Of a stretch of 64,000 nucleotides of DNA, positions 1 through 64,000 are shown in pieces. Source of the stretch: Haloflavibacter putidus (GTDB taxonomy: Bacteria > Bacteroidota > Bacteroidia > Flavobacteriales > Flavobacteriaceae); NCBI RefSeq assembly GCF_006546625.1, contig NZ_VIAR01000015.1, positions 1 through 64,000 of the forward strand, written 5' to 3'. Each line of letters starts with the position of its first letter. The stretch's first letter is position 1. Under the pieces are notes generated by a model that worked only from the letters and a program-made list of their open reading frames with translations, did no database searches and was not told the origin of the DNA. Made by a program: the position numbers and the translations under genes.

Positions 1-2351
1 AAACTGGTCGTAGTAAAGCAATCGGCATTGTCTGTGTTTTCTATTCGTACATAAATACTTGTGCAGTCTTGGGCTATGGCAGGCTCGTAAGCGCTTGGGT
101 CCGGGATGGCCGTGGCAGGGTCGCCGGCATCGGCTTCGGCCTGGCTCTCGTAGTACGAAAAGCTAAAGTCTGCCGGGTCTTGACTGCCCAATATCGTGGT
201 TTCGTTTTGGGTGAGCTCTACCGTCTCTCCCCCACCTTGATAGCAGAAGTTGATGGGTTCTGCTTCATTCGTTTCGGCTACTTCTAATGCAGTTATTTCA
301 AAACTATTGTCGCTGGCATTACAGCTTCCTTCATCTGTGTCAGACACGCGTACATATATTGTCTGCCCGCCTGCTGTGGTGTTTTCAAAAGCATCTGGGG
401 TGGTAATTGCATCGGTGCCGGCATCTGCATCACCTTGGCTTTCAAAATATTCTACCTGGAACTCTGCCGGGTCTAACCCATCTAACGCTAAAGCTTCATT
501 GGCCGTTAAATCAAATATGGCAAAACCATCGTTATCGTTGTCACATTCTTCTAAGTCTTCTAAGTTGGTGCCGACGTTGATATCAGCATTACAAAGTTCA
601 AAATTATCAGTTATGTAGCAACTCGTAAAATCACTGTTTTCTATTCTTACAAATAAGTCTACACAATCATTTGTTGGAAAGGGATAGTTTTCTGGATCTG
701 TAATCGGACTTGTGCCGGCATCAGCATCTGCCTGAGATTCATAATAAATTACATTAAAGTTATCCGGATCTTGACTACCCAAAAATGTATTATTATTACT
801 AAGCAAATTATAGGTAGAACCTTCTCCGGAGTTGCAAGTATTTATTTGCCCGATAGTTGCTTCAAAAACCGGTTCATCGTAAAAAGTAATTTCAATAACA
901 TCTGCAAAAACACTTCCCTCGGGATCTGTAATTTGTACTTGATAAATGCCAGAAGTACTAACATCTAAAGTTGGATTAGTTTCTCCAGGTAAATTATCAT
1001 AATTACTTGTAGCTTCATTAAACACAGACCATTGATAGCTTGTTGCACCAGAAGTAGTAGCATCTAAAGTTTCTGTTCCTGCACCACAAATCTCTCTATC
1101 ATCACCAAGTACAGGTTCTAAAATAGAGCAGTCTGTACTACCTACACCACCAGTCTGCTGCATACTAATAAAACCAGCATCTTGTGAATAATTGGTGATT
1201 ACTATTATATATATCTCTCCTGGTTGCGTATTGGTTACACCAAAGGTTTCTATATCCTGACCAGAAAAATCACAACCATCATTAGGAGCGCCAGTTACAC
1301 CAGGCACTTGGGTACTAGAATTCAAATTATTGCAATTATCTATAGAATCGAAAGGCCCCCAGGCTACAAAATCAACATCTAATCCTGTACCGTTTAAATT
1401 TGCTTGTGTATTTTGTTCTATAGTAAAGGTTAAATCTCCCCCATTTTCTATTTGCAAATAAAACCAAGCCGGATAGGGCTCTGACCCTAAACATCCATAA
1501 TCTACGCCAGGCTCACCAACAGATTGATTGGAATTACCTGGATGCGCGTTAGGAAAAACAAGTTCACCACTACCCGCGCAGAACGGTCTTATTTCAGAGC
1601 ATAAACCGGCAACCTCTCCAGTTACTTCAACGTTTGAGGTAACCACTTCGCTAATACAACCAAAGGCATCAATAATTGTAAGAGTTATTGTAAAAGTGCC
1701 GGTCTCGCCATAAGAATAATTAACATTCTGGCCTGTAGCAGTATCTCCATTGCCAAAATCCCACTGATAGGTAGCTCCATCAGAATCTACTTCAAAATTT
1801 CCTGCTCCCTGAAAAAGAATAGACTGGTTAAAAGAAATGGTATACGTATCTGTTCCTGCATCATATTCTGATGGCAAAACAGAGACAATACTCGGCGTTA
1901 TTTCCTGACAAGGTTCTTTACAAGAAATTTCGGCTTCCCAACCAAAAGCATTACCTGGGAAAGCACTACCATCTGAAGTATACTCGAAGGTTAAACAACC
2001 TGAATTATTCATTCCTGATGGGAAGACCGTCCCGGGACTGTTCTGGTTGCTATAGCTTCCAATAACCGGTGATGCAGTACTATCACCATCATAAATAGTT
2101 AAGGTAAAACCACTAATAAGAATAAAATCTGTAAAATCAACCTGAACATCTGAGTTAACATCATCTGAGCAGATAGTAACTATTTCCGGCGCATCTAAAA
2201 AGTACAAGCCGGTGGTTGGATCGTGATCCTGAAAAGTTCCTGTACATAAACCAATAGATTGGCCGTCATCTGCATTCATATAGACATCTTGAGCTGTCAA
2301 AAAAATTGGCAGCAAACAAAATAATATAGTAAGGGAGTAAAAATTTTTCAT
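1..2351 (-). CDS. Secreted multidomain protein (CUB-like, PKD), 3' end cut by window edge
   Basis: The frame stays open from an ATG at 2351 to the window edge, so the C terminus is missing. The N terminus is a clear signal peptide (MKNFYSLTILFCLLPIFLTA, then QD). A CUB-like domain follows at about residues 20-140, then a PKD domain with the motif YQWDFGNGDTATGQ at about 200. Further on, a roughly 110-residue unit recurs about three times, marked by (Y/F)(Y/F)ESQ(A/G)(D/E)ADAG. In Bacteroidota such architectures usually belong to large surface or secreted proteins exported by type IX secretion, whose sorting domain would lie beyond the window. Function is unknown; adhesion or matrix binding is an inference. 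Confidence 0.85.
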   Translation of the reverse strand, partial: MKNFYSLTILFCLLPIFLTAQDVYMNADDGQSIGLCTGTFQDHDPTTGLYFLDAPEIVTICSDDVNSDVQVDFTDFILISGFTLTIYDGDSTASPVIGSYSNQNSPGTVFPSGMNNSGCLTFEYTSDGSAFPGNAFGWEAEISCKEPCQEITPSIVSVLPSEYDAGTDTYTISFNQSILFQGAGNFEVDSDGATYQWDFGNGDTATGQNVNYSYGETGTFTITLTIIDAFGCISEVVTSNVEVTGEVAGLCSEIRPFCAGSGELVFPNAHPGNSNQSVGEPGVDYGCLGSEPYPAWFYLQIENGGDLTFTIEQNTQANLNGTGLDVDFVAWGPFDSIDNCNNLNSSTQVPGVTGAPNDGCDFSGQDIETFGVTNTQPGEIYIIVITNYSQDAGFISMQQTGGVGSTDCSILEPVLGDDREICGAGTETLDATTSGATSYQWSVFNEATSNYDNLPGETNPTLDVSTSGIYQVQITDPEGSVFADVIEITFYDEPVFEATIGQINTCNSGEGSTYNLLSNNNTFLGSQDPDNFNVIYYESQADADAGTSPITDPENYPFPTNDCVDLFVRIENSDFTSCYITDNFELCNADINVGTNLEDLEECDNDNDGFAIFDLTANEALALDGLDPAEFQVEYFESQGDADAGTDAITTPDAFENTTAGGQTIYVRVSDTDEGSCNASDNSFEITALEVAETNEAEPINFCYQGGGETVELTQNETTILGSQDPADFSFSYYESQAEADAGDPATAIPDPSAYEPAIAQDCTSIYVRIENTDNADCFTTTS

Positions 2352-2370
2352 AATTTAGGGTAAGTCTCTT

Positions 2371-2820
2371 CTATTGAATTTTAGTTGGGTTAAACTTTTC
2401 AATAACAATATAATAATTGGTATTATAAGCTCTATAAAAAACTTTATCGTCTTTATTAAAATAATTCAATTTATAATTTAAAGGATTGAATTTAGTTGGT
2501 TCAAATTGACCGTTTGGCTGTATAAGTTCTTTATTATAAACCGGCACTTCGGTTAAGTACTCGTATATATTTGGATCCTGTTCAAGCTTTACTATTTTTA
2601 ACCGATTAGTAAATAAGTCTTTATAAAATTTCAGTTTATAATCGTTCTGTAAAACTAAAGCGTTAGCCTGTTGACCATATACTTCTTTTGCAAATTGGTC
2701 TAAATTTTCAAAATCCGGTTGGTAATAGCGTTCTTTAAAATCGTCCTGCTCCTGGGCGCTTAGATTTAGGCATAACAGCACCAGGACGGTAATAAGTAGG
2801 GGTTTTAGTTGGGTAATCAT
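2371..2820 (-). CDS. Small secreted protein of unknown function
   Basis: 149 residues from the ATG at 2820. The frame opens further upstream (2856), but the 2820 start puts a normal signal peptide (MITQLKPLLITVLVLLCLNL, cleavage near SAQ) at the N terminus. The mature part is rich in Tyr, Asn, Phe and Lys, with no cysteine and no motif I recognise. It lies 19 bp upstream of the large secreted protein gene on the same strand, so the two are probably co-transcribed. It could be a periplasmic or surface accessory of that protein; this rests only on position. Confidence 0.7.
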   Translation of the reverse strand: MITQLKPLLITVLVLLCLNLSAQEQDDFKERYYQPDFENLDQFAKEVYGQQANALVLQNDYKLKFYKDLFTNRLKIVKLEQDPNIYEYLTEVPVYNKELIQPNGQFEPTKFNPLNYKLNYFNKDDKVFYRAYNTNYYIVIEKFNPTKIQ

Positions 2821-3212
2821 AGGGTGTTTTTTTATTTGAATTGCGAAAAATAACAAAAATATCTTAAAGAATTTAATATTGACCTTACTAATTTAACACA
2901 GCTTTAATATACAGTTTTTATCGGTCTACACACAAGTTTTTTTGAGGGTTTCGTTTAAAACCAAATTTCAAGGCTTTTTAACCACTCTATTATTTGTTTA
3001 AAAGATAAATAAGATAGTATTCGTAAGCTCAATTTTAAAAATTATACTAGCAATAAAGAAGAAAATAAACTTCTTTAGTTTTATAATTTCATTAAAAGTC
3101 TCCTAAAACATTCCGTAAAGGAAACAGCAATATTTCTATTGCAGATTATTTTGCCAATAAATTGTGCATTTTTTTTGCGTTTTATGCAGTATGTTTGCAC
3201 AAAACTAAGCGT
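2821..3212. other. Intergenic region between divergent genes
   Basis: 392 bp without a gene. It holds one TTCCGTAAA site (3111-3119) and a Bacteroidota-type -7 element near the right end (3190-3197). AT-rich; nothing else recognised. Confidence 0.6.
3190..3197 (+). promoter_or_regulatory. -7 promoter element (TATGTTTG) of the symporter gene
   Basis: TATGTTTG matches the Bacteroidota consensus TAnnTTTG. It lies 15 bp before the ATG at 3213 and inside the alternative longer reading frame, so it argues for the shorter start. No well spaced -33 TTTG was found. Confidence 0.5.
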
Positions 3213-4691
3213 ATGCAGCCCATACATATCTTGTTATTGATAGGCCTTTATTTTATTGTGCTTTTGCTTATTTCGTATTACACCGGAAAAACAGACAGTA
3301 ATGCCGCATTTTTTAAAGCAGAAAGTAAATCGCCTTGGTATGTAGTGGCTTTTGGTATGATTGGCGCCTCGCTCTCTGGGGTAACTTTTATTTCTGTTCC
3401 TGGTTGGGTAAAAGATTCCCAATTTAGTTATATGCAAGTGGTCTTAGGCTATCTATTTGGCTATCTGGTTATTGTGTACGTGTTACTTCCCATTTATTAT
3501 CGTTTAAATGTTACCAGTATTTACCAATATTTACAGCAACGCTTCGGGAAAGTAAGTTATAAAACCGGGGCCTTTTTCTTTTTTGTTTCCCGGGTTTTAG
3601 GCGCTTCTTTCAGACTGTTTTTGGTAGCAAGTGTGTTGCAGTATTTTGTGTTTGAAGATTGGGGTGTGCCGTTTTTTATAACCGTTATTCTTTCTATTTT
3701 ATTGATATGGATTTATACCGCTCGCGGCGGAATTAAAACCATAGTTTGGACAGACACTTTGCAAACCCTGTTTATGCTTGGTTCTGTAGCCGTAGCTATC
3801 TATTTTATTTTAACAGAATTAGACTGGAGCATAAGCCAGGCAATACAAGCCAACGAAATTAAAGCCTATACTAAAACCTTCTTTTTAGACGACTTTTTGG
3901 CCAGAAATTACTTTTGGAAAAGTTTTCTTGGCGGTATGTTTATCACGATTTGTATGACAGGTTTAGATCAAGATATGATGCAAAAAAACCTTACTTGTCG
4001 CAATTTGAAAGAAGCCCAGAAAAACGTGCTTTCCTACAGTTTGGTTTTTATACCGGTAAACTTGGTGTTTTTATTTCTTGGCGCTCTCTTATTCGTCTAC
4101 GCCAACCAACAAGGCATACAAATACCCAGTATGAACGGCGAAGCAAAAACAGATTTATTGTTTCCAGAAATTGCGCTTAATGGCAACTTGGGTTTTGGGC
4201 TCGGAATAATGTTTATTTTAGGACTAATTGCTGCTGCCTATTCTAGTGCAGACAGTGCTTTAACTTCACTAACTACCAGTTTTTGTGTTGATTTTCTAGA
4301 TATTGAAAAAAAAGAAGCGCAATTGCAAAAAGGTTTACGAAAACGCGTCCATATTTTAATAAGTATTTTATTGGTTTTGGTAATTATTGCTTTTGAGTAT
4401 TTTTTAACTTCTAACGTAATAGATTTACTATTAACCGCTGCCAGTTATACGTATGGACCACTTCTTGGCTTGTTTGCATTTGGTATTTTTACCAAAAAGA
4501 AAATAAAAGACCAATGGGTTTGGTTAGTCGCTTTAATATCTGTAGGACTTACTTTTGTATTAGGTAATTTACCCAGCAGTTATTTAGGCGGCTACCATTT
4601 TAATTACGAGTTGCTTATTGTAAACGGGCTGTTTACCTATTTAGGTTTAATATTGATTAGTAGAAAGCAAAACCAAGGTACAAGCCGGTAA
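3213..4691 (+). CDS. Sodium:solute symporter (SSS family)
   Basis: 492 residues, an integral inner-membrane protein with about 13 hydrophobic segments. These include an early segment ending in [13 protein letters not shown] and the conserved [19 protein letters not shown] region near residue 45, both typical of SSS transporters that couple Na+ entry to uptake of sugars, amino acids, carboxylates or similar solutes. [17 protein letters not shown] near 345 matches the family region containing Na+-site serines. The start at 3213 ([11 protein letters not shown]) is preferred to 3162 because a -7 element lies between them. The 3' end overlaps the convergent CoA-binding gene by 45 bp. Substrate cannot be told. 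Confidence 0.9.
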
Positions 4692-5009
4692 AACTTCTAT
4701 GCCTGCTTTTCGTAATTTCTCGTAAAATTCGGGGTTTTCTGTACCCGGATTAAAAATTACACGTTCCGGTTGTAAAGCAAGAATATAATCGTAATATTCT
4801 TTTTGGCGTTTAGGATTTAAATAAAGTGTAACCGTGTCTACATTCTCAAAATTCAGGTTTTCTGTCTCTATTAGCACATCTTCCACCACTCCTTTCCGTA
4901 AACCTAAAGCCAAAGTTGGTACCTTGTGTTTACGCAACTTTTTAATTGCCATATTAGAATACCTGCTTGTTTTTAAAGAAGCTCCTATAACCAAAGTTTT
5001 TTTCTCCAT
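4647..5009 (-). CDS. CoA-binding domain protein (YccU-like)
   Basis: 120 residues, the length of a single CoA-binding (Rossmann-like) domain. The N-terminal [15 protein letters not shown] is the nucleotide-binding loop, and [13 protein letters not shown] near residue 85 matches the family's NPG motif. The family resembles the succinyl-CoA synthetase alpha N-terminal domain, but the physiological role of the stand-alone proteins is not established. Its 3' end overlaps the convergent symporter gene by 45 bp. Confidence 0.85.
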
Positions 5010-5172
5010 TGTATCATCTTTTTCTTTTACAAAGATACGCCCTTAATTTTCCTTTACGGAAAAGTTAAGGCTTTTAGCAATTTACTAACTATTGATAATC
5101 AAAGTGTTAAACTCTGTTAAGCTATGCAACAAAAGCAAATTTTATACGTCTTATATAGTGAGTGTTGGTTAG

Positions 5173-5180
5173 TATATTTG
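5173..5180 (+). promoter_or_regulatory. -7 promoter element (TATATTTG), transcript unassigned
   Basis: Exact TAnnTTTG match on the plus strand in the 245 bp between two minus-strand genes. No plus-strand gene follows; a terminator-like hairpin lies about 40 bp downstream. The -33 region is weak. Confidence 0.35.
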
Positions 5181-5187
5181 AATTAGC

Positions 5188-5256
5188 CTTTAAATTTATA
5201 CACTAACAAATTCTATATAAGGTCTTGGGCTCACAAGCGCAAGACCTCTTTTTTTT
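5188..5256 (+). ncRNA. Candidate small RNA of about 70 nt
   Basis: A plus-strand TATATTTG box at 5173-5180 and an intrinsic terminator at 5220-5256 enclose a segment with no reading frame. That is the minimal signature of a short independent RNA. The start about 7 nt after the -7 box is inferred. I recognise no RNA family. Alternatively the hairpin ends read-through from the symporter gene. Confidence 0.3.
5220..5256 (+). terminator. Rho-independent terminator
   Basis: Perfect 8-bp stem AGGTCTTG / CAAGACCT (5220-5227 and 5240-5247) followed by a run of eight T on the plus strand. It overlaps the stop codon of fabH on the other strand. Confidence 0.7.
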
Positions 5257-6265
5257 ACCAGCTTAAAATAGCGCTTCCCCAAGTAAATCCGCTTCCAAAA
5301 GCAGCTAAAACAATTTTATCGCCCTCTTTTACTTTGCCTTGTTCCCAAGCTTCCGATAAAGCTATAGGAATAGAAGCTGCGGTAGTATTTCCGTATTTCT
5401 GAATATTATTAAAAACCTGCGAATCTTTAAGTTTAAATTTTTGCTGAATAAACTGCGAAATACGCAAGTTAGCTTGATGCGGAATTAGCAAATCTATGTC
5501 ACTTACCTCCATTCCGTTTTCGTTTAAACCTTCCATAATCACTTCCGAAAAGCGTTTTACCGCGTGTTTAAACACAAATTGCCCGTTCATATACGGGAAA
5601 TACGGAATATCTTCTTGCGGATCTTCTGCGATAATCTCCGGCACCCAATGTTCTGTACTTGGCCCTTTTAAAGATAATTCTAAAGCGTGTTTCCCTTCAG
5701 AATGTAAATGTGTAGATAAAATGCCTTGGCCGTTATGGTCTGATCTGGTTAAAATTGCGGCTCCTGCCCCATCGCCAAAAATTACCGAAACACTGCGGCC
5801 ACGCGTAGTCATATCTAGACCGCCACTATGGTTTTCGCTACCAATAAGCAATACATTTTTATACATTCCGGTTTTTATAAACTGGTCTGCTACAGATAAA
5901 CCATAAATAAAACCACTGCACTGGTTGCGCACATCTAAAGCCGGACAAGTTTTTATGTCTAACATTTCTTGTACTTGCACGCCACAACCAGGAAAATAAT
6001 AGTCTGGACTTAAAGTAGCAAATACAATTAAATCTATATCGTCTTTATTTATCTTGGCGCGTTCTAAGGCAATCTTGGCAGCATTTACGCCCATTTTTGC
6101 GGTAGAATTGCCATCGCCTTTTTTAATATGTCTTCTTTCTTGTATGCCGGTACGTTCTTGAATCCACGCATCGTTGGTGTCCATCTTTTTAGATAAATCG
6201 TTGTTGGTTACCACATTTTCTGGCACATAATGGCCTAAGCCGGCAATTTTGGATTGGTATAACAT
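5255..6265 (-). CDS. fabH: 3-oxoacyl-ACP synthase III (KAS III)
   Basis: 336 residues. KAS III condenses acetyl-CoA (or another short acyl-CoA) with malonyl-ACP to start fatty acid synthesis. The Cys-His-Asn triad is visible: Cys116 in VRNQCSGF, His263 in IPHQANLRI, Asn293 in YGNTTAAS. The N-terminal AGLGHYVPENVVTNNDL and the C-terminal AAFGSGFTWGS are standard for FabH. NQCSGF instead of the common AACAGF suggests a FabH-like paralogue that might use other acyl donors. The gene stands alone, with a TTTACGGAA site upstream at 6317 and another at 6348. Confidence 0.88.
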   Translation of the reverse strand: MLYQSKIAGLGHYVPENVVTNNDLSKKMDTNDAWIQERTGIQERRHIKKGDGNSTAKMGVNAAKIALERAKINKDDIDLIVFATLSPDYYFPGCGVQVQEMLDIKTCPALDVRNQCSGFIYGLSVADQFIKTGMYKNVLLIGSENHSGGLDMTTRGRSVSVIFGDGAGAAILTRSDHNGQGILSTHLHSEGKHALELSLKGPSTEHWVPEIIAEDPQEDIPYFPYMNGQFVFKHAVKRFSEVIMEGLNENGMEVSDIDLLIPHQANLRISQFIQQKFKLKDSQVFNNIQKYGNTTAASIPIALSEAWEQGKVKEGDKIVLAAFGSGFTWGSAILSW

Positions 6266-6367
6266 AGTATTTTTTTAATAACTATTGGGTGCGAAAGATA
6301 CGTATTTCTATTTTACTTTACGGAAAAACTCTTATGCGTACATAATATTTACGGAAGTTTATAAAAC

Positions 6368-6408
6368 AAAAAAAGCCGTTTTAAACCGGAGTTATAAACG
6401 ACTTTTTT
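6368..6408 (-). terminator. Rho-independent terminator of the ABC1 kinase gene
   Basis: On the minus strand an AAGTCGTTT / AAACGGCTT imperfect stem is followed by seven T. It lies 30 bp beyond the stop of the kinase gene. Confidence 0.65.
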
Positions 6409-6437
6409 ACCAATTTTAATTAACTAAAAACCAATAA

Positions 6438-7748
6438 TTATTTTATATACTTTTCGTAATTTTTAATATCTATTTCTGCTTGTAAATCGTGTAGCAAATT
6501 ATAAAGTCCAAAAAAGGTTCTGTTTATATATAAAAAGTGCTTGCTGCCACGATTACCATTCATTTTGCGTAGCTCTGTGTCTTTGCTGTATTTTTCGCTC
6601 AGGTTGGTAATTTTATTCCAAAAAGCTTCATCGGAAAAATCAAAAGTTTCTTCGTGAAACGGACTGGTAAATAAACTCAACATCTCATAAAACAGTTTAG
6701 AGAAATAATCTATTTCCCGTTGCGTATCGTCCGGGCGTAAAATTTCTAATTCTCTCAATTTAGCCAAAAAGAATTCGGGGTTGTTTATGTTTTCCGGTTT
6801 TGCCAACTCAAAATACGGCACATAAAAATCTTCTGGTACTTTTTTAATACACCCAAAATCTATGGCTATCAAATTACGCTCTGCATCTACCAAAAAGTTT
6901 CCCGGATGCGGGTCTGCGTGCACTTCTTTAAGTTCGTGCATTTGATACATATAAAAATCCCACAAAGCTTGCCCCAATTTATTACCTTCTTCTTTGGTAA
7001 AATCTTCTTTTACAAACTCGCTCAAATGCTTTCCTTCCATCCAGTCCATTGTAATAATGCGCTCACTGGAAAGATCTTCGTAGTATTTTGGGAATTTTAG
7101 ATTGTCTATTTCCGCGCAAGCGAGAGAAATATGTTTACTCTGCTCTACTTCCAAAATATAATCGGTTTCTTCTAAAAGCTTTCCTTCTACTTCTTTAAAA
7201 TACTTTTCGGAATCTTGGCCTTGCAAGTTGAACATTTTAATGGCAACGGGTTTTACCATTTTTAAATCAGAACTTATGCTTTCTGCCACCCCGGGATATT
7301 GGATTTTTACAGCCAATTTTCTACTGTCTTTTTCTGCTCGATGAACTTGCCCAATGCTGGCAGCATTAACAGATTCTGCCGTGAAAGCATCGTACAAATC
7401 TTCGGGATACGCGCCATTATATTTTTTAAAAGTTTTTCTAACCAATGGTGCAGAAAGTGGCGGCACACTAAATTGCGCCAAACTAAATTTTTCTACATAA
7501 GCGTTGGGCAGCAAACTTTTTTCCATAGAAAGCATTTGCGCTACTTTTAACGCGCTACCACGCAAGTTTTTAAGGCTGTCATAAATATCTTCTGCGTTGC
7601 TTTCATTTAGCTCGTCTCGCGTCAGATCACGGTCAAAGGCTTTTTTGCTGTAATATTTTAAGTAATTACCGCCAACTTTAACGCCGGTCTTCATCAACTC
7701 TGTTGTCCGACTCAGTTTTCCGGTAGGTATTTTGTCTATCGCTTTCAT
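6438..7748 (-). CDS. AarF/ABC1/UbiB-family atypical kinase
   Basis: 436 residues. The ABC1 family includes UbiB and ADCK proteins linked to isoprenoid quinone metabolism. The family's N-terminal signature appears as LRGSALKVAQMLS (near 65; the usual KxGQ reads KVAQ), with the ExD-like FTAESVNAASIGQVHRA at about 125 and the lysine in LAVKIQYPG at about 147. HADPHPGNFLV (about 278) and AIDFGC (about 292) are the catalytic and metal-binding loops. It begins 3 bp after the TetR gene, so the two form an operon. A role in menaquinone or membrane lipid homeostasis is inferred from the family. Confidence 0.85.
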   Translation of the reverse strand: MKAIDKIPTGKLSRTTELMKTGVKVGGNYLKYYSKKAFDRDLTRDELNESNAEDIYDSLKNLRGSALKVAQMLSMEKSLLPNAYVEKFSLAQFSVPPLSAPLVRKTFKKYNGAYPEDLYDAFTAESVNAASIGQVHRAEKDSRKLAVKIQYPGVAESISSDLKMVKPVAIKMFNLQGQDSEKYFKEVEGKLLEETDYILEVEQSKHISLACAEIDNLKFPKYYEDLSSERIITMDWMEGKHLSEFVKEDFTKEEGNKLGQALWDFYMYQMHELKEVHADPHPGNFLVDAERNLIAIDFGCIKKVPEDFYVPYFELAKPENINNPEFFLAKLRELEILRPDDTQREIDYFSKLFYEMLSLFTSPFHEETFDFSDEAFWNKITNLSEKYSKDTELRKMNGNRGSKHFLYINRTFFGLYNLLHDLQAEIDIKNYEKYIK

Positions 7749-7751
7749 ATC

Positions 7752-8423
7752 TTATGCCATTCGTTCTTTATACAGGAATTTTCCTAAATCTAATACTCGG
7801 TCTAATGGTGTGTTGTCAAAAACATCAAAAACCGTGTTTACAGATTTTTCTATTGCTACATCTGTCTTTTCAAATTCGGCAGAACTGTCGTCCATCCAAA
7901 ATTTTAATAAAAACATGGTTTGCACCCAAGTAGCTTCAGAAAATATGCTTTCATTTTTCTGTAAAATTTTAGTTTGCTTTTCCTCGTTATCTTCTTGTAT
8001 TAAAGTCTTGGCAAAATTTTTTATGTCTTTGCGCAAACCTTTTAATTGCGCTAAAGATTTCAACTTGTCTTTTTCTTCCTGCAACACAAAAAGAACATAA
8101 CTACGGTTTAGGCTTAGCATTTCGAAAAACGTAAAATAAAAGGTGAGCAATTTTTCACGGCTTCCAAAATTGGCCGTTTCCGGACTTTTCTCTAATAGAT
8201 CTATTGATTTCTGATGGAATTGATGCCAGATTTCTTCGCGTAAAGCTTGAAAGCTTCCAAAATGCTTATAGAAGTCTTCTTCTTTCGCTTTGTTTTCTTT
8301 TGTAAATTTATAAACTGTTTTAGGATGCTTTTCATGCTCCAAAACATAGTCCATATACTTACTTATCCAATTTGTTTTAGAAATGCTTTTCTTTTTTGTG
8401 GTTGTATTTTGTTTTTTGGCCAT
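7752..8423 (-). CDS. TetR-family transcriptional regulator
   Basis: 223 residues with a basic N-terminal tail (MAKKQNTTTKKKS). A helix-turn-helix domain follows at about 15-65, in which FTKENKAKEEDFYKHFGSF matches the recognition helix region of TetR proteins. The C-terminal all-helical part would bind a ligand and dimerise. It is the first gene of a two-gene operon with the ABC1 kinase and probably controls it. Ligand unknown. Confidence 0.8.
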   Translation of the reverse strand: MAKKQNTTTKKKSISKTNWISKYMDYVLEHEKHPKTVYKFTKENKAKEEDFYKHFGSFQALREEIWHQFHQKSIDLLEKSPETANFGSREKLLTFYFTFFEMLSLNRSYVLFVLQEEKDKLKSLAQLKGLRKDIKNFAKTLIQEDNEEKQTKILQKNESIFSEATWVQTMFLLKFWMDDSSAEFEKTDVAIEKSVNTVFDVFDNTPLDRVLDLGKFLYKERMA

Positions 8424-8804
8424 AATAATCTGATTTTTAGCAAAGATACTGTTTTGTTTAATTTTAATTATAATTTATTAAACAAAAGTTTGTTAAATTA
8501 ATACTAGGTAATTAAGTTGCAAGTATCGTTCCTTTATACTACTGCTTGCAAGCTTTGTCGTAAAGATTACAAATAGTTAACGTTGGTTGTGGGATAAAAC
8601 TTCTTTTCGCTTTACGGAAAAAAAAATTGCTGAAGTTTTTTTAACGAATAAAACCATATAAATTTATCCCTAGTAGCTTCCGTAAAGTAAACCTGTACAT
8701 TTTCTTTACGGAAATATGCCAGTTTGTCACTCTTAAATAAGTGGTACTTTTTTTGACTTGATGAAGGCGAAGAATTTAAATTTAAAAAATAAATAAAATA
8801 CGAT
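8424..8804. other. Intergenic region with three TTTACGGAA sites
   Basis: 381 bp between the divergent TetR and htpG genes. It contains TTTACGGAA at 8611-8619 and 8705-8713, and its reverse complement at 8678-8686. The antisense frame across this region overlaps htpG and is not considered a gene. No convincing htpG promoter was identified. Confidence 0.6.
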
Positions 8805-10703
8805 ATGGCAACAGGAAAAATTAATGTATCTGTAGAAAACATTTTTCCGCTTATTAAAAAGTTTTTGTACAGCGACCACGAAATCTTTTTGCGCGAATTA
8901 ATTTCTAACGCTACCGATGCAACTTTAAAATTAAAACACCTTACCAACATTGGCGAAACCGATGTAGAATATGGTAACCCGGTTATTGAAGTTAAAGTAA
9001 ATAAAGAGAACAACACCTTGCATATTACAGACCAAGGTATTGGAATGACCAAGGAAGAAGTAGAAAAATACATTAACGAAGTAGCTTTTTCCGGTGCCGA
9101 AGAGTTTTTAGAAAAGTATAAAGATTCTGCCAAAGACAGCGGCATTATTGGCCATTTTGGTTTAGGTTTCTACTCGGCTTTTATGGTTGCCAACAAAGTA
9201 GAGATTATTACAAAATCGTATAAAGATGCGCCAGCAGCGCACTGGATTTGCGAAGGAACCACAGAGTTTACCTTAGAAGACGCCGAGAAAAAAGAACACG
9301 GTACAGAAATTATCTTGCATATAAATGAAGAGGATAAAGAATTTTTAGAAGAAAATCGCATAGGCGAATTGTTGACCAAATACAACAAGTTTATGCCTAT
9401 CCCTATAAAGTTTGGGACCAAAGAAAAAGAATTACCAAAAGCAGAAGATGCTCCAGAAGACGAAGAACCAAAAAAGGTAACGGTAGATAACATTATAAAC
9501 AATCCGAACCCTGCTTGGACAAAGCAACCAACAGAGTTGGAAGATAAAGACTATAACAGTTTTTACCGCGAGCTTTACCCAATGCAATTTGAGGAGCCTT
9601 TGTTTCATATTCATTTAAATGTAGATTATCCGTTCAATCTGACGGGGATTTTGTATTTCCCAAAGCTTTCGAACGATATGACCATGCAACGGGACAAAAT
9701 TCAGCTTTACCAAAACCAAGTTTTTGTAACCGATAATGTAGAGGGTATTGTTCCCGAGTTTTTAACGATGCTAAAAGGAGTTATCGACTCGCCAGACATT
9801 CCGTTAAACGTTTCAAGATCTTATTTACAAGCAGATGGCGCGGTAAAAAAGATTTCCAGTTATATTACCAGAAAAGTAGCCGATAAACTTAAATCGCTTT
9901 TCAACAACAACCGCGACGATTTTGAAAGCAAATGGAACGATATTAAAGTGGTTATAGAATACGGTATGCTTACCGAAGATAAATTCTTTAACAAGGCTCA
10001 AAAATTTGCCCTTTATCCAAGCGTAGACGAGCATTTTTACACTTTAGAAGAACTAAAAGAAAAAATAAAAGACGCGCAAACCGATAAAGATGGGAAAACC
10101 ATTGTTTTATACGCTTCTAACAAAGACGAGCAACACAGTTATATAGAAACCGCCAAAGCAAAAGGTTATGAAGTATTACTTTTAGACTCGCCTATCGTGC
10201 CGCATTTAATTCAGAAATTAGAGAGCGAAAACGAAAAGCTTTCTTTTGTGCGTGTAGATAGCGATCAAATAGACAATCTTATTAAAAAAGACGACGACAA
10301 AACTTCTAAACTTTCTGAAGAAGAGCAAGAAGCTTTAAAAACCGCTTTTGAAAAAGTTGTACCAAAAGAAAAATATACGGTGCAATTGCAAGCGATGGAT
10401 AGTGATGCCGCACCACTTATTATTACCCAACCGGAGTTTATGCGCCGTATGAAAGAGATGCAGCAAACCGGCGGCGGTATGATGGGAATGGGCAATATGC
10501 CGGAAATGTATAATTTGGCGGTAAACACCAATCACCCGTTAAGCAGTGATATCTTGAGCTTAGAAAAAGACGAGAAAAAAGAAGAAGTAATCAAACAAGC
10601 TTTAGACTTGGCGCGTTTATCTCAAAATTTATTAAAGGGAGAAGAACTTACCAATTTTGTAAAACGCAGTTTTGATTTAATTCAGAACAAACAAGCGCAA
10701 TAA
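8805..10703 (+). CDS. htpG: Molecular chaperone HtpG (Hsp90)
   Basis: 632 residues, full length for bacterial Hsp90, an ATP-driven dimeric cytosolic chaperone. The GHKL ATP-binding domain is at about 1-215: LRELISNATDA, DQGIGM and IGHFGLGFYSAF are its motifs. The middle domain follows, with GILYFPK, LYQNQVFVTDNVEGIVPEFL and SRSYLQAD. The C-terminal dimerisation domain contains a short Met/Gly-rich stretch (GGGMMGMGNMPEM). The start ATGGCAACAGGA gives the conserved N terminus. Monocistronic by context. Confidence 0.97.
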   Translation: MATGKINVSVENIFPLIKKFLYSDHEIFLRELISNATDATLKLKHLTNIGETDVEYGNPVIEVKVNKENNTLHITDQGIGMTKEEVEKYINEVAFSGAEEFLEKYKDSAKDSGIIGHFGLGFYSAFMVANKVEIITKSYKDAPAAHWICEGTTEFTLEDAEKKEHGTEIILHINEEDKEFLEENRIGELLTKYNKFMPIPIKFGTKEKELPKAEDAPEDEEPKKVTVDNIINNPNPAWTKQPTELEDKDYNSFYRELYPMQFEEPLFHIHLNVDYPFNLTGILYFPKLSNDMTMQRDKIQLYQNQVFVTDNVEGIVPEFLTMLKGVIDSPDIPLNVSRSYLQADGAVKKISSYITRKVADKLKSLFNNNRDDFESKWNDIKVVIEYGMLTEDKFFNKAQKFALYPSVDEHFYTLEELKEKIKDAQTDKDGKTIVLYASNKDEQHSYIETAKAKGYEVLLLDSPIVPHLIQKLESENEKLSFVRVDSDQIDNLIKKDDDKTSKLSEEEQEALKTAFEKVVPKEKYTVQLQAMDSDAAPLIITQPEFMRRMKEMQQTGGGMMGMGNMPEMYNLAVNTNHPLSSDILSLEKDEKKEEVIKQALDLARLSQNLLKGEELTNFVKRSFDLIQNKQAQ

Positions 10704-10726
10704 AAAGCGATAAATTTTACATAAGT

Positions 10727-10850
10727 AGCTGTCTCAGGACACGGTTTTTTACTGCAGCAGAAAATTAGGATTTATAACTCACCAATTTTCTACTTCGGTT
10801 TAACCGAAAAAAACAATAAGTTTTTAGTTTTGAGACAGCTTCTTTTATTT
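10727..10850 (+). repeat. Inverted repeat with trailing T tract: terminator or MITE-like
   Basis: AGCTGTCTCA (10727-10736) pairs with TGAGACAGCT (10831-10840), enclosing about 94 bp with a second internal hairpin built on AGAAAATT / AATTTTCT. A T-rich run follows. It may end the htpG transcript; the 10-bp terminal inverted repeats around a non-coding core also fit a small non-autonomous transposable element. Confidence 0.4.
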
Positions 10851-10869
10851 TTACCGAAATATTTAACGT

Positions 10870-11670
10870 ATGCATAAAATTACTTCTCTTAGCTTCCTTT
10901 TAATTGCCTTAATTTTATTTAGCGCTTGCAAAGACAAGCCGGCAGAAAAGACTAACAATGTTGCGCCCAAAAAGACAGAAGAAACCAACAAGAAATTACG
11001 ACCTTTTATAAAAAATATTGCGCAAACTCACGAGCAAGAAGAATTTTTAAAGTTTGATGCCTTGGGTTTTAATCTTGCTTTAACTTTAAAAGACACCAAG
11101 CTGGAGGCAAGATTTATACAAGCTATCAAGCAAGAAAAGTTACTTATAACCAAGCAAAACGGCAATAAAATATTCTTTACGGAAGAAGGAGCTTTTGCCA
11201 CGCCAAATAGCTATTCTCCTACCCCAACCGAAAAACAAGCTTTACTTTGGGCTTCTCTTTTTACGCTTCCGCAGAAAATAAATACCTATAAAGGCGATTG
11301 GACAGATAAAAAAGAACAAATTTTATTAGAGGATACTTTAACAAGCTTTGAATTTTCCCCGAAAGAGAACTTAAAAAACAGCATAAAAAACCTGCGTGTT
11401 TTTACCGATAAAAAAACCAACTTGGTAAAAGCCGTAAAGGTAGAAAACGCCTCTAAAGTAAAACCCCAAACTTTTGTGGTGTTTTACGAGCACTACTACA
11501 CTACCAAAAAAATACCGGTTTGCAGTAGCTGGAAAATTTATTCCTGGTCTGCCAACACCAATAAAACAGACGAGCAAATTGGTAATGCTCGTATTGAAAA
11601 TTTAAAATTTTTAACCGGAAATTATAGTAGTTTTAAGGTTCCGGAAAACGCAAGAAAAATTGCTATATAA
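10870..11670 (+). CDS. Lipoprotein of unknown function
   Basis: 266 residues. A lipoprotein signal peptide ends in a lipobox (ILFSAC), giving acylation at about Cys19, followed by a Lys/Glu/Asn-rich linker. The rest has no domain I recognise; it is soluble, likely periplasmic, and rich in Lys and Thr. It lies between htpG and the thrS operon, separated by an inverted repeat upstream and a thrS promoter downstream, so it is probably its own transcription unit. Confidence 0.75.
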   Translation: MHKITSLSFLLIALILFSACKDKPAEKTNNVAPKKTEETNKKLRPFIKNIAQTHEQEEFLKFDALGFNLALTLKDTKLEARFIQAIKQEKLLITKQNGNKIFFTEEGAFATPNSYSPTPTEKQALLWASLFTLPQKINTYKGDWTDKKEQILLEDTLTSFEFSPKENLKNSIKNLRVFTDKKTNLVKAVKVENASKVKPQTFVVFYEHYYTTKKIPVCSSWKIYSWSANTNKTDEQIGNARIENLKFLTGNYSSFKVPENARKIAI

Positions 11671-11697
11671 AGAACGTAAATTGCACATTTTAAAAGC

Positions 11698-11727
11698 TTG
11701 GTAAAAAAAATAATACTCTTATCTTTG
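11698..11727 (+). promoter_or_regulatory. Promoter of the thrS-infC-rpmI-rplT operon
   Basis: TTG at 11698-11700 and TATCTTTG at 11720-11727 fit the Bacteroidota -33 / -7 pattern, with a gap of 19 bp. The start codon of thrS is 17 bp after the -7 box, so the leader is very short. Confidence 0.55.
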
Positions 11728-11744
11728 TGCCTTAAATTTTACCC

Positions 11745-13691
11745 ATGATAAAAATCACTTTACCGGACGGAAGTATAAAAGAATTTGAGCAAGGTACTAC
11801 AGTTTTAGAAGTAGCCGAAAGCATTAGTCAAGGTTTGGCTAGAAATGTACTTTCTGCAAAGTTTAACGGAGAAACCGTAGAAACCAAAACCAAACTTACC
11901 CAAGATGGTGATTTGATACTTTTTACCTGGAAAGATGACGAAGGCAAAAAAGCATTTTGGCACAGTTCTGCCCACGTGTTGGCGCAAGCTTTACAAGAAT
12001 TATATCCCGGAATAAAATTAACCATTGGCCCAGCCATTGAAAATGGTTTTTATTATGACGTAGATTTTGGGGAGCATAAAATCTCTGACAACGATTTTAA
12101 AAAGATAGAAGATAAAATGCTGGAAATCTCGCGTCAAAAACACGAATTTGAACTGCGGGAAGTTTCTAAAGCAGACGCCCTCTCTTATTATAAAGAAGAA
12201 AACAATCCGTATAAAGTAGAATTGATAGAAAATCTACAAGATGGCGATATTACTTTTTGCGACCATGCTACTTTTACAGATTTATGCCGCGGCGGCCACA
12301 TTCCAAACACCGGCGTGATAAAAGCGGTAAAGTTAATGAGCGTTGCCGGCGCATATTGGCGTGGCGATGAACACAATCCGCAATTAACAAGAGTTTACGG
12401 AATAAGTTTTCCGAAGCAAAAAGAACTTAAAGAATATTTGGCTTTATTGGAAGAAGCCAAAAAACGCGATCACCGCAAATTAGGAAGAGAATTACAGCTA
12501 TTTACCTTTTCGCAAAGAGTAGGACAAGGTTTACCGCTTTGGTTACCAAAAGGAGCTGCTTTGCGCGAACGTTTAGAAAATTTTCTTAAAAAAGCACAGC
12601 AAAAAGCCGGATACGAACAAGTAGTTTCGCCACATATTGGCCAGAAAGAATTGTATGTAACTTCGGGACATTACGCAAAATATGGGGAAGACAGCTTTCA
12701 GCCTATAAAAACACCCAACGAAAACGAGGAGTTTTTATTAAAACCAATGAACTGTCCGCACCACTGCGAAATTTATAATGCTGTTTCGTGGAGTTATCGT
12801 GACTTACCCAAGCGCTTTGCAGAATTTGGTACAGTTTATCGTTACGAGCAAAGTGGTGAGTTGCACGGTTTAACAAGAGTAAGAGGTTTTACCCAAGACG
12901 ATGCGCATATTTTTTGCACGCCAGACCAATTGGACGAAGAGTTTAAAAAAGTAATCGATTTGGTGTTGTATGTTTTCGGGTCTTTAGGATTTGAAAACTT
13001 TACCGCGCAAGTTTCTTTACGCGACCAAGAAAATAAAGAAAAATACATAGGTTCTGACGAAAATTGGGAAAAGGCCGAAAACGCAATTATCAACGCTGCT
13101 AAAGAAAAAGGTTTAAATTATGTTGTAGAAACCGGTGAAGCTGCTTTTTATGGTCCAAAATTAGACTTTATGGTAAAAGATGCTTTGGGCAGAAGTTGGC
13201 AATTGGGTACAATTCAAGTAGATTATAATCTACCGGAACGTTTTGACTTAACCTATAAAGGCAGTGATAACGAAGAACACAGACCGGTTATGATACACCG
13301 TGCACCTTTTGGCAGTATGGAGCGTTTTGTAGCAATTTTATTAGAGCATACCGGCGGGAATTTCCCATTATGGTTAATGCCAGAGCAAGCTATTGTGCTC
13401 TCGTTGAGTGAAAAATATGAAAAATACACAAAAAAAGTTTTAAATTTATTAGAAAATCACGAAATTCGCGGTACGAGCGATAATAGAAGTGAAACCGTTG
13501 GCAAGAAAATACGGGAGGCAGAAATGAATAAACTCCCTTATATGTTGATTGTTGGAGAGCAAGAAGAAAAAGACGGCACGGTTTCTGTTCGTAAACACGG
13601 TGGAGAAGATTTGGGAGCAATGCCTATAGAAGAATTTGCAAGCCTTATAAACCGAGAAATAAATGCTTCTCTCAAAACATTTGAAGTTTAA
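11745..13691 (+). CDS. thrS: Threonyl-tRNA synthetase
   Basis: 648 residues, the usual length. It charges tRNA-Thr. Domains in order: N-terminal TGS domain (1-62); editing domain with the HxxxH motif in [12 protein letters not shown] (about 73-85) and the Cys/His motif in DLCRGGHIP; class II catalytic core with [13 protein letters not shown] (zinc-binding Cys), [14 protein letters not shown] (motif 2 region) and [12 protein letters not shown] (motif 3); C-terminal anticodon-binding domain ending in SLKTFEV. It heads an operon with infC, rpmI and rplT, an order common in bacteria. Confidence 0.97.
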
Positions 13692-13708
13692 TTTAAAAAT
13701 AAATAGCC

Positions 13709-14266
13709 ATAGCAATTCGTAGAAAAAAATCCAGAGCGCCTTATAGAAAGGTAAAAGAAGATCCGCATAGAATTAATGATAAAATTCGTGCCAAAGAAGT
13801 TCGTTTAGTAGGAGATAATGTAGAAATGGGTGTATACCCTATCCAAAAAGCTTTATCCATTGCAGAAGAATTGGGCTTAGATTTGGTCGAAATTTCGCCA
13901 AATGCAAAGCCTCCTGTTGTAAAAGCAATGGAATATAAAAAGTTTTTATACGAACAAAAGAAGCGCGAAAAAGCCATGAAGCAAAAAGCTTCTAAAGTGG
14001 TGGTAAAAGAAATTCGGTTTGGTCCCAATACAGACGACCACGATTATGAATTTAAGAAAAACCACGCGCAAAAATTTTTAGAAGAAGGTGCAAAACTAAA
14101 AGCTTACGTTTTCTTTAAAGGTAGATCTATTGTTTTTAAAGACAAAGGAGAAATCTTACTTTTGCGTTTAGCGCAAGATTTAGAAGAATACGGCAAAGTA
14201 GAGCAAATGCCAAAAATGGAAGGTAAACGTATGAATATGTTTATTGCCCCAAAAAAGAGCAAATAA
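13709..14266 (+). CDS. infC: Translation initiation factor IF-3, apparently with an AUA start
   Basis: 185 residues if read from ATA at 13709 (ATA GCA ATT CGT AGA, giving MAIRRKK). IF-3 binds the 30S subunit and rejects wrong start codons. The conserved [18 protein letters not shown] lies upstream of the first ATG at 13826, so the ATG cannot be the start. The frame is closed by a TAA at 13700, leaving only ATA (13703, 13709) or ATT (13715) codons as starts. infC genes are known for rare AUU/AUC/AUA starts that allow IF-3 to repress itself. C-terminal domain contains [14 protein letters not shown]. It starts 17 bp after thrS. Confidence 0.93.
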
Positions 14267-14305
14267 AAGAATTATAAGCAGCGATAATAATAAACAAGGA
14301 TAATT

Positions 14306-14503
14306 ATGCCTAAAATGAAAACAAAATCCAGTGCCAAAAAGCGTTTTAAGCTTACCGGTACCGGTAAAATTAAAAGAAAGCACGCGTTTAAAAGCCACAT
14401 TTTAACAAAGAAGTCTAAAAAACGTAAGCTTAAATTAACTCACAGTACTTTGGTACACAAAGCAGATGAGGACAATGTTAAACTGCAATTACGTTTAAAG
14501 TAA
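14306..14503 (+). CDS. rpmI: 50S ribosomal protein L35
   Basis: 65 residues, highly basic, with the L35 N terminus [20 protein letters not shown] and the [14 protein letters not shown] segment. A structural protein of the large subunit. It lies between infC (39 bp) and rplT (105 bp) in the standard IF-3/L35/L20 order. Confidence 0.96.
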
Positions 14504-14539
14504 TTCGGTTTAACCGGTTAAAACAATTATATAACCCTG

Positions 14540-14590
14540 GAGTCAGGCCTTTACAAGTGCCGTAGTAAAAACAAAAACGGACGCCTGCTA
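14540..14590 (+). promoter_or_regulatory. Possible L20 autoregulatory leader
   Basis: The 105-bp rpmI-rplT spacer can form a long-range CAGGC (14544-14548) / GCCTG (14583-14587) stem. L20 is known in several bacteria to repress its own operon by binding leader RNA that mimics its 23S site. Whether this spacer does so was not tested. Confidence 0.25.
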
Positions 14591-14608
14591 CAAAAAAACA
14601 AGTAAATT

Positions 14609-14953
14609 ATGCCAAGATCAGTAAATTCAGTTGCTTCTAGAGCCCGAAGAAAAAAGGTAATGAAGCAAGCCAAAGGTTATTTCGGTAGACGTAAAAACGT
14701 TTGGACAGTAGCTAAAAACGCGGTAGACAAAGCAATGTTGTATGCTTATAGAGACCGCAAAACCAAAAAGAGAAATTTTCGTACCTTATGGATTACCCGT
14801 ATTAATGCGGCCGCCCGTTTGCACGGAATGTCTTACTCGCAGTTTATGGGAAAAGTAAAAGCTAACGATATTCAGTTAAACCGAAAGGTTTTAGCAGACT
14901 TAGCAATGAACAACCCAGAAGCGTTTGAAGCTATTGTAAATAAAGTAAAATAA
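14609..14953 (+). CDS. rplT: 50S ribosomal protein L20
   Basis: 114 residues. L20 is needed early in assembly of the large subunit. The basic N-terminal arm ([20 protein letters not shown]) followed by [19 protein letters not shown] and [20 protein letters not shown] are diagnostic. Last gene of the operon; a strong hairpin terminator follows. Confidence 0.97.
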
Positions 14954-14980
14954 AATACAACATATAATCCTGCTTATAAT

Positions 14981-15023
14981 AAAAGTTGTTTTGAAGCGTA
15001 AAAACTTTAAAACAACTTTTTTT
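14981..15023 (+). terminator. Rho-independent terminator of the thrS-rplT operon
   Basis: A perfect 12-bp stem AAAAGTTGTTTT (14981-14992) with AAAACAACTTTT (15009-15020) runs into a seven-T tract. Confidence 0.85.
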
Positions 15024-15210
15024 ATGCCTGATTTTTAGGGTTGGGAGTTAATTTTTAAGTCAACAAAAATGTTAATATAACCGCAATCAAAAATTGTTTA
15101 CGGTTAGAAAAACGGACTTCTGTTACGCTCAGTCTGATGTTTGAAACAAATATATACTTAAAGATAAGAAACTAATACCCTCTTAAGACTTTATAAAATA
15201 GATCTTAGTG

Positions 15211-15576
15211 TTATTTCTTAAAACGCATGTAAATGGTTTCTTCTTCCGGAATACCAACATATAAGTTTTCTATTTCAAATTCAGACTCGCTTATAATAGT
15301 AATTTCAAATTCGGTTGAAAGATCCGGATTAAATTGTGGCGTTAAAACTATGGTGTTTCCTTCTATTTCATAAAAAAAAGTATCTGTAGTTGGGTTTTGT
15401 GCTTCAGATTTAACCACCCTATTTTCATCTATAAAATGTAGGGTAGCTCGCCCCTCTACTGGCGAAGTTTCTGTATAAATACCATCCAAATTGGTTGTAT
15501 TAATAATATCATCGTCTTGGTTACAAGCTAGAATGCTTACTACAAGAACTAAAGCTAAAATTTTATTTTTTTTCAT
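15211..15576 (-). CDS. Small lipoprotein, lipocalin-like
   Basis: 121 residues with a lipoprotein signal peptide (MKKNKILALVLVVSILAC, lipobox SILAC) and an Asp-rich start of the mature protein (NQDDDI). The remainder alternates short beta-strand-like segments (LDGIYTE, RATLHFIDENRVV, FYEIEGNTIVLTP), which resembles the small lipocalin-like lipoproteins common in flavobacteria. No function is known. Monocistronic. Confidence 0.7.
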   Translation of the reverse strand: MKKNKILALVLVVSILACNQDDDIINTTNLDGIYTETSPVEGRATLHFIDENRVVKSEAQNPTTDTFFYEIEGNTIVLTPQFNPDLSTEFEITIISESEFEIENLYVGIPEEETIYMRFKK

Positions 15577-15882
15577 AATTTAAGTGAAATTTAAAAAATC
15601 CTTTAAATATAAGCTATTTTTTAACTATCACTTTAGCGTTTTGTATTCTCAGCTACTAAAAATAACGCTCAGAGTTCAATCTTTTTATTGGTAGGTTTTT
15701 AATGAACTAACTATGGAGTATCTATGGAGTATCTATGGAGTATCTACGGAGTATCTGTGAACTGTTTTAGCAAAAAATAACGCTAAAAGAATTAACTTCA
15801 AAAGACTTTTTCTTGCAAGATGTGTTGTTTATTAATCTAAAAATTAGGTTTGATGTATCACTTCCGTAAAGAAAAAAACACC
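15577..15882. other. Intergenic region with a tandem repeat
   Basis: 306 bp between two minus-strand genes. It holds the 11-bp tandem repeat listed separately and one TTCCGTAAA site at 15862-15870. No reading frame or terminator recognised. Confidence 0.6.
15711..15754. repeat. Four tandem copies of an 11-bp unit
   Basis: CTATGGAGTAT occurs three times exactly and once as CTACGGAGTAT, head to tail. The 11-bp period is close to one helical turn, so any protein bound to successive copies would sit on one face of the DNA. Confidence 0.9.
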
Positions 15883-16305
15883 CTACTCCCCTATTATAGT
15901 TATCACCAAGGATCTAGCAGAAGCCTCGTTTCTAAATTCACCCAAATAAATGCCCTGCCAAGTACCCAAATTAAGCTTTCCGTTGGTTATAGGAATCTCT
16001 AAACTCGTACCAAATAAAGTGCTTTTAATATGTGCGGGCATATCGTCCGGTCCTTCTTGGGTATGTGTATAGTAAGACTGATTTTCGGGAACCATTTTAT
16101 TAAAATGCGTTTCAAAATCTGTTCTAACACTCGGGTCTGCCGACTCGTTTATACAAACTCCGGCAGAAGTATGTTTTATAAAAACTTTAAAGAGTCCGGT
16201 TTTTATCTTTCCTAAGCCTTCTGTTTTCTCCAAGATTTCTTGCGTAATCAAATGCACTCCTCGCGATTTTGCAGCTAGTTTTATTTGGGTTTGGTATAGC
16301 TTCAT
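15883..16305 (-). CDS. YjbQ-family protein (UPF0047)
   Basis: 140 residues, full length for the family. Conserved elements are FIKHTSAGVCINESADP near residue 43, YTHTQEGPDDMPAHIKSTL near 80 and LNLGTWQGIYLGEFR near 115. The His residues in HTSAG, DDMPAH and the THTQEG segment form the conserved pocket. Members have been reported to have weak thiamine-phosphate synthase activity, but the physiological role is uncertain. Stands alone. Confidence 0.88.
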   Translation of the reverse strand: MKLYQTQIKLAAKSRGVHLITQEILEKTEGLGKIKTGLFKVFIKHTSAGVCINESADPSVRTDFETHFNKMVPENQSYYTHTQEGPDDMPAHIKSTLFGTSLEIPITNGKLNLGTWQGIYLGEFRNEASARSLVITIIGE

Positions 16306-16362
16306 ATTACTCGGTTGGTTTTTAATTAATTATTAGCTAAATTTAATGGTAATTCAAGGTTT

Positions 16363-17319
16363 ATGCAAGGTTTTCGTTTTTTTGTGCTTCTTTTGTTTAG
16401 TACCGGAATGTTGTTTTCACAGCAAGTAGATTTTACCAATATTCGATTTCAAAAATTTTACAAAGTAGGCAAAACCAACAAAGTTTTTATGCCTTTGGGC
16501 GAAATTTCTTTTGCCGATAAGATTATTTCCTTCCGCCAAGGAAAACCTAAAGCCAAGCCACAATTTAGCAATCCTAAAAATGCTTTAGGTGCTCCCGATT
16601 ATGTGAAATATCCCGATAACACTTATCTCTCTTTGGGTTGTTATGGGGAGTTGGTAGTGCAATTTCAAAACAATGGTTTTATTAATATAGACGGACCGGA
16701 TTTGTACTTTTTTGAAGTTGGTCCCTCTGTTGAAGCTTTTGATGTAGAAATTTCAGTAGACGGTAAAAATTGGATTTATGTAGGCGATACTTGCGGCGGT
16801 TCGAGTTATGTAGATATCGCTTCCGCGGAAGAAAACGCAGTGCGAAATATATATTATTACATAAAATTAACCGATTTAGGCAACTTTTGCGACGGTCCGA
16901 CAGCGGGCGCAGATATAGATGCCATTGGCGCAATTGGCGGGGTTTTAAAAGTAAATATAAACGCACAGGTTTTGTTTGATGTAGATAAGCATAACCTAAA
17001 AAAAGAAGCAGCTAAAGCCTTGGATAATTTTCTGCAGGCCTTAAAGAAAATACCAAAAGCCGAAATAATTATAGAAGGGCATACAGATAACCAGGCTTCC
17101 GAAGCTTATAATTTAACGCTGGGAGAAAACCGGGCAAAACGCGTAAAGAAATACATATTAAAAAATATAAAAAAACCCGAAAATTATGGGATAACTACCA
17201 AATCTTTTGGAGAGAATAAACCACTTGCTACCAACCAAACCAAAACCGGAAGGCAACAAAACCGGCGGGTAGAAATAATTGTCTTGCCGGAAAAGGAGTT
17301 TTATAAGAGTCCGGAATAG
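16363..17319 (+). CDS. OmpA-family cell envelope protein
   Basis: 318 residues. The signal peptide ends near LFSQQ. An N-terminal beta-rich domain of about 180 residues follows, with FFEVGPSVEAFDVEISVDGK as its core, a pattern seen in surface proteins with discoidin-like folds. The C-terminal OmpA domain is at about 205-310. It contains IIIEGHTDNQASEAYNLTLG and RAKRVKKYIL and ends with RQQNRRVEIIVL, the segment that binds peptidoglycan. The protein probably anchors an outer-membrane or surface domain to the cell wall. Confidence 0.85.
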   Translation: MQGFRFFVLLLFSTGMLFSQQVDFTNIRFQKFYKVGKTNKVFMPLGEISFADKIISFRQGKPKAKPQFSNPKNALGAPDYVKYPDNTYLSLGCYGELVVQFQNNGFINIDGPDLYFFEVGPSVEAFDVEISVDGKNWIYVGDTCGGSSYVDIASAEENAVRNIYYYIKLTDLGNFCDGPTAGADIDAIGAIGGVLKVNINAQVLFDVDKHNLKKEAAKALDNFLQALKKIPKAEIIIEGHTDNQASEAYNLTLGENRAKRVKKYILKNIKKPENYGITTKSFGENKPLATNQTKTGRQQNRRVEIIVLPEKEFYKSPE

Positions 17320-17425
17320 TGGGGATTAGGGATTGGTTAAATAGTGAACTTGTAATGCAAAAATCCATTGTTTAAAATCTTGCTTACCGCTTACGGCGTA
17401 TAGCTTACAGCCTAAAGCTTATCAA

Positions 17426-18688
17426 TTAGGTTTTTTGCTTTTTCTTTTTGGCTGCAGGAAAAAGTACGTTGTTTAAAATAAGGCGATAGCCTGGCGAATT
17501 GGGGTGTAACTCCAACTCAGTTTTTGGATCGCCTACTTTGTGCTGGTAATCTTCCGGGTCGTGCCCACCATAAAAGGTAAAAAAGCCTTTACCTTTAATA
17601 CCGTGAATGTAGCGTGCTTCTCCGTTGGTTTTATTTTGCCCCATTACCAAAACATTTGCTTTTATTTGTTCTATATCAAAAGCGGTGGTTTGCCCCATAA
17701 AGCCTTTTACTAAAGATGTATGGTTTTGGCATAACATAGTAGGAATAGGATCCCACTTTGCACTATAATTCATCAAGCTAAAATAATCTGTTTCTTTAGG
17801 AATTTTTCGTTTGGTAGTCATATCTATGGACGAAAACTCGTAAACCATCGGGCTGCGTTCCAAAACAAAATCTGTAAAGGCAAAGGTGTTGTTGTAATCA
17901 ATCTTACTTTGGTAACCGGGATTGCTTTCATCGCCATCAAACATAGGTTCTGCAATATCTACGCCGTCTGCAGAGAGGGCAATATCAAAACTATCTGTTG
18001 CGCTGCACATAGCAAACATAAAGCCACCGCCAATCACGTAATCACGTATTCTTTTGGCAACTGCCAGTTTTTCTTCAGAAACTTTATCGTAACCTAATTC
18101 TGCGGCTAAATTTTCGGCATTTTTCTTTTCTTCTATATACCAAGGTGCAGCACGATAACGGGCATAAAATTTACCATATTGACCGGTAAAATCTTCGTGG
18201 TGCAAGTGCAACCAATCGTATAATAAAAGTTCGTCTTCTAAAACCTGACTATCATAAACTGTTTCATACGGAATCTCGGCATAGGTTAAAACCATTGTAA
18301 CCGCATCGTCCCAGGGAGCGTTACCGGAAGGTGTATAAACTGCAATTTTTGGCGCTTTTTCTAAAACCACAGCTTCCATATTTTTAGACGGACTTTCGAT
18401 GGTTTTTAGAATAGTTTCTGTTCTAGCATTGCTTAAAACTTCAAAAGAAACGCCTCTAATTTTACATTCTTTCCGTAAATTTTCGGTATCGGGCATCAAA
18501 AAAGAGCCGCCTCTATAATTGAGCAACCATTTTACTTTTTGTTGTTTTTTTAAGGTCCAATACGTTATTCCGTAGGCTTTTAAATGATCTTTCTGCGAAG
18601 TATCGTCCATTGGGATTAAAATGTAAGATGCGAAAGATGCAAAAGGCATCCATAAACAAAACAGCACAAAAAACAGTTTCTTTTTCAT
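17426..18688 (-). CDS. Conserved secreted protein of unknown function
   Basis: 420 residues with an N-terminal signal peptide (MKKKLFFVLFCLWMPFASFA) and a Lys-rich C-terminal tail (AAKKKKQKT). KIAVYTPSGNAPWDDAVTMV and YVIGGGFMFAMCSATDSFD look like Rossmann-type segments with a Cys in a nucleophile-like position (FAMCSA), recalling glutamine amidotransferase-like folds. Homologues in flavobacteria are often labelled asparagine synthetase B, but no such catalytic motifs are visible. Near the end TFYGGHDPEDYQH may be a metal or ligand site. Confidence 0.7.
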   Translation of the reverse strand: MKKKLFFVLFCLWMPFASFASYILIPMDDTSQKDHLKAYGITYWTLKKQQKVKWLLNYRGGSFLMPDTENLRKECKIRGVSFEVLSNARTETILKTIESPSKNMEAVVLEKAPKIAVYTPSGNAPWDDAVTMVLTYAEIPYETVYDSQVLEDELLLYDWLHLHHEDFTGQYGKFYARYRAAPWYIEEKKNAENLAAELGYDKVSEEKLAVAKRIRDYVIGGGFMFAMCSATDSFDIALSADGVDIAEPMFDGDESNPGYQSKIDYNNTFAFTDFVLERSPMVYEFSSIDMTTKRKIPKETDYFSLMNYSAKWDPIPTMLCQNHTSLVKGFMGQTTAFDIEQIKANVLVMGQNKTNGEARYIHGIKGKGFFTFYGGHDPEDYQHKVGDPKTELELHPNSPGYRLILNNVLFPAAKKKKQKT

Positions 18689-18736
18689 AGCAGAAAGATA
18701 AACAAATTTTGGTCTAATACCAGTAGTTACCGGTAA

Positions 18737-20281
18737 TTAAAACGGCACATCATCATCACTATCGCGATTAATAGCACTACCAAAAGCTTCGTCTGGCGAC
18801 GGGAAACTAGCTTTACTTTCGCCAAACGGATTGTCGTCGTTATCGTTTAATTTGGAATGAAATTCTTGTGGCGCATCAAAAGTTTCGAGGTTATCAAATT
18901 TACCAAGTTGGCCAATAAATTTCAAGCGTACATTATCCAAACCACCATTCCGGTGTTTAGCAATAATAAATTCGGCTTGACCGTCTGTAGGACTTTGTTC
19001 TTCATCATCCCAGGTATCTATCTTGTAGTATTCGGGTCGGTAAATAAAAGACACAATATCTGCATCCTGCTCGATAGCTCCGGATTCCCGTAAATCTGAT
19101 AATAAAGGACGTTTACTGCCGCCTCGTGTTTCTACCGCACGCGATAATTGCGAAAGTGCAATAACCGGTACATTTAATTCTTTTGCCAGCGCTTTTAAGT
19201 TTCTAGAAATAGTAGAGATTTCTTGCTCTCTATTACCGCCTTTTTGATTATTGCCACCCGTCATTAACTGTAAGTAATCTATCACTATTAGACGAATACC
19301 ATGTTTGGAAGAAAGCCTTCTAGCTTTTGCCCGTAAATCAAAAATAGAAAGCGAAGGCGTATCGTCTATAAATAATGGCGCTTTTTCCAGGCCTTTTACT
19401 TTTACGTTTAGCTGTTCCCACTCATCTTTCCGCAAATCGCCGGTTCTAAGTTTATCGGATTCTAACCCGGTTTCCGAAGAAATTAATCGGGTAATTAACT
19501 GTACGGAAGACATTTCTAAAGAGAAAAATGCAACCGGTATATTTTGACCCACCGCTATATTTCTGGCCATAGAAAGCGTGAGTGCGGTTTTACCCATCCC
19601 GGGACGTGCTGCCACGATAATTAAATCGCTGGGCTGCCAGCCGGAAGTTAATTCGTCTACACGTGCAAATCCGGAAGGCACTCCGCTTAAACCTTCTTTA
19701 TTTGATATTTCTTCGATTTTCTTTTTGGCCTGAATTACTAAATCTTTGGCCGTTTCTGAAGAGCGTTTAATGTTGCCTTGGGTAACTTCGTAGAGTTTGT
19801 TTTCTGCACTATCTAATAACTCAAAAACATCGGTACTTTCGTCGTAAGCCTCTTCAATAATCTCGTTGGAAATTTTAATAAGACTACGCTGAATATATTT
19901 TTGTAGAATTATACGAGCGTGAAATTCTAAGTGGGCAGAAGAGGAAACTTTTTGGGTTAATTGAATTAAATAATAATCGCCGCCAATTTGTTCTAATTTT
20001 CCATCTTTTTTTAACTGGCTCGAAACCGTTAATAAATCTATTGGCTCTGTATTTATAAATAACGTATGAATGGCTTCAAAGATGTGCTGGTGGGCTTGTC
20101 TATAAAAAACTTCGTTGTGAAGCGTATCAATAACTTCGTCTACCCCTTTTTTATCAATCATCATCGCGCCAAGCACAACTTCCTCTAAATCAACTGCTTG
20201 CGGAGGTAATTTGCCTTTTTCCAGGTTTACGATATTCCCTTTTCCGGTTTTAAACTGTTGCGATGTGCTGACTTTTTCCAT
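18737..20281 (-). CDS. dnaB: Replicative DNA helicase
   Basis: 514 residues. DnaB is the hexameric helicase that unwinds DNA at the replication fork. The N-terminal domain (about 25-130, LPPQAVDLEEVVLGAMM onward) binds primase. The RecA-like domain carries Walker A AARPGMGKTALTLS, Walker B RLIVIDYLQLM, and PVIALSQLSRAVETR plus SDLRESGAIEQDAD. The C-terminal tail is acidic (DRDSDDDVPF-like), as in other Bacteroidota. No intein is present. Confidence 0.97.
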   Translation of the reverse strand: MEKVSTSQQFKTGKGNIVNLEKGKLPPQAVDLEEVVLGAMMIDKKGVDEVIDTLHNEVFYRQAHQHIFEAIHTLFINTEPIDLLTVSSQLKKDGKLEQIGGDYYLIQLTQKVSSSAHLEFHARIILQKYIQRSLIKISNEIIEEAYDESTDVFELLDSAENKLYEVTQGNIKRSSETAKDLVIQAKKKIEEISNKEGLSGVPSGFARVDELTSGWQPSDLIIVAARPGMGKTALTLSMARNIAVGQNIPVAFFSLEMSSVQLITRLISSETGLESDKLRTGDLRKDEWEQLNVKVKGLEKAPLFIDDTPSLSIFDLRAKARRLSSKHGIRLIVIDYLQLMTGGNNQKGGNREQEISTISRNLKALAKELNVPVIALSQLSRAVETRGGSKRPLLSDLRESGAIEQDADIVSFIYRPEYYKIDTWDDEEQSPTDGQAEFIIAKHRNGGLDNVRLKFIGQLGKFDNLETFDAPQEFHSKLNDNDDNPFGESKASFPSPDEAFGSAINRDSDDDVPF

Positions 20282-20392
20282 ACTGCGAATGTAAATAAAT
20301 TGTTAAGATATAAGCGTTAAATCTTCGTTTACATAATTAACCGTTTATAAACAATTTACCTGTTAATAAACCTGTATAACTTTTAATAAGTT

Positions 20393-20425
20393 AAAAAAAT
20401 CCGAAGAATAAATCTTCGGATTTTA
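20393..20425 (-). terminator. Rho-independent terminator of accA
   Basis: Perfect stem AAAATCCGAAGA / TCTTCGGATTTT with a 4-nt loop; on the minus strand it is followed by a seven-T run. It lies 29 bp beyond the accA stop and is symmetrical enough to act on both strands. Confidence 0.85.
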
Positions 20426-20453
20426 GACAAAATTATAAACTATGGGAAGTTGT

Positions 20454-21404
20454 TTATTTGTACACGCCCATATCTAAATATTTTTCCATACGATCTTTAA
20501 CCAAATCTTCTGGTGATAATTCTTTTAATTCTTCGTAAGAACTTTTTACTGTCTTTTTTAAGGTCTTAAACATCTTGTCCTTATCGCTATGCGCACCGCC
20601 TAAAGGTTCTTTAATTATAGAATCTATAACTTTTAAGCGTTTTGCATCTTTAGCGGTTAGTTTTAAAGCTTCGGCGGCTTGTTCTTTATGATCCCAACTT
20701 CTCCATAAAATAGAGGAACAATTCTCGGGAGAAATTACCGAGTACCAAGAATTTTCTAACATCATTACTTTATCGCCTACGCCAATTCCTAAAGCGCCAC
20801 CACTGGCGCCTTCTCCAATTACAACTACAATAATAGGAACTTTAAGTCGTGTCATTTCCATAATGTTACGAGCAATAGCTTCTCCTTGACCGCGTTCTTC
20901 GGCTTCTAAACCCGGATATGCGCCCGGAGTATCGATAAAAGTAAGCACAGGTAAATTAAATTTTTCGGCAGATTTCATCAATCGTAAAGCTTTTCGGTAA
21001 CCTTCCGGACTTGCCATCCCAAAATTCCTGTACTGGCGAGATTTGGTGTTGTAGCCTTTTTGTTGTCCGATAATCATATAGCTTTGGTCGGCTATTTTCC
21101 CTAAACCACCAACCATAGCTTTATCGTCTGAAGCATTTCTGTCTCCATGCAATTCTAAAAAGCTATCGCCACAAATACCTTTAATATAATCTAAGGTATA
21201 CGGACGGTTAGGATGTCTTGAAAGTTGCACCCGTTGCCAAGAAGTAAGGTTTTGATAAACTTCTTTTTTGGTTTCTTTTAGTTTCTTTTCTATTTGCTTG
21301 CAGGTATCCGAAACATCTACAGAGCTATCGACTCCTATTTTACAAGCCTTGTTATATTGTTCTTGGAGTTCTTTAATGGGTAGTTCAAAATCTAAATATT
21401 CCAT
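20454..21404 (-). CDS. accA: Acetyl-CoA carboxylase carboxyltransferase subunit alpha
   Basis: 316 residues. With AccD it moves carboxyl from biotin to acetyl-CoA, giving malonyl-CoA for fatty acid synthesis. [25 protein letters not shown] and [17 protein letters not shown] are the crotonase-fold CoA-binding and oxyanion segments; [20 protein letters not shown] is the typical C-terminal part. Monocistronic, with its own terminator. Confidence 0.96.
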
Positions 21405-21494
21405 AAATATCCTATGGCTTTAAGTTTTTACAGCTTACAAATATATAAAACTGTTTGATTACACAGCATTTTTTTAATTTAGAATTTTATGCTA

Positions 21495-22571
21495 TTAGCG
21501 TCTTGCCCGTCGCAATAAAATTACTGCTAAGATACCAAAAACTATATTAGGAAACCAAACGGCCAATAAGGGTGAAAAAGTAGATTGCTCTGCAATGGTA
21601 CCAAATACCTTATCGAAAAAAACAAAAATAAAAGCTATAGAAATTCCTACTGCCAAATTGGCTCCCATCCCACCGCGGCGTTTCATTGCAGAAACCGAAA
21701 CGGCAATAATGGTTAAAATATAGGCAGAAACCGGCAAACTCCATCGCTTGTAAGCCACTACCATATAGCGGTTAATATTTCCGGAACCCCGGCGTCTTTC
21801 TTGCTGAATAAAATCGTTTAACTCAAAATAATTTAAGGTTTCGGCTATATAAGAAACCGGCGTAAGCGCATCAAACTCAAAAGGTAAAATAGTATCTATT
21901 TTAGATTTGGTTATTAATTGGTCTTTTCTTTGGCCAATAATGCGCTTATCGTAATTATAAAGACTGTAGGTAGAATCTTCTTCATTAAATTTTAAACGGT
22001 TTGCGCTAATTTTAAATTTTAATTCATTGCCCTCAAAATGTTCTAAAGTAAAATTGGTGGCAGTTTGAGTTTTAGGTCTAAAGTTGGTAGCATAAATAAA
22101 TTCGTTATCGTTTATCTGCCTATAGACATCTTGCGTTTCTTGGGCGGTTTTTCCACGTTTTAAGTATTTGTATTTAAACTCATTAAAACCTTTACTTGCC
22201 TCGGGAGCCAAATACATACTAAACACTAAAGCTGCAATACAAACCAAGGTAGCACCAATTAAATAAGGTCTTAAAAACCGGTTAAAGGAAACGCCTGAAC
22301 TTAGAAAGGCTATAATCTCTGTATTGTTGGCTAATTTTGAGGTAAACCAAATTACCGATAAAAACAAAAACAACGGAAACAACAAATTAGCAAAATATAC
22401 CGTAAAATCTAAGTAATACCAAGCTACTTCTATAAAAGGAACTTCATTGGCTAGAATTTTATCTATTTTTTCAGCTAAATTAACAGTAATCCCAATAGGA
22501 ATAAAAAGTAACAGAAGCGTCACAAAAGTGCCTAAATAGCGTTTTAATATGTACCAATCTAATATTTTCAC
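21495..22571 (-). CDS. LptF/LptG-family permease
   Basis: 358 residues. LptF and LptG are the inner-membrane partners of LptB that extract lipopolysaccharide for transport to the outer membrane. Three N-terminal membrane segments (KRYLGTFVTLLLLFIPIGIT, a second at about 57-80, a third at about 100-120), a periplasmic beta-jellyroll (about 130-260) and three C-terminal segments match the family. The start is a GTG that directly abuts the TAG stop of tgt, so the two genes are translationally linked. LptF or LptG cannot be told apart by eye. Confidence 0.88.
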   Translation of the reverse strand: MKILDWYILKRYLGTFVTLLLLFIPIGITVNLAEKIDKILANEVPFIEVAWYYLDFTVYFANLLFPLFLFLSVIWFTSKLANNTEIIAFLSSGVSFNRFLRPYLIGATLVCIAALVFSMYLAPEASKGFNEFKYKYLKRGKTAQETQDVYRQINDNEFIYATNFRPKTQTATNFTLEHFEGNELKFKISANRLKFNEEDSTYSLYNYDKRIIGQRKDQLITKSKIDTILPFEFDALTPVSYIAETLNYFELNDFIQQERRRGSGNINRYMVVAYKRWSLPVSAYILTIIAVSVSAMKRRGGMGANLAVGISIAFIFVFFDKVFGTIAEQSTFSPLLAVWFPNIVFGILAVILLRRARR

Positions 22572-23702
22572 CTATAAACGTTTATCCATTTGTTTAACCA
22601 TTTTATCTTTCCAAGTGGCAAAATCGCCTGCTAAAATATGTTTTCTGGCTTCGCGCGTTAGCCAAAGATAAAAACCTAGGTTATGAATACTGGCAATTTG
22701 CCTGCCAAGCATTTCGTTTACGGTAAATAAATGCCTAACGTAAGCTTTAGAATACTCGGTATCTACCCAAGTTATACCCATCTCATCGATGGGAGAAAAA
22801 TCGTCTTCCCACTTTTTATTTTTTATATTTATGGTCCCGTGCGCGGTAAACAACATCCCGTTTCTACCGTTTCTGGTTGGCATTACACAATCAAACATAT
22901 CTACTCCCAAAGCAATATTTTCCAGAATATTAATCGGTGTTCCCACGCCCATTAAATAGCGTGGTTTATCTTCCGGCAAGATAGCATTTACCACCTCTGT
23001 CATTGCATACATTTCTTCTGCGGGTTCGCCAACAGATAAGCCGCCAATTGCGTTTCCTTCTGCGCCGGCATTGGCAATATATTCTGCAGATTGTTGACGC
23101 AAATCTTTATAAGTGCTGCCTTGTACAATAGGAAACAAAGCTTGTTGGTGTCCGTATAAAGGTTCTTTCTTAGAAAAATGATTTATACAACGGTCTAACC
23201 AACGATGCGTTCGGTGCATCGAGTTTTTTGCATATTTATAATCGCAAGGATATGGTGTACATTCATCAAACGCCATCATAATATCGGCACCAATTTTTCG
23301 TTGGGTGTCCATTACATTTTCCGGGGTGAAAACGTGGTAAGACCCATCTATATGCGATTTAAATTTCACGCCTTCCTCGGTAATTTTTCTTCTGTCAGAA
23401 AGCGAGTAAACTTGATAACCACCACTATCGGTAAGAATATTTCTGTCCCAATTCATAAATTTGTGCAAGCCACCGGCTTTTTGCAAAATATCGGTTTGTG
23501 GTCGCAAATAAAGGTGGTAGGTATTACCTAAAATAATATCGGGATTAATTTCTTGCTTTAATTCTTTTTGATGAACGCCTTTTACCGTAGCAATGGTCCC
23601 AACGGGCATGAAAATAGGGGTTTCTATTTTGCCGTGATCGGTTGTAATTGTTCCTGCACGGGCTTTAGATTGTTTATCGGTAAGCTTCAGTTCAAACTTC
23701 AT
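22572..23702 (-). CDS. tgt: tRNA-guanine(34) transglycosylase
   Basis: 376 residues from the ATG at 23702 (MKFELKLTDK); the frame opens 54 bp earlier. Tgt exchanges G34 of GUN anticodons for preQ1 in the queuosine pathway. ILTDSGGYQVYSL holds the general-acid/base Asp, and FDCVMPTRNGRNGMLFT the nucleophile Asp. The zinc site CxCxxC expected around residues 290-310 is absent: the stretch reads WEDDFSPIDEMGIT, although the downstream HNLGFYLWL His remains. Directly followed by the Lpt permease gene. Confidence 0.94.
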   Translation of the reverse strand: MKFELKLTDKQSKARAGTITTDHGKIETPIFMPVGTIATVKGVHQKELKQEINPDIILGNTYHLYLRPQTDILQKAGGLHKFMNWDRNILTDSGGYQVYSLSDRRKITEEGVKFKSHIDGSYHVFTPENVMDTQRKIGADIMMAFDECTPYPCDYKYAKNSMHRTHRWLDRCINHFSKKEPLYGHQQALFPIVQGSTYKDLRQQSAEYIANAGAEGNAIGGLSVGEPAEEMYAMTEVVNAILPEDKPRYLMGVGTPINILENIALGVDMFDCVMPTRNGRNGMLFTAHGTINIKNKKWEDDFSPIDEMGITWVDTEYSKAYVRHLFTVNEMLGRQIASIHNLGFYLWLTREARKHILAGDFATWKDKMVKQMDKRL

Positions 23703-24339
23703 AGGCGTGATTAAAAGTTGCAAAGATACATAATCCGTTTTCAAAATAAACAGCAAATAATAACAAGCATTAATTTGTCTGTTTAAAAATCTGAGTTCGA
23801 CCTTAAAAAAATCGTGTCAGTAGAATGGACTGTCTCTTTAAACTCTCTCTCCCCATCCCCAGCCCTTCCCTGAGGGAAGGGAGCAAACTTTTGAAAGTAT
23901 ACAAAACAATATTACTCGGATTGAGAGCTTTTGAACCTTTTTTAGCATAGAATCTAACTCAGATTTAAAAGCTTTATAAAAATGCTTTACGGAAATTTTT
24001 GTGACAAAAACTTGGGAATTTTAGTTTCACTTTACGGAAAAAGAACAAGCAAATCTTATAAAATAAAGCTATTTTCAATCTAATATTCCGTAAAAAACAC
24101 GAAAATTTAGCTTAGCCGATAAAACTATTTTTAGTAAAAGAAGATATATTTTTTTACGCAGTAATCGTATAAACATCCCATTATAAAGAAACAAAGGCAT
24201 AAATAAATTTTACCTAATTTAGCAGCAACAATCTATAAGTTTCCTAAAATTTTTCTATTTTATTAGCGTTTTATAATTTCCGTAAAGGAAGCAAAACCAC
24301 ATTACTAACAGAAAATTTTTTTTAGCTTTTAAATAAACT
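23703..24339. other. Intergenic region upstream of transketolase
   Basis: 637 bp without a gene between tgt and the transketolase pair. It holds a 33-bp dispersed palindromic repeat (23852-23884) and four TTTACGGAA sites (23986, 24031, 24086 and 24278, the last two inverted). The density of the nonamer is the highest in the window. Confidence 0.6.
23852..23884. repeat. Dispersed 33-bp palindromic repeat, copy 1
   Basis: Starts CCCATCCCCAG and contains the hairpin CCCTTCCC-TGA-GGGAAGGG. Near-identical copies lie at 26863-26894 and 52868-52900, all between genes. Looks like a REP-type element. Confidence 0.85.
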
Positions 24340-24347
24340 TACTTTTG
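24340..24347 (+). promoter_or_regulatory. -7 promoter element (TACTTTTG) of the transketolase genes
   Basis: Fits TAnnTTTG; 33 bp before the ATG at 24381. It overlaps the alternative upstream start of the frame (24345), so that start cannot be used from this promoter. Confidence 0.5.
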
Positions 24348-24380
24348 CGAGAAGACAGATTACAAACCTATTTAAACACT

Positions 24381-25226
24381 ATGTCACAAACACAACAACT
24401 GGAAGATTTTGTAACACAAGTTCGTAGAGATATTTTACGGCAAGTACACGCGGTAAATTCGGGCCACCCAGGGGGTTCTTTAGGATGCGCAGAGTTTTTT
24501 ACCGCGCTTTACCAAAAAATAATGGACTATGACACCAATTTTAATATGGATGGTAAAAACGAAGACCTCTTCTTTTTATCTAACGGCCATATTTCTCCGG
24601 TGTTTTACAGCGTTTTAGCTCGAAGCGGCTTTTTCCCTGTAAAGGAATTAAATACCTTTAGAAAAATAGACTCCCGTCTACAAGGACACCCAACCACACA
24701 CGAAGGTTTACCGGGCATTCGCGTAGCCTCCGGCTCTTTAGGGCAAGGAATGTCTGTTGCAATTGGTGCCGCACAAACCAAAAAATTAAATAAAGATTCG
24801 CATTTAGTTTATTCTTTGCATGGCGATGGCGAGTTGCAAGAAGGTCAAAATTGGGAAGCTATAATGTATGCTGCTGCCAATAAAGTAGACAATCTTATAT
24901 CTACAGTAGATTTAAACGGCCAGCAAATAGATGGCTCTACCGATACGGTTTTACCCTTAGGAAATTTAAAAGACAAGTTTGAAGCTTTTGGCTGGGACGT
25001 TTTAGAAATACAAAAAGGCAATGATATAGAAGCCGTAATAAAAGGTTTAGAAGAAGCAAAAACACGTACCGGCAAAGGTAAACCGGTTTGTATTTTGTTG
25101 CATACCGTAATGGGAAATGGCGTAGATTTTATGATGCACACCCACGCTTGGCACGGAAAAGCGCCTAACGACGAACAACTCGAAACCGGACTATCACAAA
25201 ACCCGGAAACTTTGGGCGACTATTAA
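24381..25226 (+). CDS. Transketolase, N-terminal subunit
   Basis: 281 residues from the ATG at 24381 (MSQTQQLEDF), chosen because a -7 promoter element covers the upstream start. This half carries the thiamine diphosphate pyrophosphate-binding part: NSGHPGGSLGCAEF (about 28-41), SLGQGMSVAIGAA and the GDGELQEGQNWEA motif with the metal-binding residues. Transketolase moves two-carbon units in the pentose phosphate pathway. The enzyme is split into two genes; the second follows 36 bp later. Confidence 0.94.
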   Translation: MSQTQQLEDFVTQVRRDILRQVHAVNSGHPGGSLGCAEFFTALYQKIMDYDTNFNMDGKNEDLFFLSNGHISPVFYSVLARSGFFPVKELNTFRKIDSRLQGHPTTHEGLPGIRVASGSLGQGMSVAIGAAQTKKLNKDSHLVYSLHGDGELQEGQNWEAIMYAAANKVDNLISTVDLNGQQIDGSTDTVLPLGNLKDKFEAFGWDVLEIQKGNDIEAVIKGLEEAKTRTGKGKPVCILLHTVMGNGVDFMMHTHAWHGKAPNDEQLETGLSQNPETLGDY

Positions 25227-25262
25227 AGAAAGCGGATTTAAAAATTTTAGAAGAAACAAGAA

Positions 25263-26216
25263 ATGAAAAAATACACAGATACAGGAAAAAAAGATACCCG
25301 TTCAGGATTTGGTGCCGGTTTAGAAGAACTGGGCAAAACCAACGAAAATGTGGTAGCACTTTGTGCAGACTTAACCGGATCTTTAAAGATGGATGCGTTT
25401 AAAGAAAACCATCCCGAACGCTTTTTTCAAGTAGGAATTGCAGAAGCTAATATGATGGGAATGGCGGCCGGAATGACCATTGGTGGGAAGATTCCGTTTA
25501 CCGGAACTTTTGCCAACTTCTCTACCGGGCGGGTTTACGATCAAATAAGACAAAGTATTGCTTACTCCAATAAAAACGTAAAAATTTGTGCTTCGCACGC
25601 CGGATTGACTTTGGGCGAAGATGGCGCAACCCATCAGATTTTGGAAGATTTGGGCTTGATGAAAATGTTACCGGGAATGACGGTTATCAACACCTGCGAT
25701 TATAACCAAACCAAAGCCGCAACTTTGGCAGTTGCAGAACACGAAGGACCGGTTTATTTACGATTTGGCCGACCAAAAGTAGCCAACTTTACGGAAGAAA
25801 ATCAAAAGTTTGAAATTGGGAAAGCCGTACAATTAACCGAAGGACAGGATGTTACTATAATAGCCACCGGCCATTTGGTATGGGAAGCTTTACAAGCAGC
25901 TGAAGCTTTGGAAAAAGATAATATTAGCGCTGAAGTGATTAATATTCACACCATAAAACCATTGGACAAAGAAGCCATTTTAAAATCGGTTGAGAAAACC
26001 GGTTGCGTAGTTACTGCAGAAGAGCATAACTATTTAGGAGGCTTAGGCGAAAGTGTAGCACGGGTTCTGGCGGAAAATATGCCTAGTCCACAAGAATTTG
26101 TTGCTACACAAGACACCTTTGGCGAAAGTGGTAATCCGTTAGAATTGTTAGATAAATATGGTTTAAACGCCAAAGCAATTCAGCAAAAAGTAGAAAAAGT
26201 TATAAAACGAAAATAA
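25263..26216 (+). CDS. Transketolase, C-terminal subunit
   Basis: 317 residues with the pyrimidine-binding half ([40 protein letters not shown] containing the catalytic Glu, [15 protein letters not shown]) and the C-terminal transketolase domain (from about 185). It should form an alpha2beta2 enzyme with the preceding gene, which has the matching diphosphate-binding half. Same operon. Confidence 0.94.
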
Positions 26217-26223
26217 GTTGATT

Positions 26224-26823
26224 ATGAAGAAAGTATTTTTTCTCGGAATAGTATTTTTAGTTTGCAGTAATTTAATGCTTGCCCAGTCCGGCGAAACCGG
26301 TTTTGGTATAAAAGCAGGAATAAGTCATAATACCAATGGCGAATTAAAAGATTTAACTGAAGGCGAAACCTACGACGCAGATGCGGCAGTAGGTTATCAC
26401 GTTGGTGTTTTTGGTACCATTGATTTACCTATAATCTATTTACGTCCCGAATTGATTTATACCAAAACCACCAGCGAATATGATGGCGCAGATTTTGAAA
26501 TGGATCGTTTAGATGTTCCGGTTTTGGTAGGTATAGAAGTAATTGGACCACTACACGTTTTTGCAGGTCCTAATTTGCAGTATATTTTTAATACCGAATT
26601 AGGAAACCTAAACACAACCGATCCAAAAGACGACCTCAGCATAGGTCTTCACGCCGGACTTGGCGTACAATTGGGAAGATTTGGTATAGATGCGCGTTAC
26701 GCCCGCGGGTTTAACGATAACGAGATTGGTATTATAAACGAGGATGTAGGGAACACGCCAACCCTACAAACTTTAGACACCAAAGCAGAAGAATTGATTA
26801 TTAGTTTATCGTATCAATTTTAA
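26224..26823 (+). CDS. Outer-membrane beta-barrel protein
   Basis: 199 residues from the ATG at 26224 (a TTG lies two codons upstream). Signal peptide MKKVFFLGIVFLVCSNLMLA, then QSGETGFGIKAGISHN, alternating hydrophobic residues and a C-terminal aromatic (LIISLSYQF), the sign of an outer-membrane barrel. It resembles the PorT-like/porin-family small barrels of Bacteroidota. It begins 7 bp after the transketolase stop, so may be transcribed with it, although no functional link is evident. Confidence 0.8.
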   Translation: MKKVFFLGIVFLVCSNLMLAQSGETGFGIKAGISHNTNGELKDLTEGETYDADAAVGYHVGVFGTIDLPIIYLRPELIYTKTTSEYDGADFEMDRLDVPVLVGIEVIGPLHVFAGPNLQYIFNTELGNLNTTDPKDDLSIGLHAGLGVQLGRFGIDARYARGFNDNEIGIINEDVGNTPTLQTLDTKAEELIISLSYQF

Positions 26824-26862
26824 GTAGAAATTGTTTTACATTAACCGAGATGGTTTGTTTAT

Positions 26863-26894
26863 CCCATCCCCAGCCCTTCCCCGAAGAAGGGAGT
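26863..26894. repeat. Dispersed 33-bp palindromic repeat, copy 2
   Basis: Same element as at 23852-23884 with changes in the hairpin loop (TTCCCCGAAGAAGGGAG). Lies 39 bp after the barrel gene. Confidence 0.8.
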
Positions 26895-26905
26895 AAATCT
26901 TTAAT

Positions 26906-26941
26906 AAAAAAGGATTATCCGGTTGGGTAATCCTTTTTTTT
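26906..26941 (+). terminator. Rho-independent terminator
   Basis: AAAAAGGATTA(T)CC pairs with GGTAATCCTTTTT around a short loop, with eight T at the end. It ends the transketolase/barrel transcript. Confidence 0.85.
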
Positions 26942-27084
26942 GCTTCAATACAATGTTTCATTTAAATCTCTTCCGTTTATTATACGACATTGCAAAATCA
27001 AATTAGCACTAAAACCTAAGAGGTTATTATTTTAATACTTACATTTACTCTTCTAAAGCTAAATCCGGAAGTAATGATAAATAT

Positions 27085-27570
27085 ATGGAAACGGTAAGAA
27101 ACAATCAAAATTCAGTAGAAAGCTTATGGAAAGATTTCTTAAAAATCAATCCCAATAACCGAATAAAAGAAACACCCATATCTTTTTATTTTTGCGATAA
27201 TAAAAAAGATGCTGATGAATGTGCTGAATTAGTGGTTAAAGGAATAAAACAGGCTACTGCCACTTCTTTATGGTGGTTTGAAAAGAATAAGGAACCACTT
27301 CCCAAAGTGAATGACCAATATATTGTAACCGATTGGGATGGAAATGCAAAAGCGATAATTGAAACTATCAAAATTGAGCACGTTCCTTATAATAAAATCA
27401 CCGCAGAATTTGCAGAGACAGAAGGAGAAGGAGATAAATCTCTTAGTTACTGGAAAAGCGTTCACAAAGCTTATTATAAAAGAGAAATGGAAGCTTACGG
27501 AGAAAAGTTTAATGAAAATATGATTATTATTTGTGAATATTTTAAAACACTATATGCTATAGCAGCATAA
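27085..27570 (+). CDS. ASCH-domain protein
   Basis: 161 residues, close to the YhfF-like ASCH family (a PUA-like fold thought to bind RNA or modified nucleotides). Family features: VVKGIKQATATSLWWFE near 52-68, DQYIVTDWDGNAKAIIETIKI, and the acidic EGEGDKSLSYWKSVHKAYY near 118-136. Monocistronic with a downstream hairpin. Biochemical function unknown; an N4-acetylcytidine amidohydrolase activity has been reported for a different ASCH subgroup. Confidence 0.85.
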   Translation: METVRNNQNSVESLWKDFLKINPNNRIKETPISFYFCDNKKDADECAELVVKGIKQATATSLWWFEKNKEPLPKVNDQYIVTDWDGNAKAIIETIKIEHVPYNKITAEFAETEGEGDKSLSYWKSVHKAYYKREMEAYGEKFNENMIIICEYFKTLYAIAA

Positions 27571-27681
27571 TAAACATAGTAAAAAGATACTAACCAAATA
27601 TAGGCTTCTCTTTACTAACAGAAAATATTTAAGAAATAACACCTCGCTATTTCCACAACATCTCTATTAAGCGAAAAATTA

Positions 27682-27725
27682 AAAAACTGCCTAAAGAATT
27701 TAATCCAAAGACAGTTTTTGTTTTT
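27682..27725 (+). terminator. Probable rho-independent terminator
   Basis: AAAAACTG (27683 onward) pairs with CAGTTTTT after about 20 bp, followed by GTTTTT. It could serve the ASCH gene, or on the opposite strand ettA, which ends at 27746. Confidence 0.5.
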
Positions 27726-27745
27726 AAAAGAAAAGCAGCAAGAAA

Positions 27746-29440
27746 TTAATTTCTGGTCAAACGCTTATATTTAATTCGTTTTGGCATTGTTTCGCCACCC
27801 AAACGTTTCTTTTTATTTTCTTCATAATCAGAAAAGCCACCTTCAAAGAAATATACCTGTGAGTCACCTTCAAACGCTAAAATGTGCGTACAAATACGGT
27901 CTAAAAACCAACGGTCGTGCGAAATTACTACTGCACATCCGGCAAAGTTTTCTAAGCCTTCTTCCAAAGCACGAAGTGTGTTAACATCCAAATCGTTAGT
28001 TGGCTCATCCAGTAATAAAACGTTGCCTTCTTCTTTTAGCGTCATAGCCAAATGCAAACGGTTTCTTTCTCCACCAGAAAGCATATTTACTTTTTTATTT
28101 TGTTCGCTTCCGCTAAAATTAAATCGGCTTAGGTAAGCTCTGGAGTTTACTTCACGTCCGCCCATCATTACCAATTCTTGTTCGTCGCTAAAGTTTTGCC
28201 AAATGGTTTTCTCCGGATCAATATCTGCGTGACTTTGATCTACGTAAGCTATTTTTGCGGTCTCCCCTACTTTAAACTCGCCTTTATCTGGCGTTTCTTC
28301 GCCCATTATCATTTTAAAAATGGTGGTTTTTCCGGCGCCGTTAGGACCAATAACCCCAACAATACCGGCTTGTGGCAATTTAAAGTTAAGATCTTCGTAC
28401 AATAATTTGTCGCCAAAAGCTTTGCTTACGCCATTGGCCTCAATAACGTTGGTACCCAAACGCGGACCGTTGGGAATATAAATTTCCAACTTCTCATCCA
28501 TTTGTTTTTGGTCTTGGTTAAGCAACTTATCGTAGTTATTTAAACGTGCTTTTTGTTTAGATTGGCGACCTTTGGGAGCCATTTTTACCCATTCTAATTC
28601 CCGCTCCAAAGTTTTTTGACGTTTAGAAGCAGCTTTCTGCTCTTGCGCCATTCGTTTAGATTTTTGTTCTAACCAAGAAGAGTAATTTCCTTTCCACGGG
28701 ATGCCCTCGCCGCGGTCTAATTCTAAAATCCAACCGGCCGCATTATCCAAGAAATAACGGTCGTGGGTTACGGCAATTACGGTTCCTTTATATTGCTGTA
28801 AATGGTGTTCTAACCAATGTACCGACTCTGCATCTAGGTGGTTGGTTGGCTCATCCAGCAACAACACATCGGGTTCCTGCAATAACAAGCGGCAAAGTGC
28901 CACTCGTCTACGTTCTCCCCCAGAAAGTACGCTTATCTTTTTATCAGAGTCTGGGGTGCGCAACGCATCCATCGCAATTTCTAATTTCGTATCTATTTCC
29001 CACGCGTTGGTAGCATCTATTTTATCTTGCAAAACAGCCTGGCGATCCATTAATTTTTGCATTTTATCGGCATCCTCATAAACTTCCGGCAAACCAAACT
29101 GATCGTTTATCTTGTTGTATTCGTCCAAGACTTCTACCGTTTCGCTTACCCCTTCTTTTACCACTTCCAACACGGTTTTATCTTCGTCTAATTTGGGTTC
29201 TTGCTCCAACATTCCAACCGAATATTCTTTCGAAAAAACCACATCGCCTTGGTAGTTTTTCTCTTTTCCTGCAATAATATTCAGCAAGGTAGATTTTCCT
29301 GAGCCGTTAAGCCCCAAAATACCAATTTTAGCCCCATAGAAGAAGCTTAAATAAATGTTTTTCAACACCGGGGTATTGGCGTTTTTGTAGGTTTTTGTAA
29401 CTCCAGACATGGAGAAAATCACTTTTTTATCGTCTGCCAT
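27746..29440 (-). CDS. ettA: Energy-dependent translational throttle protein EttA (ABC-F)
   Basis: 564 residues, two ABC ATPase cassettes without membrane segments. Walker A motifs are GLNGSGKS and GPNGAGKT; signature motifs are LSGGERRRVALC and LSGGERNRLHLAM; Walker B motifs are LLLDEPTNHLD and LLLDEPTNDLD. The EttA-type arm and linker lie between them (RMAQEQKAASKRQKTLEREL). EttA binds the ribosomal E site and senses ATP/ADP ratio. Length and the C-terminal GGFSDYEENKKKR agree with EttA rather than other ABC-F proteins. Confidence 0.93.
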   Translation of the reverse strand: MADDKKVIFSMSGVTKTYKNANTPVLKNIYLSFFYGAKIGILGLNGSGKSTLLNIIAGKEKNYQGDVVFSKEYSVGMLEQEPKLDEDKTVLEVVKEGVSETVEVLDEYNKINDQFGLPEVYEDADKMQKLMDRQAVLQDKIDATNAWEIDTKLEIAMDALRTPDSDKKISVLSGGERRRVALCRLLLQEPDVLLLDEPTNHLDAESVHWLEHHLQQYKGTVIAVTHDRYFLDNAAGWILELDRGEGIPWKGNYSSWLEQKSKRMAQEQKAASKRQKTLERELEWVKMAPKGRQSKQKARLNNYDKLLNQDQKQMDEKLEIYIPNGPRLGTNVIEANGVSKAFGDKLLYEDLNFKLPQAGIVGVIGPNGAGKTTIFKMIMGEETPDKGEFKVGETAKIAYVDQSHADIDPEKTIWQNFSDEQELVMMGGREVNSRAYLSRFNFSGSEQNKKVNMLSGGERNRLHLAMTLKEEGNVLLLDEPTNDLDVNTLRALEEGLENFAGCAVVISHDRWFLDRICTHILAFEGDSQVYFFEGGFSDYEENKKKRLGGETMPKRIKYKRLTRN

Positions 29441-29629
29441 TTTTATTGTTTTTAAAATTAATTTGGGCGTTTCCCCCGCACAAAAAAAGTGCAGGGGCCG
29501 CGCTATTCGCTATATCTTTTTATTTTTTGAAAAAGACAAAAAACAAAAAGGATGCCGCTACTATCGCTAACGCAAATATCTGAAAAATAATAATGGTAAA
29601 GTATTAAAAGTCCTTAGAAAAACATTGCG

Positions 29630-29637
29630 TATTTTTG
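29630..29637 (+). promoter_or_regulatory. -7 promoter element (TATTTTTG) of the thioredoxin-like gene
   Basis: Fits TAnnTTTG and precedes the ATG at 29663 by 25 bp. The in-frame upstream start (29642) would leave no leader. Confidence 0.45.
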
Positions 29638-29662
29638 AAGCTTGGTTAAGCAATCAGATACG

Positions 29663-29980
29663 ATGGAAAAACAAGAAAATAAACAAACAGAAAACGGCCT
29701 AAAATTGCTATATTTTTCAGCAAAAAACTGTAGCGTTTGTAAAAGTCTTCGTCCAAAAATCAAGCAAGAACTAGCAGAAAAATATCCCAAAATAAGCTTT
29801 ACCGAAATACCGGTAGAAAAACACCCAGATTTAACCGCTAGTTATATGGTATTTAATGCGCCCACTATTTTGCTGCTTATAGACGGAAAAGAATTTCTTA
29901 GAAAAGGTGGCAATCTGAGTTTACAGGTGTTTTTTAAAGAAATAAACCGACTTTATGATTTATATTTGAATGATCATTAA
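29663..29980 (+). CDS. Thioredoxin-fold protein
   Basis: 105 residues from the ATG at 29663. FSAKNCSVCKSLRPKI contains a CSVC active site in place of the usual CGPC, followed by a thioredoxin fold with the cis-proline segment FNAPTILLLIDG at about 70. It lacks a signal peptide, so it is probably a cytoplasmic thiol-disulfide protein. The last codons lie inside a 24-bp direct repeat whose second copy is 470 bp downstream. Confidence 0.85.
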   Translation: MEKQENKQTENGLKLLYFSAKNCSVCKSLRPKIKQELAEKYPKISFTEIPVEKHPDLTASYMVFNAPTILLLIDGKEFLRKGGNLSLQVFFKEINRLYDLYLNDH

Positions 29981-29984
29981 TGGT
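29961..29984 (+). repeat. 24-bp direct repeat, left copy
   Basis: Begins TATATTTGAATGAT and matches 30431-30454 at 22 of 24 positions. It covers the 3' end of the thioredoxin-like gene; the right copy lies before the serine hydrolase gene. Confidence 0.8.
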
Positions 29985-30471
29985 CGATCAAAAAACTTGC
30001 TCTTAAAATTAAAAATTGTAATTTTTAATAAAATTTGTTTGTTCATTTTTTTCATTGCCAAATCCCGAAGCGTCGGGAGAACCAATCCCCAACTCTAGTT
30101 GGGGACTAGGCTTAACCGAACTTTGCTAAAAATTCCCCTCGTTACGGCGCAAACTAAAGGTATTCGCCGGTTTTCAGAAATTTTTAAAGCTCAAAGCTCT
30201 TACTTGTGTCTATTCAATTTTTTACGGCTGGCGCTAGTTTGCTTAACCCTCCACTCATATCATTTTTTTGTGCATTACTCTCGTCATTCTTCCTCGTCGT
30301 ATGCAAGAACTTCGCTTAGGCCTTTAAAAAATAAAAATTGTTAAAGCAAAGTGTCATACTATAAAATCTCTCAAGCCTTTTTGCTATTTTTGACGTGTCA
30401 TTCATTTTAATTAATTTAATCGGACGCAAGTATATTTGAATGATAATTAATGGCCAAACAACGTCGTTTAG
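29981..30471. other. Intergenic segment between 24-bp direct repeats
   Basis: 491 bp. It contains two short palindromes (CCCGAAGCGTCGGGA near 30064 and CCCCAACTCTAGTTGGGGA near 30087). The plus-strand open frame at 30099-30344 has no coding features and is treated as chance. It looks like repeat-derived DNA. Confidence 0.5.
30431..30454 (+). repeat. 24-bp direct repeat, right copy; contains a TATATTTG box
   Basis: Partner of 29961-29984. Its first 8 bases, TATATTTG, fit the -7 consensus and lie 34 bp before the serine hydrolase ATG, so this copy may act as its promoter. Confidence 0.7.
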
Positions 30472-31518
30472 ATGAAAAAAGTAATGAAAATCAGTTCAAA
30501 ACAAATATTTAAAATTTTATTACTTTTAGGTACAATTGTCTCCCTGTATTTTGTTCCTTGGCCAATTGTATTCGCTTGGATAAAACCACTACCAAACACG
30601 GTTCAAGAACAAGTAGATAAAGCTGCAGAATATGGTTTTGACGGTATAATTGTTTGTGTAAATTCAAAAGAAAATAAAACCGAATTTTACACTTCGGGTT
30701 ATAAAAACAGAGAAAACAAAATCCCAGCCGATCCTAATTCATTATTTAAAATTGCCAGTGTTAGCAAATTATACAATGCAGTAGCGGTTGCCAAATTGGC
30801 GCGGGACGGTAAATTATCATTAACCAAAACACTTGCAGACTATTTACCCGAATTGAAAGGTAGAATAGAAAATGCCAATAAAATAACCATAAAAATGATG
30901 GTTCAACATCGCAGCGGCATTCCAGATTTTACTCGCACCCACAATTATTGGGTGCATCCAAAAGAAACTAAAGACGAACAACTTGCTTTGGTTTTAGATA
31001 AACCCGCTAACTTTAAACCAGGTGAAGAGTATGGATATTCTAATACAAATTACTTGTTACTGGGAAGAATAATGAACCGGATTCTTGGTTATAATAAATT
31101 TCAATATATACAAGAGGGAATTTTAAAACCATTAAATCTAAAACATACATTTGGTTCTATCAAAGATGTAAATTTAGAGGAGGTAATGAGCGGATATTAT
31201 ATAGGCTATGATGCCGATTTAAAAACGGATAATGTTGGTTCATTTATAGCAACAGCAGAAGATTTAAGTAAATTTATTCGCGCCTTAAACGATGGCTCAG
31301 TATTTAGAGACAAGAAAGAACAAGCAATATATACGTCTCTCTATGAATATGAACATACCGGTTTAATTCCCGGGTATCAAACTATAGCAAAATACCATAA
31401 AGACCTAGACGTCGTAGTCATACAATTTACAAACACGGTAAATTTTGATGGTTATAATTGGAACATGTCAGAATTAATGTACAACCGAATTGTCAAAATA
31501 TTGAGAAAAGAAAAATAG
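30472..31518 (+). CDS. Serine hydrolase of the beta-lactamase/class C family
   Basis: 348 residues. An N-terminal membrane segment (about 10-37) anchors or exports the protein, and the catalytic domain faces the periplasm. Motifs of the penicillin-binding/class C family are present: S96-V-S-K99 (nucleophile and lysine), Y189-S-N191, and H295-T-G297. Such proteins are peptidases or esterases more often than true beta-lactamases. The right copy of a 24-bp repeat forms its probable promoter. Confidence 0.88.
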   Translation: MKKVMKISSKQIFKILLLLGTIVSLYFVPWPIVFAWIKPLPNTVQEQVDKAAEYGFDGIIVCVNSKENKTEFYTSGYKNRENKIPADPNSLFKIASVSKLYNAVAVAKLARDGKLSLTKTLADYLPELKGRIENANKITIKMMVQHRSGIPDFTRTHNYWVHPKETKDEQLALVLDKPANFKPGEEYGYSNTNYLLLGRIMNRILGYNKFQYIQEGILKPLNLKHTFGSIKDVNLEEVMSGYYIGYDADLKTDNVGSFIATAEDLSKFIRALNDGSVFRDKKEQAIYTSLYEYEHTGLIPGYQTIAKYHKDLDVVVIQFTNTVNFDGYNWNMSELMYNRIVKILRKEK

Positions 31519-31738
31519 ACGCTTCTCCGTTATAATGCATATTTCGAAACTCGCTTTCTAAGCTTAAAAAGTTTTCGACTGCGTTCAAATTGACATTTTT
31601 AATCACTTTGAAACACTGCTTATCAAGTAAATAAATATATTATTTTTTATACAAACCTCTAAAAAATCAAATACTTACAAGCCTTACCTAAATAAAAAAT
31701 AAAGCATTCAACCTATAATAATTTTGTACTTAAAACGA

Positions 31739-31848
31739 TTAATAAATCCCCAGCAGTCGGAGTAAAATTACTAGTTGGTCGCTGTGGTAAGCATTGTGTT
31801 CTATAACCAATCCTATCTCCCGCAATAAAGAATGTTTTTTAGTGCTGG
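31739..31848 (-). pseudogene. 3'-terminal fragment of a dinB-like gene
   Basis: 94 bp (31755-31848) match 32505-32598 with five differences. On the minus strand it reads STKKHSLLREIGLVIEHNAY then HSDQLVILLRLLGIY and a stop. That is the C terminus of a DinB-fold protein, with HSDQ where the other copy has HGGQ. Nothing matching the rest of the gene lies upstream. It sits on the far side of the toxin-antitoxin pair from the longer copy. Confidence 0.75.
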
Positions 31849-31896
31849 TTCTTAACTAAAATCTAAGTATAGAAGAAAAATTAAATAAAAAATCCT

Positions 31897-31904
31897 TATT
31901 TTTG
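31897..31904 (+). promoter_or_regulatory. -7 promoter element (TATTTTTG) of the toxin-antitoxin pair
   Basis: Fits TAnnTTTG; 25 bp before the antitoxin ATG. A very similar TATTTTTGAT box precedes the array toxin-antitoxin pair at 58847. Confidence 0.5.
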
Positions 31905-31929
31905 ATAAAACTGTAATTAATATATTACA

Positions 31930-32166
31930 ATGGATAAAACTGCTCAAATAAAAAGCAACTTGATTGCACGAATAAAAGATTCTGAAGACATTCAGTTCTT
32001 AAAAGCCTTACAGACTATATTTGATACGTCTGAAAAAGCTCTTTATGCGTTATCTCCGGAGCAAGAAGAATCCATTTTAATTGGCAGAAAGCAAATAAAA
32101 AACGGTCAATTCTCTAGTAATGAATCTGTAATTTCGGAAATGAAAGAATGGCTGGTAAAAGAATAA
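31930..32166 (+). CDS. Antitoxin of a RelE/ParE-type module
   Basis: 78 residues. The N-terminal part (KSNLIARIKDSEDIQFLKALQTIF) is followed by SPEQEESILIGRKQIKNGQF and EMKEWLVKE. This matches the small Bacteroidota antitoxins whose C terminus wraps the RelE-fold toxin. The stop overlaps the toxin start by 19 bp, the usual translational coupling. A -7 element lies just upstream. Confidence 0.8.
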   Translation: MDKTAQIKSNLIARIKDSEDIQFLKALQTIFDTSEKALYALSPEQEESILIGRKQIKNGQFSSNESVISEMKEWLVKE

Positions 32167-32444
32167 TCTGGTCGGCTATAGCCAAATCAGAATTAAAAAA
32201 CACACTTGCGTTCTATACTAAAAGAAATAAATCTGCGACATACAGTTTAAAGCTTCTTGCAGAAATAGAAGATTTATTAAAAACCTTGGCCCACAATGAG
32301 TTTATTGGGCGTTTATCTTCCAATAAAAAAACCCGGATAATACCTATAAAAGCCTATTTAATTTTATATGAAATAAAAAAAGATAGTATCCAGATTGTTT
32401 CATTTTGGGATAATCGGCAAGAGGACAAAAAATTTAGATTATAA
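32148..32444 (+). CDS. RelE/ParE-family toxin
   Basis: 98 residues, the size of RelE-superfamily toxins. IIWSAIAKSELKNTLAFYTKRN is the family's N-terminal strand-helix pair, and RIIPIKAYLILYEIKKDSIQIVSFWDNRQ the C-terminal sheet with the conserved D-x-R-Q. RelE toxins cut mRNA on the ribosome while ParE toxins poison gyrase; which applies cannot be told. The pair lies between two copies of a dinB 3' end, suggesting insertion there. Confidence 0.82.
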   Translation: MAGKRIIWSAIAKSELKNTLAFYTKRNKSATYSLKLLAEIEDLLKTLAHNEFIGRLSSNKKTRIIPIKAYLILYEIKKDSIQIVSFWDNRQEDKKFRL

Positions 32445-32482
32445 AATTATATCCAATAAAAGCTCAAGTAAAATAAATAAGA

Positions 32483-32955
32483 CTAGTTTTCGATCACTCC
32501 CAAAAGTCGGAGTAAAATTACTAGTTGACCGCCATGGTAAGCATTGTGCTCTATAACCAATCCTATCTCCCGCAATAAAGAATGTTTTTTAGTGCTGGCT
32601 ACAGGTTGTAATAAATCGGTTTCTTCTTTTTTCAGTAAAGCAATAAGACTTTTTTGGGTTTGTTCAAACTGGTTTTTAAGTTCTTGCCATTCTTTTTCAC
32701 TATCCGGAGCTTTAGATTTCGGCCAATAATCTTCCGGCCAACTTGGTGCCGTATAGTTTTTCTTCGTGCAATAATTTAACAGGTCTTTTTGGGTAATGCA
32801 GATATGATAAATACAGAATACGGCAAGTTTGCCGGACGTATTTCTAATTTATCAAAAGTTATTTTTGGTAAAAGTTTAGAAAGACGCACAAAAGCTTCGC
32901 CTCCGTTCAAATGACTAATCAATTGTTGTTTTATGGCTTTATTATTTTCTGCCAA
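32483..32955 (-). pseudogene. DinB-like gene with a frameshift
   Basis: From a TTG at 32955 the frame reads AENNKAIKQQLISHLNGGEA then FVRLSKLLPK and RPANLPYS before losing frame at about 32805-32820. Homology resumes in another frame with YHICITQKDLLNYC and continues through WPEDYWPKSK to IEHNAYHGGQ and LLRLLGVIEN, stop at 32483. The total length, 473 bp, is not a multiple of three. The DinB fold is a four-helix metal-dependent enzyme superfamily; HNAYH holds a metal ligand. Its 3' end is duplicated at 31739-31848. Confidence 0.8.
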
Positions 32956-32962
32956 TTTACTT

Positions 32963-33145
32963 TTACACCCTTCCTTTTAGCGCATTAAAAACCCAAGCAA
33001 TAGCAAAAAATCCAATGCCTACCGCTGCAAAACCATAACCTGCTACTTCGTTATATCTAAAAGCGCCTAAAGCTATAAGGGCAACCCCAACTACAATCAT
33101 TATAAAAGTAGCCCAAGCCAGTACGGTATTTTTATTCATTGCCAT
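32963..33145 (-). CDS. Small membrane protein, CAL67264 family
   Basis: 60 residues with two membrane segments (TFIMIVVGVALIALGAF and GFAAVGIGFFAIAWVF). The sequence matches a short flavobacterial membrane protein family catalogued as CAL67264; no function is known. It ends 7 bp before the broken dinB gene on the same strand. Confidence 0.8.
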   Translation of the reverse strand: MAMNKNTVLAWATFIMIVVGVALIALGAFRYNEVAGYGFAAVGIGFFAIAWVFNALKGRV

Positions 33146-33309
33146 AAGTTTGTTTTAGGAATTTGGATTTACAAAAATACAATCAATTTCTACAATAATC
33201 CAATTTTATAGCTGCACTTTAGCAGGAATAAAGGTGTATTTTTTGTATTTTCGTCGCCATTGCGTTGGTTTTTTACAATGCCAAAGTACTAATCTTATAA
33301 TTTTAATGC

Positions 33310-34938
33310 ATGGATATAAAATTCAATAAAAACGAAGATTACAATAAATTACTGGTAGCAGACCTTAACAGTAAGCTTAAAAAAGTAAAGTTGGGCGGTG
33401 GCGAAAAACGCATCGAAAAACACCACGATAAAGGTAAAATGACCGCCCGCGAACGCATAGATTTCTTGGTAGACGACCCAAAAGATACTATAGAAATTGG
33501 TGCTTTTGCAGGAGATGGAATGTACGAAGAACATGGCGGTTGCCCCAGCGGCGGCGTTGTAGTAAAAATAGGAAAAGTTTCCGGCCAACAGGTAATTGTG
33601 GTTGCCAACGATGCAACGGTAAAAGCCGGCGCTTGGTTTCCTATTACCGGTAAGAAAAACTTACGCGCGCAAGAAATTTCTATAGAAAATCGCTTACCAA
33701 TTATTTATTTGGTAGATAGCGCGGGGGTTTATTTGCCTATGCAAGACGAGATTTTTCCGGATAAAGAGCATTTTGGTCGTATTTTTAGAAACAATGCGGT
33801 AATGAGCAGTATGGGCATAACCCAAATTGCAGCTGTTATGGGAAGTTGTGTTGCCGGCGGCGCTTACTTACCCATTATGAGTGACGAAGCCCTTATTGTA
33901 GAAAAAACAGGAAGTATTTTTCTTGCCGGAAGTTATTTGGTAAAAGCGGCCATTGGCGAAAGCATCGATAACGAAACGCTTGGCGGGGCAACCACTCACT
34001 CTGAAATTAGTGGCGTGACAGATTATAAAGCAAAAGACGATAAAGATGCGCTGACAAAAATTCAGAATATTATGGATAAAATCGGGGCACCGGAATCTGC
34101 CGGTTTTAACCGAAAAAAATCCGTAAAGCCAAAATTAAATCCCGATGAAATTTTTGGTCATTTACCGGCAAAACGCAGCGATCAATACGATATGATGGAA
34201 ATCATTAATAGGCTGGTAGATAACTCTGATTTTGAAGAATATAAAGCCGGTTATGGTAAAACCATTTTAACCGGATATGCAAGAATAGACGGTTGGGCTG
34301 TAGGAATTGTAGCCAACCAACGTAAAATTGTAAAAACCAAGAAAGGAGAAATGCAATTTGGCGGGGTAATCTATTCAGATTCTGCAGATAAAGCCACGCG
34401 TTTCATTGCCAATTGTAACCAAAAGAAAATTCCCTTGGTGTTTTTACAAGACGTTACCGGGTTTATGGTTGGTAGCAAAAGTGAGCACGGCGGTATTATA
34501 AAAGACGGCGCAAAAATGGTAAATGCAGTAAGTAACTCTGTAGTGCCAAAATTTACGATAGTAATAGGAAATTCTTACGGCGCGGGCAATTACGCTATGT
34601 GCGGAAAAGCTTACGATCCAAGATTAATCGTAGCTTGGCCAAGTGCAGAATTGGCGGTAATGAGCGGTAATTCTGCCGCAAAAGTTTTGTTACAAATAGA
34701 AACCGCTTCCTTAAAGAAAAAAGGAGAAACCATCACCGAAGAAAAAGAAAAAGAATTATACGATAAAATCAAAGCTGGTTATGACGAGCAAATAAGTCCG
34801 TATTATGCAGCAGCCCGAATTTGGACAGACGCCATTATCAATCCGTTAGACACCAGAAAATGGATTTCTAAGGGAATTGAAGCCGCAGACCACGCTCCAA
34901 TTGAAAAAGATTTTAATATGGGCGTTTTACAAACTTGA
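33310..34938 (+). CDS. Acyl-CoA carboxylase, carboxyltransferase (beta) subunit
   Basis: 542 residues, the size of methylcrotonyl- or propionyl-CoA carboxylase beta chains. The N-terminal half has KMTARERIDFLVDD, GGCPSGGVVVKIGKVSG and VDSAGVYLPMQDEIFPD. The C-terminal half has FLQDVTGFMVGSKSEHGGII and GNSYGAGNYAMCGKAYDP, the acyl-CoA and carboxybiotin pockets. It transfers CO2 from biotin to an acyl-CoA. No biotin-carrying subunit lies nearby. Length and motifs favour the methylcrotonyl type, but the substrate is not certain. Confidence 0.92.
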   Translation: MDIKFNKNEDYNKLLVADLNSKLKKVKLGGGEKRIEKHHDKGKMTARERIDFLVDDPKDTIEIGAFAGDGMYEEHGGCPSGGVVVKIGKVSGQQVIVVANDATVKAGAWFPITGKKNLRAQEISIENRLPIIYLVDSAGVYLPMQDEIFPDKEHFGRIFRNNAVMSSMGITQIAAVMGSCVAGGAYLPIMSDEALIVEKTGSIFLAGSYLVKAAIGESIDNETLGGATTHSEISGVTDYKAKDDKDALTKIQNIMDKIGAPESAGFNRKKSVKPKLNPDEIFGHLPAKRSDQYDMMEIINRLVDNSDFEEYKAGYGKTILTGYARIDGWAVGIVANQRKIVKTKKGEMQFGGVIYSDSADKATRFIANCNQKKIPLVFLQDVTGFMVGSKSEHGGIIKDGAKMVNAVSNSVVPKFTIVIGNSYGAGNYAMCGKAYDPRLIVAWPSAELAVMSGNSAAKVLLQIETASLKKKGETITEEKEKELYDKIKAGYDEQISPYYAAARIWTDAIINPLDTRKWISKGIEAADHAPIEKDFNMGVLQT

Positions 34939-34959
34939 TTTTAAATAGAGTTTTGTTAA

Positions 34960-35005
34960 AACAAGCGTTTTAAAATAGTACATAAAACTTTTTAAAACGC
35001 TTGTT
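34960..35005. terminator. Long perfect hairpin after the carboxylase gene
   Basis: AACAAGCGTTTTAAAA (34960-34975) pairs perfectly over 16 bp with TTTTAAAACGCTTGTT (34990-35005). There is no T run beyond the stem, so termination is likely but not classical. Confidence 0.6.
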
Positions 35006-35021
35006 ATAATTTACAAAGAGA

Positions 35022-35630
35022 ATGAAAAATTTATTTTTAGCATTTATAATTTTATCGCTTGTAGGTTGTAACGAGCAAACCAATCATAACTTAAAAGACC
35101 TCAACTTTTATATTGAAAGTTATAAAGATTTAGACAGCTTAGAGGTTTCTGATGTTAGTAATTACGAACAATACCGTTTAACAGATTTTGAAGATCCTTA
35201 TTTATCGCTAGACTTTAAACGCAAAATAAATGATCTTTATACAGTGGTATTTTATGCAGGAGAAAAAAAATATATCAAGCGTTTATGGTTAGACGGCAAT
35301 CAACCGGTTATAAGTGTAAACTTTGATAAAAGTATAGAAATTGACAGCGTTAAGAATTCTTCTCTTTATTATCAAGTATCAGATTATAGCAAAAAACTAG
35401 GTAGACTGTACGAAAGCAAAACCGATGATGAAAGCATCAATGCTTTTTTACTGGCAGAAATAGAAAAGCACATAAATTCACCCTTTTCTTTTTCTGTAGC
35501 TCAAATTTATAAGTTTCGGAATAAAAATGATACCCGGCAATTAAAAAAATTACAGGACCTATTGGCCAAGCAACCGGACAGCTTGCACCGTCACAGCCTA
35601 TATCAATCCATTAAAAAAGATTTACCGTAA
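35022..35630 (+). CDS. Lipoprotein of unknown function
   Basis: 202 residues. Lipoprotein signal MKNLFLAFIILSLVGC (lipobox SLVGC, Cys16). The mature protein is Lys-, Asp- and Ser-rich with no motif recognised. It ends 10 bp before the M1 peptidase gene and is probably co-transcribed with it, so both may act at the cell envelope. Confidence 0.75.
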   Translation: MKNLFLAFIILSLVGCNEQTNHNLKDLNFYIESYKDLDSLEVSDVSNYEQYRLTDFEDPYLSLDFKRKINDLYTVVFYAGEKKYIKRLWLDGNQPVISVNFDKSIEIDSVKNSSLYYQVSDYSKKLGRLYESKTDDESINAFLLAEIEKHINSPFSFSVAQIYKFRNKNDTRQLKKLQDLLAKQPDSLHRHSLYQSIKKDLP

Positions 35631-35640
35631 AAAATTTTCT

Positions 35641-37269
35641 ATGCGCTTAGCTTATTTTTTATTATTTCTGGTGTTTGCTTCTTTTGCAGAGGCGCAAGTC
35701 CTTAGCAACAAAGAAACCTATACCCGGGCAGATACACTTCGCGGTTCTTTACGCGCCGAACGCAGTAATTTTGACGTTTTAGAATACGATTTAAGCGTAA
35801 AAGTAGAACCAAACAAAAAATTTATTAGCGGTAACAATAAAATACGTTTTAAAGTTTTAGACTCGCTTCCGCGGATGCAACTCGACTTATTTGCCAATAT
35901 GCAAGTCGATTCAATTATATATAAAAATCAGAAATTGATTTTTGCACGTGAGTATAATGCTGTTTTTATAGATTTTCCTAAAGCCCTAAATCCAGGTAAT
36001 ATAGAAGAAGTCAACTTTTACTTTTCGGGTAAACCGAAAATTGCCAAAAACCCACCTTGGGACGGCGGTTTTATTTTTAACAAAGACAAAAACGGAAAAG
36101 ATTGGGTAAGCGTAGCTGTACAAGGCACCGGCGCCAGTTTATGGTATCCTAACAAAGATCACCAAAGCGACGAACCGGAAACTACCGAAATTCATTTAAT
36201 TGTTCCAGAAAATCTAATGGGAGTTTCTAACGGAAGGTTAACCGGCGAGCAAAATTTAAAAAACGGTTTTAAACAGTTTGATTGGCTGGTAAAAAATCCT
36301 ATCAATAATTATAATATAATTCTTAACGTAGGCGATTATATGCATTTTTCTGACCAATACAAAGATTTAGATTTAGAATATTATGTGCTTTCCTATAATT
36401 TAGAAGCCGCCAAAAAACAATTTGAGCAAGTAAAACCTATGATGGCTTGTTTTTACGAAAAATTTGGACCTTACCCCTTTCCGGAAGATTCATATAAACT
36501 GGTTGAAAGTCCGCATTTGGGAATGGAGCACCAAAGTGCAGTAGCTTATGGCAATGCTTTTAAAAACGGGTATATGGGACGTGATTTGTCCGGCACCGGA
36601 ATTGGTTTACGTTGGGATTTTATCATCATTCACGAGTCTGCCCACGAGTGGTTTGGGAATAGTATAACCGCTTCGGATATTGCAGATATGTGGATTCACG
36701 AAAGTTTTACCGCTTATTCGGAAGCTGTATTTGTAGAATGCCAGTGGGGTAAAGAAGATGGCTTAGCCTACACTCGCGGTACGAGAAGAGGCATTGCCAA
36801 CGACATTCCTATAATTGGCGATTATGGCGTAAACAGTGAAGGTTCGGGCGATATGTATTATAAAGGTGCCAATATGCTAAACAACATCCGCAGTGTGATA
36901 AACGACGATGCTAAATGGTGGCAACTTTTAAAAGATTTTCATACAGAATTTAAACACCAAATAACCAATACCAAAGAAGTAGTAAACTTTTTTGAAAGTC
37001 GGACGCAGGCAGAGTTAACGCCTATTTTTAATCAGTATTTACGATATACCCAAGTTCCGCAGATTGTTTTCCGTAAAGAAAACGGTAAAATACAATACCG
37101 ATGGGAAGCTAAGGCAGAAAACTTTGAAATGCCGTTGGATCTAAAACTATATGGTAAACAAAAACGTATTTATCCAACCAAAGAATGGCAAATCTTGGCT
37201 TCCACAACAGATTTGGAAAAAATTGAAGTTGATTTAGATAGGTTTTATGTAGAAGTAAAGAAAAATTAA
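35641..37269 (+). CDS. M1-family metallopeptidase
   Basis: 542 residues with a signal peptide (MRLAYFLLFLVFASFAEA). The zinc motif is H331-E-S-A-H335 with the third ligand Glu354 in WIHESFTAYSEA. The exopeptidase motif GAMEN reads GMEHQ (294-298). It is shorter than typical M1 aminopeptidases and ends with a C-terminal beta segment, as in many secreted Bacteroidota members. It probably releases N-terminal residues from peptides in the periplasm or outside the cell. A strong hairpin terminator follows. Confidence 0.92.
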   Translation: MRLAYFLLFLVFASFAEAQVLSNKETYTRADTLRGSLRAERSNFDVLEYDLSVKVEPNKKFISGNNKIRFKVLDSLPRMQLDLFANMQVDSIIYKNQKLIFAREYNAVFIDFPKALNPGNIEEVNFYFSGKPKIAKNPPWDGGFIFNKDKNGKDWVSVAVQGTGASLWYPNKDHQSDEPETTEIHLIVPENLMGVSNGRLTGEQNLKNGFKQFDWLVKNPINNYNIILNVGDYMHFSDQYKDLDLEYYVLSYNLEAAKKQFEQVKPMMACFYEKFGPYPFPEDSYKLVESPHLGMEHQSAVAYGNAFKNGYMGRDLSGTGIGLRWDFIIIHESAHEWFGNSITASDIADMWIHESFTAYSEAVFVECQWGKEDGLAYTRGTRRGIANDIPIIGDYGVNSEGSGDMYYKGANMLNNIRSVINDDAKWWQLLKDFHTEFKHQITNTKEVVNFFESRTQAELTPIFNQYLRYTQVPQIVFRKENGKIQYRWEAKAENFEMPLDLKLYGKQKRIYPTKEWQILASTTDLEKIEVDLDRFYVEVKKN

Positions 37270-37306
37270 AATTAGCAAGCTTGTTTGTAAGCTTCACGAC
37301 GCTATC

Positions 37307-37345
37307 AACCTGCAGGGTTTCCAAAACCCTGTAGGTTTTTTTATC
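37307..37345 (+). terminator. Terminator hairpin, also first copy of a dispersed repeat
   Basis: CCTGCAGGGTTT / AAACCCTGTAGG stem-loop followed by seven T, 38 bp after the M1 peptidase stop. The same hairpin recurs at 38075-38110 and, without the T run, several more times up to 38410. Confidence 0.75.
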
Positions 37346-38410
37346 GCGTTTGCCTACGTTAGCGCTCGATTTTAAAAATTGTTTTATTATCAGCGTTTAA
37401 AAGTAACATCTAAATTTTCTACACCACGAAAAGCATTCTTTTTGAGATACCTACAGGGTTGGAAAAACCCTGCAGGATATTTTAGAAGGTCATAAAGTAT
37501 TCTTTTGGATATACTTACAGGGTTCGAAAAAACCTGTAGGAAGAATTTGGATGTAAACTAGTTTTTAAACAAGAATTCTGCTTATTTCAACTAGATTTCT
37601 TATATTTAAGCAGATTAGTTCCTAAAAACAAACCTATGTTTAAACGAAATTCCACTGCAATACTAGTTATACTTGCAATGTTTTTAATTGTACTTAATTA
37701 CGATTTTGCAAATATTAGTTTTCAATCAAATGATTTTTGGCTATCCCTTGCGGCAGGCATAATTTTAATTGCTTCTGCTGTTTCTATTTTTATCAACGAG
37801 TTTAAAAATAATTAGAATAGGTATTTACTGTTTGGTTCTTGTTTCGCCTACGCTAGCACTCGATTTATAGAGTGGTTTATTATCAGCGTTTAAAAATATT
37901 CTTATGACTTAAAAAGTAATCTTTTTAAGATACCTACAGAGTTCGAAAAACTTTTTTAAACAATGTGCTAGCGCCTGTCTGTAACGCGTGGTTTATAGGT
38001 AGTAATGCTAAAATGCCGGTTTAAAATAGTTTCTAGATATTTTTTTTAAATAAAAAATATGCGCTTTTGAACATACCTGCAGGGTTTCCAAAACCCTGTA
38101 GGTTTTTTTACCGAGTTTGTCGGCGTTAGCGCTCGATTTTTAAAATTGGTTTATTACCAGCGTTTAAAAATAACATCTACAGTTTGCTACACCACGAAAA
38201 GCATTCTTTTTGAGATGCTTACAGGGTTGGAAAAACCCTGCAGGATATTTTAGGAGGTTGTAAAGGTTTTTTTAAAACGTTTTAGCGCTCGTTTGTAACG
38301 AGTGCTTTATTATGATCGAGCGTGTTTAAAATAGCTTCCATATACTTTCTATTCAGGAAGAAGTGTTCTTTTTGAGATACCTACAGGGTTGGAAAAACCC
38401 TGCAGGATAT
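37309..38410. repeat. Repeat-rich intergenic block
   Basis: Two direct copies of about 181 bp, 37309-37489 and 38076-38257, agree at roughly nine positions in ten. A third, degraded copy lies near 37840-37950, and a partial one at 38377-38410. Each contains CCTACAGGG or CCTGCAGGG hairpins; about seven hairpins are present in all. The block encloses one short gene (37636-37815). Confidence 0.85.
37636..37815 (+). CDS. Small membrane protein of 59 residues
   Basis: ATG at 37636, TAG at 37813-37815, in frame throughout. The protein starts MFKRNSTAILVILAMF and has two hydrophobic segments (ILVILAMFLIVL and LSLAAGIILIASAVSIFI) with a short Asn/Phe-rich loop, ending NEFKNN. It lies between two 181-bp direct repeats, so could travel with them. 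No -7 element matching the consensus is visible. Two-segment shape and lysine-rich ends support a real gene; function unknown. Confidence 0.5.
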   Translation: MFKRNSTAILVILAMFLIVLNYDFANISFQSNDFWLSLAAGIILIASAVSIFINEFKNN

Positions 38411-38468
38411 TTTGGAAGGTTATAAAATTTTTTAAACAACGCGCTAGTGCTCGTTTTTAACGAGTCTT

Positions 38469-39548
38469 TTATTGTTCAATTTTTTGGATTGTTTTTGGGC
38501 GGTTTATTTTCCCGGTGTGGGTTTCTTCAAAAGTTTTTAACCAGATAATCGCTTTGGGGATTTCGTACTTTTTAAGCGAAGGCAATTCTTTAATTTTATT
38601 TTCTAAATTGTTTTTATTTTCTTTCTCTGGTAAACCTTCCATAAATAAAACAACTTTTTCTCCTAAATCTTGATTGGGTAAACCTGCAATAAAAAACCGA
38701 CGACTCAAAATTTTAGACAATTTGCGCTCTACTTCTTCCGGATGAATTTTTACCCCGCCTGAGTTAATCACATTGTCTGCGCGACCTTTCCAATAGAAAT
38801 GCTGTTTATCTACCAATTCAATCACATCGGTGGTTTGTATTTTACCAGGGTTTACTTTTGGGGCATAAATACACAAGCAGTTTTCTTTATTTTGACTTAT
38901 TTCTACGTTTGGCAAAACCGTAAACGGCACTTCTTCTTTTGCTTGTTTATGGTTTACTTTTTTGGCGGCAATATGCGTAAGCGTCTCGGTCATTCCGTAA
39001 GTTTCGTAAATAATAGTTGAAACCTCTTGCAATTTTTTCCGTAAAGAAGTAGCAATAGCGCCGCCACCAATAATGAGTTTTTTTATTTTGTAGAGGTTTT
39101 TTAGCGAGCGCGCTACTTGAAAAGGCGTCATTGCCGCAAAATCATAGGTTTTATCTACATTTTTTAACGGATTGCCGGCCGGCGTATATGTGTCTAATTG
39201 CCAGCCCAAATGCATAGCTCGTACCAACATTAATTTTCCTGCAATATAACTTACCGGCATACAGAGAATAGCAGTTGTTTTGGGTGGTAAGTCAAAAAAA
39301 TTGCCAGTTGCTTCCGCGCTGTTTAGCATTTGTTGCTTACCGACTTCTATTTTTTTTGGCGTGCCGGTAGAACCGGAAGTTTGCACTAAAATAGTATCTT
39401 TTTCATTCAGAAAATCTACAATAAAACTACCTGTTTCTTGTTCAAAAACCGTGTCTGCATTAGATAACTCTTGCGCAAAATCCAACAAGTTTTTTTCGGA
39501 ATAGATTTTTCCGTTAAGCTTAAATTCCGGATGCACTTTAAAATTCAT
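38469..39548 (-). CDS. menE: o-Succinylbenzoate-CoA ligase (AMP-binding)
   Basis: 359 residues, short for an acyl-CoA synthetase but normal for Bacteroidota MenE. It activates o-succinylbenzoate with CoA in menaquinone synthesis. Motifs in order: VQTSGSTGTPKKIEVG (P-loop, about 53-68), IYETYGMTETLTHIA (A5 motif), YWKGRADNVINSGGVKIHPEE (A8), and the C-terminal lysine in HTGKINRPK. The start overlaps the CPBP protease gene by 11 bp; last gene of a four-gene operon with menC. Confidence 0.9.
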   Translation of the reverse strand: MNFKVHPEFKLNGKIYSEKNLLDFAQELSNADTVFEQETGSFIVDFLNEKDTILVQTSGSTGTPKKIEVGKQQMLNSAEATGNFFDLPPKTTAILCMPVSYIAGKLMLVRAMHLGWQLDTYTPAGNPLKNVDKTYDFAAMTPFQVARSLKNLYKIKKLIIGGGAIATSLRKKLQEVSTIIYETYGMTETLTHIAAKKVNHKQAKEEVPFTVLPNVEISQNKENCLCIYAPKVNPGKIQTTDVIELVDKQHFYWKGRADNVINSGGVKIHPEEVERKLSKILSRRFFIAGLPNQDLGEKVVLFMEGLPEKENKNNLENKIKELPSLKKYEIPKAIIWLKTFEETHTGKINRPKTIQKIEQ

Positions 39549-40491
39549 CGTCCAGTTTATTTTTCGTTTCCACGGAAGGGATTGGTTCTATTTTACCAAG
39601 CAATCTTTCTTTCCAATTGTCCCATTTATATACCTTGGCCATTATCCATAAAAACAACGGATAAATAATAAACACCGGCAAAACCACCTGAAAACCGGCC
39701 GAAGGCTCCGAAACATCTTTTAAAATAGATTCCGATTGGAAGGCCGTCCAATCTGCTGTTACCAACAAAATGCCTATCAAATTATTCCCGGCGTGAAAAC
39801 CAAGGGCGAGTTCCATTCTATCGTCCATTAAGGTTATAATTCCTAAAAACAAACCGGTTCCTATGTAAAACAACATTACGGTGTTTCCCAGCTTCCCAAC
39901 TTCCGGATTAAAAAAATGCAAACCGCCAAAAATCAGCGAAGTCATTAAAAGCGGAAACCATCTATTTTTGGCTAACATTCCAAAACCTTGCATTAAATAA
40001 CCTCTAAAAACGTATTCTTCCAGACTAGTTTGAATGGGAACCATAATGACCGCAATAACCAAAAGAATTAAAAATGGCACTAGTTGAAAGTTGACCACAT
40101 AATCTTCCGGGTTAGAGTTATAATCCATAAAAGTGGTTACAACCGTAAAAATCGCGATAAGCGAAAAACCGAATAAAATACGTTTTATATCTAACTTTTT
40201 CCCAGGGCTGGTCAAGGTTCTAAACGGTTGTTTATGCAATACTCTTAGAGCAAGATACAAGCCTACAAAGCCTACGGCAAAAGAGAGAAGCAATAAAAAA
40301 GTTAATAAATTAGGCGGTAATCCCGCCATTAATTCTTTTTGGGTTTTCCCCAACATATTACCGTTTTCCGAAAAAAACAGCGCGACCCCCAAAGGAATTT
40401 GTCCAATTGTGGAAGCTACGATAACCATTAAAGAACCAATTAAATACCGCCAAAAATCGTGGGCATACTTTTGTGTTTGTGCTATAAACAT
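39538..40491 (-). CDS. CPBP-family intramembrane metalloprotease
   Basis: 317 residues with about eight membrane segments. The CPBP (Abi/CaaX) motif 1 is LEEYVFRGYLMQGF at about 155-170, motif 2 the FGGLHFFN segment at about 198, and motif 3 FHAGNNLIG at about 240. Family members cleave prenylated or membrane peptides, and some give bacteriocin immunity; here the role is unknown. Its ATG shares one base with the menC stop codon and its end overlaps menE, so it is translationally coupled within the men operon. Confidence 0.87.
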   Translation of the reverse strand: MFIAQTQKYAHDFWRYLIGSLMVIVASTIGQIPLGVALFFSENGNMLGKTQKELMAGLPPNLLTFLLLLSFAVGFVGLYLALRVLHKQPFRTLTSPGKKLDIKRILFGFSLIAIFTVVTTFMDYNSNPEDYVVNFQLVPFLILLVIAVIMVPIQTSLEEYVFRGYLMQGFGMLAKNRWFPLLMTSLIFGGLHFFNPEVGKLGNTVMLFYIGTGLFLGIITLMDDRMELALGFHAGNNLIGILLVTADWTAFQSESILKDVSEPSAGFQVVLPVFIIYPLFLWIMAKVYKWDNWKERLLGKIEPIPSVETKNKLDDEF

Positions 40492-41534
40492 TAATTAATA
40501 ATAGATTGTAAATCCCAGTTTTTTTGAGGATTATAGGTTAGAAATTCTTTTTTCACCTCTAAAGGCGCGGTGATATTATTGGTATATAAACTGCCTGTAC
40601 CCAAGCCTTGCGGTAAATTAGTATCTTTTTGATAAGTAAATTGCGCAATAGCATTTAGCCCAATATTACTTTCTAAAGCGCTGGTAATCCACCAACCAAT
40701 TTTATGCTTTTCGGCGGCGTTTATCCACTCGTCAGAAGCTGCAAAACCGCCCACCAAACTTGGTTTTAAAATTATATATTGCGGCTTTATTTGGGTTAAA
40801 AGTTGCTCCTTTTCGGTTTTATTTACAATGCCAATCAATTCTTCATCCAAAGCAATTGGTAAGGGTGTTTCTTGGCAAAGTCTAGCCATTTCTTCTGCTT
40901 GGTCTTGTTTTATAGGTTGTTCAATGCTGTGCAAATCCAATTCGCTTAAACGCTTTAATTTTTCTAAAGCTTGGTCAGGATGAAAAGCGCCGTTTGCATC
41001 TACGCGTAATTCTATCGCTTTCGCGGAAAATTCTTTTCGAATGTATTGCAGCAATTCTACTTCTTTTTCAAAGTCTATTGCGCCAATTTTTAGTTTGATA
41101 CAATGAAAGCCTTGTTCTATTTTCTCTTCAATTTGCTCTTTCATAAAGCTTTTTTCTCCCATCCAAATCAAGCCGTTAATTGGAATTTTCGCTTTTCCTT
41201 CCGTAAAGGCTGAAGGAAATAACTGCATAGGATTTTCTGCTTTTAAGGATTGTAAGGCCATTTCCAATCCAAACTGAATAGAAGGGTAATGTCTTAATTC
41301 TTGCAAAAGTTCACCTTTATCTCGCTGAATATTTTTACAGAGCCACTGCAATTTTTGTTCATAATCCGGCTTATCGTCTATGCTCAACCCGCGTAGAAGT
41401 CCGCACTCGCCTATTCCAATTTTGTTATTATCCCGTAAAATCAAAAACCAGGATTCTTTGGTATGCAGAACGCCCCGGGAAGTTCCGCTGGGGCGTTTAA
41501 ATTGTAAGTTATGTTGTTTGTAAGTTGCTTTCAT
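40491..41534 (-). CDS. menC: o-Succinylbenzoate synthase
   Basis: 347 residues of the enolase superfamily. MenC dehydrates SHCHC to o-succinylbenzoate. KxK catalytic lysine in CIKLKIGAIDF; metal ligands in RVDANGAFHP, SIEQPIKQ and ALDEELIG; second lysine in ILKPSLVGG. It begins 2 bp after the MBL hydrolase gene and is followed by the CPBP and menE genes. menD, menB and menF are not in the window; menA lies 2.8 kb away. Confidence 0.92.
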   Translation of the reverse strand: MKATYKQHNLQFKRPSGTSRGVLHTKESWFLILRDNNKIGIGECGLLRGLSIDDKPDYEQKLQWLCKNIQRDKGELLQELRHYPSIQFGLEMALQSLKAENPMQLFPSAFTEGKAKIPINGLIWMGEKSFMKEQIEEKIEQGFHCIKLKIGAIDFEKEVELLQYIRKEFSAKAIELRVDANGAFHPDQALEKLKRLSELDLHSIEQPIKQDQAEEMARLCQETPLPIALDEELIGIVNKTEKEQLLTQIKPQYIILKPSLVGGFAASDEWINAAEKHKIGWWITSALESNIGLNAIAQFTYQKDTNLPQGLGTGSLYTNNITAPLEVKKEFLTYNPQKNWDLQSIIN

Positions 41535-41536
41535 AT

Positions 41537-42217
41537 TTAGACTTCGATACTTTGACCAATTTCCGGCAATAATAACTCTTTATTTTTCATTTCGAATTTA
41601 TCTTTGGCTAATTTATGGTCAATTTCTATAAAACCAAAAGTATCGTAATGACAACCTAAAATCCGATTGCACTCAATATACTCGCTTGCGATAATAGCGT
41701 CGTCTACGCCCATTGTAAAATTATCGCCAATTGGTAAAACGGCCAAATCTAATTTGGTTCGCATTGGGATAAGTTTCATATCCATTGTTAGCGCTGTATC
41801 GCCGGCAATATAGATATTTCTCTCTTTAGTTTCTATCACAAAACCGCCTGGTTGTCCGCCATAGCTACCATCCGGAAAAGAACTGGTATGAATAGCGTTT
41901 ACATATTTTACCGTTCCAAAATCAAATTTCCATTTCCCGCCGTGGTTCATTGGGTGCACTTCAAAACCTTTTTCTTCGTAGTGGTTAGCAATTTCAAAGT
42001 TGCTAATAATGGTTGCTCCTGTATTTTTTGCAATAGCTTCTGCATCTAAAATATGGTCTTGGTGCGCGTGGGTTAGGAGAATATAATCTGCTTTTATTTT
42101 ATTGATATCTATCTTATCTTTTGCAAGATCGTTTCCTGTAATAAACGGATCTACAACAAGGTGGGTTCCTTCTGTCTCTATTCCTAAGGCGTTTTGCCCA
42201 TAAAATATAATTTTCAT
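41537..42217 (-). CDS. Metal-dependent hydrolase, MBL fold (UPF0173)
   Basis: 226 residues. Metal ligands of the metallo-beta-lactamase fold are visible: THAHQDH at about 49-55, the His of NAIHTSSFPDG, the Asp in YIAGDTALT and the His in LGCHYDTFG. UPF0173 members occur beside menaquinone genes in many flavobacteria, but no reaction is established; here it heads the operon with menC, CPBP and menE. Confidence 0.88.
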   Translation of the reverse strand: MKIIFYGQNALGIETEGTHLVVDPFITGNDLAKDKIDINKIKADYILLTHAHQDHILDAEAIAKNTGATIISNFEIANHYEEKGFEVHPMNHGGKWKFDFGTVKYVNAIHTSSFPDGSYGGQPGGFVIETKERNIYIAGDTALTMDMKLIPMRTKLDLAVLPIGDNFTMGVDDAIIASEYIECNRILGCHYDTFGFIEIDHKLAKDKFEMKNKELLLPEIGQSIEV

Positions 42218-42303
42218 AAGGTATCTTTTTAAATGTGGTTGCTCTGCTGAAAGTAAAAAAATTGTATTGAATTTCTTAAAAATTCACAAGAAAATAACAG
42301 TTT

Positions 42304-42726
42304 TTAGTCCCTGGCTTTTCCTTTCAAATAGGTTTCTGGTGTTAATATAGCTAAACCACTTTTTTTGAAATCTTTTATATTTCTGGTTAGAATAATAGTT
42401 ATCGTGCTGTTTTGAGCGGCAGAAAAGTTTTGTAAGGCATCTTCAAAATCTTTAAACTCCGAATTAAGAGCTTCCAAAACAACGTCTTTATTCATTTCTG
42501 TGATTTCTATTATGCTTAAAAGCTGTTTAATTTTTTCTATTACCAACTGATGTTTTGCCGTTTTTCTTAATAAATAATACACATTGCAAATTATAACCGG
42601 TGTTGTAAATCCGTTTATCTTTTTCTCTTCGCAACGATTTAAAATTTCTGTGGCAAATTCGGCAAAAGGTTCACGGTCAAAGAAGAAATCTAATATTACA
42701 TCCGTATTGATTAAAACCTTATCCAT
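42304..42726 (-). CDS. PIN-domain toxin (VapC-like)
   Basis: 140 residues. The N-terminal INTDVILDFFFDREPFA carries the first catalytic Asp, and the family's second cluster appears in NSEFKDFEDALQNFSA. ILTRNIKDFKKSGLAILTPE is the C-terminal PIN segment. PIN toxins are Mg2+-dependent RNases. Its ATG overlaps the TAA of the antitoxin gene by one base, giving a classic pair. Confidence 0.87.
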   Translation of the reverse strand: MDKVLINTDVILDFFFDREPFAEFATEILNRCEEKKINGFTTPVIICNVYYLLRKTAKHQLVIEKIKQLLSIIEITEMNKDVVLEALNSEFKDFEDALQNFSAAQNSTITIILTRNIKDFKKSGLAILTPETYLKGKARD

Positions 42727-42983
42727 TATAAATATTTTTCTTCTAAGCGGTTTCTAAGTTCTTTCTGATAGTCCATGTTTTTAGGCATTTTAAACGAACC
42801 TTTTAAAGATTTTACGATAGGGTTTAATTTTTTTGATTCTCTATGCTTTTCTTCTTTTGTAAGCGTTTTTAGGTAGTTTTCAATAATATCAGATAAACTT
42901 CTGTTTTTATCTTTAGCGTACTTTTTAGCTCTTTTAATAACTTCTTGCTCTATTGTTAAAGTGAGTTTTGTATTCATTTCCAA
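42726..42983 (-). CDS. Antitoxin partner of the PIN toxin (DUF6364-like)
   Basis: 85 residues. The N-terminal TKLTLTIEQEVIKRAKKYAK plus NRSLSDIIENYLKTL is a ribbon-helix-helix DNA-binding domain like DUF6364, and the C-terminal basic tail would cover the toxin. It precedes and overlaps the toxin gene, so likely represses the pair's own promoter. Confidence 0.82.
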   Translation of the reverse strand: MEMNTKLTLTIEQEVIKRAKKYAKDKNRSLSDIIENYLKTLTKEEKHRESKKLNPIVKSLKGSFKMPKNMDYQKELRNRLEEKYL

Positions 42984-43407
42984 TGCCTTGAATGATTAAT
43001 AAAACAAAGGTAAAGATTTATATTATTGCACGTGTAATTTTTTATCTAAAAACACGTCCTCCCTAGCTTATTGCTACTTAGCATTATAGATGCCGCCATA
43101 TATTACGTATTTATTTAGTTAATAACCAGCATTTTGAAGTTAGTGAATATGTCAGTTTGAGATTCACTACAAAAAAATTTGAAAAACGGCAATATTAAAA
43201 TCGCTTTAAATTAGTTCTTTATGAAATACGTCAATGGTAGCGCAGTAGAAAATTCTTTACGGAAAAGTTTAGCTATACGGAAGAAAAAGAAGAAAATAAT
43301 TTAAATCTTATATCGAACTCGCGTTTTTAAAAAACGATCTTCGGCTCTGTTTGGATTGACAACTTGCGCTTTTTCGATTATGAGCAGCGTGATATTGAGC
43401 TACTTTA
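42984..43407. other. Intergenic region made of dispersed repeat fragments
   Basis: 424 bp without a gene. Pieces at 43148-43188 and 43187-43245 recur in inverted orientation at 49058-49105 and 48770-48835, and 43253-43298 resembles 47964-48010 in direct orientation. It includes a TTTACGGAA site at 43256-43264. Confidence 0.6.
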
Positions 43408-44319
43408 TTAAATTCCGCCAGCGAGCGTAGAGATTATTAAAAATAAAACAGCATAAAGAAATGTGCTTATGGCCACTTTTTTTAATTCGGGGTCTAATGT
43501 TGCCGGGTCTTTAGTTTTGGAAACTTTTTTTAGATGAATAAATAAGGGTATAAATGCCAAAAGGCTTATTGTTAACCACCAATTTTGCACCAAAACAATA
43601 TATACTAAAGCAGATATTGCAGCGATTACAATCAAGCTATAATGATAGTTTTTTGCTCGCTTTGCGCCAAGTTTTACAACCAAGGTATTTTTTCCGGCAT
43701 TTTTATCGCTAATGCGATCGCGCATATTGTTTAAATTTAAAACCGCCGTACTAAGCAAACCTATGCTAATGGCTTGTAAAACGCTGGGAAACCAAAATGC
43801 TTCGGTATATAAAATATAGCTACCAATCACGCTAAGTAGACCAAAAAACAGAAATACAAACAAATCTCCCAAACCGCGATAGCCGTAAGCAGATTTTCCT
43901 ACCGTATATTTTATAGAAGCCGCCAACGCGCTGATTCCTAAAAGAAAAAAGATAAGCGAAAATAAAAAATTATCTTTCCCGAAAGCCGCATAAATGAGGG
44001 CGATGGCAAAAATTAAAGTTATTACCGAAGTAATAATCATTCCTATTTTCATTTCTTGGTGCGTGATAATACCGCTTTGCAAAGCGCGCATTGGCCCCAC
44101 CCGCTCGTGATTATCGGTACCTTTTATGCCGTCTCCATAATCGTTTGCAAAATTGGACAGAATTTGTAAGCCTAAGGTTGTGAGCAATGCCAAAATAAAA
44201 ATATCTGCATCAAAAAAACCTCTTTGTATTGCCAAGGCGGTTCCCATTAAAATACCGGCAACAGACAACGGCAAGGTGCGCAGGCGCGCGGCAGCTATCC
44301 AAGTTTTTAATTTTGTCAT
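43408..44319 (-). CDS. menA: 1,4-Dihydroxy-2-naphthoate polyprenyltransferase
   Basis: 303 residues, an integral membrane prenyltransferase of the UbiA superfamily with about nine membrane segments. It attaches the polyprenyl tail to DHNA in menaquinone synthesis. First Asp-rich motif NFANDYGDGIKGTDNHERVGP near 57-77; second LNNMRDRISDKNAGKNTL near 200. It begins 1 bp after the holA stop, so the two are transcribed together. Confidence 0.94.
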   Translation of the reverse strand: MTKLKTWIAAARLRTLPLSVAGILMGTALAIQRGFFDADIFILALLTTLGLQILSNFANDYGDGIKGTDNHERVGPMRALQSGIITHQEMKIGMIITSVITLIFAIALIYAAFGKDNFLFSLIFFLLGISALAASIKYTVGKSAYGYRGLGDLFVFLFFGLLSVIGSYILYTEAFWFPSVLQAISIGLLSTAVLNLNNMRDRISDKNAGKNTLVVKLGAKRAKNYHYSLIVIAAISALVYIVLVQNWWLTISLLAFIPLFIHLKKVSKTKDPATLDPELKKVAISTFLYAVLFLIISTLAGGI

Positions 44320-44320
44320 T

Positions 44321-45325
44321 TTATTTGGCGGCGTTTATGAGTAATTCTTTTAATAAATCTGCGTTGGTAGCAGAAGCTGCATTAACGCCCTTAGACTTGG
44401 CATCTATCGTACGAATTTGCTCTATCATAGCGCTTACTTTTTTCATTGGGTAATTTTTGGCACCAACCACATAGTCTTTTACAAAATAGGCATTTATACC
44501 CAATTGTTTGGCCGCGTTAAATTTAGATTTATCACTAAGCGCGTGGTATTTTAGCAACTTAGAAAAATAAAGATATAGCAAGGGGGTAGTTTTTTGTACG
44601 GGATGTTCTTTGGGGTTTTGCGAGAAATAGTTTATAATACGAAAAGCTTTTTTAAAGTCTTTTTGCCCTAACGCATTTTGCAATTCAAAATTATTAAAAT
44701 CTTTGCTAATGCCTATATTTTCTTCAATTATATGTGGAGTAATTTGCTGACCTTGTGGTGTAACCAACATTAATTTTTGCAGTTCGTTATTTATTTTTGC
44801 CAAATCTGTTCCTAAAAATTCTAGCAAAAGTATAGCCGCTTTTGGAGAAATGCTATAGTTTTTTCCGTGTAAAACGCGTTTAATCCAATCTGGAATTTGA
44901 TTATCGTACAAGCGCTTACTTTCTACTACCTCGCCCTTTTCTTTTATGGCTTTGTAGAGTTTTTTACGCTTATCTAAGGTTTTGTACTTGTAGCAAAAAA
45001 CCAAAATGGTAGTAGGTTGCATCTGCTTTAAATACAATATTAAATCTTCTATATTTCTACTTAAATCCTGCGCTTCTTTAACAATAATAACTTGATATTC
45101 TGCCATCATCGGGAAGCGTTTTGCAGCCGAAATAATCTCGTCTACACTTACATCTTTGCCATACAAGATGCTTTGGTTAAAGCCTTTTTCTTCTTCGGTA
45201 AGCACATTTTCTTCTATATAATTTGCCAATTGGTCTATATAGTAAGACTCTTGGCCCATTAGAAAATAAATTGGCTTTAATTGCCTTTTATCTATATCTG
45301 CTACTATTCTTTTTATGTCGTCCAT
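44321..45325 (-). CDS. holA: DNA polymerase III subunit delta
   Basis: 334 residues from the ATG at 45325 (MDDIKRIVADI); a TTG lies six codons upstream. Delta is the part of the clamp loader that opens the beta clamp. YFLMGQESYYIDQL is the N-terminal motif; the middle and C-terminal regions have the expected FLGTDLAKINNELQKL and KVSAMIEQIRTIDAKSKG. Sequence is poorly conserved in the family, but length and neighbours agree. Operon with menA. Confidence 0.87.
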   Translation of the reverse strand: MDDIKRIVADIDKRQLKPIYFLMGQESYYIDQLANYIEENVLTEEEKGFNQSILYGKDVSVDEIISAAKRFPMMAEYQVIIVKEAQDLSRNIEDLILYLKQMQPTTILVFCYKYKTLDKRKKLYKAIKEKGEVVESKRLYDNQIPDWIKRVLHGKNYSISPKAAILLLEFLGTDLAKINNELQKLMLVTPQGQQITPHIIEENIGISKDFNNFELQNALGQKDFKKAFRIINYFSQNPKEHPVQKTTPLLYLYFSKLLKYHALSDKSKFNAAKQLGINAYFVKDYVVGAKNYPMKKVSAMIEQIRTIDAKSKGVNAASATNADLLKELLINAAK

Positions 45326-45405
45326 ATCATTTCTTATCGCCAACTGCGGTAAAGGCTCGTTTTAAATTTTGTAAGTTTGCGCTTTAAACCTTTTGGCTTG
45401 CAATT

Positions 45406-45849
45406 ATGCAAAAACTAAATTTCCCATCGTATACTTTTCGTTTCAAAAGTAAGGAAAATAAAACGGCTATTTTTGATGTCTTGCGTAAAAAATTTGTCGT
45501 GCTTACGCCGGAAGAATGGGTGCGGCAGCATTGCGTTCAATTTTTACTGAAGGAAAAAAATTATCCCATGCAATTATTAAATGCCGAAAAAGAAATACGT
45601 TTGCATAAATTGAGCAAACGCTATGATTTAGTCGGTTTTAAGCCGGACGGAAAAATCAATTTAATTGTAGAATGCAAAGCACCTTCCGTAAAGATAACCC
45701 AAGAAACTTTTGATCAAATTGCACGTTATAATTTAGCTTTAAAAGCAGATTATTTAATGCTCACCAATGGGATAAATCATTATTTTTGCAGATTAGATTA
45801 CACGGCAGAAAAATATTGGTTTTTACGCGATATTCCTGCTTATGCTTAG
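45406..45849 (+). CDS. HsdR N-terminal-domain protein (type I restriction R-like)
   Basis: 147 residues, a stand-alone nuclease-like domain. YDLVGFKPDGKINLIVECKAP has the PD-(D/E)XK pattern (Asp, then E-C-K), and the preceding EEWVRQHCVQFLL is the family's conserved entry. Bacteroidota carry a single such protein without helicase or methylase subunits. Function is unknown; it need not be a restriction enzyme. It lies 82 bp from divergent holA. Confidence 0.85.
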   Translation: MQKLNFPSYTFRFKSKENKTAIFDVLRKKFVVLTPEEWVRQHCVQFLLKEKNYPMQLLNAEKEIRLHKLSKRYDLVGFKPDGKINLIVECKAPSVKITQETFDQIARYNLALKADYLMLTNGINHYFCRLDYTAEKYWFLRDIPAYA

Positions 45850-45873
45850 TTTCCTATTAAAAATTATAAAACA

Positions 45874-46878
45874 TTGAAAACAGCGGTAGTTATTTTAAAT
45901 TGGAACGGGAAAGCTTTGCTGGAAAAATTTTTACCTTCTGTGGTAAAATACTCGCCAGAAGCTAGTATTTATGTAGCAGACAACGCCTCTACAGATGCCT
46001 CTGTTGCTTTTGTAAAAGACCAATTTTCTAGTGTAAAACTAATTTGCTTAGCGAAAAATGGCGGGTATGCAAAAGGCTATAATCAAGCCTTAGCACAATT
46101 AGAAGAAGATATTTTTATTTTACTGAATAGCGATGTAGAAGTAACCCAAAATTGGTTAATACCTATTATAGCAGCTTTTAAAGAAGATCTGCAACTTGGC
46201 GCTGCCCAACCAAAACTATTAGACCATAAAAATAAAGCTTATTTTGAATATGCCGGCGCCGCGGGCGGTTTTATAGACCGTTTAGGCTATCCTTTTTGCA
46301 GAGGTCGCATTTTTGACACCATAGAAAAAGACAAAGGTCAATACAACGATACTTGCGAAATTTTTTGGGCAAGCGGAGCTTGTTTGGCGATAAGAAAAAA
46401 TGTGTTTGAGCAAGCCGGAAAATTAGACGAAGACTATTTTGCTCATCAAGAAGAAATTGACTTATGTTGGCGTGTAAAAAATTTAGGTTATCGCGTAGTT
46501 TACTTGGGCAATAGCACGGTATATCACGTTGGCGGCGCAACTTTGCACGCCATGCATCCTAAAAAGACTTATTTAAATTTTAGAAATTCGTTGTATAATT
46601 TATTAAAAAACACTCCCGGCAACAAGGTTTGGTTGTACATTTTCTTACGAATGCTTTTAGACGGTCTTGCCGGAATTAAATTTTTAATAGATCGCAAACC
46701 ACGACACTTTTTAGCAATTTTAAAAGCCCATGCTTCGTTTTACGGGAATTTTACATTGTTTTTAAAAAAACGAAAAACTTATAATAATAAACATATACAG
46801 CCTGCGTTTAAAGCAATAGTAATAGCGTATTATTTGTATAAAAAACGCTATTTTGAGCAATTATCCAGCAAGCCATAA
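45874..46878 (+). CDS. Family 2 glycosyltransferase
   Basis: 334 residues from a TTG start (45874); no ATG lies in the conserved N terminus. VVILNWNGKALLEKFLPSV and YVADNASTDASVAF bind the nucleotide sugar; LLNSDVEVTQNW is the metal-binding region, and FWASGACLAIRKNVFEQAG plus DEDYFAHQEEIDLCWRV hold the catalytic Glu/Asp. Rhamnosyltransferase-like in appearance; acceptor unknown. It follows the HsdR-N gene by 24 bp. Confidence 0.9.
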   Translation: MKTAVVILNWNGKALLEKFLPSVVKYSPEASIYVADNASTDASVAFVKDQFSSVKLICLAKNGGYAKGYNQALAQLEEDIFILLNSDVEVTQNWLIPIIAAFKEDLQLGAAQPKLLDHKNKAYFEYAGAAGGFIDRLGYPFCRGRIFDTIEKDKGQYNDTCEIFWASGACLAIRKNVFEQAGKLDEDYFAHQEEIDLCWRVKNLGYRVVYLGNSTVYHVGGATLHAMHPKKTYLNFRNSLYNLLKNTPGNKVWLYIFLRMLLDGLAGIKFLIDRKPRHFLAILKAHASFYGNFTLFLKKRKTYNNKHIQPAFKAIVIAYYLYKKRYFEQLSSKP

Positions 46879-46916
46879 AAATATGTTAATAAAAGCGGTT
46901 TGTAGGCTAATTTTAA

Positions 46917-46924
46917 TAATTTTG
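46917..46924 (+). promoter_or_regulatory. -7 promoter element (TAATTTTG) of the OmpA gene
   Basis: Fits TAnnTTTG, 28 bp before the ATG at 46953. A TTTG at 46899-46902 is a possible -33 box but the gap (14 bp) is short. Confidence 0.45.
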
Positions 46925-46952
46925 AACATCAAATATTTTTAAATCACTTGTT

Positions 46953-47804
46953 ATGAGAAAAGGTTTTTTATTGGCTGCACTTGCAGCAGTCTTTTTAACT
47001 TCTTGCGTATCGCAGAAAAAATATGCGGAATTAGAAGACAAACAAAAAGACACCCAAGATTTATTGAACACCGCCACGGTTAAATTAAATTCTTGTTTGG
47101 AAGACAAAAAAAATAAAGTAAGCAGTTTAGAGTCACAAATCAATACGTTGCAAAACACCAATGCAGCTTTATTATCAAGTCAGAGTGACCTTTCTACCCT
47201 TTCTAAACAAGGGGCCGAAAATTTAGAGCGTTCTTTAGAAAGTATTAAAGAAAAAGACTTGCAAATTAAGACAATGCGCGAAGCAATCAATAAAAAAGAT
47301 TCGGTTACTTTGGCATTGGTTACCAGTTTAAAAGGTGCTTTAGGAAGTTTAGATGATGAGGACATCCAGATAAACGTAGAAAAAGGAGTAGTATTTGTTT
47401 CTATTTCTGATAAATTACTTTTCCAAAGCGGAAGCTATAAAGTTTCTAACCGCGCACGTGAAGTATTAGGAAAAGTTGCTAAAGTAGTTAAAAACAAGCC
47501 GGACTTTGAGTTTATGGTAGAAGGTCACACAGATACAGACCCAATTAGTACTAGCTGTATGGAAGACAACTGGGATTTATCTGTAAAACGTGCTACCTCT
47601 ATCGTACGTATTTTACAAAACGAATTTAACGTAGAGCCTGCGCGTATGACAGCTGCCGGCCGCGGAGAATATATTCCTGTTGCAGGAAACGAATCTTCTG
47701 CAGGAAAAGCCAAAAACAGAAGAACACGAATTGTAGTTCTGCCTAAATTAGATCAATTCTTTGGAATGATTGAAGATGGTATGAAACAAGCGTCTAAAAA
47801 TTAA
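46953..47804 (+). CDS. OmpA-family lipoprotein with coiled coil
   Basis: 283 residues. Lipoprotein signal MRKGFLLAALAAVFLTSC (Cys18). A coiled-coil region lies at about 20-110, rich in Leu, Glu, Lys and Gln. The OmpA domain is at about 135-270: FEFMVEGHTDTDPISTSC, NWDLSVKRATSIVRILQNEF, and AKNRRTRIVVLPK, which bind peptidoglycan. Probably an outer-membrane lipoprotein tethered to the wall, as in Pal-like proteins. It has its own -7 element. Confidence 0.9.
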   Translation: MRKGFLLAALAAVFLTSCVSQKKYAELEDKQKDTQDLLNTATVKLNSCLEDKKNKVSSLESQINTLQNTNAALLSSQSDLSTLSKQGAENLERSLESIKEKDLQIKTMREAINKKDSVTLALVTSLKGALGSLDDEDIQINVEKGVVFVSISDKLLFQSGSYKVSNRAREVLGKVAKVVKNKPDFEFMVEGHTDTDPISTSCMEDNWDLSVKRATSIVRILQNEFNVEPARMTAAGRGEYIPVAGNESSAGKAKNRRTRIVVLPKLDQFFGMIEDGMKQASKN

Positions 47805-47876
47805 ATGATAATTTGAATAGCTTCTTAATCGTAAATATTGACATCATTAGAGATATTGCGTTTTAAGAAGCTTTGT

Positions 47877-47934
47877 TCATTTTCTTTGCTTTGTATTCCT
47901 CTCGTTTCACTCGTCGGATACAAGAGAAAACGAA
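47877..47934. repeat. Dispersed 58-bp repeat, copy 1
   Basis: From TTCATTTTCTTTGC to GAGAAAACGAA, about nine positions in ten shared with 48846-48904 in direct orientation. The two halves are an imperfect inverted repeat, so it can form a hairpin. Confidence 0.8.
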
Positions 47935-48037
47935 CCAATCCCCAAATAGATTTGGGGACAAAAATTCTTTACGGATAAGCTTAGCTACACTGAAGAAAAA
48001 GAATTAAAATAGCAAAAGCTATTATATTGTATTCACG

Positions 48038-48706
48038 TTAATAGTTTTTAAAATACGGTTCATATTGCAAAACCCTAAAATCTATAGTATTGATTTTGGG
48101 GTTTTGTTTTTTTAAGGTTTTATATAAAGCCATACTTCCCACTGCCCTATTTGCCGCGCCAGATGGCGCCGTTAAAGAAACGGTTTTTATTATACGATTT
48201 TCTTCTAATTGAAATTGATAAATTCTAGGCACCGATTGGTTTACCGTTTTTAATTTTATCTCCGGATAGTTTTTTACGTGTTTCCTAAAAAAGTACTCCG
48301 GCCCTTTTTTAGAATTGCCTCCGGTAAATAAAAGTGTTTGTATAGATTTGTGTTCCTTCAAAATTGGAATTAACGGCCGCAATTCTGCTTTTTGCATGCC
48401 AATGTCAGAAGCGTCAATTTTTTCGCGATAAGCTACTTCTACCATATCGCAAATGCCAATTCTCTGTCTATGTAAAAAATCTTCGCGCTGTTGTATGGCT
48501 TTTGCTGTGTTTTCGAAATCTAAATCCAATTCAAAGATCTTATCTATTATTTGCCATAATTGTCCGTCCCGACTTCCGTAACAAAAATCTACATCGCCGG
48601 GCTTCAATTCTCCGGTGGTAAAACGCGGTGGCGGCAAAGTGCCAACTATTAGTTTTGTAGCAGTTTCAGGAATATATGGTTTGTAAGGGTGTTGGTGTTT
48701 AAACAT
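48038..48706 (-). CDS. Uracil-DNA glycosylase-family protein
   Basis: 222 residues. KLIVGTLPPPRFTTGEL near 18-34 is the family's N-terminal glycine/proline-rich active-site region, and TLLFTGGNSKKGPEYFF near 128-144 a second conserved part; TVSLTAPSGAANRAVGS near 178-194 resembles the LPSPS-like C-terminal motif. The classic catalytic residues are not obvious, so it could be a DNA-binding relative rather than an active glycosylase. Confidence 0.75.
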   Translation of the reverse strand: MFKHQHPYKPYIPETATKLIVGTLPPPRFTTGELKPGDVDFCYGSRDGQLWQIIDKIFELDLDFENTAKAIQQREDFLHRQRIGICDMVEVAYREKIDASDIGMQKAELRPLIPILKEHKSIQTLLFTGGNSKKGPEYFFRKHVKNYPEIKLKTVNQSVPRIYQFQLEENRIIKTVSLTAPSGAANRAVGSMALYKTLKKQNPKINTIDFRVLQYEPYFKNY

Positions 48707-49158
48707 TGGTTTTGAAATGCTATTTTGAGGTTTTATTTAAGAGGTTTTAAACTTTTTAAACGGTCTTTGACTGCGCTATCATTGACATATTTTCATAAAG
48801 AACTGGTTTAAAGCGATTTTAATATTGCATTTAAAATAATCTCTTTTCATTTTCTTTGCTTTGTATTCCTCTCACTCTGCTCGTCGGATACAAGAGAAAA
48901 CGAAACAAAAGAAAAGGCGCTTTTTCTAAGGTATTTTTCAGCAAAGCTGAAAACCAGTTTTGTTTTGCTAAAATCTTTCCAAGGCTTCAAGACTTTTTAA
49001 CGCAAAACAAAACTTATACTGAAGAAAAAGATTGCAAAGCGCTGCTTTGAAACGTCAATTTTGCCACTTTTCAAATTTTTTGTAGTGGGTCTCAGACTGA
49101 CAATTGCGTTCAGTCTGACATTACTTGTCACACTGAGCGCAGACGAAGTTTTATTTTT
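48707..49158. other. Intergenic region made of dispersed repeats
   Basis: 452 bp. It contains inverted partners of the 42984-43407 repeats (48770-48835, 49058-49105), the second copy of a 58-bp repeat (48846-48904), and a hairpin CAGACTGA / TCAGTCTG (49093-49117) lying 42 bp past the pyc stop. The plus-strand frame at 48856-49050 is inside these repeats and not counted as a gene. Confidence 0.6.
48846..48904. repeat. Dispersed 58-bp repeat, copy 2
   Basis: Partner of 47877-47934; the only clustered differences are in the CTC(GTTTCAC / ACTCTGC)TCG segment in the middle. Confidence 0.8.
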
Positions 49159-52100
49159 CTACTCCATTTCTACTACCAAATCGTCGCTGTGAACCATTGT
49201 GTTTTCGGATAGGTGTATTTTTTTGACCTTTCCGTTGGTGTTGGCGGTTATGGTGGTTCCCATTTTCATGGCTTCTATTACAAAAAGTGGTTGATTTTTT
49301 TGCACCTCATCGCCTTCTTTTACCATAATAGATGCTAACGAACCTTGTAAAGGAGCGCCAACTTCTTTTGGGTTGTCTTTATCTACTTTTTTGTGTACCA
49401 CTTTCTCTACGGCAATACTTTCGTCTTTAATATTTGCCGCTCTTGTTTGTCCGTTAACTTTAAAGAAAACCGCTTTTTCGCCTTCGTCGTCTGCTTCGGT
49501 TATAGAAATGAGTTCTATTAACAGAGTTTTTCCTTTGTCAAGTTCTACAATTATTTCTTCGCCGGGTTGCATTCCGTAAAAGAAATTTTTGGTAGGTATT
49601 TGCATCACTTTACCGTATTTGATGTAATGCTCGTACAATTCCGTAAAGACTTTAGGGTACAATTTATAGGACAGAAAATCTGTTATATCCCATTCTCTAT
49701 CCATACCTTGTTTAAACTCTTTTTTAAAGTCGGCAAATTCTTTATCAAAATCTATTGGTTCTAAATGTGCGTTTGGTCTGTCTGTATATGGTTTTTCATC
49801 CCGCAATACAATTTTTTGCACCTTTTCCGGGAAACCGCCAACCGGCTGACCCAAATCTCCTTTAAAGAAGCTCTTAACCGATTCCGGAAAGGAAAGGCTA
49901 TCTCCTTTCTCTAAAAACTCTTGAATGCTTAGATTGTTGCTTACCAGATATTGTGCCATATCTCCCACTACTTTACTACTTGGCGTAACTTTTATCACGT
50001 TACCAAAAAGTTCGTTTACTTGCGCGTACATATCGGTAATTTCTGTAAACCGATCTTTTAAACCTAAAGATTCTGCTTGCGGAATTAAATTAGAATACTG
50101 TCCGCCAGGAATTTCGTGTTTGTAAACCTCTGCAGTACCAGATTTTAATCCGGACTCAAACGGATAATAATATTCGCGAACATCTGACCAATAGGTTGCA
50201 TACTCGTTAAGTTTATTGATGTCTAATTTATTTTCACGCTCTTGGTAGCGCATACTTTCTGCCATTGCGTTAAAATTAGGCTGTGAGGTAAGTCCGCTTA
50301 ATCCTGCCAAAGCAACATCTACCACATCTACACCGGCTTCTATAGCTTTGGTGTAGGTAGCAGATTGGATGGAAGACGTGTCGTGCGTATGTAAATGAAT
50401 AGGTATATTTACCTCGTCTTTAAGCGCGGTAATCAACTCTTTTGCGGCATACGGTTTTAAAAGGCCCGCCATATCTTTAATTGCCAAAATATGTGCACCG
50501 GCATTTTCTATATCTTTTGCTAGTTGCAGATAATAATTTAAATCGTATTTAGAAGCTTTTGGGTCTAAAATATCGCCGGTATAACACATAGAACCTTCTG
50601 CAATACCTTTTGTTTGCTTGCGCACGTGTTCTATTGCCGGCCCAATAGATTGCATCCAGTTTTGCGAGTCGAAAATTCTAAAAATATCTACACCATTTTC
50701 CCAAGCTTCAGCTACAAAACGCTCTATTAAATTATCTGGATATGCGGTGTAACCAACGCCATTGGAACCACGTAAAAGCATTTGAAAAAGCACATTAGGA
50801 ATGGCTTTGCGCAAAACACGCAAACGCTCCCACGGATTTTCTTTTAGAAAACGCATACAAACATCAAAAGTAGCGCCGCCCCAAACTTCCATACTAAAAA
50901 CTTCGGGATGGTTTTTGGCAAAACCTTCGGCCACTTTTTCCAAATCGTAGGTTCGCATTCTGGTAGCCAACAAACTTTGGTGCGCATCGCGCATTGTGGT
51001 ATCTGTATAATGAATTTTCTTTTCGTTTTTTAGCCATTTAGAAAATTCGTCCGGTCCTAATTCCGTTAAGAGATCTTTAGTACCTTTGGGATAAGCAGCT
51101 TGCTTATCGTACTTAGGAACTTGCGGTTTGATTAATTTTTTGTTGGGATCTATAAAATTTACATCCGGATTTCCGTTTACGATAATATCTCCCAAAAAGT
51201 TGAGCATTTTTGTCGCTCGGTTTCGGGGTTCTTTAATATCAAAAAGTTCCGGCGTGTTTTTAATGTAGTTTACAGTAACTTTTCCTTCCCTAAAGGTAGC
51301 ATCTTTTAAAATATTGTCTAAAAACGCCATATTGGTTTTTACACCACGTACGCGAAATTCTGCCAAGGCACGACGCATTTTACGGCAAGCACCGTCTAAA
51401 GTACGACTATTAGCGGTAATTTTGGTTAACATAGAATCAAAAAACGGCGAAACCGAAACGCCTTGATAAACGCTACCGGCATCTAAACGAATACCAAAAC
51501 CACTGGCGCTACGATAGGTTGTAATTGTGCCATAATCCGGTTTAAAATCGTTTTTAGGATCTTCTGTAGTAATACGACATTGCACGGCATAGCCGGTAGT
51601 TTTTACTTTATCCTGGCCGTAAATTTTTATTTGCTGATCTGATAATTTATAGCCGCCGGCAATAAATAATTGTGATTTTACAATATCTATTCCAGTAACT
51701 ACTTCGGTAACCGTATGTTCTACCTGAATACGCGGATTTACCTCTATAAAATAGATGCTTTGGTCTTGATCTACCAAAAACTCTACCGTACCAGCGTTGT
51801 TATAATTTACCGCTTTACCAATATCTAAAGCATATTTGTAGAGTTTGTTTTTAACCTCTTCCGGTAACTCTACAGATGGCGCAATTTCTATTACTTTTTG
51901 GTAACGACGCTGTACCGAGCAATCTCTTTCAAAAAGATGCACCAAATTGCCGTGTTGATCTCCTAGAATTTGAATTTCTATGTGTTTGGGATTTTCTACA
52001 AACTTTTCTATAAAAACGGTATCGTCTCCAAAGGCATTTGCAGCTTCGCGTTTAGACTCCGGATAGGCTTTTTTAAGTTCGTCTTGGTTGTGTAAAACAC

Positions 52101-52611
52101 GCATTCCGCGTCCGCCGCCGCCAGAAGCTGCTTTTAACATAACCGGATAGCCAATTCTGTCTGCTTCTTTTAGCGCAATATCAACAGAAGACAATTCTTC
52201 TTTATTGCTTTCTATAACCGGAACATTGCTGTCTATGGCTACTTTTTTGGCCATAACTTTGTCTCCCAAAGCTTTGAGGATAGAAACATCTGGTCCCACA
52301 AAAATTATATCGTTATCTTGGCAAGCTTGGGCAAAAGCAGCATTTTCTGATAAAAATCCGTAGCCCGGATGTATGGCATCTATATTATTTTCTTTGGCAA
52401 TGCGTATAATCTTGTCTATATCTAGATAAGGTTTTAATGGCTCGTCGTCTTCGCCAATTTGGTAAGCTTCGTCTGCTTTATACCGGTGAAGCGAATATCT
52501 GTCTTCGAAGGTGTAGATACCAACGGTGCGCAGACCAATTTCTGTACAGGCTCTAAAGATCCTAATTGCAATTTCGCCGCGGTTTGCTACAAGTACTTTA
52601 TTGATTTTCAT
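49159..52611 (-). CDS. pyc: Pyruvate carboxylase
   Basis: 1150 residues from the ATG at 52611 (MKINKVLVANRGEIAIRIFR); the frame opens 48 bp earlier. It makes oxaloacetate from pyruvate and CO2 using biotin. Domains in order: biotin carboxylase (1-460; ATP-grasp loop KAASGGGGRGMR, EVNPRIQVEHTVTE), carboxyltransferase (about 540-820; DTTMRDAHQSLLATRMRT, IKDMAGLLKP), allosteric/tetramerisation region, and C-terminal biotin carrier with EAMKMGT (biotinyl Lys). Full length and intact. Monocistronic. Confidence 0.96.
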   Translation of the reverse strand: MKINKVLVANRGEIAIRIFRACTEIGLRTVGIYTFEDRYSLHRYKADEAYQIGEDDEPLKPYLDIDKIIRIAKENNIDAIHPGYGFLSENAAFAQACQDNDIIFVGPDVSILKALGDKVMAKKVAIDSNVPVIESNKEELSSVDIALKEADRIGYPVMLKAASGGGGRGMRVLHNQDELKKAYPESKREAANAFGDDTVFIEKFVENPKHIEIQILGDQHGNLVHLFERDCSVQRRYQKVIEIAPSVELPEEVKNKLYKYALDIGKAVNYNNAGTVEFLVDQDQSIYFIEVNPRIQVEHTVTEVVTGIDIVKSQLFIAGGYKLSDQQIKIYGQDKVKTTGYAVQCRITTEDPKNDFKPDYGTITTYRSASGFGIRLDAGSVYQGVSVSPFFDSMLTKITANSRTLDGACRKMRRALAEFRVRGVKTNMAFLDNILKDATFREGKVTVNYIKNTPELFDIKEPRNRATKMLNFLGDIIVNGNPDVNFIDPNKKLIKPQVPKYDKQAAYPKGTKDLLTELGPDEFSKWLKNEKKIHYTDTTMRDAHQSLLATRMRTYDLEKVAEGFAKNHPEVFSMEVWGGATFDVCMRFLKENPWERLRVLRKAIPNVLFQMLLRGSNGVGYTAYPDNLIERFVAEAWENGVDIFRIFDSQNWMQSIGPAIEHVRKQTKGIAEGSMCYTGDILDPKASKYDLNYYLQLAKDIENAGAHILAIKDMAGLLKPYAAKELITALKDEVNIPIHLHTHDTSSIQSATYTKAIEAGVDVVDVALAGLSGLTSQPNFNAMAESMRYQERENKLDINKLNEYATYWSDVREYYYPFESGLKSGTAEVYKHEIPGGQYSNLIPQAESLGLKDRFTEITDMYAQVNELFGNVIKVTPSSKVVGDMAQYLVSNNLSIQEFLEKGDSLSFPESVKSFFKGDLGQPVGGFPEKVQKIVLRDEKPYTDRPNAHLEPIDFDKEFADFKKEFKQGMDREWDITDFLSYKLYPKVFTELYEHYIKYGKVMQIPTKNFFYGMQPGEEIIVELDKGKTLLIELISITEADDEGEKAVFFKVNGQTRAANIKDESIAVEKVVHKKVDKDNPKEVGAPLQGSLASIMVKEGDEVQKNQPLFVIEAMKMGTTITANTNGKVKKIHLSENTMVHSDDLVVEME

Positions 52612-52732
52612 GGTGTGTGTTTTGTGGTTTTGTAGTTGTTTAAAAAGTGTTGGCGTCAATATCGGTATTTTTGAAGTTTTAGCTAGATACTTTATTTTTT
52701 TTTTAACCTTCCGGGGGAAAATGAAGTTGCGT

Positions 52733-52855
52733 GTTGAGTGATCAGTGATTAGTGTTGAGTGTTGAGTGTTGAGTGATTAGTTGTGAAAAAAATGAAATTG
52801 AAGTTGAAATTGAAATTGAAGTTGAGTGTTTAGTGATCAGTTTGGTGTTGAAGTT
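52733..52855 (+). repeat. Low-complexity repeats of GTTGAGT and GAAATT words
   Basis: The heptamer GTTGAGT and relatives (GTGATTAGT, GTGATCAGT) recur, then AAATTGAAGTT-type words repeat several times. The tract extends as TTGAAATTGAAATTG near 52906. No frame. Confidence 0.85.
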
Positions 52856-52867
52856 CAAAATGTACAT

Positions 52868-52900
52868 CCCATCCCCAGCCCTTCCCTGAGGGAAGGGAGT
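52868..52900. repeat. Dispersed 33-bp palindromic repeat, copy 3
   Basis: Identical to 23852-23884 except for the last base; hairpin CCCTTCCC-TGA-GGGAAGGG. Confidence 0.85.
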
Positions 52901-53044
52901 TTGTTTTGAAATTGAAATTGAAAGTGAAAGTGAGTTTTATAACTTTCTTTAATTTACTGATTTTTGGGTTTTTGGGATTGAGTTTTTTAGTTTTTGTCTA
53001 TTTTTTTGGTTATCTTAGAAGGTTGTTTTTTAATTTTTTAGCTT

Positions 53045-54241
53045 ATGAAAAGTATTATTTTAAAGCCATTTGAGCATCGGGGTAGTTTGCAAATAGGTAT
53101 TTGTTTTGATTATGATGAAGTTTTAAAAGAGCATACTAAAAAAATAAAAGGGGTTCTTTGGTCACGCACGCACAAGTGTTTTTATGTTTTATTTGAACGG
53201 GATACGCAAACTAAATTATTTGAGCATTACCGGAATATGAATTGTTATATAAACTATCGACAGTTATTTGGTCTAGCCGAGTCTCTTCCGCGAAAGCGTA
53301 AAAAAACAAAATTTTTAAAAGTAAATAAGGAAGATCTTTCTAAAAATGGGGTTGGCAGAATGCACCGTTATGTTTCTTATTTACGCGGAAAACGTTTTAG
53401 CGAAAGTACGGTGCGCACTTACTACACTTTTGCTTTAAAATTTGAGGTTTTTTGCCAGAAAGAGCCGGATGCGCTCGTGGATAAGGATGTGACCGATTTT
53501 TTGGAGCAGGTAATTACCAAGCAAAACTATTCGGTTAGCTCTCACCGGCAATGCGTTAGTGCGTTAAAGCATTATGCAGAGCTGTTTGACGTGGTTTTGG
53601 AAAAAGATTGGGATGCTATGCGGCCGTCTAAAAGCAAGTTGTTGCCTACGGTTTTGTCTTTGCAGGAGGTTATACGCTTGTTGCAGGTGACCAAAAATTT
53701 AAAGCATCGTTTTATTATTGCGTTGATTTATTCGTCTGGGTTGCGAATTGGCGAGTTGTTAAATTTGAAGGTGGAGGATATTGATATTGAGCGGAAAGAG
53801 GTTTTTGTGAGAAGTGGCAAAGGCCGAAAAGACCGAGTGGTTATTTTGGCTGAAAGTGTTTTGCCTTTGTTATATAATTACCTGCAAACCTACCGGCCGC
53901 GTTATTTTTTGATTGAAGGTACGGCTATGTCTACTTATAGTAGCAGCAGTGTGCGGAATTTTTTACGGAAATCTGTTAAGCGCGCCAAGATTTTGAAGCG
54001 GGTGACACCGCATACGCTCAGGCACTCTTTTGCGACGCATTTGTTGGAAAACGGGGTAGATTTGCGACTTATTCAGGAATTGTTGGGCCATAGCAAACCG
54101 GAAACCACTATGATTTATACGCACGTTAGCAACAAGCAGTTAATGAACATTAAGAGTCCGTTAGATTCTGCTTTATCGAGCTTACGCCAGTCGGGTTATC
54201 CTGACAAAAAAGTGTTGTTATCCGGAGATTTTAATTTATAA
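53045..54241 (+). CDS. Tyrosine recombinase at the head of the cassette array (putative integron integrase)
   Basis: 398 residues. Residues 1-95 are a Bacteroidota-type extra N-terminal region (KGVLWSRTHKCFYVLFERD). A SAM-like core-binding domain follows at about 103-185, then the catalytic domain. All catalytic residues are present: Arg234 (SSGLRIGEL), Lys259 (GKGRKDR), His323 and Arg326 (PHTLRHSFA), His349 (LLGHS), Tyr358 (MIYTHV). Arg-to-His spacing is 89 residues. That is close to XerD of E. coli (96) and well short of IntI1 (131), so the IntI-specific insertion is absent. Yet the end, IYTHVSNKQLMNIKSPLD, recalls IntI. Same direction as the cassettes; the first boundary is 28 bp after its stop. 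Confidence 0.9.
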   Translation: MKSIILKPFEHRGSLQIGICFDYDEVLKEHTKKIKGVLWSRTHKCFYVLFERDTQTKLFEHYRNMNCYINYRQLFGLAESLPRKRKKTKFLKVNKEDLSKNGVGRMHRYVSYLRGKRFSESTVRTYYTFALKFEVFCQKEPDALVDKDVTDFLEQVITKQNYSVSSHRQCVSALKHYAELFDVVLEKDWDAMRPSKSKLLPTVLSLQEVIRLLQVTKNLKHRFIIALIYSSGLRIGELLNLKVEDIDIERKEVFVRSGKGRKDRVVILAESVLPLLYNYLQTYRPRYFLIEGTAMSTYSSSSVRNFLRKSVKRAKILKRVTPHTLRHSFATHLLENGVDLRLIQELLGHSKPETTMIYTHVSNKQLMNIKSPLDSALSSLRQSGYPDKKVLLSGDFNL

Positions 54242-54275
54242 ACGAGTATATTTGAACTTATATAACGAGTTGTGT
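54242..54275 (+). other. Candidate attI site with cassette promoter element
   Basis: The first crossover point (54269|54270) is in GTTGTGT (54269-54275). Upstream, ACGAGT occurs twice in direct repeat, 54242-54247 and 54265-54270. Between them TATATTTG (54247-54254) matches the Bacteroidota -7 consensus and points into the array, so it could be the cassette promoter. No good -33 box. Position as attI is inferred from the array boundary. Confidence 0.55.
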
Positions 54276-54329
54276 GTAATTTGACGCAACTAAAGTCTAA
54301 TTTTAGCATCTAATTATAAAAATGGAATT

Positions 54330-54758
54330 ATGAAAAAAATGGTTTATCTCTTTGTTCTGACTTTAGGAATAATTTCTTGTAGTTCTGATGATGAAACAAA
54401 AATCAACAATTCTGATTTAATAGGAAAATGGAATTGGTATTCGACTGACGGTGGAATTGCCTATCATATTCACGAAAATCCTGAATCAACTGGAACTGAA
54501 ATTGAATTACATCTTAACTCAAATTATTCGTTTGAGATTTTAGAAAATGGAACTGAAATTTCAAATGGAACATATGAACTATCAATGAGAGAATCAATCT
54601 ATTCGACAGAACAAGAAAGGTTTATTACATACACTGGAAACTATCAAAACCAAAATGTAGTGTTAAGCGGAATAATAAGAATTATAAGTTCTGATACATT
54701 GACAATTTCTGACAATTACGTTGACGGAATTGGAAGCGGATTTAAAAAAAATGAATAA
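54330..54758 (+). CDS. Cassette 1: lipocalin-like lipoprotein
   Basis: 142 residues. Lipoprotein signal MKKMVYLFVLTLGIISC, then SSDDETK. The mature part (DLIGKWNWYSTDGG, NSNYSFEILENGTEISNGTY, DTLTISDNYVDG) looks like the small lipocalin-like beta-sandwich lipoproteins of Bacteroidota. It is the first cassette (54270-54890), 60 bp after the crossover point, and nearest to the candidate cassette promoter. Function unknown. Confidence 0.72.
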   Translation: MKKMVYLFVLTLGIISCSSDDETKINNSDLIGKWNWYSTDGGIAYHIHENPESTGTEIELHLNSNYSFEILENGTEISNGTYELSMRESIYSTEQERFITYTGNYQNQNVVLSGIIRIISSDTLTISDNYVDGIGSGFKKNE

Positions 54759-54765
54759 AAACTAC

Positions 54766-54896
54766 ACACAACAATGGCTATAAGTAATTGCTTGTTCTCG
54801 CCTACTTCTGAAAATCCTCTCGGATTTTCAGTTTGGTGTGTACTTGCAAAGTTAAGTGCTAACCCACGCAACTACTCATAGCCGAGACCGTTGGGT
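54766..54896 (+). other. attC site 1 (131 bp)
   Basis: R'' ACACAAC (54766-54772) to R' GTTGGGT (54890-54896). Inner arms GGCTATAAGTAATTGC and GCAACTACTCATAGCC pair. An internal hairpin TGAAAATCC-TCTC-GGATTTTCA (54809-54830) lies in the centre. Confidence 0.85.
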
Positions 54897-54911
54897 AACA
54901 TTAAAAAAATA

Positions 54912-56054
54912 ATGAAATACATCTTTTACTTTTTAGTAATTCTTTCTTACACAGTTTCTTTTGCGCAATCTAAAAATTATGAAACGGGTTGGCACCAATA
55001 CAATCTTAAAGGCCGGGTACAAGAGCTTAGGACAGTTTATGCCTATCAAAATAATGCTCCGGAGAATAAAGCAAAGTTTTATAAAAATAAAGCGGCATTT
55101 GATGGAGCTTTAAAAGGAGGGGGATATCTTATTAAGTTTGACACTTTAGGTTTAATGATTAGTCATATGACTATTAGATTGAAAGAAAAGTATATAACAG
55201 TCTATACTTTAGATTCCATCAATGAAGAGATAAATGATAGTATTGCTTTAACCAAAACCGTTGTTTATCAACATTTCCCTGAGGATATTGAATATAAAAA
55301 TAATTTAAACTATAAAATTCCCTATAAAATTCCTTACCAAGTCTATCACCCATATTTTTTAAAATTAAATAAATATAACTATCATGCTATCTATCTAACT
55401 AAAAAAGAATATAACCATTCGATGCCAAATTCATTCAGTGATTATCGCTATACGTTTAAAAATGATGACAAAATAGAGGGCTATAAAGAGTTTTTGACTC
55501 CAGTAAAAGATTCTGTACCCCCAAAAAATCATAAACCGGTGGAGCGTACCGCTTATAGTTATAACGACCAAGGGCAAGTTACCGCTACACAACATTTTTA
55601 TTGGGAAGATAGGGATGCTTGGGGCATGTTAAGTGTTTGGCTAGATGAGAGATTTTATGTAAGTTCAAGTGACCAAGTTAAACATACCTACCAGTACGAT
55701 CATCAGGATCGTATCATTAGCATGACCTTATTGGTGAATAATCAAAAATTTTGGGAAGAGAGCTATACTTATCGTGAAGACGGAGATGACCTCGCCAAAA
55801 AAGAAGTATATATATGGCCGGGAGCTCCTATACAACGAAATTTTGTTAGTACTTATACTGTATTCACCTATAATGAATATGGAGATGTGGTAGAAGCCAA
55901 AGATATGGATGCAGGTAAAAAAGTTACCGATGTACGTACCTATACTTATGAGTATGATAAATATGGTAACTGGACAATGTATTGGATGTATGCCAATGAA
56001 GAAGAAGTGCCCTATGTAAAAGGAGAACGATTAATAAAGTATTTTAATGATTAA
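54912..56054 (+). CDS. Cassette 2: secreted protein with YD-like repeats
   Basis: 380 residues from the ATG at 54912; the frame opens at a TTG at 54891, the first base of the cassette, but the ATG gives a clean signal peptide (MKYIFYFLVILSYTVSFA, then QSKN). The second half has RHS/YD-like motifs: TAYSYNDQGQVTATQHFYW, HTYQYDHQDRIISMTLLV, YTYEYDKYGNWTMYWMYAN. Such proteins are often surface-exposed carbohydrate-binding. Longest gene in the array. Function unknown. Confidence 0.75.
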   Translation: MKYIFYFLVILSYTVSFAQSKNYETGWHQYNLKGRVQELRTVYAYQNNAPENKAKFYKNKAAFDGALKGGGYLIKFDTLGLMISHMTIRLKEKYITVYTLDSINEEINDSIALTKTVVYQHFPEDIEYKNNLNYKIPYKIPYQVYHPYFLKLNKYNYHAIYLTKKEYNHSMPNSFSDYRYTFKNDDKIEGYKEFLTPVKDSVPPKNHKPVERTAYSYNDQGQVTATQHFYWEDRDAWGMLSVWLDERFYVSSSDQVKHTYQYDHQDRIISMTLLVNNQKFWEESYTYREDGDDLAKKEVYIWPGAPIQRNFVSTYTVFTYNEYGDVVEAKDMDAGKKVTDVRTYTYEYDKYGNWTMYWMYANEEEVPYVKGERLIKYFND

Positions 56055-56064
56055 TAAAAACGTT

Positions 56065-56196
56065 ACCCAACAACATATAACAACAATTGCGGCTTTGTGT
56101 CCTGCGGACACAACCGCGCAAGCATAAAAGTCGGGAATTTTAGCTATCTTAGTTTCCAAACAATCCGCAACTGATTGTTATACAAGACAGTTAGCG
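56065..56196 (+). other. attC site 2 (132 bp)
   Basis: R'' ACCCAAC (56065-56071) to R' GTTAGCG (56190-56196). Arms ATAACAACAATTGCGG and CCGCAACTGATTGTTAT pair. The last ten bases before and including AAC (GTTACCCAAC) are the exact complement of the cassette's own GTTGGGTAAC start. Confidence 0.85.
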
Positions 56197-56233
56197 GTCA
56201 GGTAAGAAAACCGAAAGACACCAAAAGACAAGA

Positions 56234-56803
56234 ATGAAAGAAGTAATAATCTTAACCATATTAACAGGACTTGTTTTCTTGACTTTCCTCGTGACTATCA
56301 TTTTAGGATTCACAAAGAAGAATAAGAAATTAAAATTGACTTCTTTGTTTGTGTTCTTCGCTTTTATCGTTTGTGTGGGTTGGACAGGTTATAAAATTGT
56401 CAATAAGACCTATAACAAAGTTGCTGACACGTTTAAAATGAGAACGGGTGACGAGATATATGATGCACTATTCGACAAAAGAAAAACAGATTGTGTTGAA
56501 ATTTTGAACTATCAAGACCAAGTTGTTCCTAAGATAGACTATGCTATTTGGCTTCATTTTAAAACTTGCCCAAAGGAACTTGAACGGATTTTATCAAAGC
56601 ACGATTTTAATAATGAGAAACTTTCGACTGATAATTGGAACGGAAAAATTCCACTCGGAGAAACTTTAGATTGGTTTAACCCAACGACTTTAGGCGACAC
56701 AATATTGGTTTATGAATTCTCGACAGATGACAGTAGGAATATCCAAACTATTTGGACAAATCTTGATAGTACCGAAGTATTTGTAAGAGACATACTTGAC
56801 TAA
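56234..56803 (+). CDS. Cassette 3: membrane protein of unknown function
   Basis: 189 residues. Two N-terminal membrane segments (VIILTILTGLVFLTFLVTII and LTSLFVFFAFIVCVGWTGY), then a soluble part of about 130 residues outside or inside the membrane, with CVEILNYQDQVVPKIDYA and WLHFKTCPKELERIL. Two cysteines (in DCVEIL and KTCPKEL) may pair. No family recognised. Cassette 56191-56946. Confidence 0.7.
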   Translation: MKEVIILTILTGLVFLTFLVTIILGFTKKNKKLKLTSLFVFFAFIVCVGWTGYKIVNKTYNKVADTFKMRTGDEIYDALFDKRKTDCVEILNYQDQVVPKIDYAIWLHFKTCPKELERILSKHDFNNEKLSTDNWNGKIPLGETLDWFNPTTLGDTILVYEFSTDDSRNIQTIWTNLDSTEVFVRDILD

Positions 56804-56821
56804 AAAAAATAAAACCCGAAC

Positions 56822-56952
56822 CGCTAACAATGTATATAAAAAATAGGCGAAACAGTAATAAAATCAAAGCTTTTGGCTCGTTTCAAAATTTGTGCTTAAT
56901 CGAAAGTTTAGTGCTTCGAAATCGCCTACTTTTCATATACTAAACGTTGGCA
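56822..56952 (+). other. attC site 3 (131 bp)
   Basis: R'' CGCTAAC (56822-56828) to R' GTTGGCA (56946-56952). Inner arms contain AATAGGCGA and ATCGCCTA. The outer match to the cassette's own start is nine of ten (ACCGCTAAC against GTTAGCGGT). Confidence 0.82.
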
Positions 56953-56990
56953 GTAATTAAAAAACGAAATCAAAAAAAAATATAGAAAAT

Positions 56991-57575
56991 ATGAGTAAAT
57001 TAATAGTTACAACATTTTTACTTTTTTTATCAATTGTTGTGAATTCTCAGAATGTTGAAAATTATCTTGAAGCGGATAAGACAATTAAGTTCGACAATCA
57101 GAATTATAATTTAGTGTGGAGTTCTCACCCGAATGAAGTTTATTATAAACAGGAATATTTAACAAAAGAACAAACTCTTGAGAAATTCAAATCAATGGTA
57201 ACAATTGACTTCTTAAAAGGAGAGTTTAAAGTAAAAGATTTAGTAAATCAAAAAATACAAGAACTTGAAAATGCGAAAAAATCTAATCCAATAATAAATT
57301 ATACAGTTTTAGAAAAAGACGGAGAAACAATAATTGATTTCTTAATGAGCGTAAGTTCAAAAGACGGAAAAAAATTGTTAGTTGTTGAGAGAAATATTTA
57401 TAGATATACAAATATAGAAACTGAAAAAACGAAAGGGGTATTGCTTTTCTCTGTAAGTGAAAGGGCTTACGAAAATGAAATAGGAGAATTTTTTGAAAAC
57501 CTTAAAAAAAATAAAAATAGTCTAATAATAAAAGTTGGAAACTTTGAAATTCCAAAAATAAATCCGGAGAAATAA
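56991..57575 (+). CDS. Cassette 4: secreted protein of unknown function
   Basis: 194 residues with a signal peptide (MSKLIVTTFLLFLSIVVNSQ). The mature part begins NVENYLEADKTIKFDN and has KKLLVVERNIYRYTNIE and GVLLFSVSERAYENEIG, mostly beta-prone with a Lys/Glu/Asn bias. No domain recognised. The gene starts 45 bp after the crossover point; cassette 56947-57709. Confidence 0.7.
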   Translation: MSKLIVTTFLLFLSIVVNSQNVENYLEADKTIKFDNQNYNLVWSSHPNEVYYKQEYLTKEQTLEKFKSMVTIDFLKGEFKVKDLVNQKIQELENAKKSNPIINYTVLEKDGETIIDFLMSVSSKDGKKLLVVERNIYRYTNIETEKTKGVLLFSVSERAYENEIGEFFENLKKNKNSLIIKVGNFEIPKINPEK

Positions 57576-57582
57576 AAACTAC

Positions 57583-57715
57583 TGCCAACACCGGCTATAG
57601 TTCATTGCTTCTGACTTTCCTCTCGGAAAGTCCTTGCAAATTTGCTATCTTCGGTTTACGGCGGAAAATCCTCGCGGATTTTCACGCAACGAAACCATAG
57701 CCAAACACGTTGTGA
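57583..57715 (+). other. attC site 4 (133 bp)
   Basis: R'' TGCCAAC (57583-57589) to R' GTTGTGA (57709-57715). Arms GGCTATAGTTCATTGC and GCAACGAAACCATAGCC; central hairpin GGAAAATCC-TCGC-GGATTTTC. Same class as site 1. Confidence 0.85.
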
Positions 57716-57718
57716 GCA

Positions 57719-58591
57719 ATGCGAAAAAAAAATCGAATGAGAATAAAAATCGGAATAATACTGTTTGGAATTTTGGGAGTTTTTTTAACTTCTTGCGATT
57801 CAAAAAAAGCACCTAATCTCTCGCAATCTGAATTTTTTACTGATTCAATTTATAGTAAACATTTAAAAGAATATCGAAAACACAATGTTTATTTACCAAA
57901 AGGATTTGAAAAAGTAAAAAAATATCCGATTTTATATGCAACTGACGGTAGTAATAAAATTGAGAACAGTTTTATCAAAAAATCTTTAGACTCTTTGATT
58001 GAAAATAAGATTATTGAACCTATAATTTATGTTGGGAGTCATTCTAATGGTAAAATAGCTGATAGCACTTCAACAAAAACTGGTAATGGAAAGAAAGTTT
58101 ATTTACAATATCGAAATTATGAATATGTGAATCATCCATTTATTGAATCTATAAATCCGAAATTAGCTAATAGGTTTAAAGAACATATGCAATATTTTAA
58201 AGAAGAGCTAATTACATCAGTTGAACAAAAATTTGACCAAAATGTTACCAAAGGCAGTAGATATTTCTATGGCGTTTCTAATGGTGCAGGTTTTGGATTA
58301 AGTATGTTAAATAATCACCCGAATATTATTGGAACATATTTTTGTTTTTCAACATTTGGCGGAGATATTCAAACCAATGTTTGGAAACCCAATGTGGATT
58401 ACCCTAAACTATTTTTAGAATATGGAAGTGACGAACCTTTCTTTCTTAAGGAAGATGCTAATTTTTTAAAAACAAAATTTAATGAGCTAAATTTAGTTGC
58501 GGAAATTAATGAATTTAATGGTGGACACGATTATAAAATTTGGAATGAGAAATTTATTGAAATAATAAGCAAGGAATTAGCAGTTGAATAA
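57719..58591 (+). CDS. Cassette 5: alpha/beta-hydrolase lipoprotein
   Basis: 290 residues from 57719; an in-frame ATG at 57737 (MRIKIGIILFGILGV) is the better-placed start for a lipoprotein signal ending in FLTSC. An esterase-D-like alpha/beta hydrolase domain follows: YPILYATDGSNK, the nucleophile elbow YFYGVSNGAGFGLSM (G-V-S187-N-G), Asp region FLEYGSDEPFF and His region EFNGGHDYKIW. The catalytic triad is plausibly complete. A surface esterase or siderophore-ester hydrolase; substrate unknown. Cassette 57710-58792. Confidence 0.82.
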   Translation: MRKKNRMRIKIGIILFGILGVFLTSCDSKKAPNLSQSEFFTDSIYSKHLKEYRKHNVYLPKGFEKVKKYPILYATDGSNKIENSFIKKSLDSLIENKIIEPIIYVGSHSNGKIADSTSTKTGNGKKVYLQYRNYEYVNHPFIESINPKLANRFKEHMQYFKEELITSVEQKFDQNVTKGSRYFYGVSNGAGFGLSMLNNHPNIIGTYFCFSTFGGDIQTNVWKPNVDYPKLFLEYGSDEPFFLKEDANFLKTKFNELNLVAEINEFNGGHDYKIWNEKFIEIISKELAVE

Positions 58592-58599
58592 AGCACTGC

Positions 58600-58798
58600 T
58601 CACAACAACGTATATAACTCATAGCTAATAAGTTGCTTAAACGAAGTTAAGGCATATTTGGAAAGTCGCCAAATTTTTAAATTTGACAACTTCCCAAAAA
58701 AATAAAATAAGTAGTAAAATTTAAAAATCTGGCTTGTGCTTAATCCGAAAATAATTTTCTATTTTGTACGCTACGAGCCATATACAAGAACGTTGGCA
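58600..58798 (+). other. attC site 5 (199 bp, long class)
   Basis: R'' TCACAAC (58600-58606) to R' GTTGGCA (58792-58798). Starts CAACGTATATAACTCATAGC and ends TACGAGCCATATAC before the GTT; nearly identical in design to sites 10 and 11. The long class adds about 65 bp of AT-rich centre. Confidence 0.85.
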
Positions 58799-58846
58799 GT
58801 AATACAAGAAAATCGTTTTTCAAATAAACATTTAGTAAAAAAATTG

Positions 58847-58854
58847 TATTTTTG
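58847..58854 (+). promoter_or_regulatory. -7 promoter element (TATTTTTG) inside cassette 6
   Basis: Fits TAnnTTTG, 17 bp before the antitoxin ATG. The cassette therefore seems to carry its own promoter, as toxin-antitoxin cassettes must if they are to work at any place in the array. Confidence 0.55.
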
Positions 58855-58870
58855 ATTAAATACACGAATT

Positions 58871-59107
58871 ATGGATTTACAAACTCGAAAACTCAATTTA
58901 ATAACTTATCTAGCCCAAATTAAGGACGAGATATTATTTGACAAATTGGAAAATTATATCCTAAAAAGAGAGATTGAACACAATCCTGAATTAAAACCAT
59001 TTACTGTCGAGGAATTAATTAATCGAATTGAAAAATCTGAATTGGATTTCAAAAATGGGAATGTAAAAAGTCAAGAAGATTTAGAGAGAATATCAGCAAA
59101 TTGGTAA
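58871..59107 (+). CDS. Cassette 6: antitoxin of a RelE/ParE-type module
   Basis: 78 residues: MDLQTRKLNLITYLAQIKDE, then ILFDKLENYILKREIEHN and an acidic C-terminal part (FKNGNVKSQEDLERISANW). It matches small Bacteroidota antitoxins of the same style as the chromosomal pair at 31930. The stop overlaps the toxin start by 7 bp. Cassette 58793-59560, with its own -7 element. Confidence 0.8.
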   Translation: MDLQTRKLNLITYLAQIKDEILFDKLENYILKREIEHNPELKPFTVEELINRIEKSELDFKNGNVKSQEDLERISANW

Positions 59108-59424
59108 CAATGAAAATAGTTTGGACTGATTTTGCTATCAGAAATTTAAAAGACATTTTTGATTATTATTCTATTGAAGTAAATAAAAAACTTGCTCATA
59201 AAATCAGAAAACAAATACTTAAATCCTCTAAACAATTAATAAAAAACCCGAATTCTGGTCCAGTAGAACCTAATTTGACAATTCTAAATAAAAATCACCG
59301 ATACTTAATAAGCGGACATTATAAACTTATTTACAGAATTGTAGATAATGAAATTATAATTAATGATGTCTTTGACACACGACAAAACCCGACTAAAATG
59401 AATGATGAAAATCGGATTGAATAA
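59101..59424 (+). CDS. Cassette 6: RelE/ParE-family toxin
   Basis: 107 residues from TTG at 59101; an ATG at 59110 (MKIVWTDFAIRN) is an equally good start. WTDFAIRNLKDIFDYYSI is the N-terminal RelE/ParE pattern, NPNSGPVEPNLTILNKNHRYL and HYKLIYRIVDNEIIINDVFDT the sheet, with DVFDTRQNP at the end. The toxin is an RNase or gyrase poison. TA cassettes are thought to stabilise arrays by killing cells that lose them. Confidence 0.83.
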   Translation: MVTMKIVWTDFAIRNLKDIFDYYSIEVNKKLAHKIRKQILKSSKQLIKNPNSGPVEPNLTILNKNHRYLISGHYKLIYRIVDNEIIINDVFDTRQNPTKMNDENRIE

Positions 59425-59435
59425 TAAAGTACTAC

Positions 59436-59566
59436 TGCCAACAACGTGTATAATTAATGGCTAGTCCTCGCCTACTTACGAAAATCCTCGCGGATTTTCT
59501 ATTCGGTTTTTATTTGCTAAATTAGGTGTTTAAACACGCCACTAATCATACACAAAACCGTTGCCA
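59436..59566 (+). other. attC site 6 (131 bp)
   Basis: R'' TGCCAAC (59436-59442) to R' GTTGCCA (59560-59566). Short class; central hairpin GAAAATCC-TCGC-GGATTTTC, followed by TATTCGGTTTTTATTTGC as in site 7. Cassette start GTTGGCAGTA pairs with its end TACTGCCAAC. Confidence 0.85.
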
Positions 59567-59577
59567 CCAATTTGAAA

Positions 59578-60426
59578 ATGAACTGGAAAAAATACGAAAA
59601 AGAAATATTTCAAATTTTCAGAAATGAATACCCAGATGCCGAAATAACTTTCGATGCAAAAATCGTTGGTAGATATTCTAAAAGAAGTCGACAGATTGAT
59701 ATTCTGATTGAACAATACGTTGCTGGAAATAAATTAAGAATTGCGATTGACGCAAAATTTTTCAACAAGAAAATAGATGTAAAAACGGTTGAGAATTACA
59801 TTTCAATGCTAAATGACATTGAAGCACATAAAGGTCTTTTAATAACAAATGTTGGATATTCTCAAACTGCAATAAATCGAGCATATTATGACCCAACTGA
59901 CATTGAACTTGATATATTAAATTTCGACCAATTAAAAGAATTCCAATCGGAATATGCTTTGCCTTTCGCTGGAAATAATGCAGTAGATTTATTTGCACCA
60001 TTTGGTTGGATTATTGATGCTCGAACTTCCCCAAATTGGTTAGCGACACTTTATCAACGTGGAACTGAATTTAATGTGGAAATGGACGAATGGATGTATG
60101 TAAATTTTTGGGATAGGACAAAAAACAATGATAATGTAGAAGACCTGCTCAAAATCCAAAAACAAGGATTTAAGCAAGGGAATTACGAAGTTGAAATTGA
60201 ATATTTAAACACAATAAAAAGAAATGACTCTAAAATTGTCTTGAGGAAAGTTAAATATAAAAAACACCTAATTCCTGAATATACTGGATTTGTGGAATTT
60301 AAAGATTTTATTTTTTACATAGTAATGTTTTCACCACTTGAATTATCGAAAAAGAATATTAGAAAAATGGAAAATATTTTAATGACAATCATTCCTCGGA
60401 AAATTGAAATTAAATTATCTGAATAA
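59578..60426 (+). CDS. Cassette 7: Mrr-like restriction endonuclease-fold protein
   Basis: 282 residues from the ATG at 59578 (a TTG in frame lies at 59572). The PD-(D/E)XK nuclease core is in the first 110 residues: Asp41 in RQIDILI and D58-A-K60 in LRIAIDAKFFNKK, with IGRY/SRSRQ before it and GLLITNVGYSQTAINRA after it, typical of Mrr/Mrr_cat nucleases. The second half (FGWIIDARTSPNWLATLYQR and on) may be a separate domain. No methylase partner. Probably a defence nuclease; target unknown. Cassette 59561-60560. Confidence 0.82.
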   Translation: MNWKKYEKEIFQIFRNEYPDAEITFDAKIVGRYSKRSRQIDILIEQYVAGNKLRIAIDAKFFNKKIDVKTVENYISMLNDIEAHKGLLITNVGYSQTAINRAYYDPTDIELDILNFDQLKEFQSEYALPFAGNNAVDLFAPFGWIIDARTSPNWLATLYQRGTEFNVEMDEWMYVNFWDRTKNNDNVEDLLKIQKQGFKQGNYEVEIEYLNTIKRNDSKIVLRKVKYKKHLIPEYTGFVEFKDFIFYIVMFSPLELSKKNIRKMENILMTIIPRKIEIKLSE

Positions 60427-60434
60427 AAAACTGG

Positions 60435-60566
60435 TGGCAACACCGTATATAATTTATTGCTTGGTACTAGCCTACTTACGAAAATCATCTCGGATTTTCT
60501 ATTCGGTTTTTATTTGCTAAATTAGGTGCTTAACCACGCAACAAACCATATACAAACACGTTGCAC
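60435..60566 (+). other. attC site 7 (132 bp)
   Basis: R'' TGGCAAC (60435-60441) to R' GTTGCAC (60560-60566). Central hairpin GAAAATCA-TCTC-GGATTTTC. Same short class as sites 1, 4 and 6. Confidence 0.85.
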
Positions 60567-61180
60567 ACAAACACTCCGAAAAAACTCGGGTCGGATAAAT
60601 GACAGTTGAGAATCTGAATTTACCAAGCATTACCTGAAACGAATTGAAAGCTATTTTTAAAAGTCGAAATTAACGCTTCTAACGAAAATTGGTTTTTAAA
60701 TCTGAATTAACGAAACAGAATCTTAAAATAAGACTTTAGATAAATGTTGAGCATTGAGCAGCTATCTGAATTTAAAAAATAAAGCGGAAAATCTTAGCAA
60801 CGAATAAATTACATAATTGGATTTTAATCGATATTTAGGAACATATTTGACAACTGACAATTATTTAGCAAAACATAAAATAACCGAATAAAAATCAGCA
60901 CAGCGGAATTTTAGCACGTTCGAAAACAGAATTTGAAAATCTAGATTTATATAGCAAAACTTCTGCCCTACTCGACGGAATTCAAAAGCTCTGAGAAAAA
61001 AATTTTGATACGTAAAAAGTGCTTCGTACCAAGCAGAACGTGTCGTGTCAGTGTGCAACAACGGCTATAATGCATTGCGGTTTGGAATTTTCTATTGAAA
61101 ATTCCAGTTAAAAGTGTATTTTCGTTTATCAGCGGAATAATTCTGCGAATGATTCCGCAACGACATCATAGCCAAGACCG
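60561..61180 (+). other. Cassette 8 with no recognisable gene
   Basis: 620 bp between proper G|TT boundaries; about 490 bp precede the attC. No plus-strand frame of useful length. A minus-strand frame (60861-61061) runs into the attC and has no recognisable features. It could be a decayed gene, an RNA gene or a unit with a regulatory role. Confidence 0.6.
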
Positions 61181-61186
61181 TTGGCA
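61053..61186 (+). other. attC site 8 (134 bp)
   Basis: R'' GTGCAAC (61053-61059) to R' GTTGGCA (61180-61186). Arms GGCTATAATGCATTGCGG and CCGCAACGACATCATAGCC pair. Internal hairpins GGAATTTTC/GAAAATTCC and GGAATAATTC-TGCG-AATGATTCC. Confidence 0.85.
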
Positions 61187-61200
61187 TAAATTTGAAAAAA

Positions 61201-61812
61201 ATGAGAAAACTATTAATATTATTTATGATTTTAAGTCTTTATTCGTGTTCGAATGATGACGATGGAACAGGAAGTTCTCTGCCTGCGATAACTTCCGAAG
61301 GAAAAAATACTTTTGGATGTAAAATTGACGGAGAAACTTTTCTACCCAAAAATAATGGTGGATTTAGTGCAGGTTATACTACTGTATTGAGAGCACAATA
61401 CCGCTACTATGAATACGAATATTATGGACTAGAACCAGGATATCATCTAGCTATTAGCGCCTATAATTCTTTAACAAACAAAAGCATTAGAATAGAATTA
61501 CCTGCATCAAATGAACCAATAATGACTGGAGAAACTTATCCAATAACTATAAAAAATAATGGTAATATTTCAGCAGAATATAGTTTTTCAACAAATACTC
61601 AAGACCCAGATAATCCAAACATTTATTATTATAATTCATTCAATCACATCACAACAGAAAATTATAATGGAGAAATAACTTTTAATTTAGTTGATGAAGA
61701 AAACCAAATAATTTCTGGTGTGTTTTATTTTAGTTGTTTAAATCCCGAAACTAATGAAATAGTAGAAATTCTTGATGGTCGATTTGATATTGAATATGAC
61801 AACTGGTTCTAA
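61201..61812 (+). CDS. Cassette 9: lipoprotein resembling DUF6252
   Basis: 203 residues from the ATG at 61201 (the frame opens at TTG 61192). Lipoprotein signal MRKLLILFMILSLYSC, then SNDDDGTGSS. GKNTFGCKIDGETFLPKNNG is the signature of small flavobacterial lipoproteins catalogued as DUF6252-like. A beta-rich domain follows, ending in GRFDIEYDNWF. Function unknown. Cassette 61181-62010. Confidence 0.75.
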   Translation: MRKLLILFMILSLYSCSNDDDGTGSSLPAITSEGKNTFGCKIDGETFLPKNNGGFSAGYTTVLRAQYRYYEYEYYGLEPGYHLAISAYNSLTNKSIRIELPASNEPIMTGETYPITIKNNGNISAEYSFSTNTQDPDNPNIYYYNSFNHITTENYNGEITFNLVDEENQIISGVFYFSCLNPETNEIVEILDGRFDIEYDNWF

Positions 61813-61821
61813 AAAAACTTA

Positions 61822-62016
61822 TGCCAACACCGCATATAACAAATAGCTCCATTTTTTCTAAACCGGAAATTTTGATAACTTTACCAAGTCGCCAAATTTT
61901 TATTTTGACGTTTTAGAAATTTAAAGATAAAAACGGAAAACAAAAATTTGGCTTGTGGCGTAGGCGAAAATTATAATCAATTTGCACGCTACTTGTCATA
62001 TGCAAATACGTTGTGC
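61822..62016 (+). other. attC site 9 (195 bp, long class)
   Basis: R'' TGCCAAC (61822-61828) to R' GTTGTGC (62010-62016). Opens CACCGCATATAACAAATAGC and closes CGCTACTTGTCATATGCAAATAC; central part is AT-rich. Related to sites 5, 10 and 11 but more diverged. Confidence 0.83.
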
Positions 62017-62040
62017 ATAATTATAAAAAAATAAAGTAAA

Positions 62041-62691
62041 TTGATTGAAGAAACTTATAGAAATTCTGAATTTATTAATTCTATAATTATTGCTGCAATA
62101 GGATTATTTGGGGTTGTTTTAGGAGTTGTGGTTTCAAATATTATTAGTTGGAAGTTAAAGTCTAAAGAAAGTCGACTTAGGATAAAAGAGAAAATTTTTG
62201 ACAGAAGACTTAAAGCTCACGAAGAAATTTTAGAAATCACAAAATTATTAAGAACAATGGTTTCTACTCACGAAATTGATCAAAAATCCTATTTCATTAC
62301 ATATCCAGGCGTTTTGAGTTCTAAAAAGGATTTTGAGAACTTTATTTGGAAATTCCATAATGCTGTTAATTTCAATTCACATTGGTTAGAGTGGGAACTA
62401 AGAAAAGAAATTTTTTATGCACAAGATTATATTCAAAACGTACAAAAACACCTAAATGAAATACGAGATGAAAAAATTATTGAATACGCTAAATTTCTAA
62501 AAACTGATTTTAAAAGCTTGGCGGATATTTTAGAAGAAAAAACTATAAATTTTTTACTAATTGATATTCATAAAATTAATATTGATCCTAAAAATAGGAA
62601 ATTTCAATATTCAACGTCCGAAAGAAAAAGGAAGATTAACGATACTGAATTAATCAAAAAGTTGAATGAAATTAATGCTATGAAAAAATAA
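62041..62691 (+). CDS. Cassette 10: membrane-anchored helical protein
   Basis: 216 residues from a TTG at 62041; no ATG occurs before about residue 73, so TTG is the likely start. One N-terminal membrane segment (SIIIAAIGLFGVVLGVVVSNIIS) is followed by a Lys/Arg/Glu-rich, probably helical or coiled-coil cytoplasmic domain (KLKSKESRLRIKEKIFDRRL, KAHEEILEITKLLRT). No family recognised. Cassette 62011-62882. Confidence 0.65.
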   Translation: MIEETYRNSEFINSIIIAAIGLFGVVLGVVVSNIISWKLKSKESRLRIKEKIFDRRLKAHEEILEITKLLRTMVSTHEIDQKSYFITYPGVLSSKKDFENFIWKFHNAVNFNSHWLEWELRKEIFYAQDYIQNVQKHLNEIRDEKIIEYAKFLKTDFKSLADILEEKTINFLLIDIHKINIDPKNRKFQYSTSERKRKINDTELIKKLNEINAMKK

Positions 62692-62695
62692 CTAT

Positions 62696-62888
62696 GCACA
62701 ACACCGTATATAGCTCATAGCTAATTAGTTGCTTAATCGAAGTTAATGCATATTTGCAAGTCCGCCAAATTTTTTAATTTGGCTTATTGAGAAAAAAGGT
62801 AATAAGAAAATTTAAAAATCTGGCTTGTGCTTAACCGAATAATTATCGCTAATTTACACGCTACGAGCCATATACAAACACGTTGTGG
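62696..62888 (+). other. attC site 10 (193 bp, long class)
   Basis: R'' GCACAAC (62696-62702) to R' GTTGTGG (62882-62888). Opens CACCGTATATAGCTCATAGC and closes CGCTACGAGCCATATAC; nearly the same sequence as site 5. Confidence 0.85.
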
Positions 62889-62906
62889 CGCATTTGAAAA
62901 AAAACT

Positions 62907-63914
62907 ATGAACATTTTAAAGCTTATAAAAGACCAAATAGACGAAGCTACAAAATTAGATGAATCGCTAATTGGACTAAATTCTGTTTTTACTCATATTA
63001 AAAGAGCTGAATCCTTATTGAATTTGGCACAAGCTCAAGAAGATGACCAATATTTCACGGATGTAATCTACCGAACAAATCACAGTTACGAGGGAATTTT
63101 AAAAGAATCCTTTCGAGTTCTTACGGGAAAAAATGAAGATAGAAAAACGCCATACCAAATTGAAAAACATCTTTTGGAGCACGAATTACTTAACGAAAGA
63201 GTAATTGAGTTACTTACAAACTACCGTGAGAAATGGAGAAATCCTTCAACACACGACCACAATTTATTTTTCACATACGATGAAGCATTTTTGGCAATTA
63301 TGTCGATTAGCTCTTTTGTACACGTTTTTATGACACAAATACTTGAAAAAGTATATTACAAAAAAGAAAAGACAGCAGTAAAAAATGAATTGAGTAAAAT
63401 TCAAAAAGGAATTGAAAACGATTATAAAAATTTCGCTTTAAAAGACAAAGTAAAAACAATATTGCAAGCATTTGGAAAACGTAATATTACCAAGACAGAT
63501 GAGGAAGTTCGGAGAAGCCGATTTGAAACGGAAATAATTGGAAGTTTAACAGCGTACATTGAAGCACTTGACAAGAATATCAAGATAGATGTAGAGCCAA
63601 TTATAAAATCAGGAAATAGACAATTACGCCCAGATTTAATTTTAGAAGAAAAAAAGAAAAAAGTATTAATTGAAGTAAAAATAAATCGAAGAGACAGAAG
63701 AGGATTTATGAACGAAAGAATATTCGAAGACCAATTACTTTCATATTTAATTCACACGAACATAAAAACTGGAATTTTATTTATTGTCCCAAGCGAAATG
63801 AAAGAAGATGATGAATACGAATTAACAGAGAAGATACTTGAAGTTAGTGGAAATAAAATTGAGCTTTTGACTTTACAATTGAGCAGAAAAAACGCGCCAC
63901 AACAACGTATATAG
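62907..63914 (+). CDS. Cassette 11: HEPN-like plus PD-(D/E)XK nuclease protein
   Basis: 335 residues. Residues 1-150 are all-helical with R111-N-P-S-T-H116 in REKWRNPSTHDHNLFF, the Rx4-6H motif of HEPN RNases. Residues about 205-310 form a PD-(D/E)XK nuclease: RFETEIIGSLTAYIEAL, then D243 in LRPDLIL and E256-V-K258 in VLIEVKI, followed by FEDQLLSYLIHTNIKTGILF. The fusion of two nuclease-type domains suggests an anti-phage abortive-infection or restriction protein; this is inferred. The stop codon (63912-63914) lies inside the attC, after the R'' core. Confidence 0.8.
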   Translation: MNILKLIKDQIDEATKLDESLIGLNSVFTHIKRAESLLNLAQAQEDDQYFTDVIYRTNHSYEGILKESFRVLTGKNEDRKTPYQIEKHLLEHELLNERVIELLTNYREKWRNPSTHDHNLFFTYDEAFLAIMSISSFVHVFMTQILEKVYYKKEKTAVKNELSKIQKGIENDYKNFALKDKVKTILQAFGKRNITKTDEEVRRSRFETEIIGSLTAYIEALDKNIKIDVEPIIKSGNRQLRPDLILEEKKKKVLIEVKINRRDRRGFMNERIFEDQLLSYLIHTNIKTGILFIVPSEMKEDDEYELTEKILEVSGNKIELLTLQLSRKNAPQQRI

Positions 63915-64000
63915 CTCATAGCTAGTGAGTTATTTAATCGAAGTTAAGGCATATTTGGAAAGTCGCCAAATTTTTTAATTTGGCTTATTGAAAAGAAAGG
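63897..64000 (+). other. attC site 11, cut by window edge
   Basis: R'' CCACAAC (63897-63903) followed by AACGTATATAGCTCATAGC, as in sites 5 and 10. The R' end and any further cassettes are beyond the window. The ten bases GCGCCACAAC complement the cassette 11 start GTTGTGGCGC exactly. Confidence 0.8.

Follow-up and report, generated by a model that had tools for sequence, protein, structure and literature searches.

An integron-like cassette array beside a patch-less tyrosine recombinase in Haloflavibacter putidus (Flavobacteriaceae)

Chromosomal integrons run by IntI recombinases, such as IntI1 of class 1, VchIntIA of Vibrio and those of other classes of Bacteroidota, carry tandem cassettes whose attC sites are imperfect palindromes of the form R''-L''-L'-R', joined at G|TT, with an attI site beside the recombinase gene. 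The array described here has all of these features, and shares with IntI integrons the pairing of R boxes between a unit's own ends, a toxin-antitoxin cassette and a bottom strand predicted to be the more stable. PMC8138268 describes an “integron-like” subgroup among simple tyrosine recombinases and states that an insertion is essential for integron function, whereas patch-less enzymes stand at the arrays presented below. Archaeal IntI have an additional domain, according to PMC9668308. In PMC9024848, IntegronFinder 2.0 gives complete integrons in Chlorobi, Ignavibacteriae and Salinibacter ruber M1, the last being the one complete Bacteroidetes integron named in this 2022 survey beyond the first two groups; Bacteroidota are listed without detail among integron phyla in PMC8618304 and PMC9668308. 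The literature searched, subscription papers and preprints set aside, yielded no such arrays in Flavobacteriaceae and no patch-less recombinase running one. Surveys of integrons rely on the presence of IntI with its patch and on attC models trained on IntI systems, so that arrays like this one have likely been passed over. Known XerA recombinases act at double-stranded dif-like sites. The XerA/XerA_Arch type (PDB 5hxy and 4a8e; NF040815), which has no patch either, provides the best sequence and structure matches to the catalytic part of the enzyme studied here, which however scores under the NF040815 (XerA_Arch) cut-off (216.3 versus 220 bits) and adjoins a cassette array with hairpin sites.

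The window analysed, 64,000 nucleotides in length, opens contig C6 (80,806 bases) of the 2.92-Mb draft genome of H. putidus. It contains a recombinase gene, an attI-like site and eleven cassettes (Table 1), which very probably form an integron-like array whose assembly and reshuffling at G|TT are the work of the adjoining patch-less recombinase, of a lineage separate from IntI.

Table 1. Features of the array in the window. Each cassette begins at its script-located G|TT boundary; own match is the complementarity between the first ten bases of the unit and the ten that end at its own AAC.
Feature	Coordinates	Strand	Content	attC core	Own match
Tyrosine recombinase, patch-less	53045..54241	+	398 aa; Pfam Phage_integrase, 143.9 bits
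Recombinase N-terminal domain	53045..53254	+	~residues 1-70; predicted b-b-a-b-b-a fold
attI-like site	54242..54271	+	TATATTTG (54247-54254) ... ATATAACGA; joint G|TT at 54269
Cassette 1	54269..54889	+	142-aa ORF	54770-54892	10/10
Cassette 2	54890..56189	+	387-aa ORF, without Pfam family	56069-56192	10/10
Cassette 3	56190..56945	+	189-aa ORF, without Pfam family	56826-56948	9/10
Cassette 4	56946..57708	+	194-aa ORF, without Pfam family	57587-57711	10/10
Cassette 5	57709..58791	+	putative esterase, 290 aa, PF00756	58604-58794 (long)	10/10
Cassette 6	58792..59559	+	78-aa ORF and ParE-family toxin, PF05016	59440-59562	10/10
Cassette 7	59560..60559	+	Mrr-type restriction endonuclease-like, 284 aa, PF04471	60439-60562	10/10
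Cassette 8	60560..61179	+	without ORF of 70 aa	61057-61182	9/10
Cassette 9	61180..62009	+	Riean_0653-family protein, 206 aa	61826-62012	10/10
Cassette 10	62010..62881	+	216-aa ORF	62700-62884	10/10
Cassette 11	62882..64000	+	335-aa ORF	63901 to C6 64085, past the window	10/10

An earlier reading, made from the sequence only, had described an eleven-unit array starting at 54270, with ten of ten complementary bases in nine units and nine of ten in two. The eleven boundaries and these matches are exact, the two imperfect units being 3 and 8, and the G of the first G|TT lies at 54269 instead of 54270. Eleven is also correct for the window, but the whole array comprises at least 31 units and reaches the contig end (80806): after cassette 11 come 20 more complete units, up to C6 position 80629, and a total of 32 G|TT boundaries continue from 54269 to the end of the contig. 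Two further claims held, that the start of a unit pairs with its own end and not with its right neighbour, for which the mean match is 5.7/10 over the whole array, and that own-end complementarity persists to the right, in units 12-31 beyond the window, where its failure had been named beforehand as a refutation. Boundaries were listed by eye, a script then taking the best-matching AAC 50-200 bases before the next boundary; a purely mechanical search for chains, allowing 1 mismatch, gave too much noise to be of use. The two ends, which form the R box pairing of the circular cassette, match at 9/10 or better in all 31 complete units of the window and the rest of C6 (10/10 in 24), a level attained by 30 of the 930 non-own pairs of the whole array, and the observed sum of own matches was reached by none of 100,000 permutations. 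The 31 complete units measure 521-1918 bases (mean 850), with the longest ORF on the + strand in 25, on the - strand in two and absent from four at a 70-aa limit. We read the start of the cassette 1 ORF as possibly lipoprotein-like, and the position of the 78-aa ORF of cassette 6 suggests an antitoxin.

Complementarity continues to position 14 with an interruption at position 11, where the start carries A and the end C (a top-strand A.C) in 28/31 units; on the bottom strand of the R box, this A.C becomes a G.T pair. Two sets of relatives behave similarly: own-end matches of at least 8/10 are found in 78/82 units of the first set and 79/92 of the second, with A.C at position 11 in 73/78 and 63/79 of them, respectively, and missed sites may account for some of the units at 7/10 or less (4/82 and 13/92). 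Own-end R pairing is seen also in the classical IntI arrays of other Bacteroidota, and pairing of 9-11 nt is already known from Vibrio and class 1 sites (PMC2727003). The complementarity taken earlier as the sign of an integron is thus present, but alone it is not diagnostic of this type. What differs is the R box, which in IntI integrons pairs through position 11: among 38 classical IntI pairs, from 7 of 14 classical loci examined in the phylum, position 11 is paired in 32 and A.C in one.

The 31 cores, taken from AAC to GTT, align as AAC-spacer-L''-variable-L'-spacer-GTT, and have the imperfect R''-L''-L'-R' palindrome and AAC/GTT ends of attC sites. For a 19-pair structure, which we read off the alignment ourselves, the covariation score is 0.384 versus 0.087 in shuffles (0/500 as high), with 85 cells changed on both sides; slid structures score only 0.036-0.081. 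Further pair types number 21 in these cores, with no excess over shuffles. The 589 L-arm cells divide into 504 Watson-Crick, 68 A.C/C.A (G.T on the bottom strand), one top-strand G.T and 16 others, and two L-stem positions are A.C in 20/31 and 30/31 sites. Counts of A.C/C.A versus G.T cells in the two sets of relatives, which come from alignments fitted to the site model, are 224 versus 6 and 239 versus 19. Folding energies computed with DNA parameters predict greater stability for the bottom strand of the circular site in 31/31 units, by a mean of -4.5 kcal/mol, and likewise in 142/152 units of relatives with an own match of at least 8/10; at classical IntI loci this is predicted for 35/38 pairs, with a smaller mean (-1.9 kcal/mol). 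Extrahelical bases and the central spacer set strand choice in Vibrio and class 1 sites, according to PMC2727003, while the strand asymmetry here is carried by G.T wobbles; as to extra bases, column 179, the one column counted, has one in 13/31 sites and none in 18. A covariance model built from these sites (R1) gives 31 matches on C6 in a whole-genome search, which is not independent evidence; independently, the same model finds sites with own-end pairing in other genomes.

The adjoining enzyme places R234, H323, R326, H349 and Y358 in invariant columns of an alignment of 23 sequences, and we take these to be the catalytic residues of the family. The nearest recombinase locus, at 90% identity, belongs to an uncultured Mesonia. 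On two defining tests the enzyme falls short of the IntI family. Against TIGR02249 the enzyme scores 223.7 bits, in two stretches and below the cut-off of 265, when the IntI1 control scores 507.5 bits in one stretch; and the IntI patch of ~42 residues is missing from it and from 45 related enzymes. Unlike IntI it also has an extra N-terminal domain, whose predicted fold weakly resembles the XPB N-terminal domain. Group D recombinases, which lie beside similar arrays in other families, have open frames of 282-335 aa without this domain, which is therefore not needed for the system. The claim of a working or recently working integron thus stands as to attC-like sites, G|TT joints, cassettes, likely recent movement and a flavobacterial host, but the label does not hold in the IntI sense.

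The array could still be a classical integron whose IntI has degenerated within its family, by divergence or by loss of the patch, which we consider unlikely. In the tree, a branch (100/100, length 1.79) separates the IntI rows from all 46 patch-less rows; a single ancient patch loss is compatible with it, given its long branches and assumed root, and the node support is 94/82, not starred. Against a degenerate IntI, the spacing between two conserved motifs, 58 residues in the host enzyme versus 100 in IntI, is bimodal, at 58-61 in 46/46 patch-less rows and 100 in 24/31 IntI rows, the remaining seven of which could not be parsed. The classical IntI loci of the phylum also have an R box different from the one described here, and R1 finds no match up to E 1 at the 14 loci. 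The patch-less lineage may be an old sister branch, or a Xer-type enzyme may have turned independently to hairpin sites.

The first G|TT boundary comes 28 bases after the recombinase stop. The TATATTTG motif of the attI-like site there may be a flavobacterial -7 box, and the site consensus in Mesonia and some related genera is approximately TATATTTG-n-GATATAACnA|GTT; in others (e.g. L060, L061, L148, L156) another inverted repeat takes its place. When the queries were left uncut, the window and G005 were found to agree at 86% over the end of the recombinase gene and the attI-like site, as far as base 604, and then not at all, so that the match stops at the boundary (base 601). Likewise, G014 matches G010, G011, G013 and G005 at 78-93% up to base 304, with the boundary at 301. 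The start of the first cassette matches its own end at 8/10 or better in 12/24 recombinase loci of relatives (23 genomes); in eight of the 24 the contig ends less than 600 bases downstream, and no attI/first-cassette pair was found in the four with more sequence (G004, G022, where the match is 7/10, G049, and G055, where the site end is masked). In a second set of loci, this match is 9 or 10 in 17/17 loci with site matches, an eighteenth locus being without them. The recombinase gene lies on the same strand as the array in the host, a difference from IntI integrons, and in 11 of these 17 loci, and on the opposite strand in six. By these comparisons, the array appears to have what is expected of an integron, an attI beside the recombinase, followed by a first cassette that differs between relatives.

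Cassettes recur between genomes. Cassette u26 (C6 75126-75975) is identical over 850/850 nt in G014, another species, where it follows directly an attI-like site and not an attC; the left flanks are 0.48 alike and the cores 0.98. The uncut match (99.1%) runs from G|TT to 23 bases beyond the next boundary. In G006 the match covers the whole cassette and ends with the core at the next G|TT, and in G005 it begins at G|TT but extends past the cassette into the following unit, which means that this pair of neighbours has stayed together there. The body is covered in G034 and G254, and gene copies in G032, G033 and G002 (85-89%) have no left end of the cassette; the u26 gene therefore exists also outside this form of the cassette. 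The comparisons with G014 and G006 indicate probable movement of complete units at G|TT, and cassettes of this kind seem to be mobile, given that a related species has an identical one in a different position. The body of u6, with its toxin-antitoxin pair, is found again in u23 (97.5%) and in G013 (95%), but the cores are unlike, and the switch falls just after AAC. The R'' side is used when the top strand of classical sites recombines (PMC2727003), and by analogy rare top-strand events could explain body/core swaps of the u6 type. Units 8 and 25 are homologous with differing R boxes, each still self-complementary.

A fossil array, mobile in the past and now reshuffled by homologous recombination between similar cores or duplicated cassettes, seems improbable to us, more so than a degenerate IntI. 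Core families within the array reach 97.6% identity and could recombine, units 27 and 29 seem to have arisen by duplication, and G014, which holds the identical u26, has an array but has lost its recombinase gene. However, the attI and cassette matches start and stop at G|TT with unlike flanks, the host recombinase has an open frame of 398 aa in which the invariant positions are kept, and recent movement is suggested by the 850-nt cassette that another species carries unchanged.

We then consider how far such arrays extend. R1 matches 42/60 genomes (26/41 genera), own included and with all 15 other genomes of the same genus among them. The recombinase is found at E<=1e-60 in 24/60 genomes, own included: by our count, 22 have sites and recombinase, two (G023, G049) the recombinase only and 20 the sites only, some of the last with a more distant recombinase beside the array (G016). 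In the phylum, R1 matches at least 87/395 genomes (E<=1e-6), a lower bound given strict filters and eight candidates scored per genome; the recombinase is found at E<=1e-50 in 98/395, many of them matched over the catalytic part only and possibly of unrelated function. Proteins above the IntI cut-off occur in 105/395 genomes (E<=1e-80, up to five candidates scored per genome), of which 104 lie outside the class of the host, one in that class and none in its family. The statement that integrons are little known in Bacteroidota was therefore half right. Movement of the cassettes by the host XerC/XerD instead of the neighbouring enzyme is very improbable: several mobile elements use Xer, the only other SAM_4-type recombinases of the host genome at E<=0.001 are two proteins that we read as XerC and XerD, and 20/42 site genomes lack any recombinase closely related to the neighbouring one, but in many genomes a recombinase of its group adjoins the array, separated from it by an attI-like site, and the sites are hairpins with strand-biased pairing.

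Overall, we predict that the patch-less recombinase (53045-54241) builds and shuffles the array at G|TT, and that this neighbouring enzyme, rather than XerC/XerD, would do the work. It likely inserts circular cassettes at the attI-like site that separates its gene from the array. The single-stranded bottom strand would fold into a hairpin for the recombinase to cleave between G and TT, the fixed A.C/G.T positions may tell it which strand to use, and transcription of the array would start at a promoter within attI or close to it. The recombination itself, in this array, we infer from sequence comparison. Going further, Bacteroidota may hold a second class of integron, with a recombinase lineage that never had the patch and a strand marked by fixed G.T wobbles, in which the Bacteroidia enzyme has a fork- or hairpin-binding XPB/HARP-like domain taking over part of the work of the patch; this we put forward tentatively, as a real possibility rather than as our expectation.

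The array makes testable the assumption, stated in PMC8138268, that the insertion is essential for integron function, and its wobble positions are ready single-base tests of how a recombinase tells the strands of a palindrome apart. That site matches occur in 42 of the 60 genomes (own included) suggests that a dominant phylum holds a large stock of mobile genes that has gone unseen, and Bacteroidota in general are likely to make use of a second type of platform for capturing genes, overlooked until now.

The toxin-antitoxin bodies carried by units 6 and 23 of the cassette array and by L165, a locus of another genome, are 95-98% identical, yet they are followed by three dissimilar attC cores, with the change from like to unlike sequence lying immediately 3′ of the R″ AAC. 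Judged from sequence, the attC cores of these cassettes behave as if they were separate modules. Separately, we observed a copy of the same body (98%) at L164 in genome G008, with no recognisable attC behind it.

Cassettes discussed here (L004 is the remainder of the contig past the window)
Cassette	Coordinates	Description
Unit 6	58792-59559	toxin-antitoxin; near-identical body in unit 23 and L165
Unit 23	L004:10765-11536	toxin-antitoxin; body like unit 6 and L165
Unit 8	60560-61179	ORF-poor; homologous to unit 25
Unit 25	L004:12566-13126	ORF-poor; homologous to unit 8
Units 27-29	L004:14098-17057	521-bp ORF-poor, protein-coding and 521-bp ORF-poor cassettes

Between the homologous units 8 and 25 the R boxes differ, and in each unit they are self-complementary. 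The two 521-bp cassettes are 97% alike and lie on either side of the RmrA/capP-like protein cassette, whose second ORF looks like a PIN-type protein.

At L169 in genome G014, the recombinase gene is absent: a frame that we read as RecQ-like is followed by a short piece matching the recombinase 3′ end plus attI, and then by a cassette identical to unit 26. At the right end of the unit 26-like cassette in two further loci (L171 and L151), only ten bases of attC core are left between AAC and GTT, as if, from the sequence, the hairpin had been deleted.

Near the contig end, ~100 bases past the last boundary, a palindrome surrounds TTCTGGGGCTAGCCCCAGAA (L004, about 18729-18767). Beyond the array, R1, the covariance model built from the array's attC-like sites, matches ten more sites in the same genome, singly or in small groups (contigs C49, C2, C33 and C51). 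One genome, G123 (L200, L161), combines a classical IntI array with a patch-less recombinase, the latter accompanied by two R1 matches, both short and weak.
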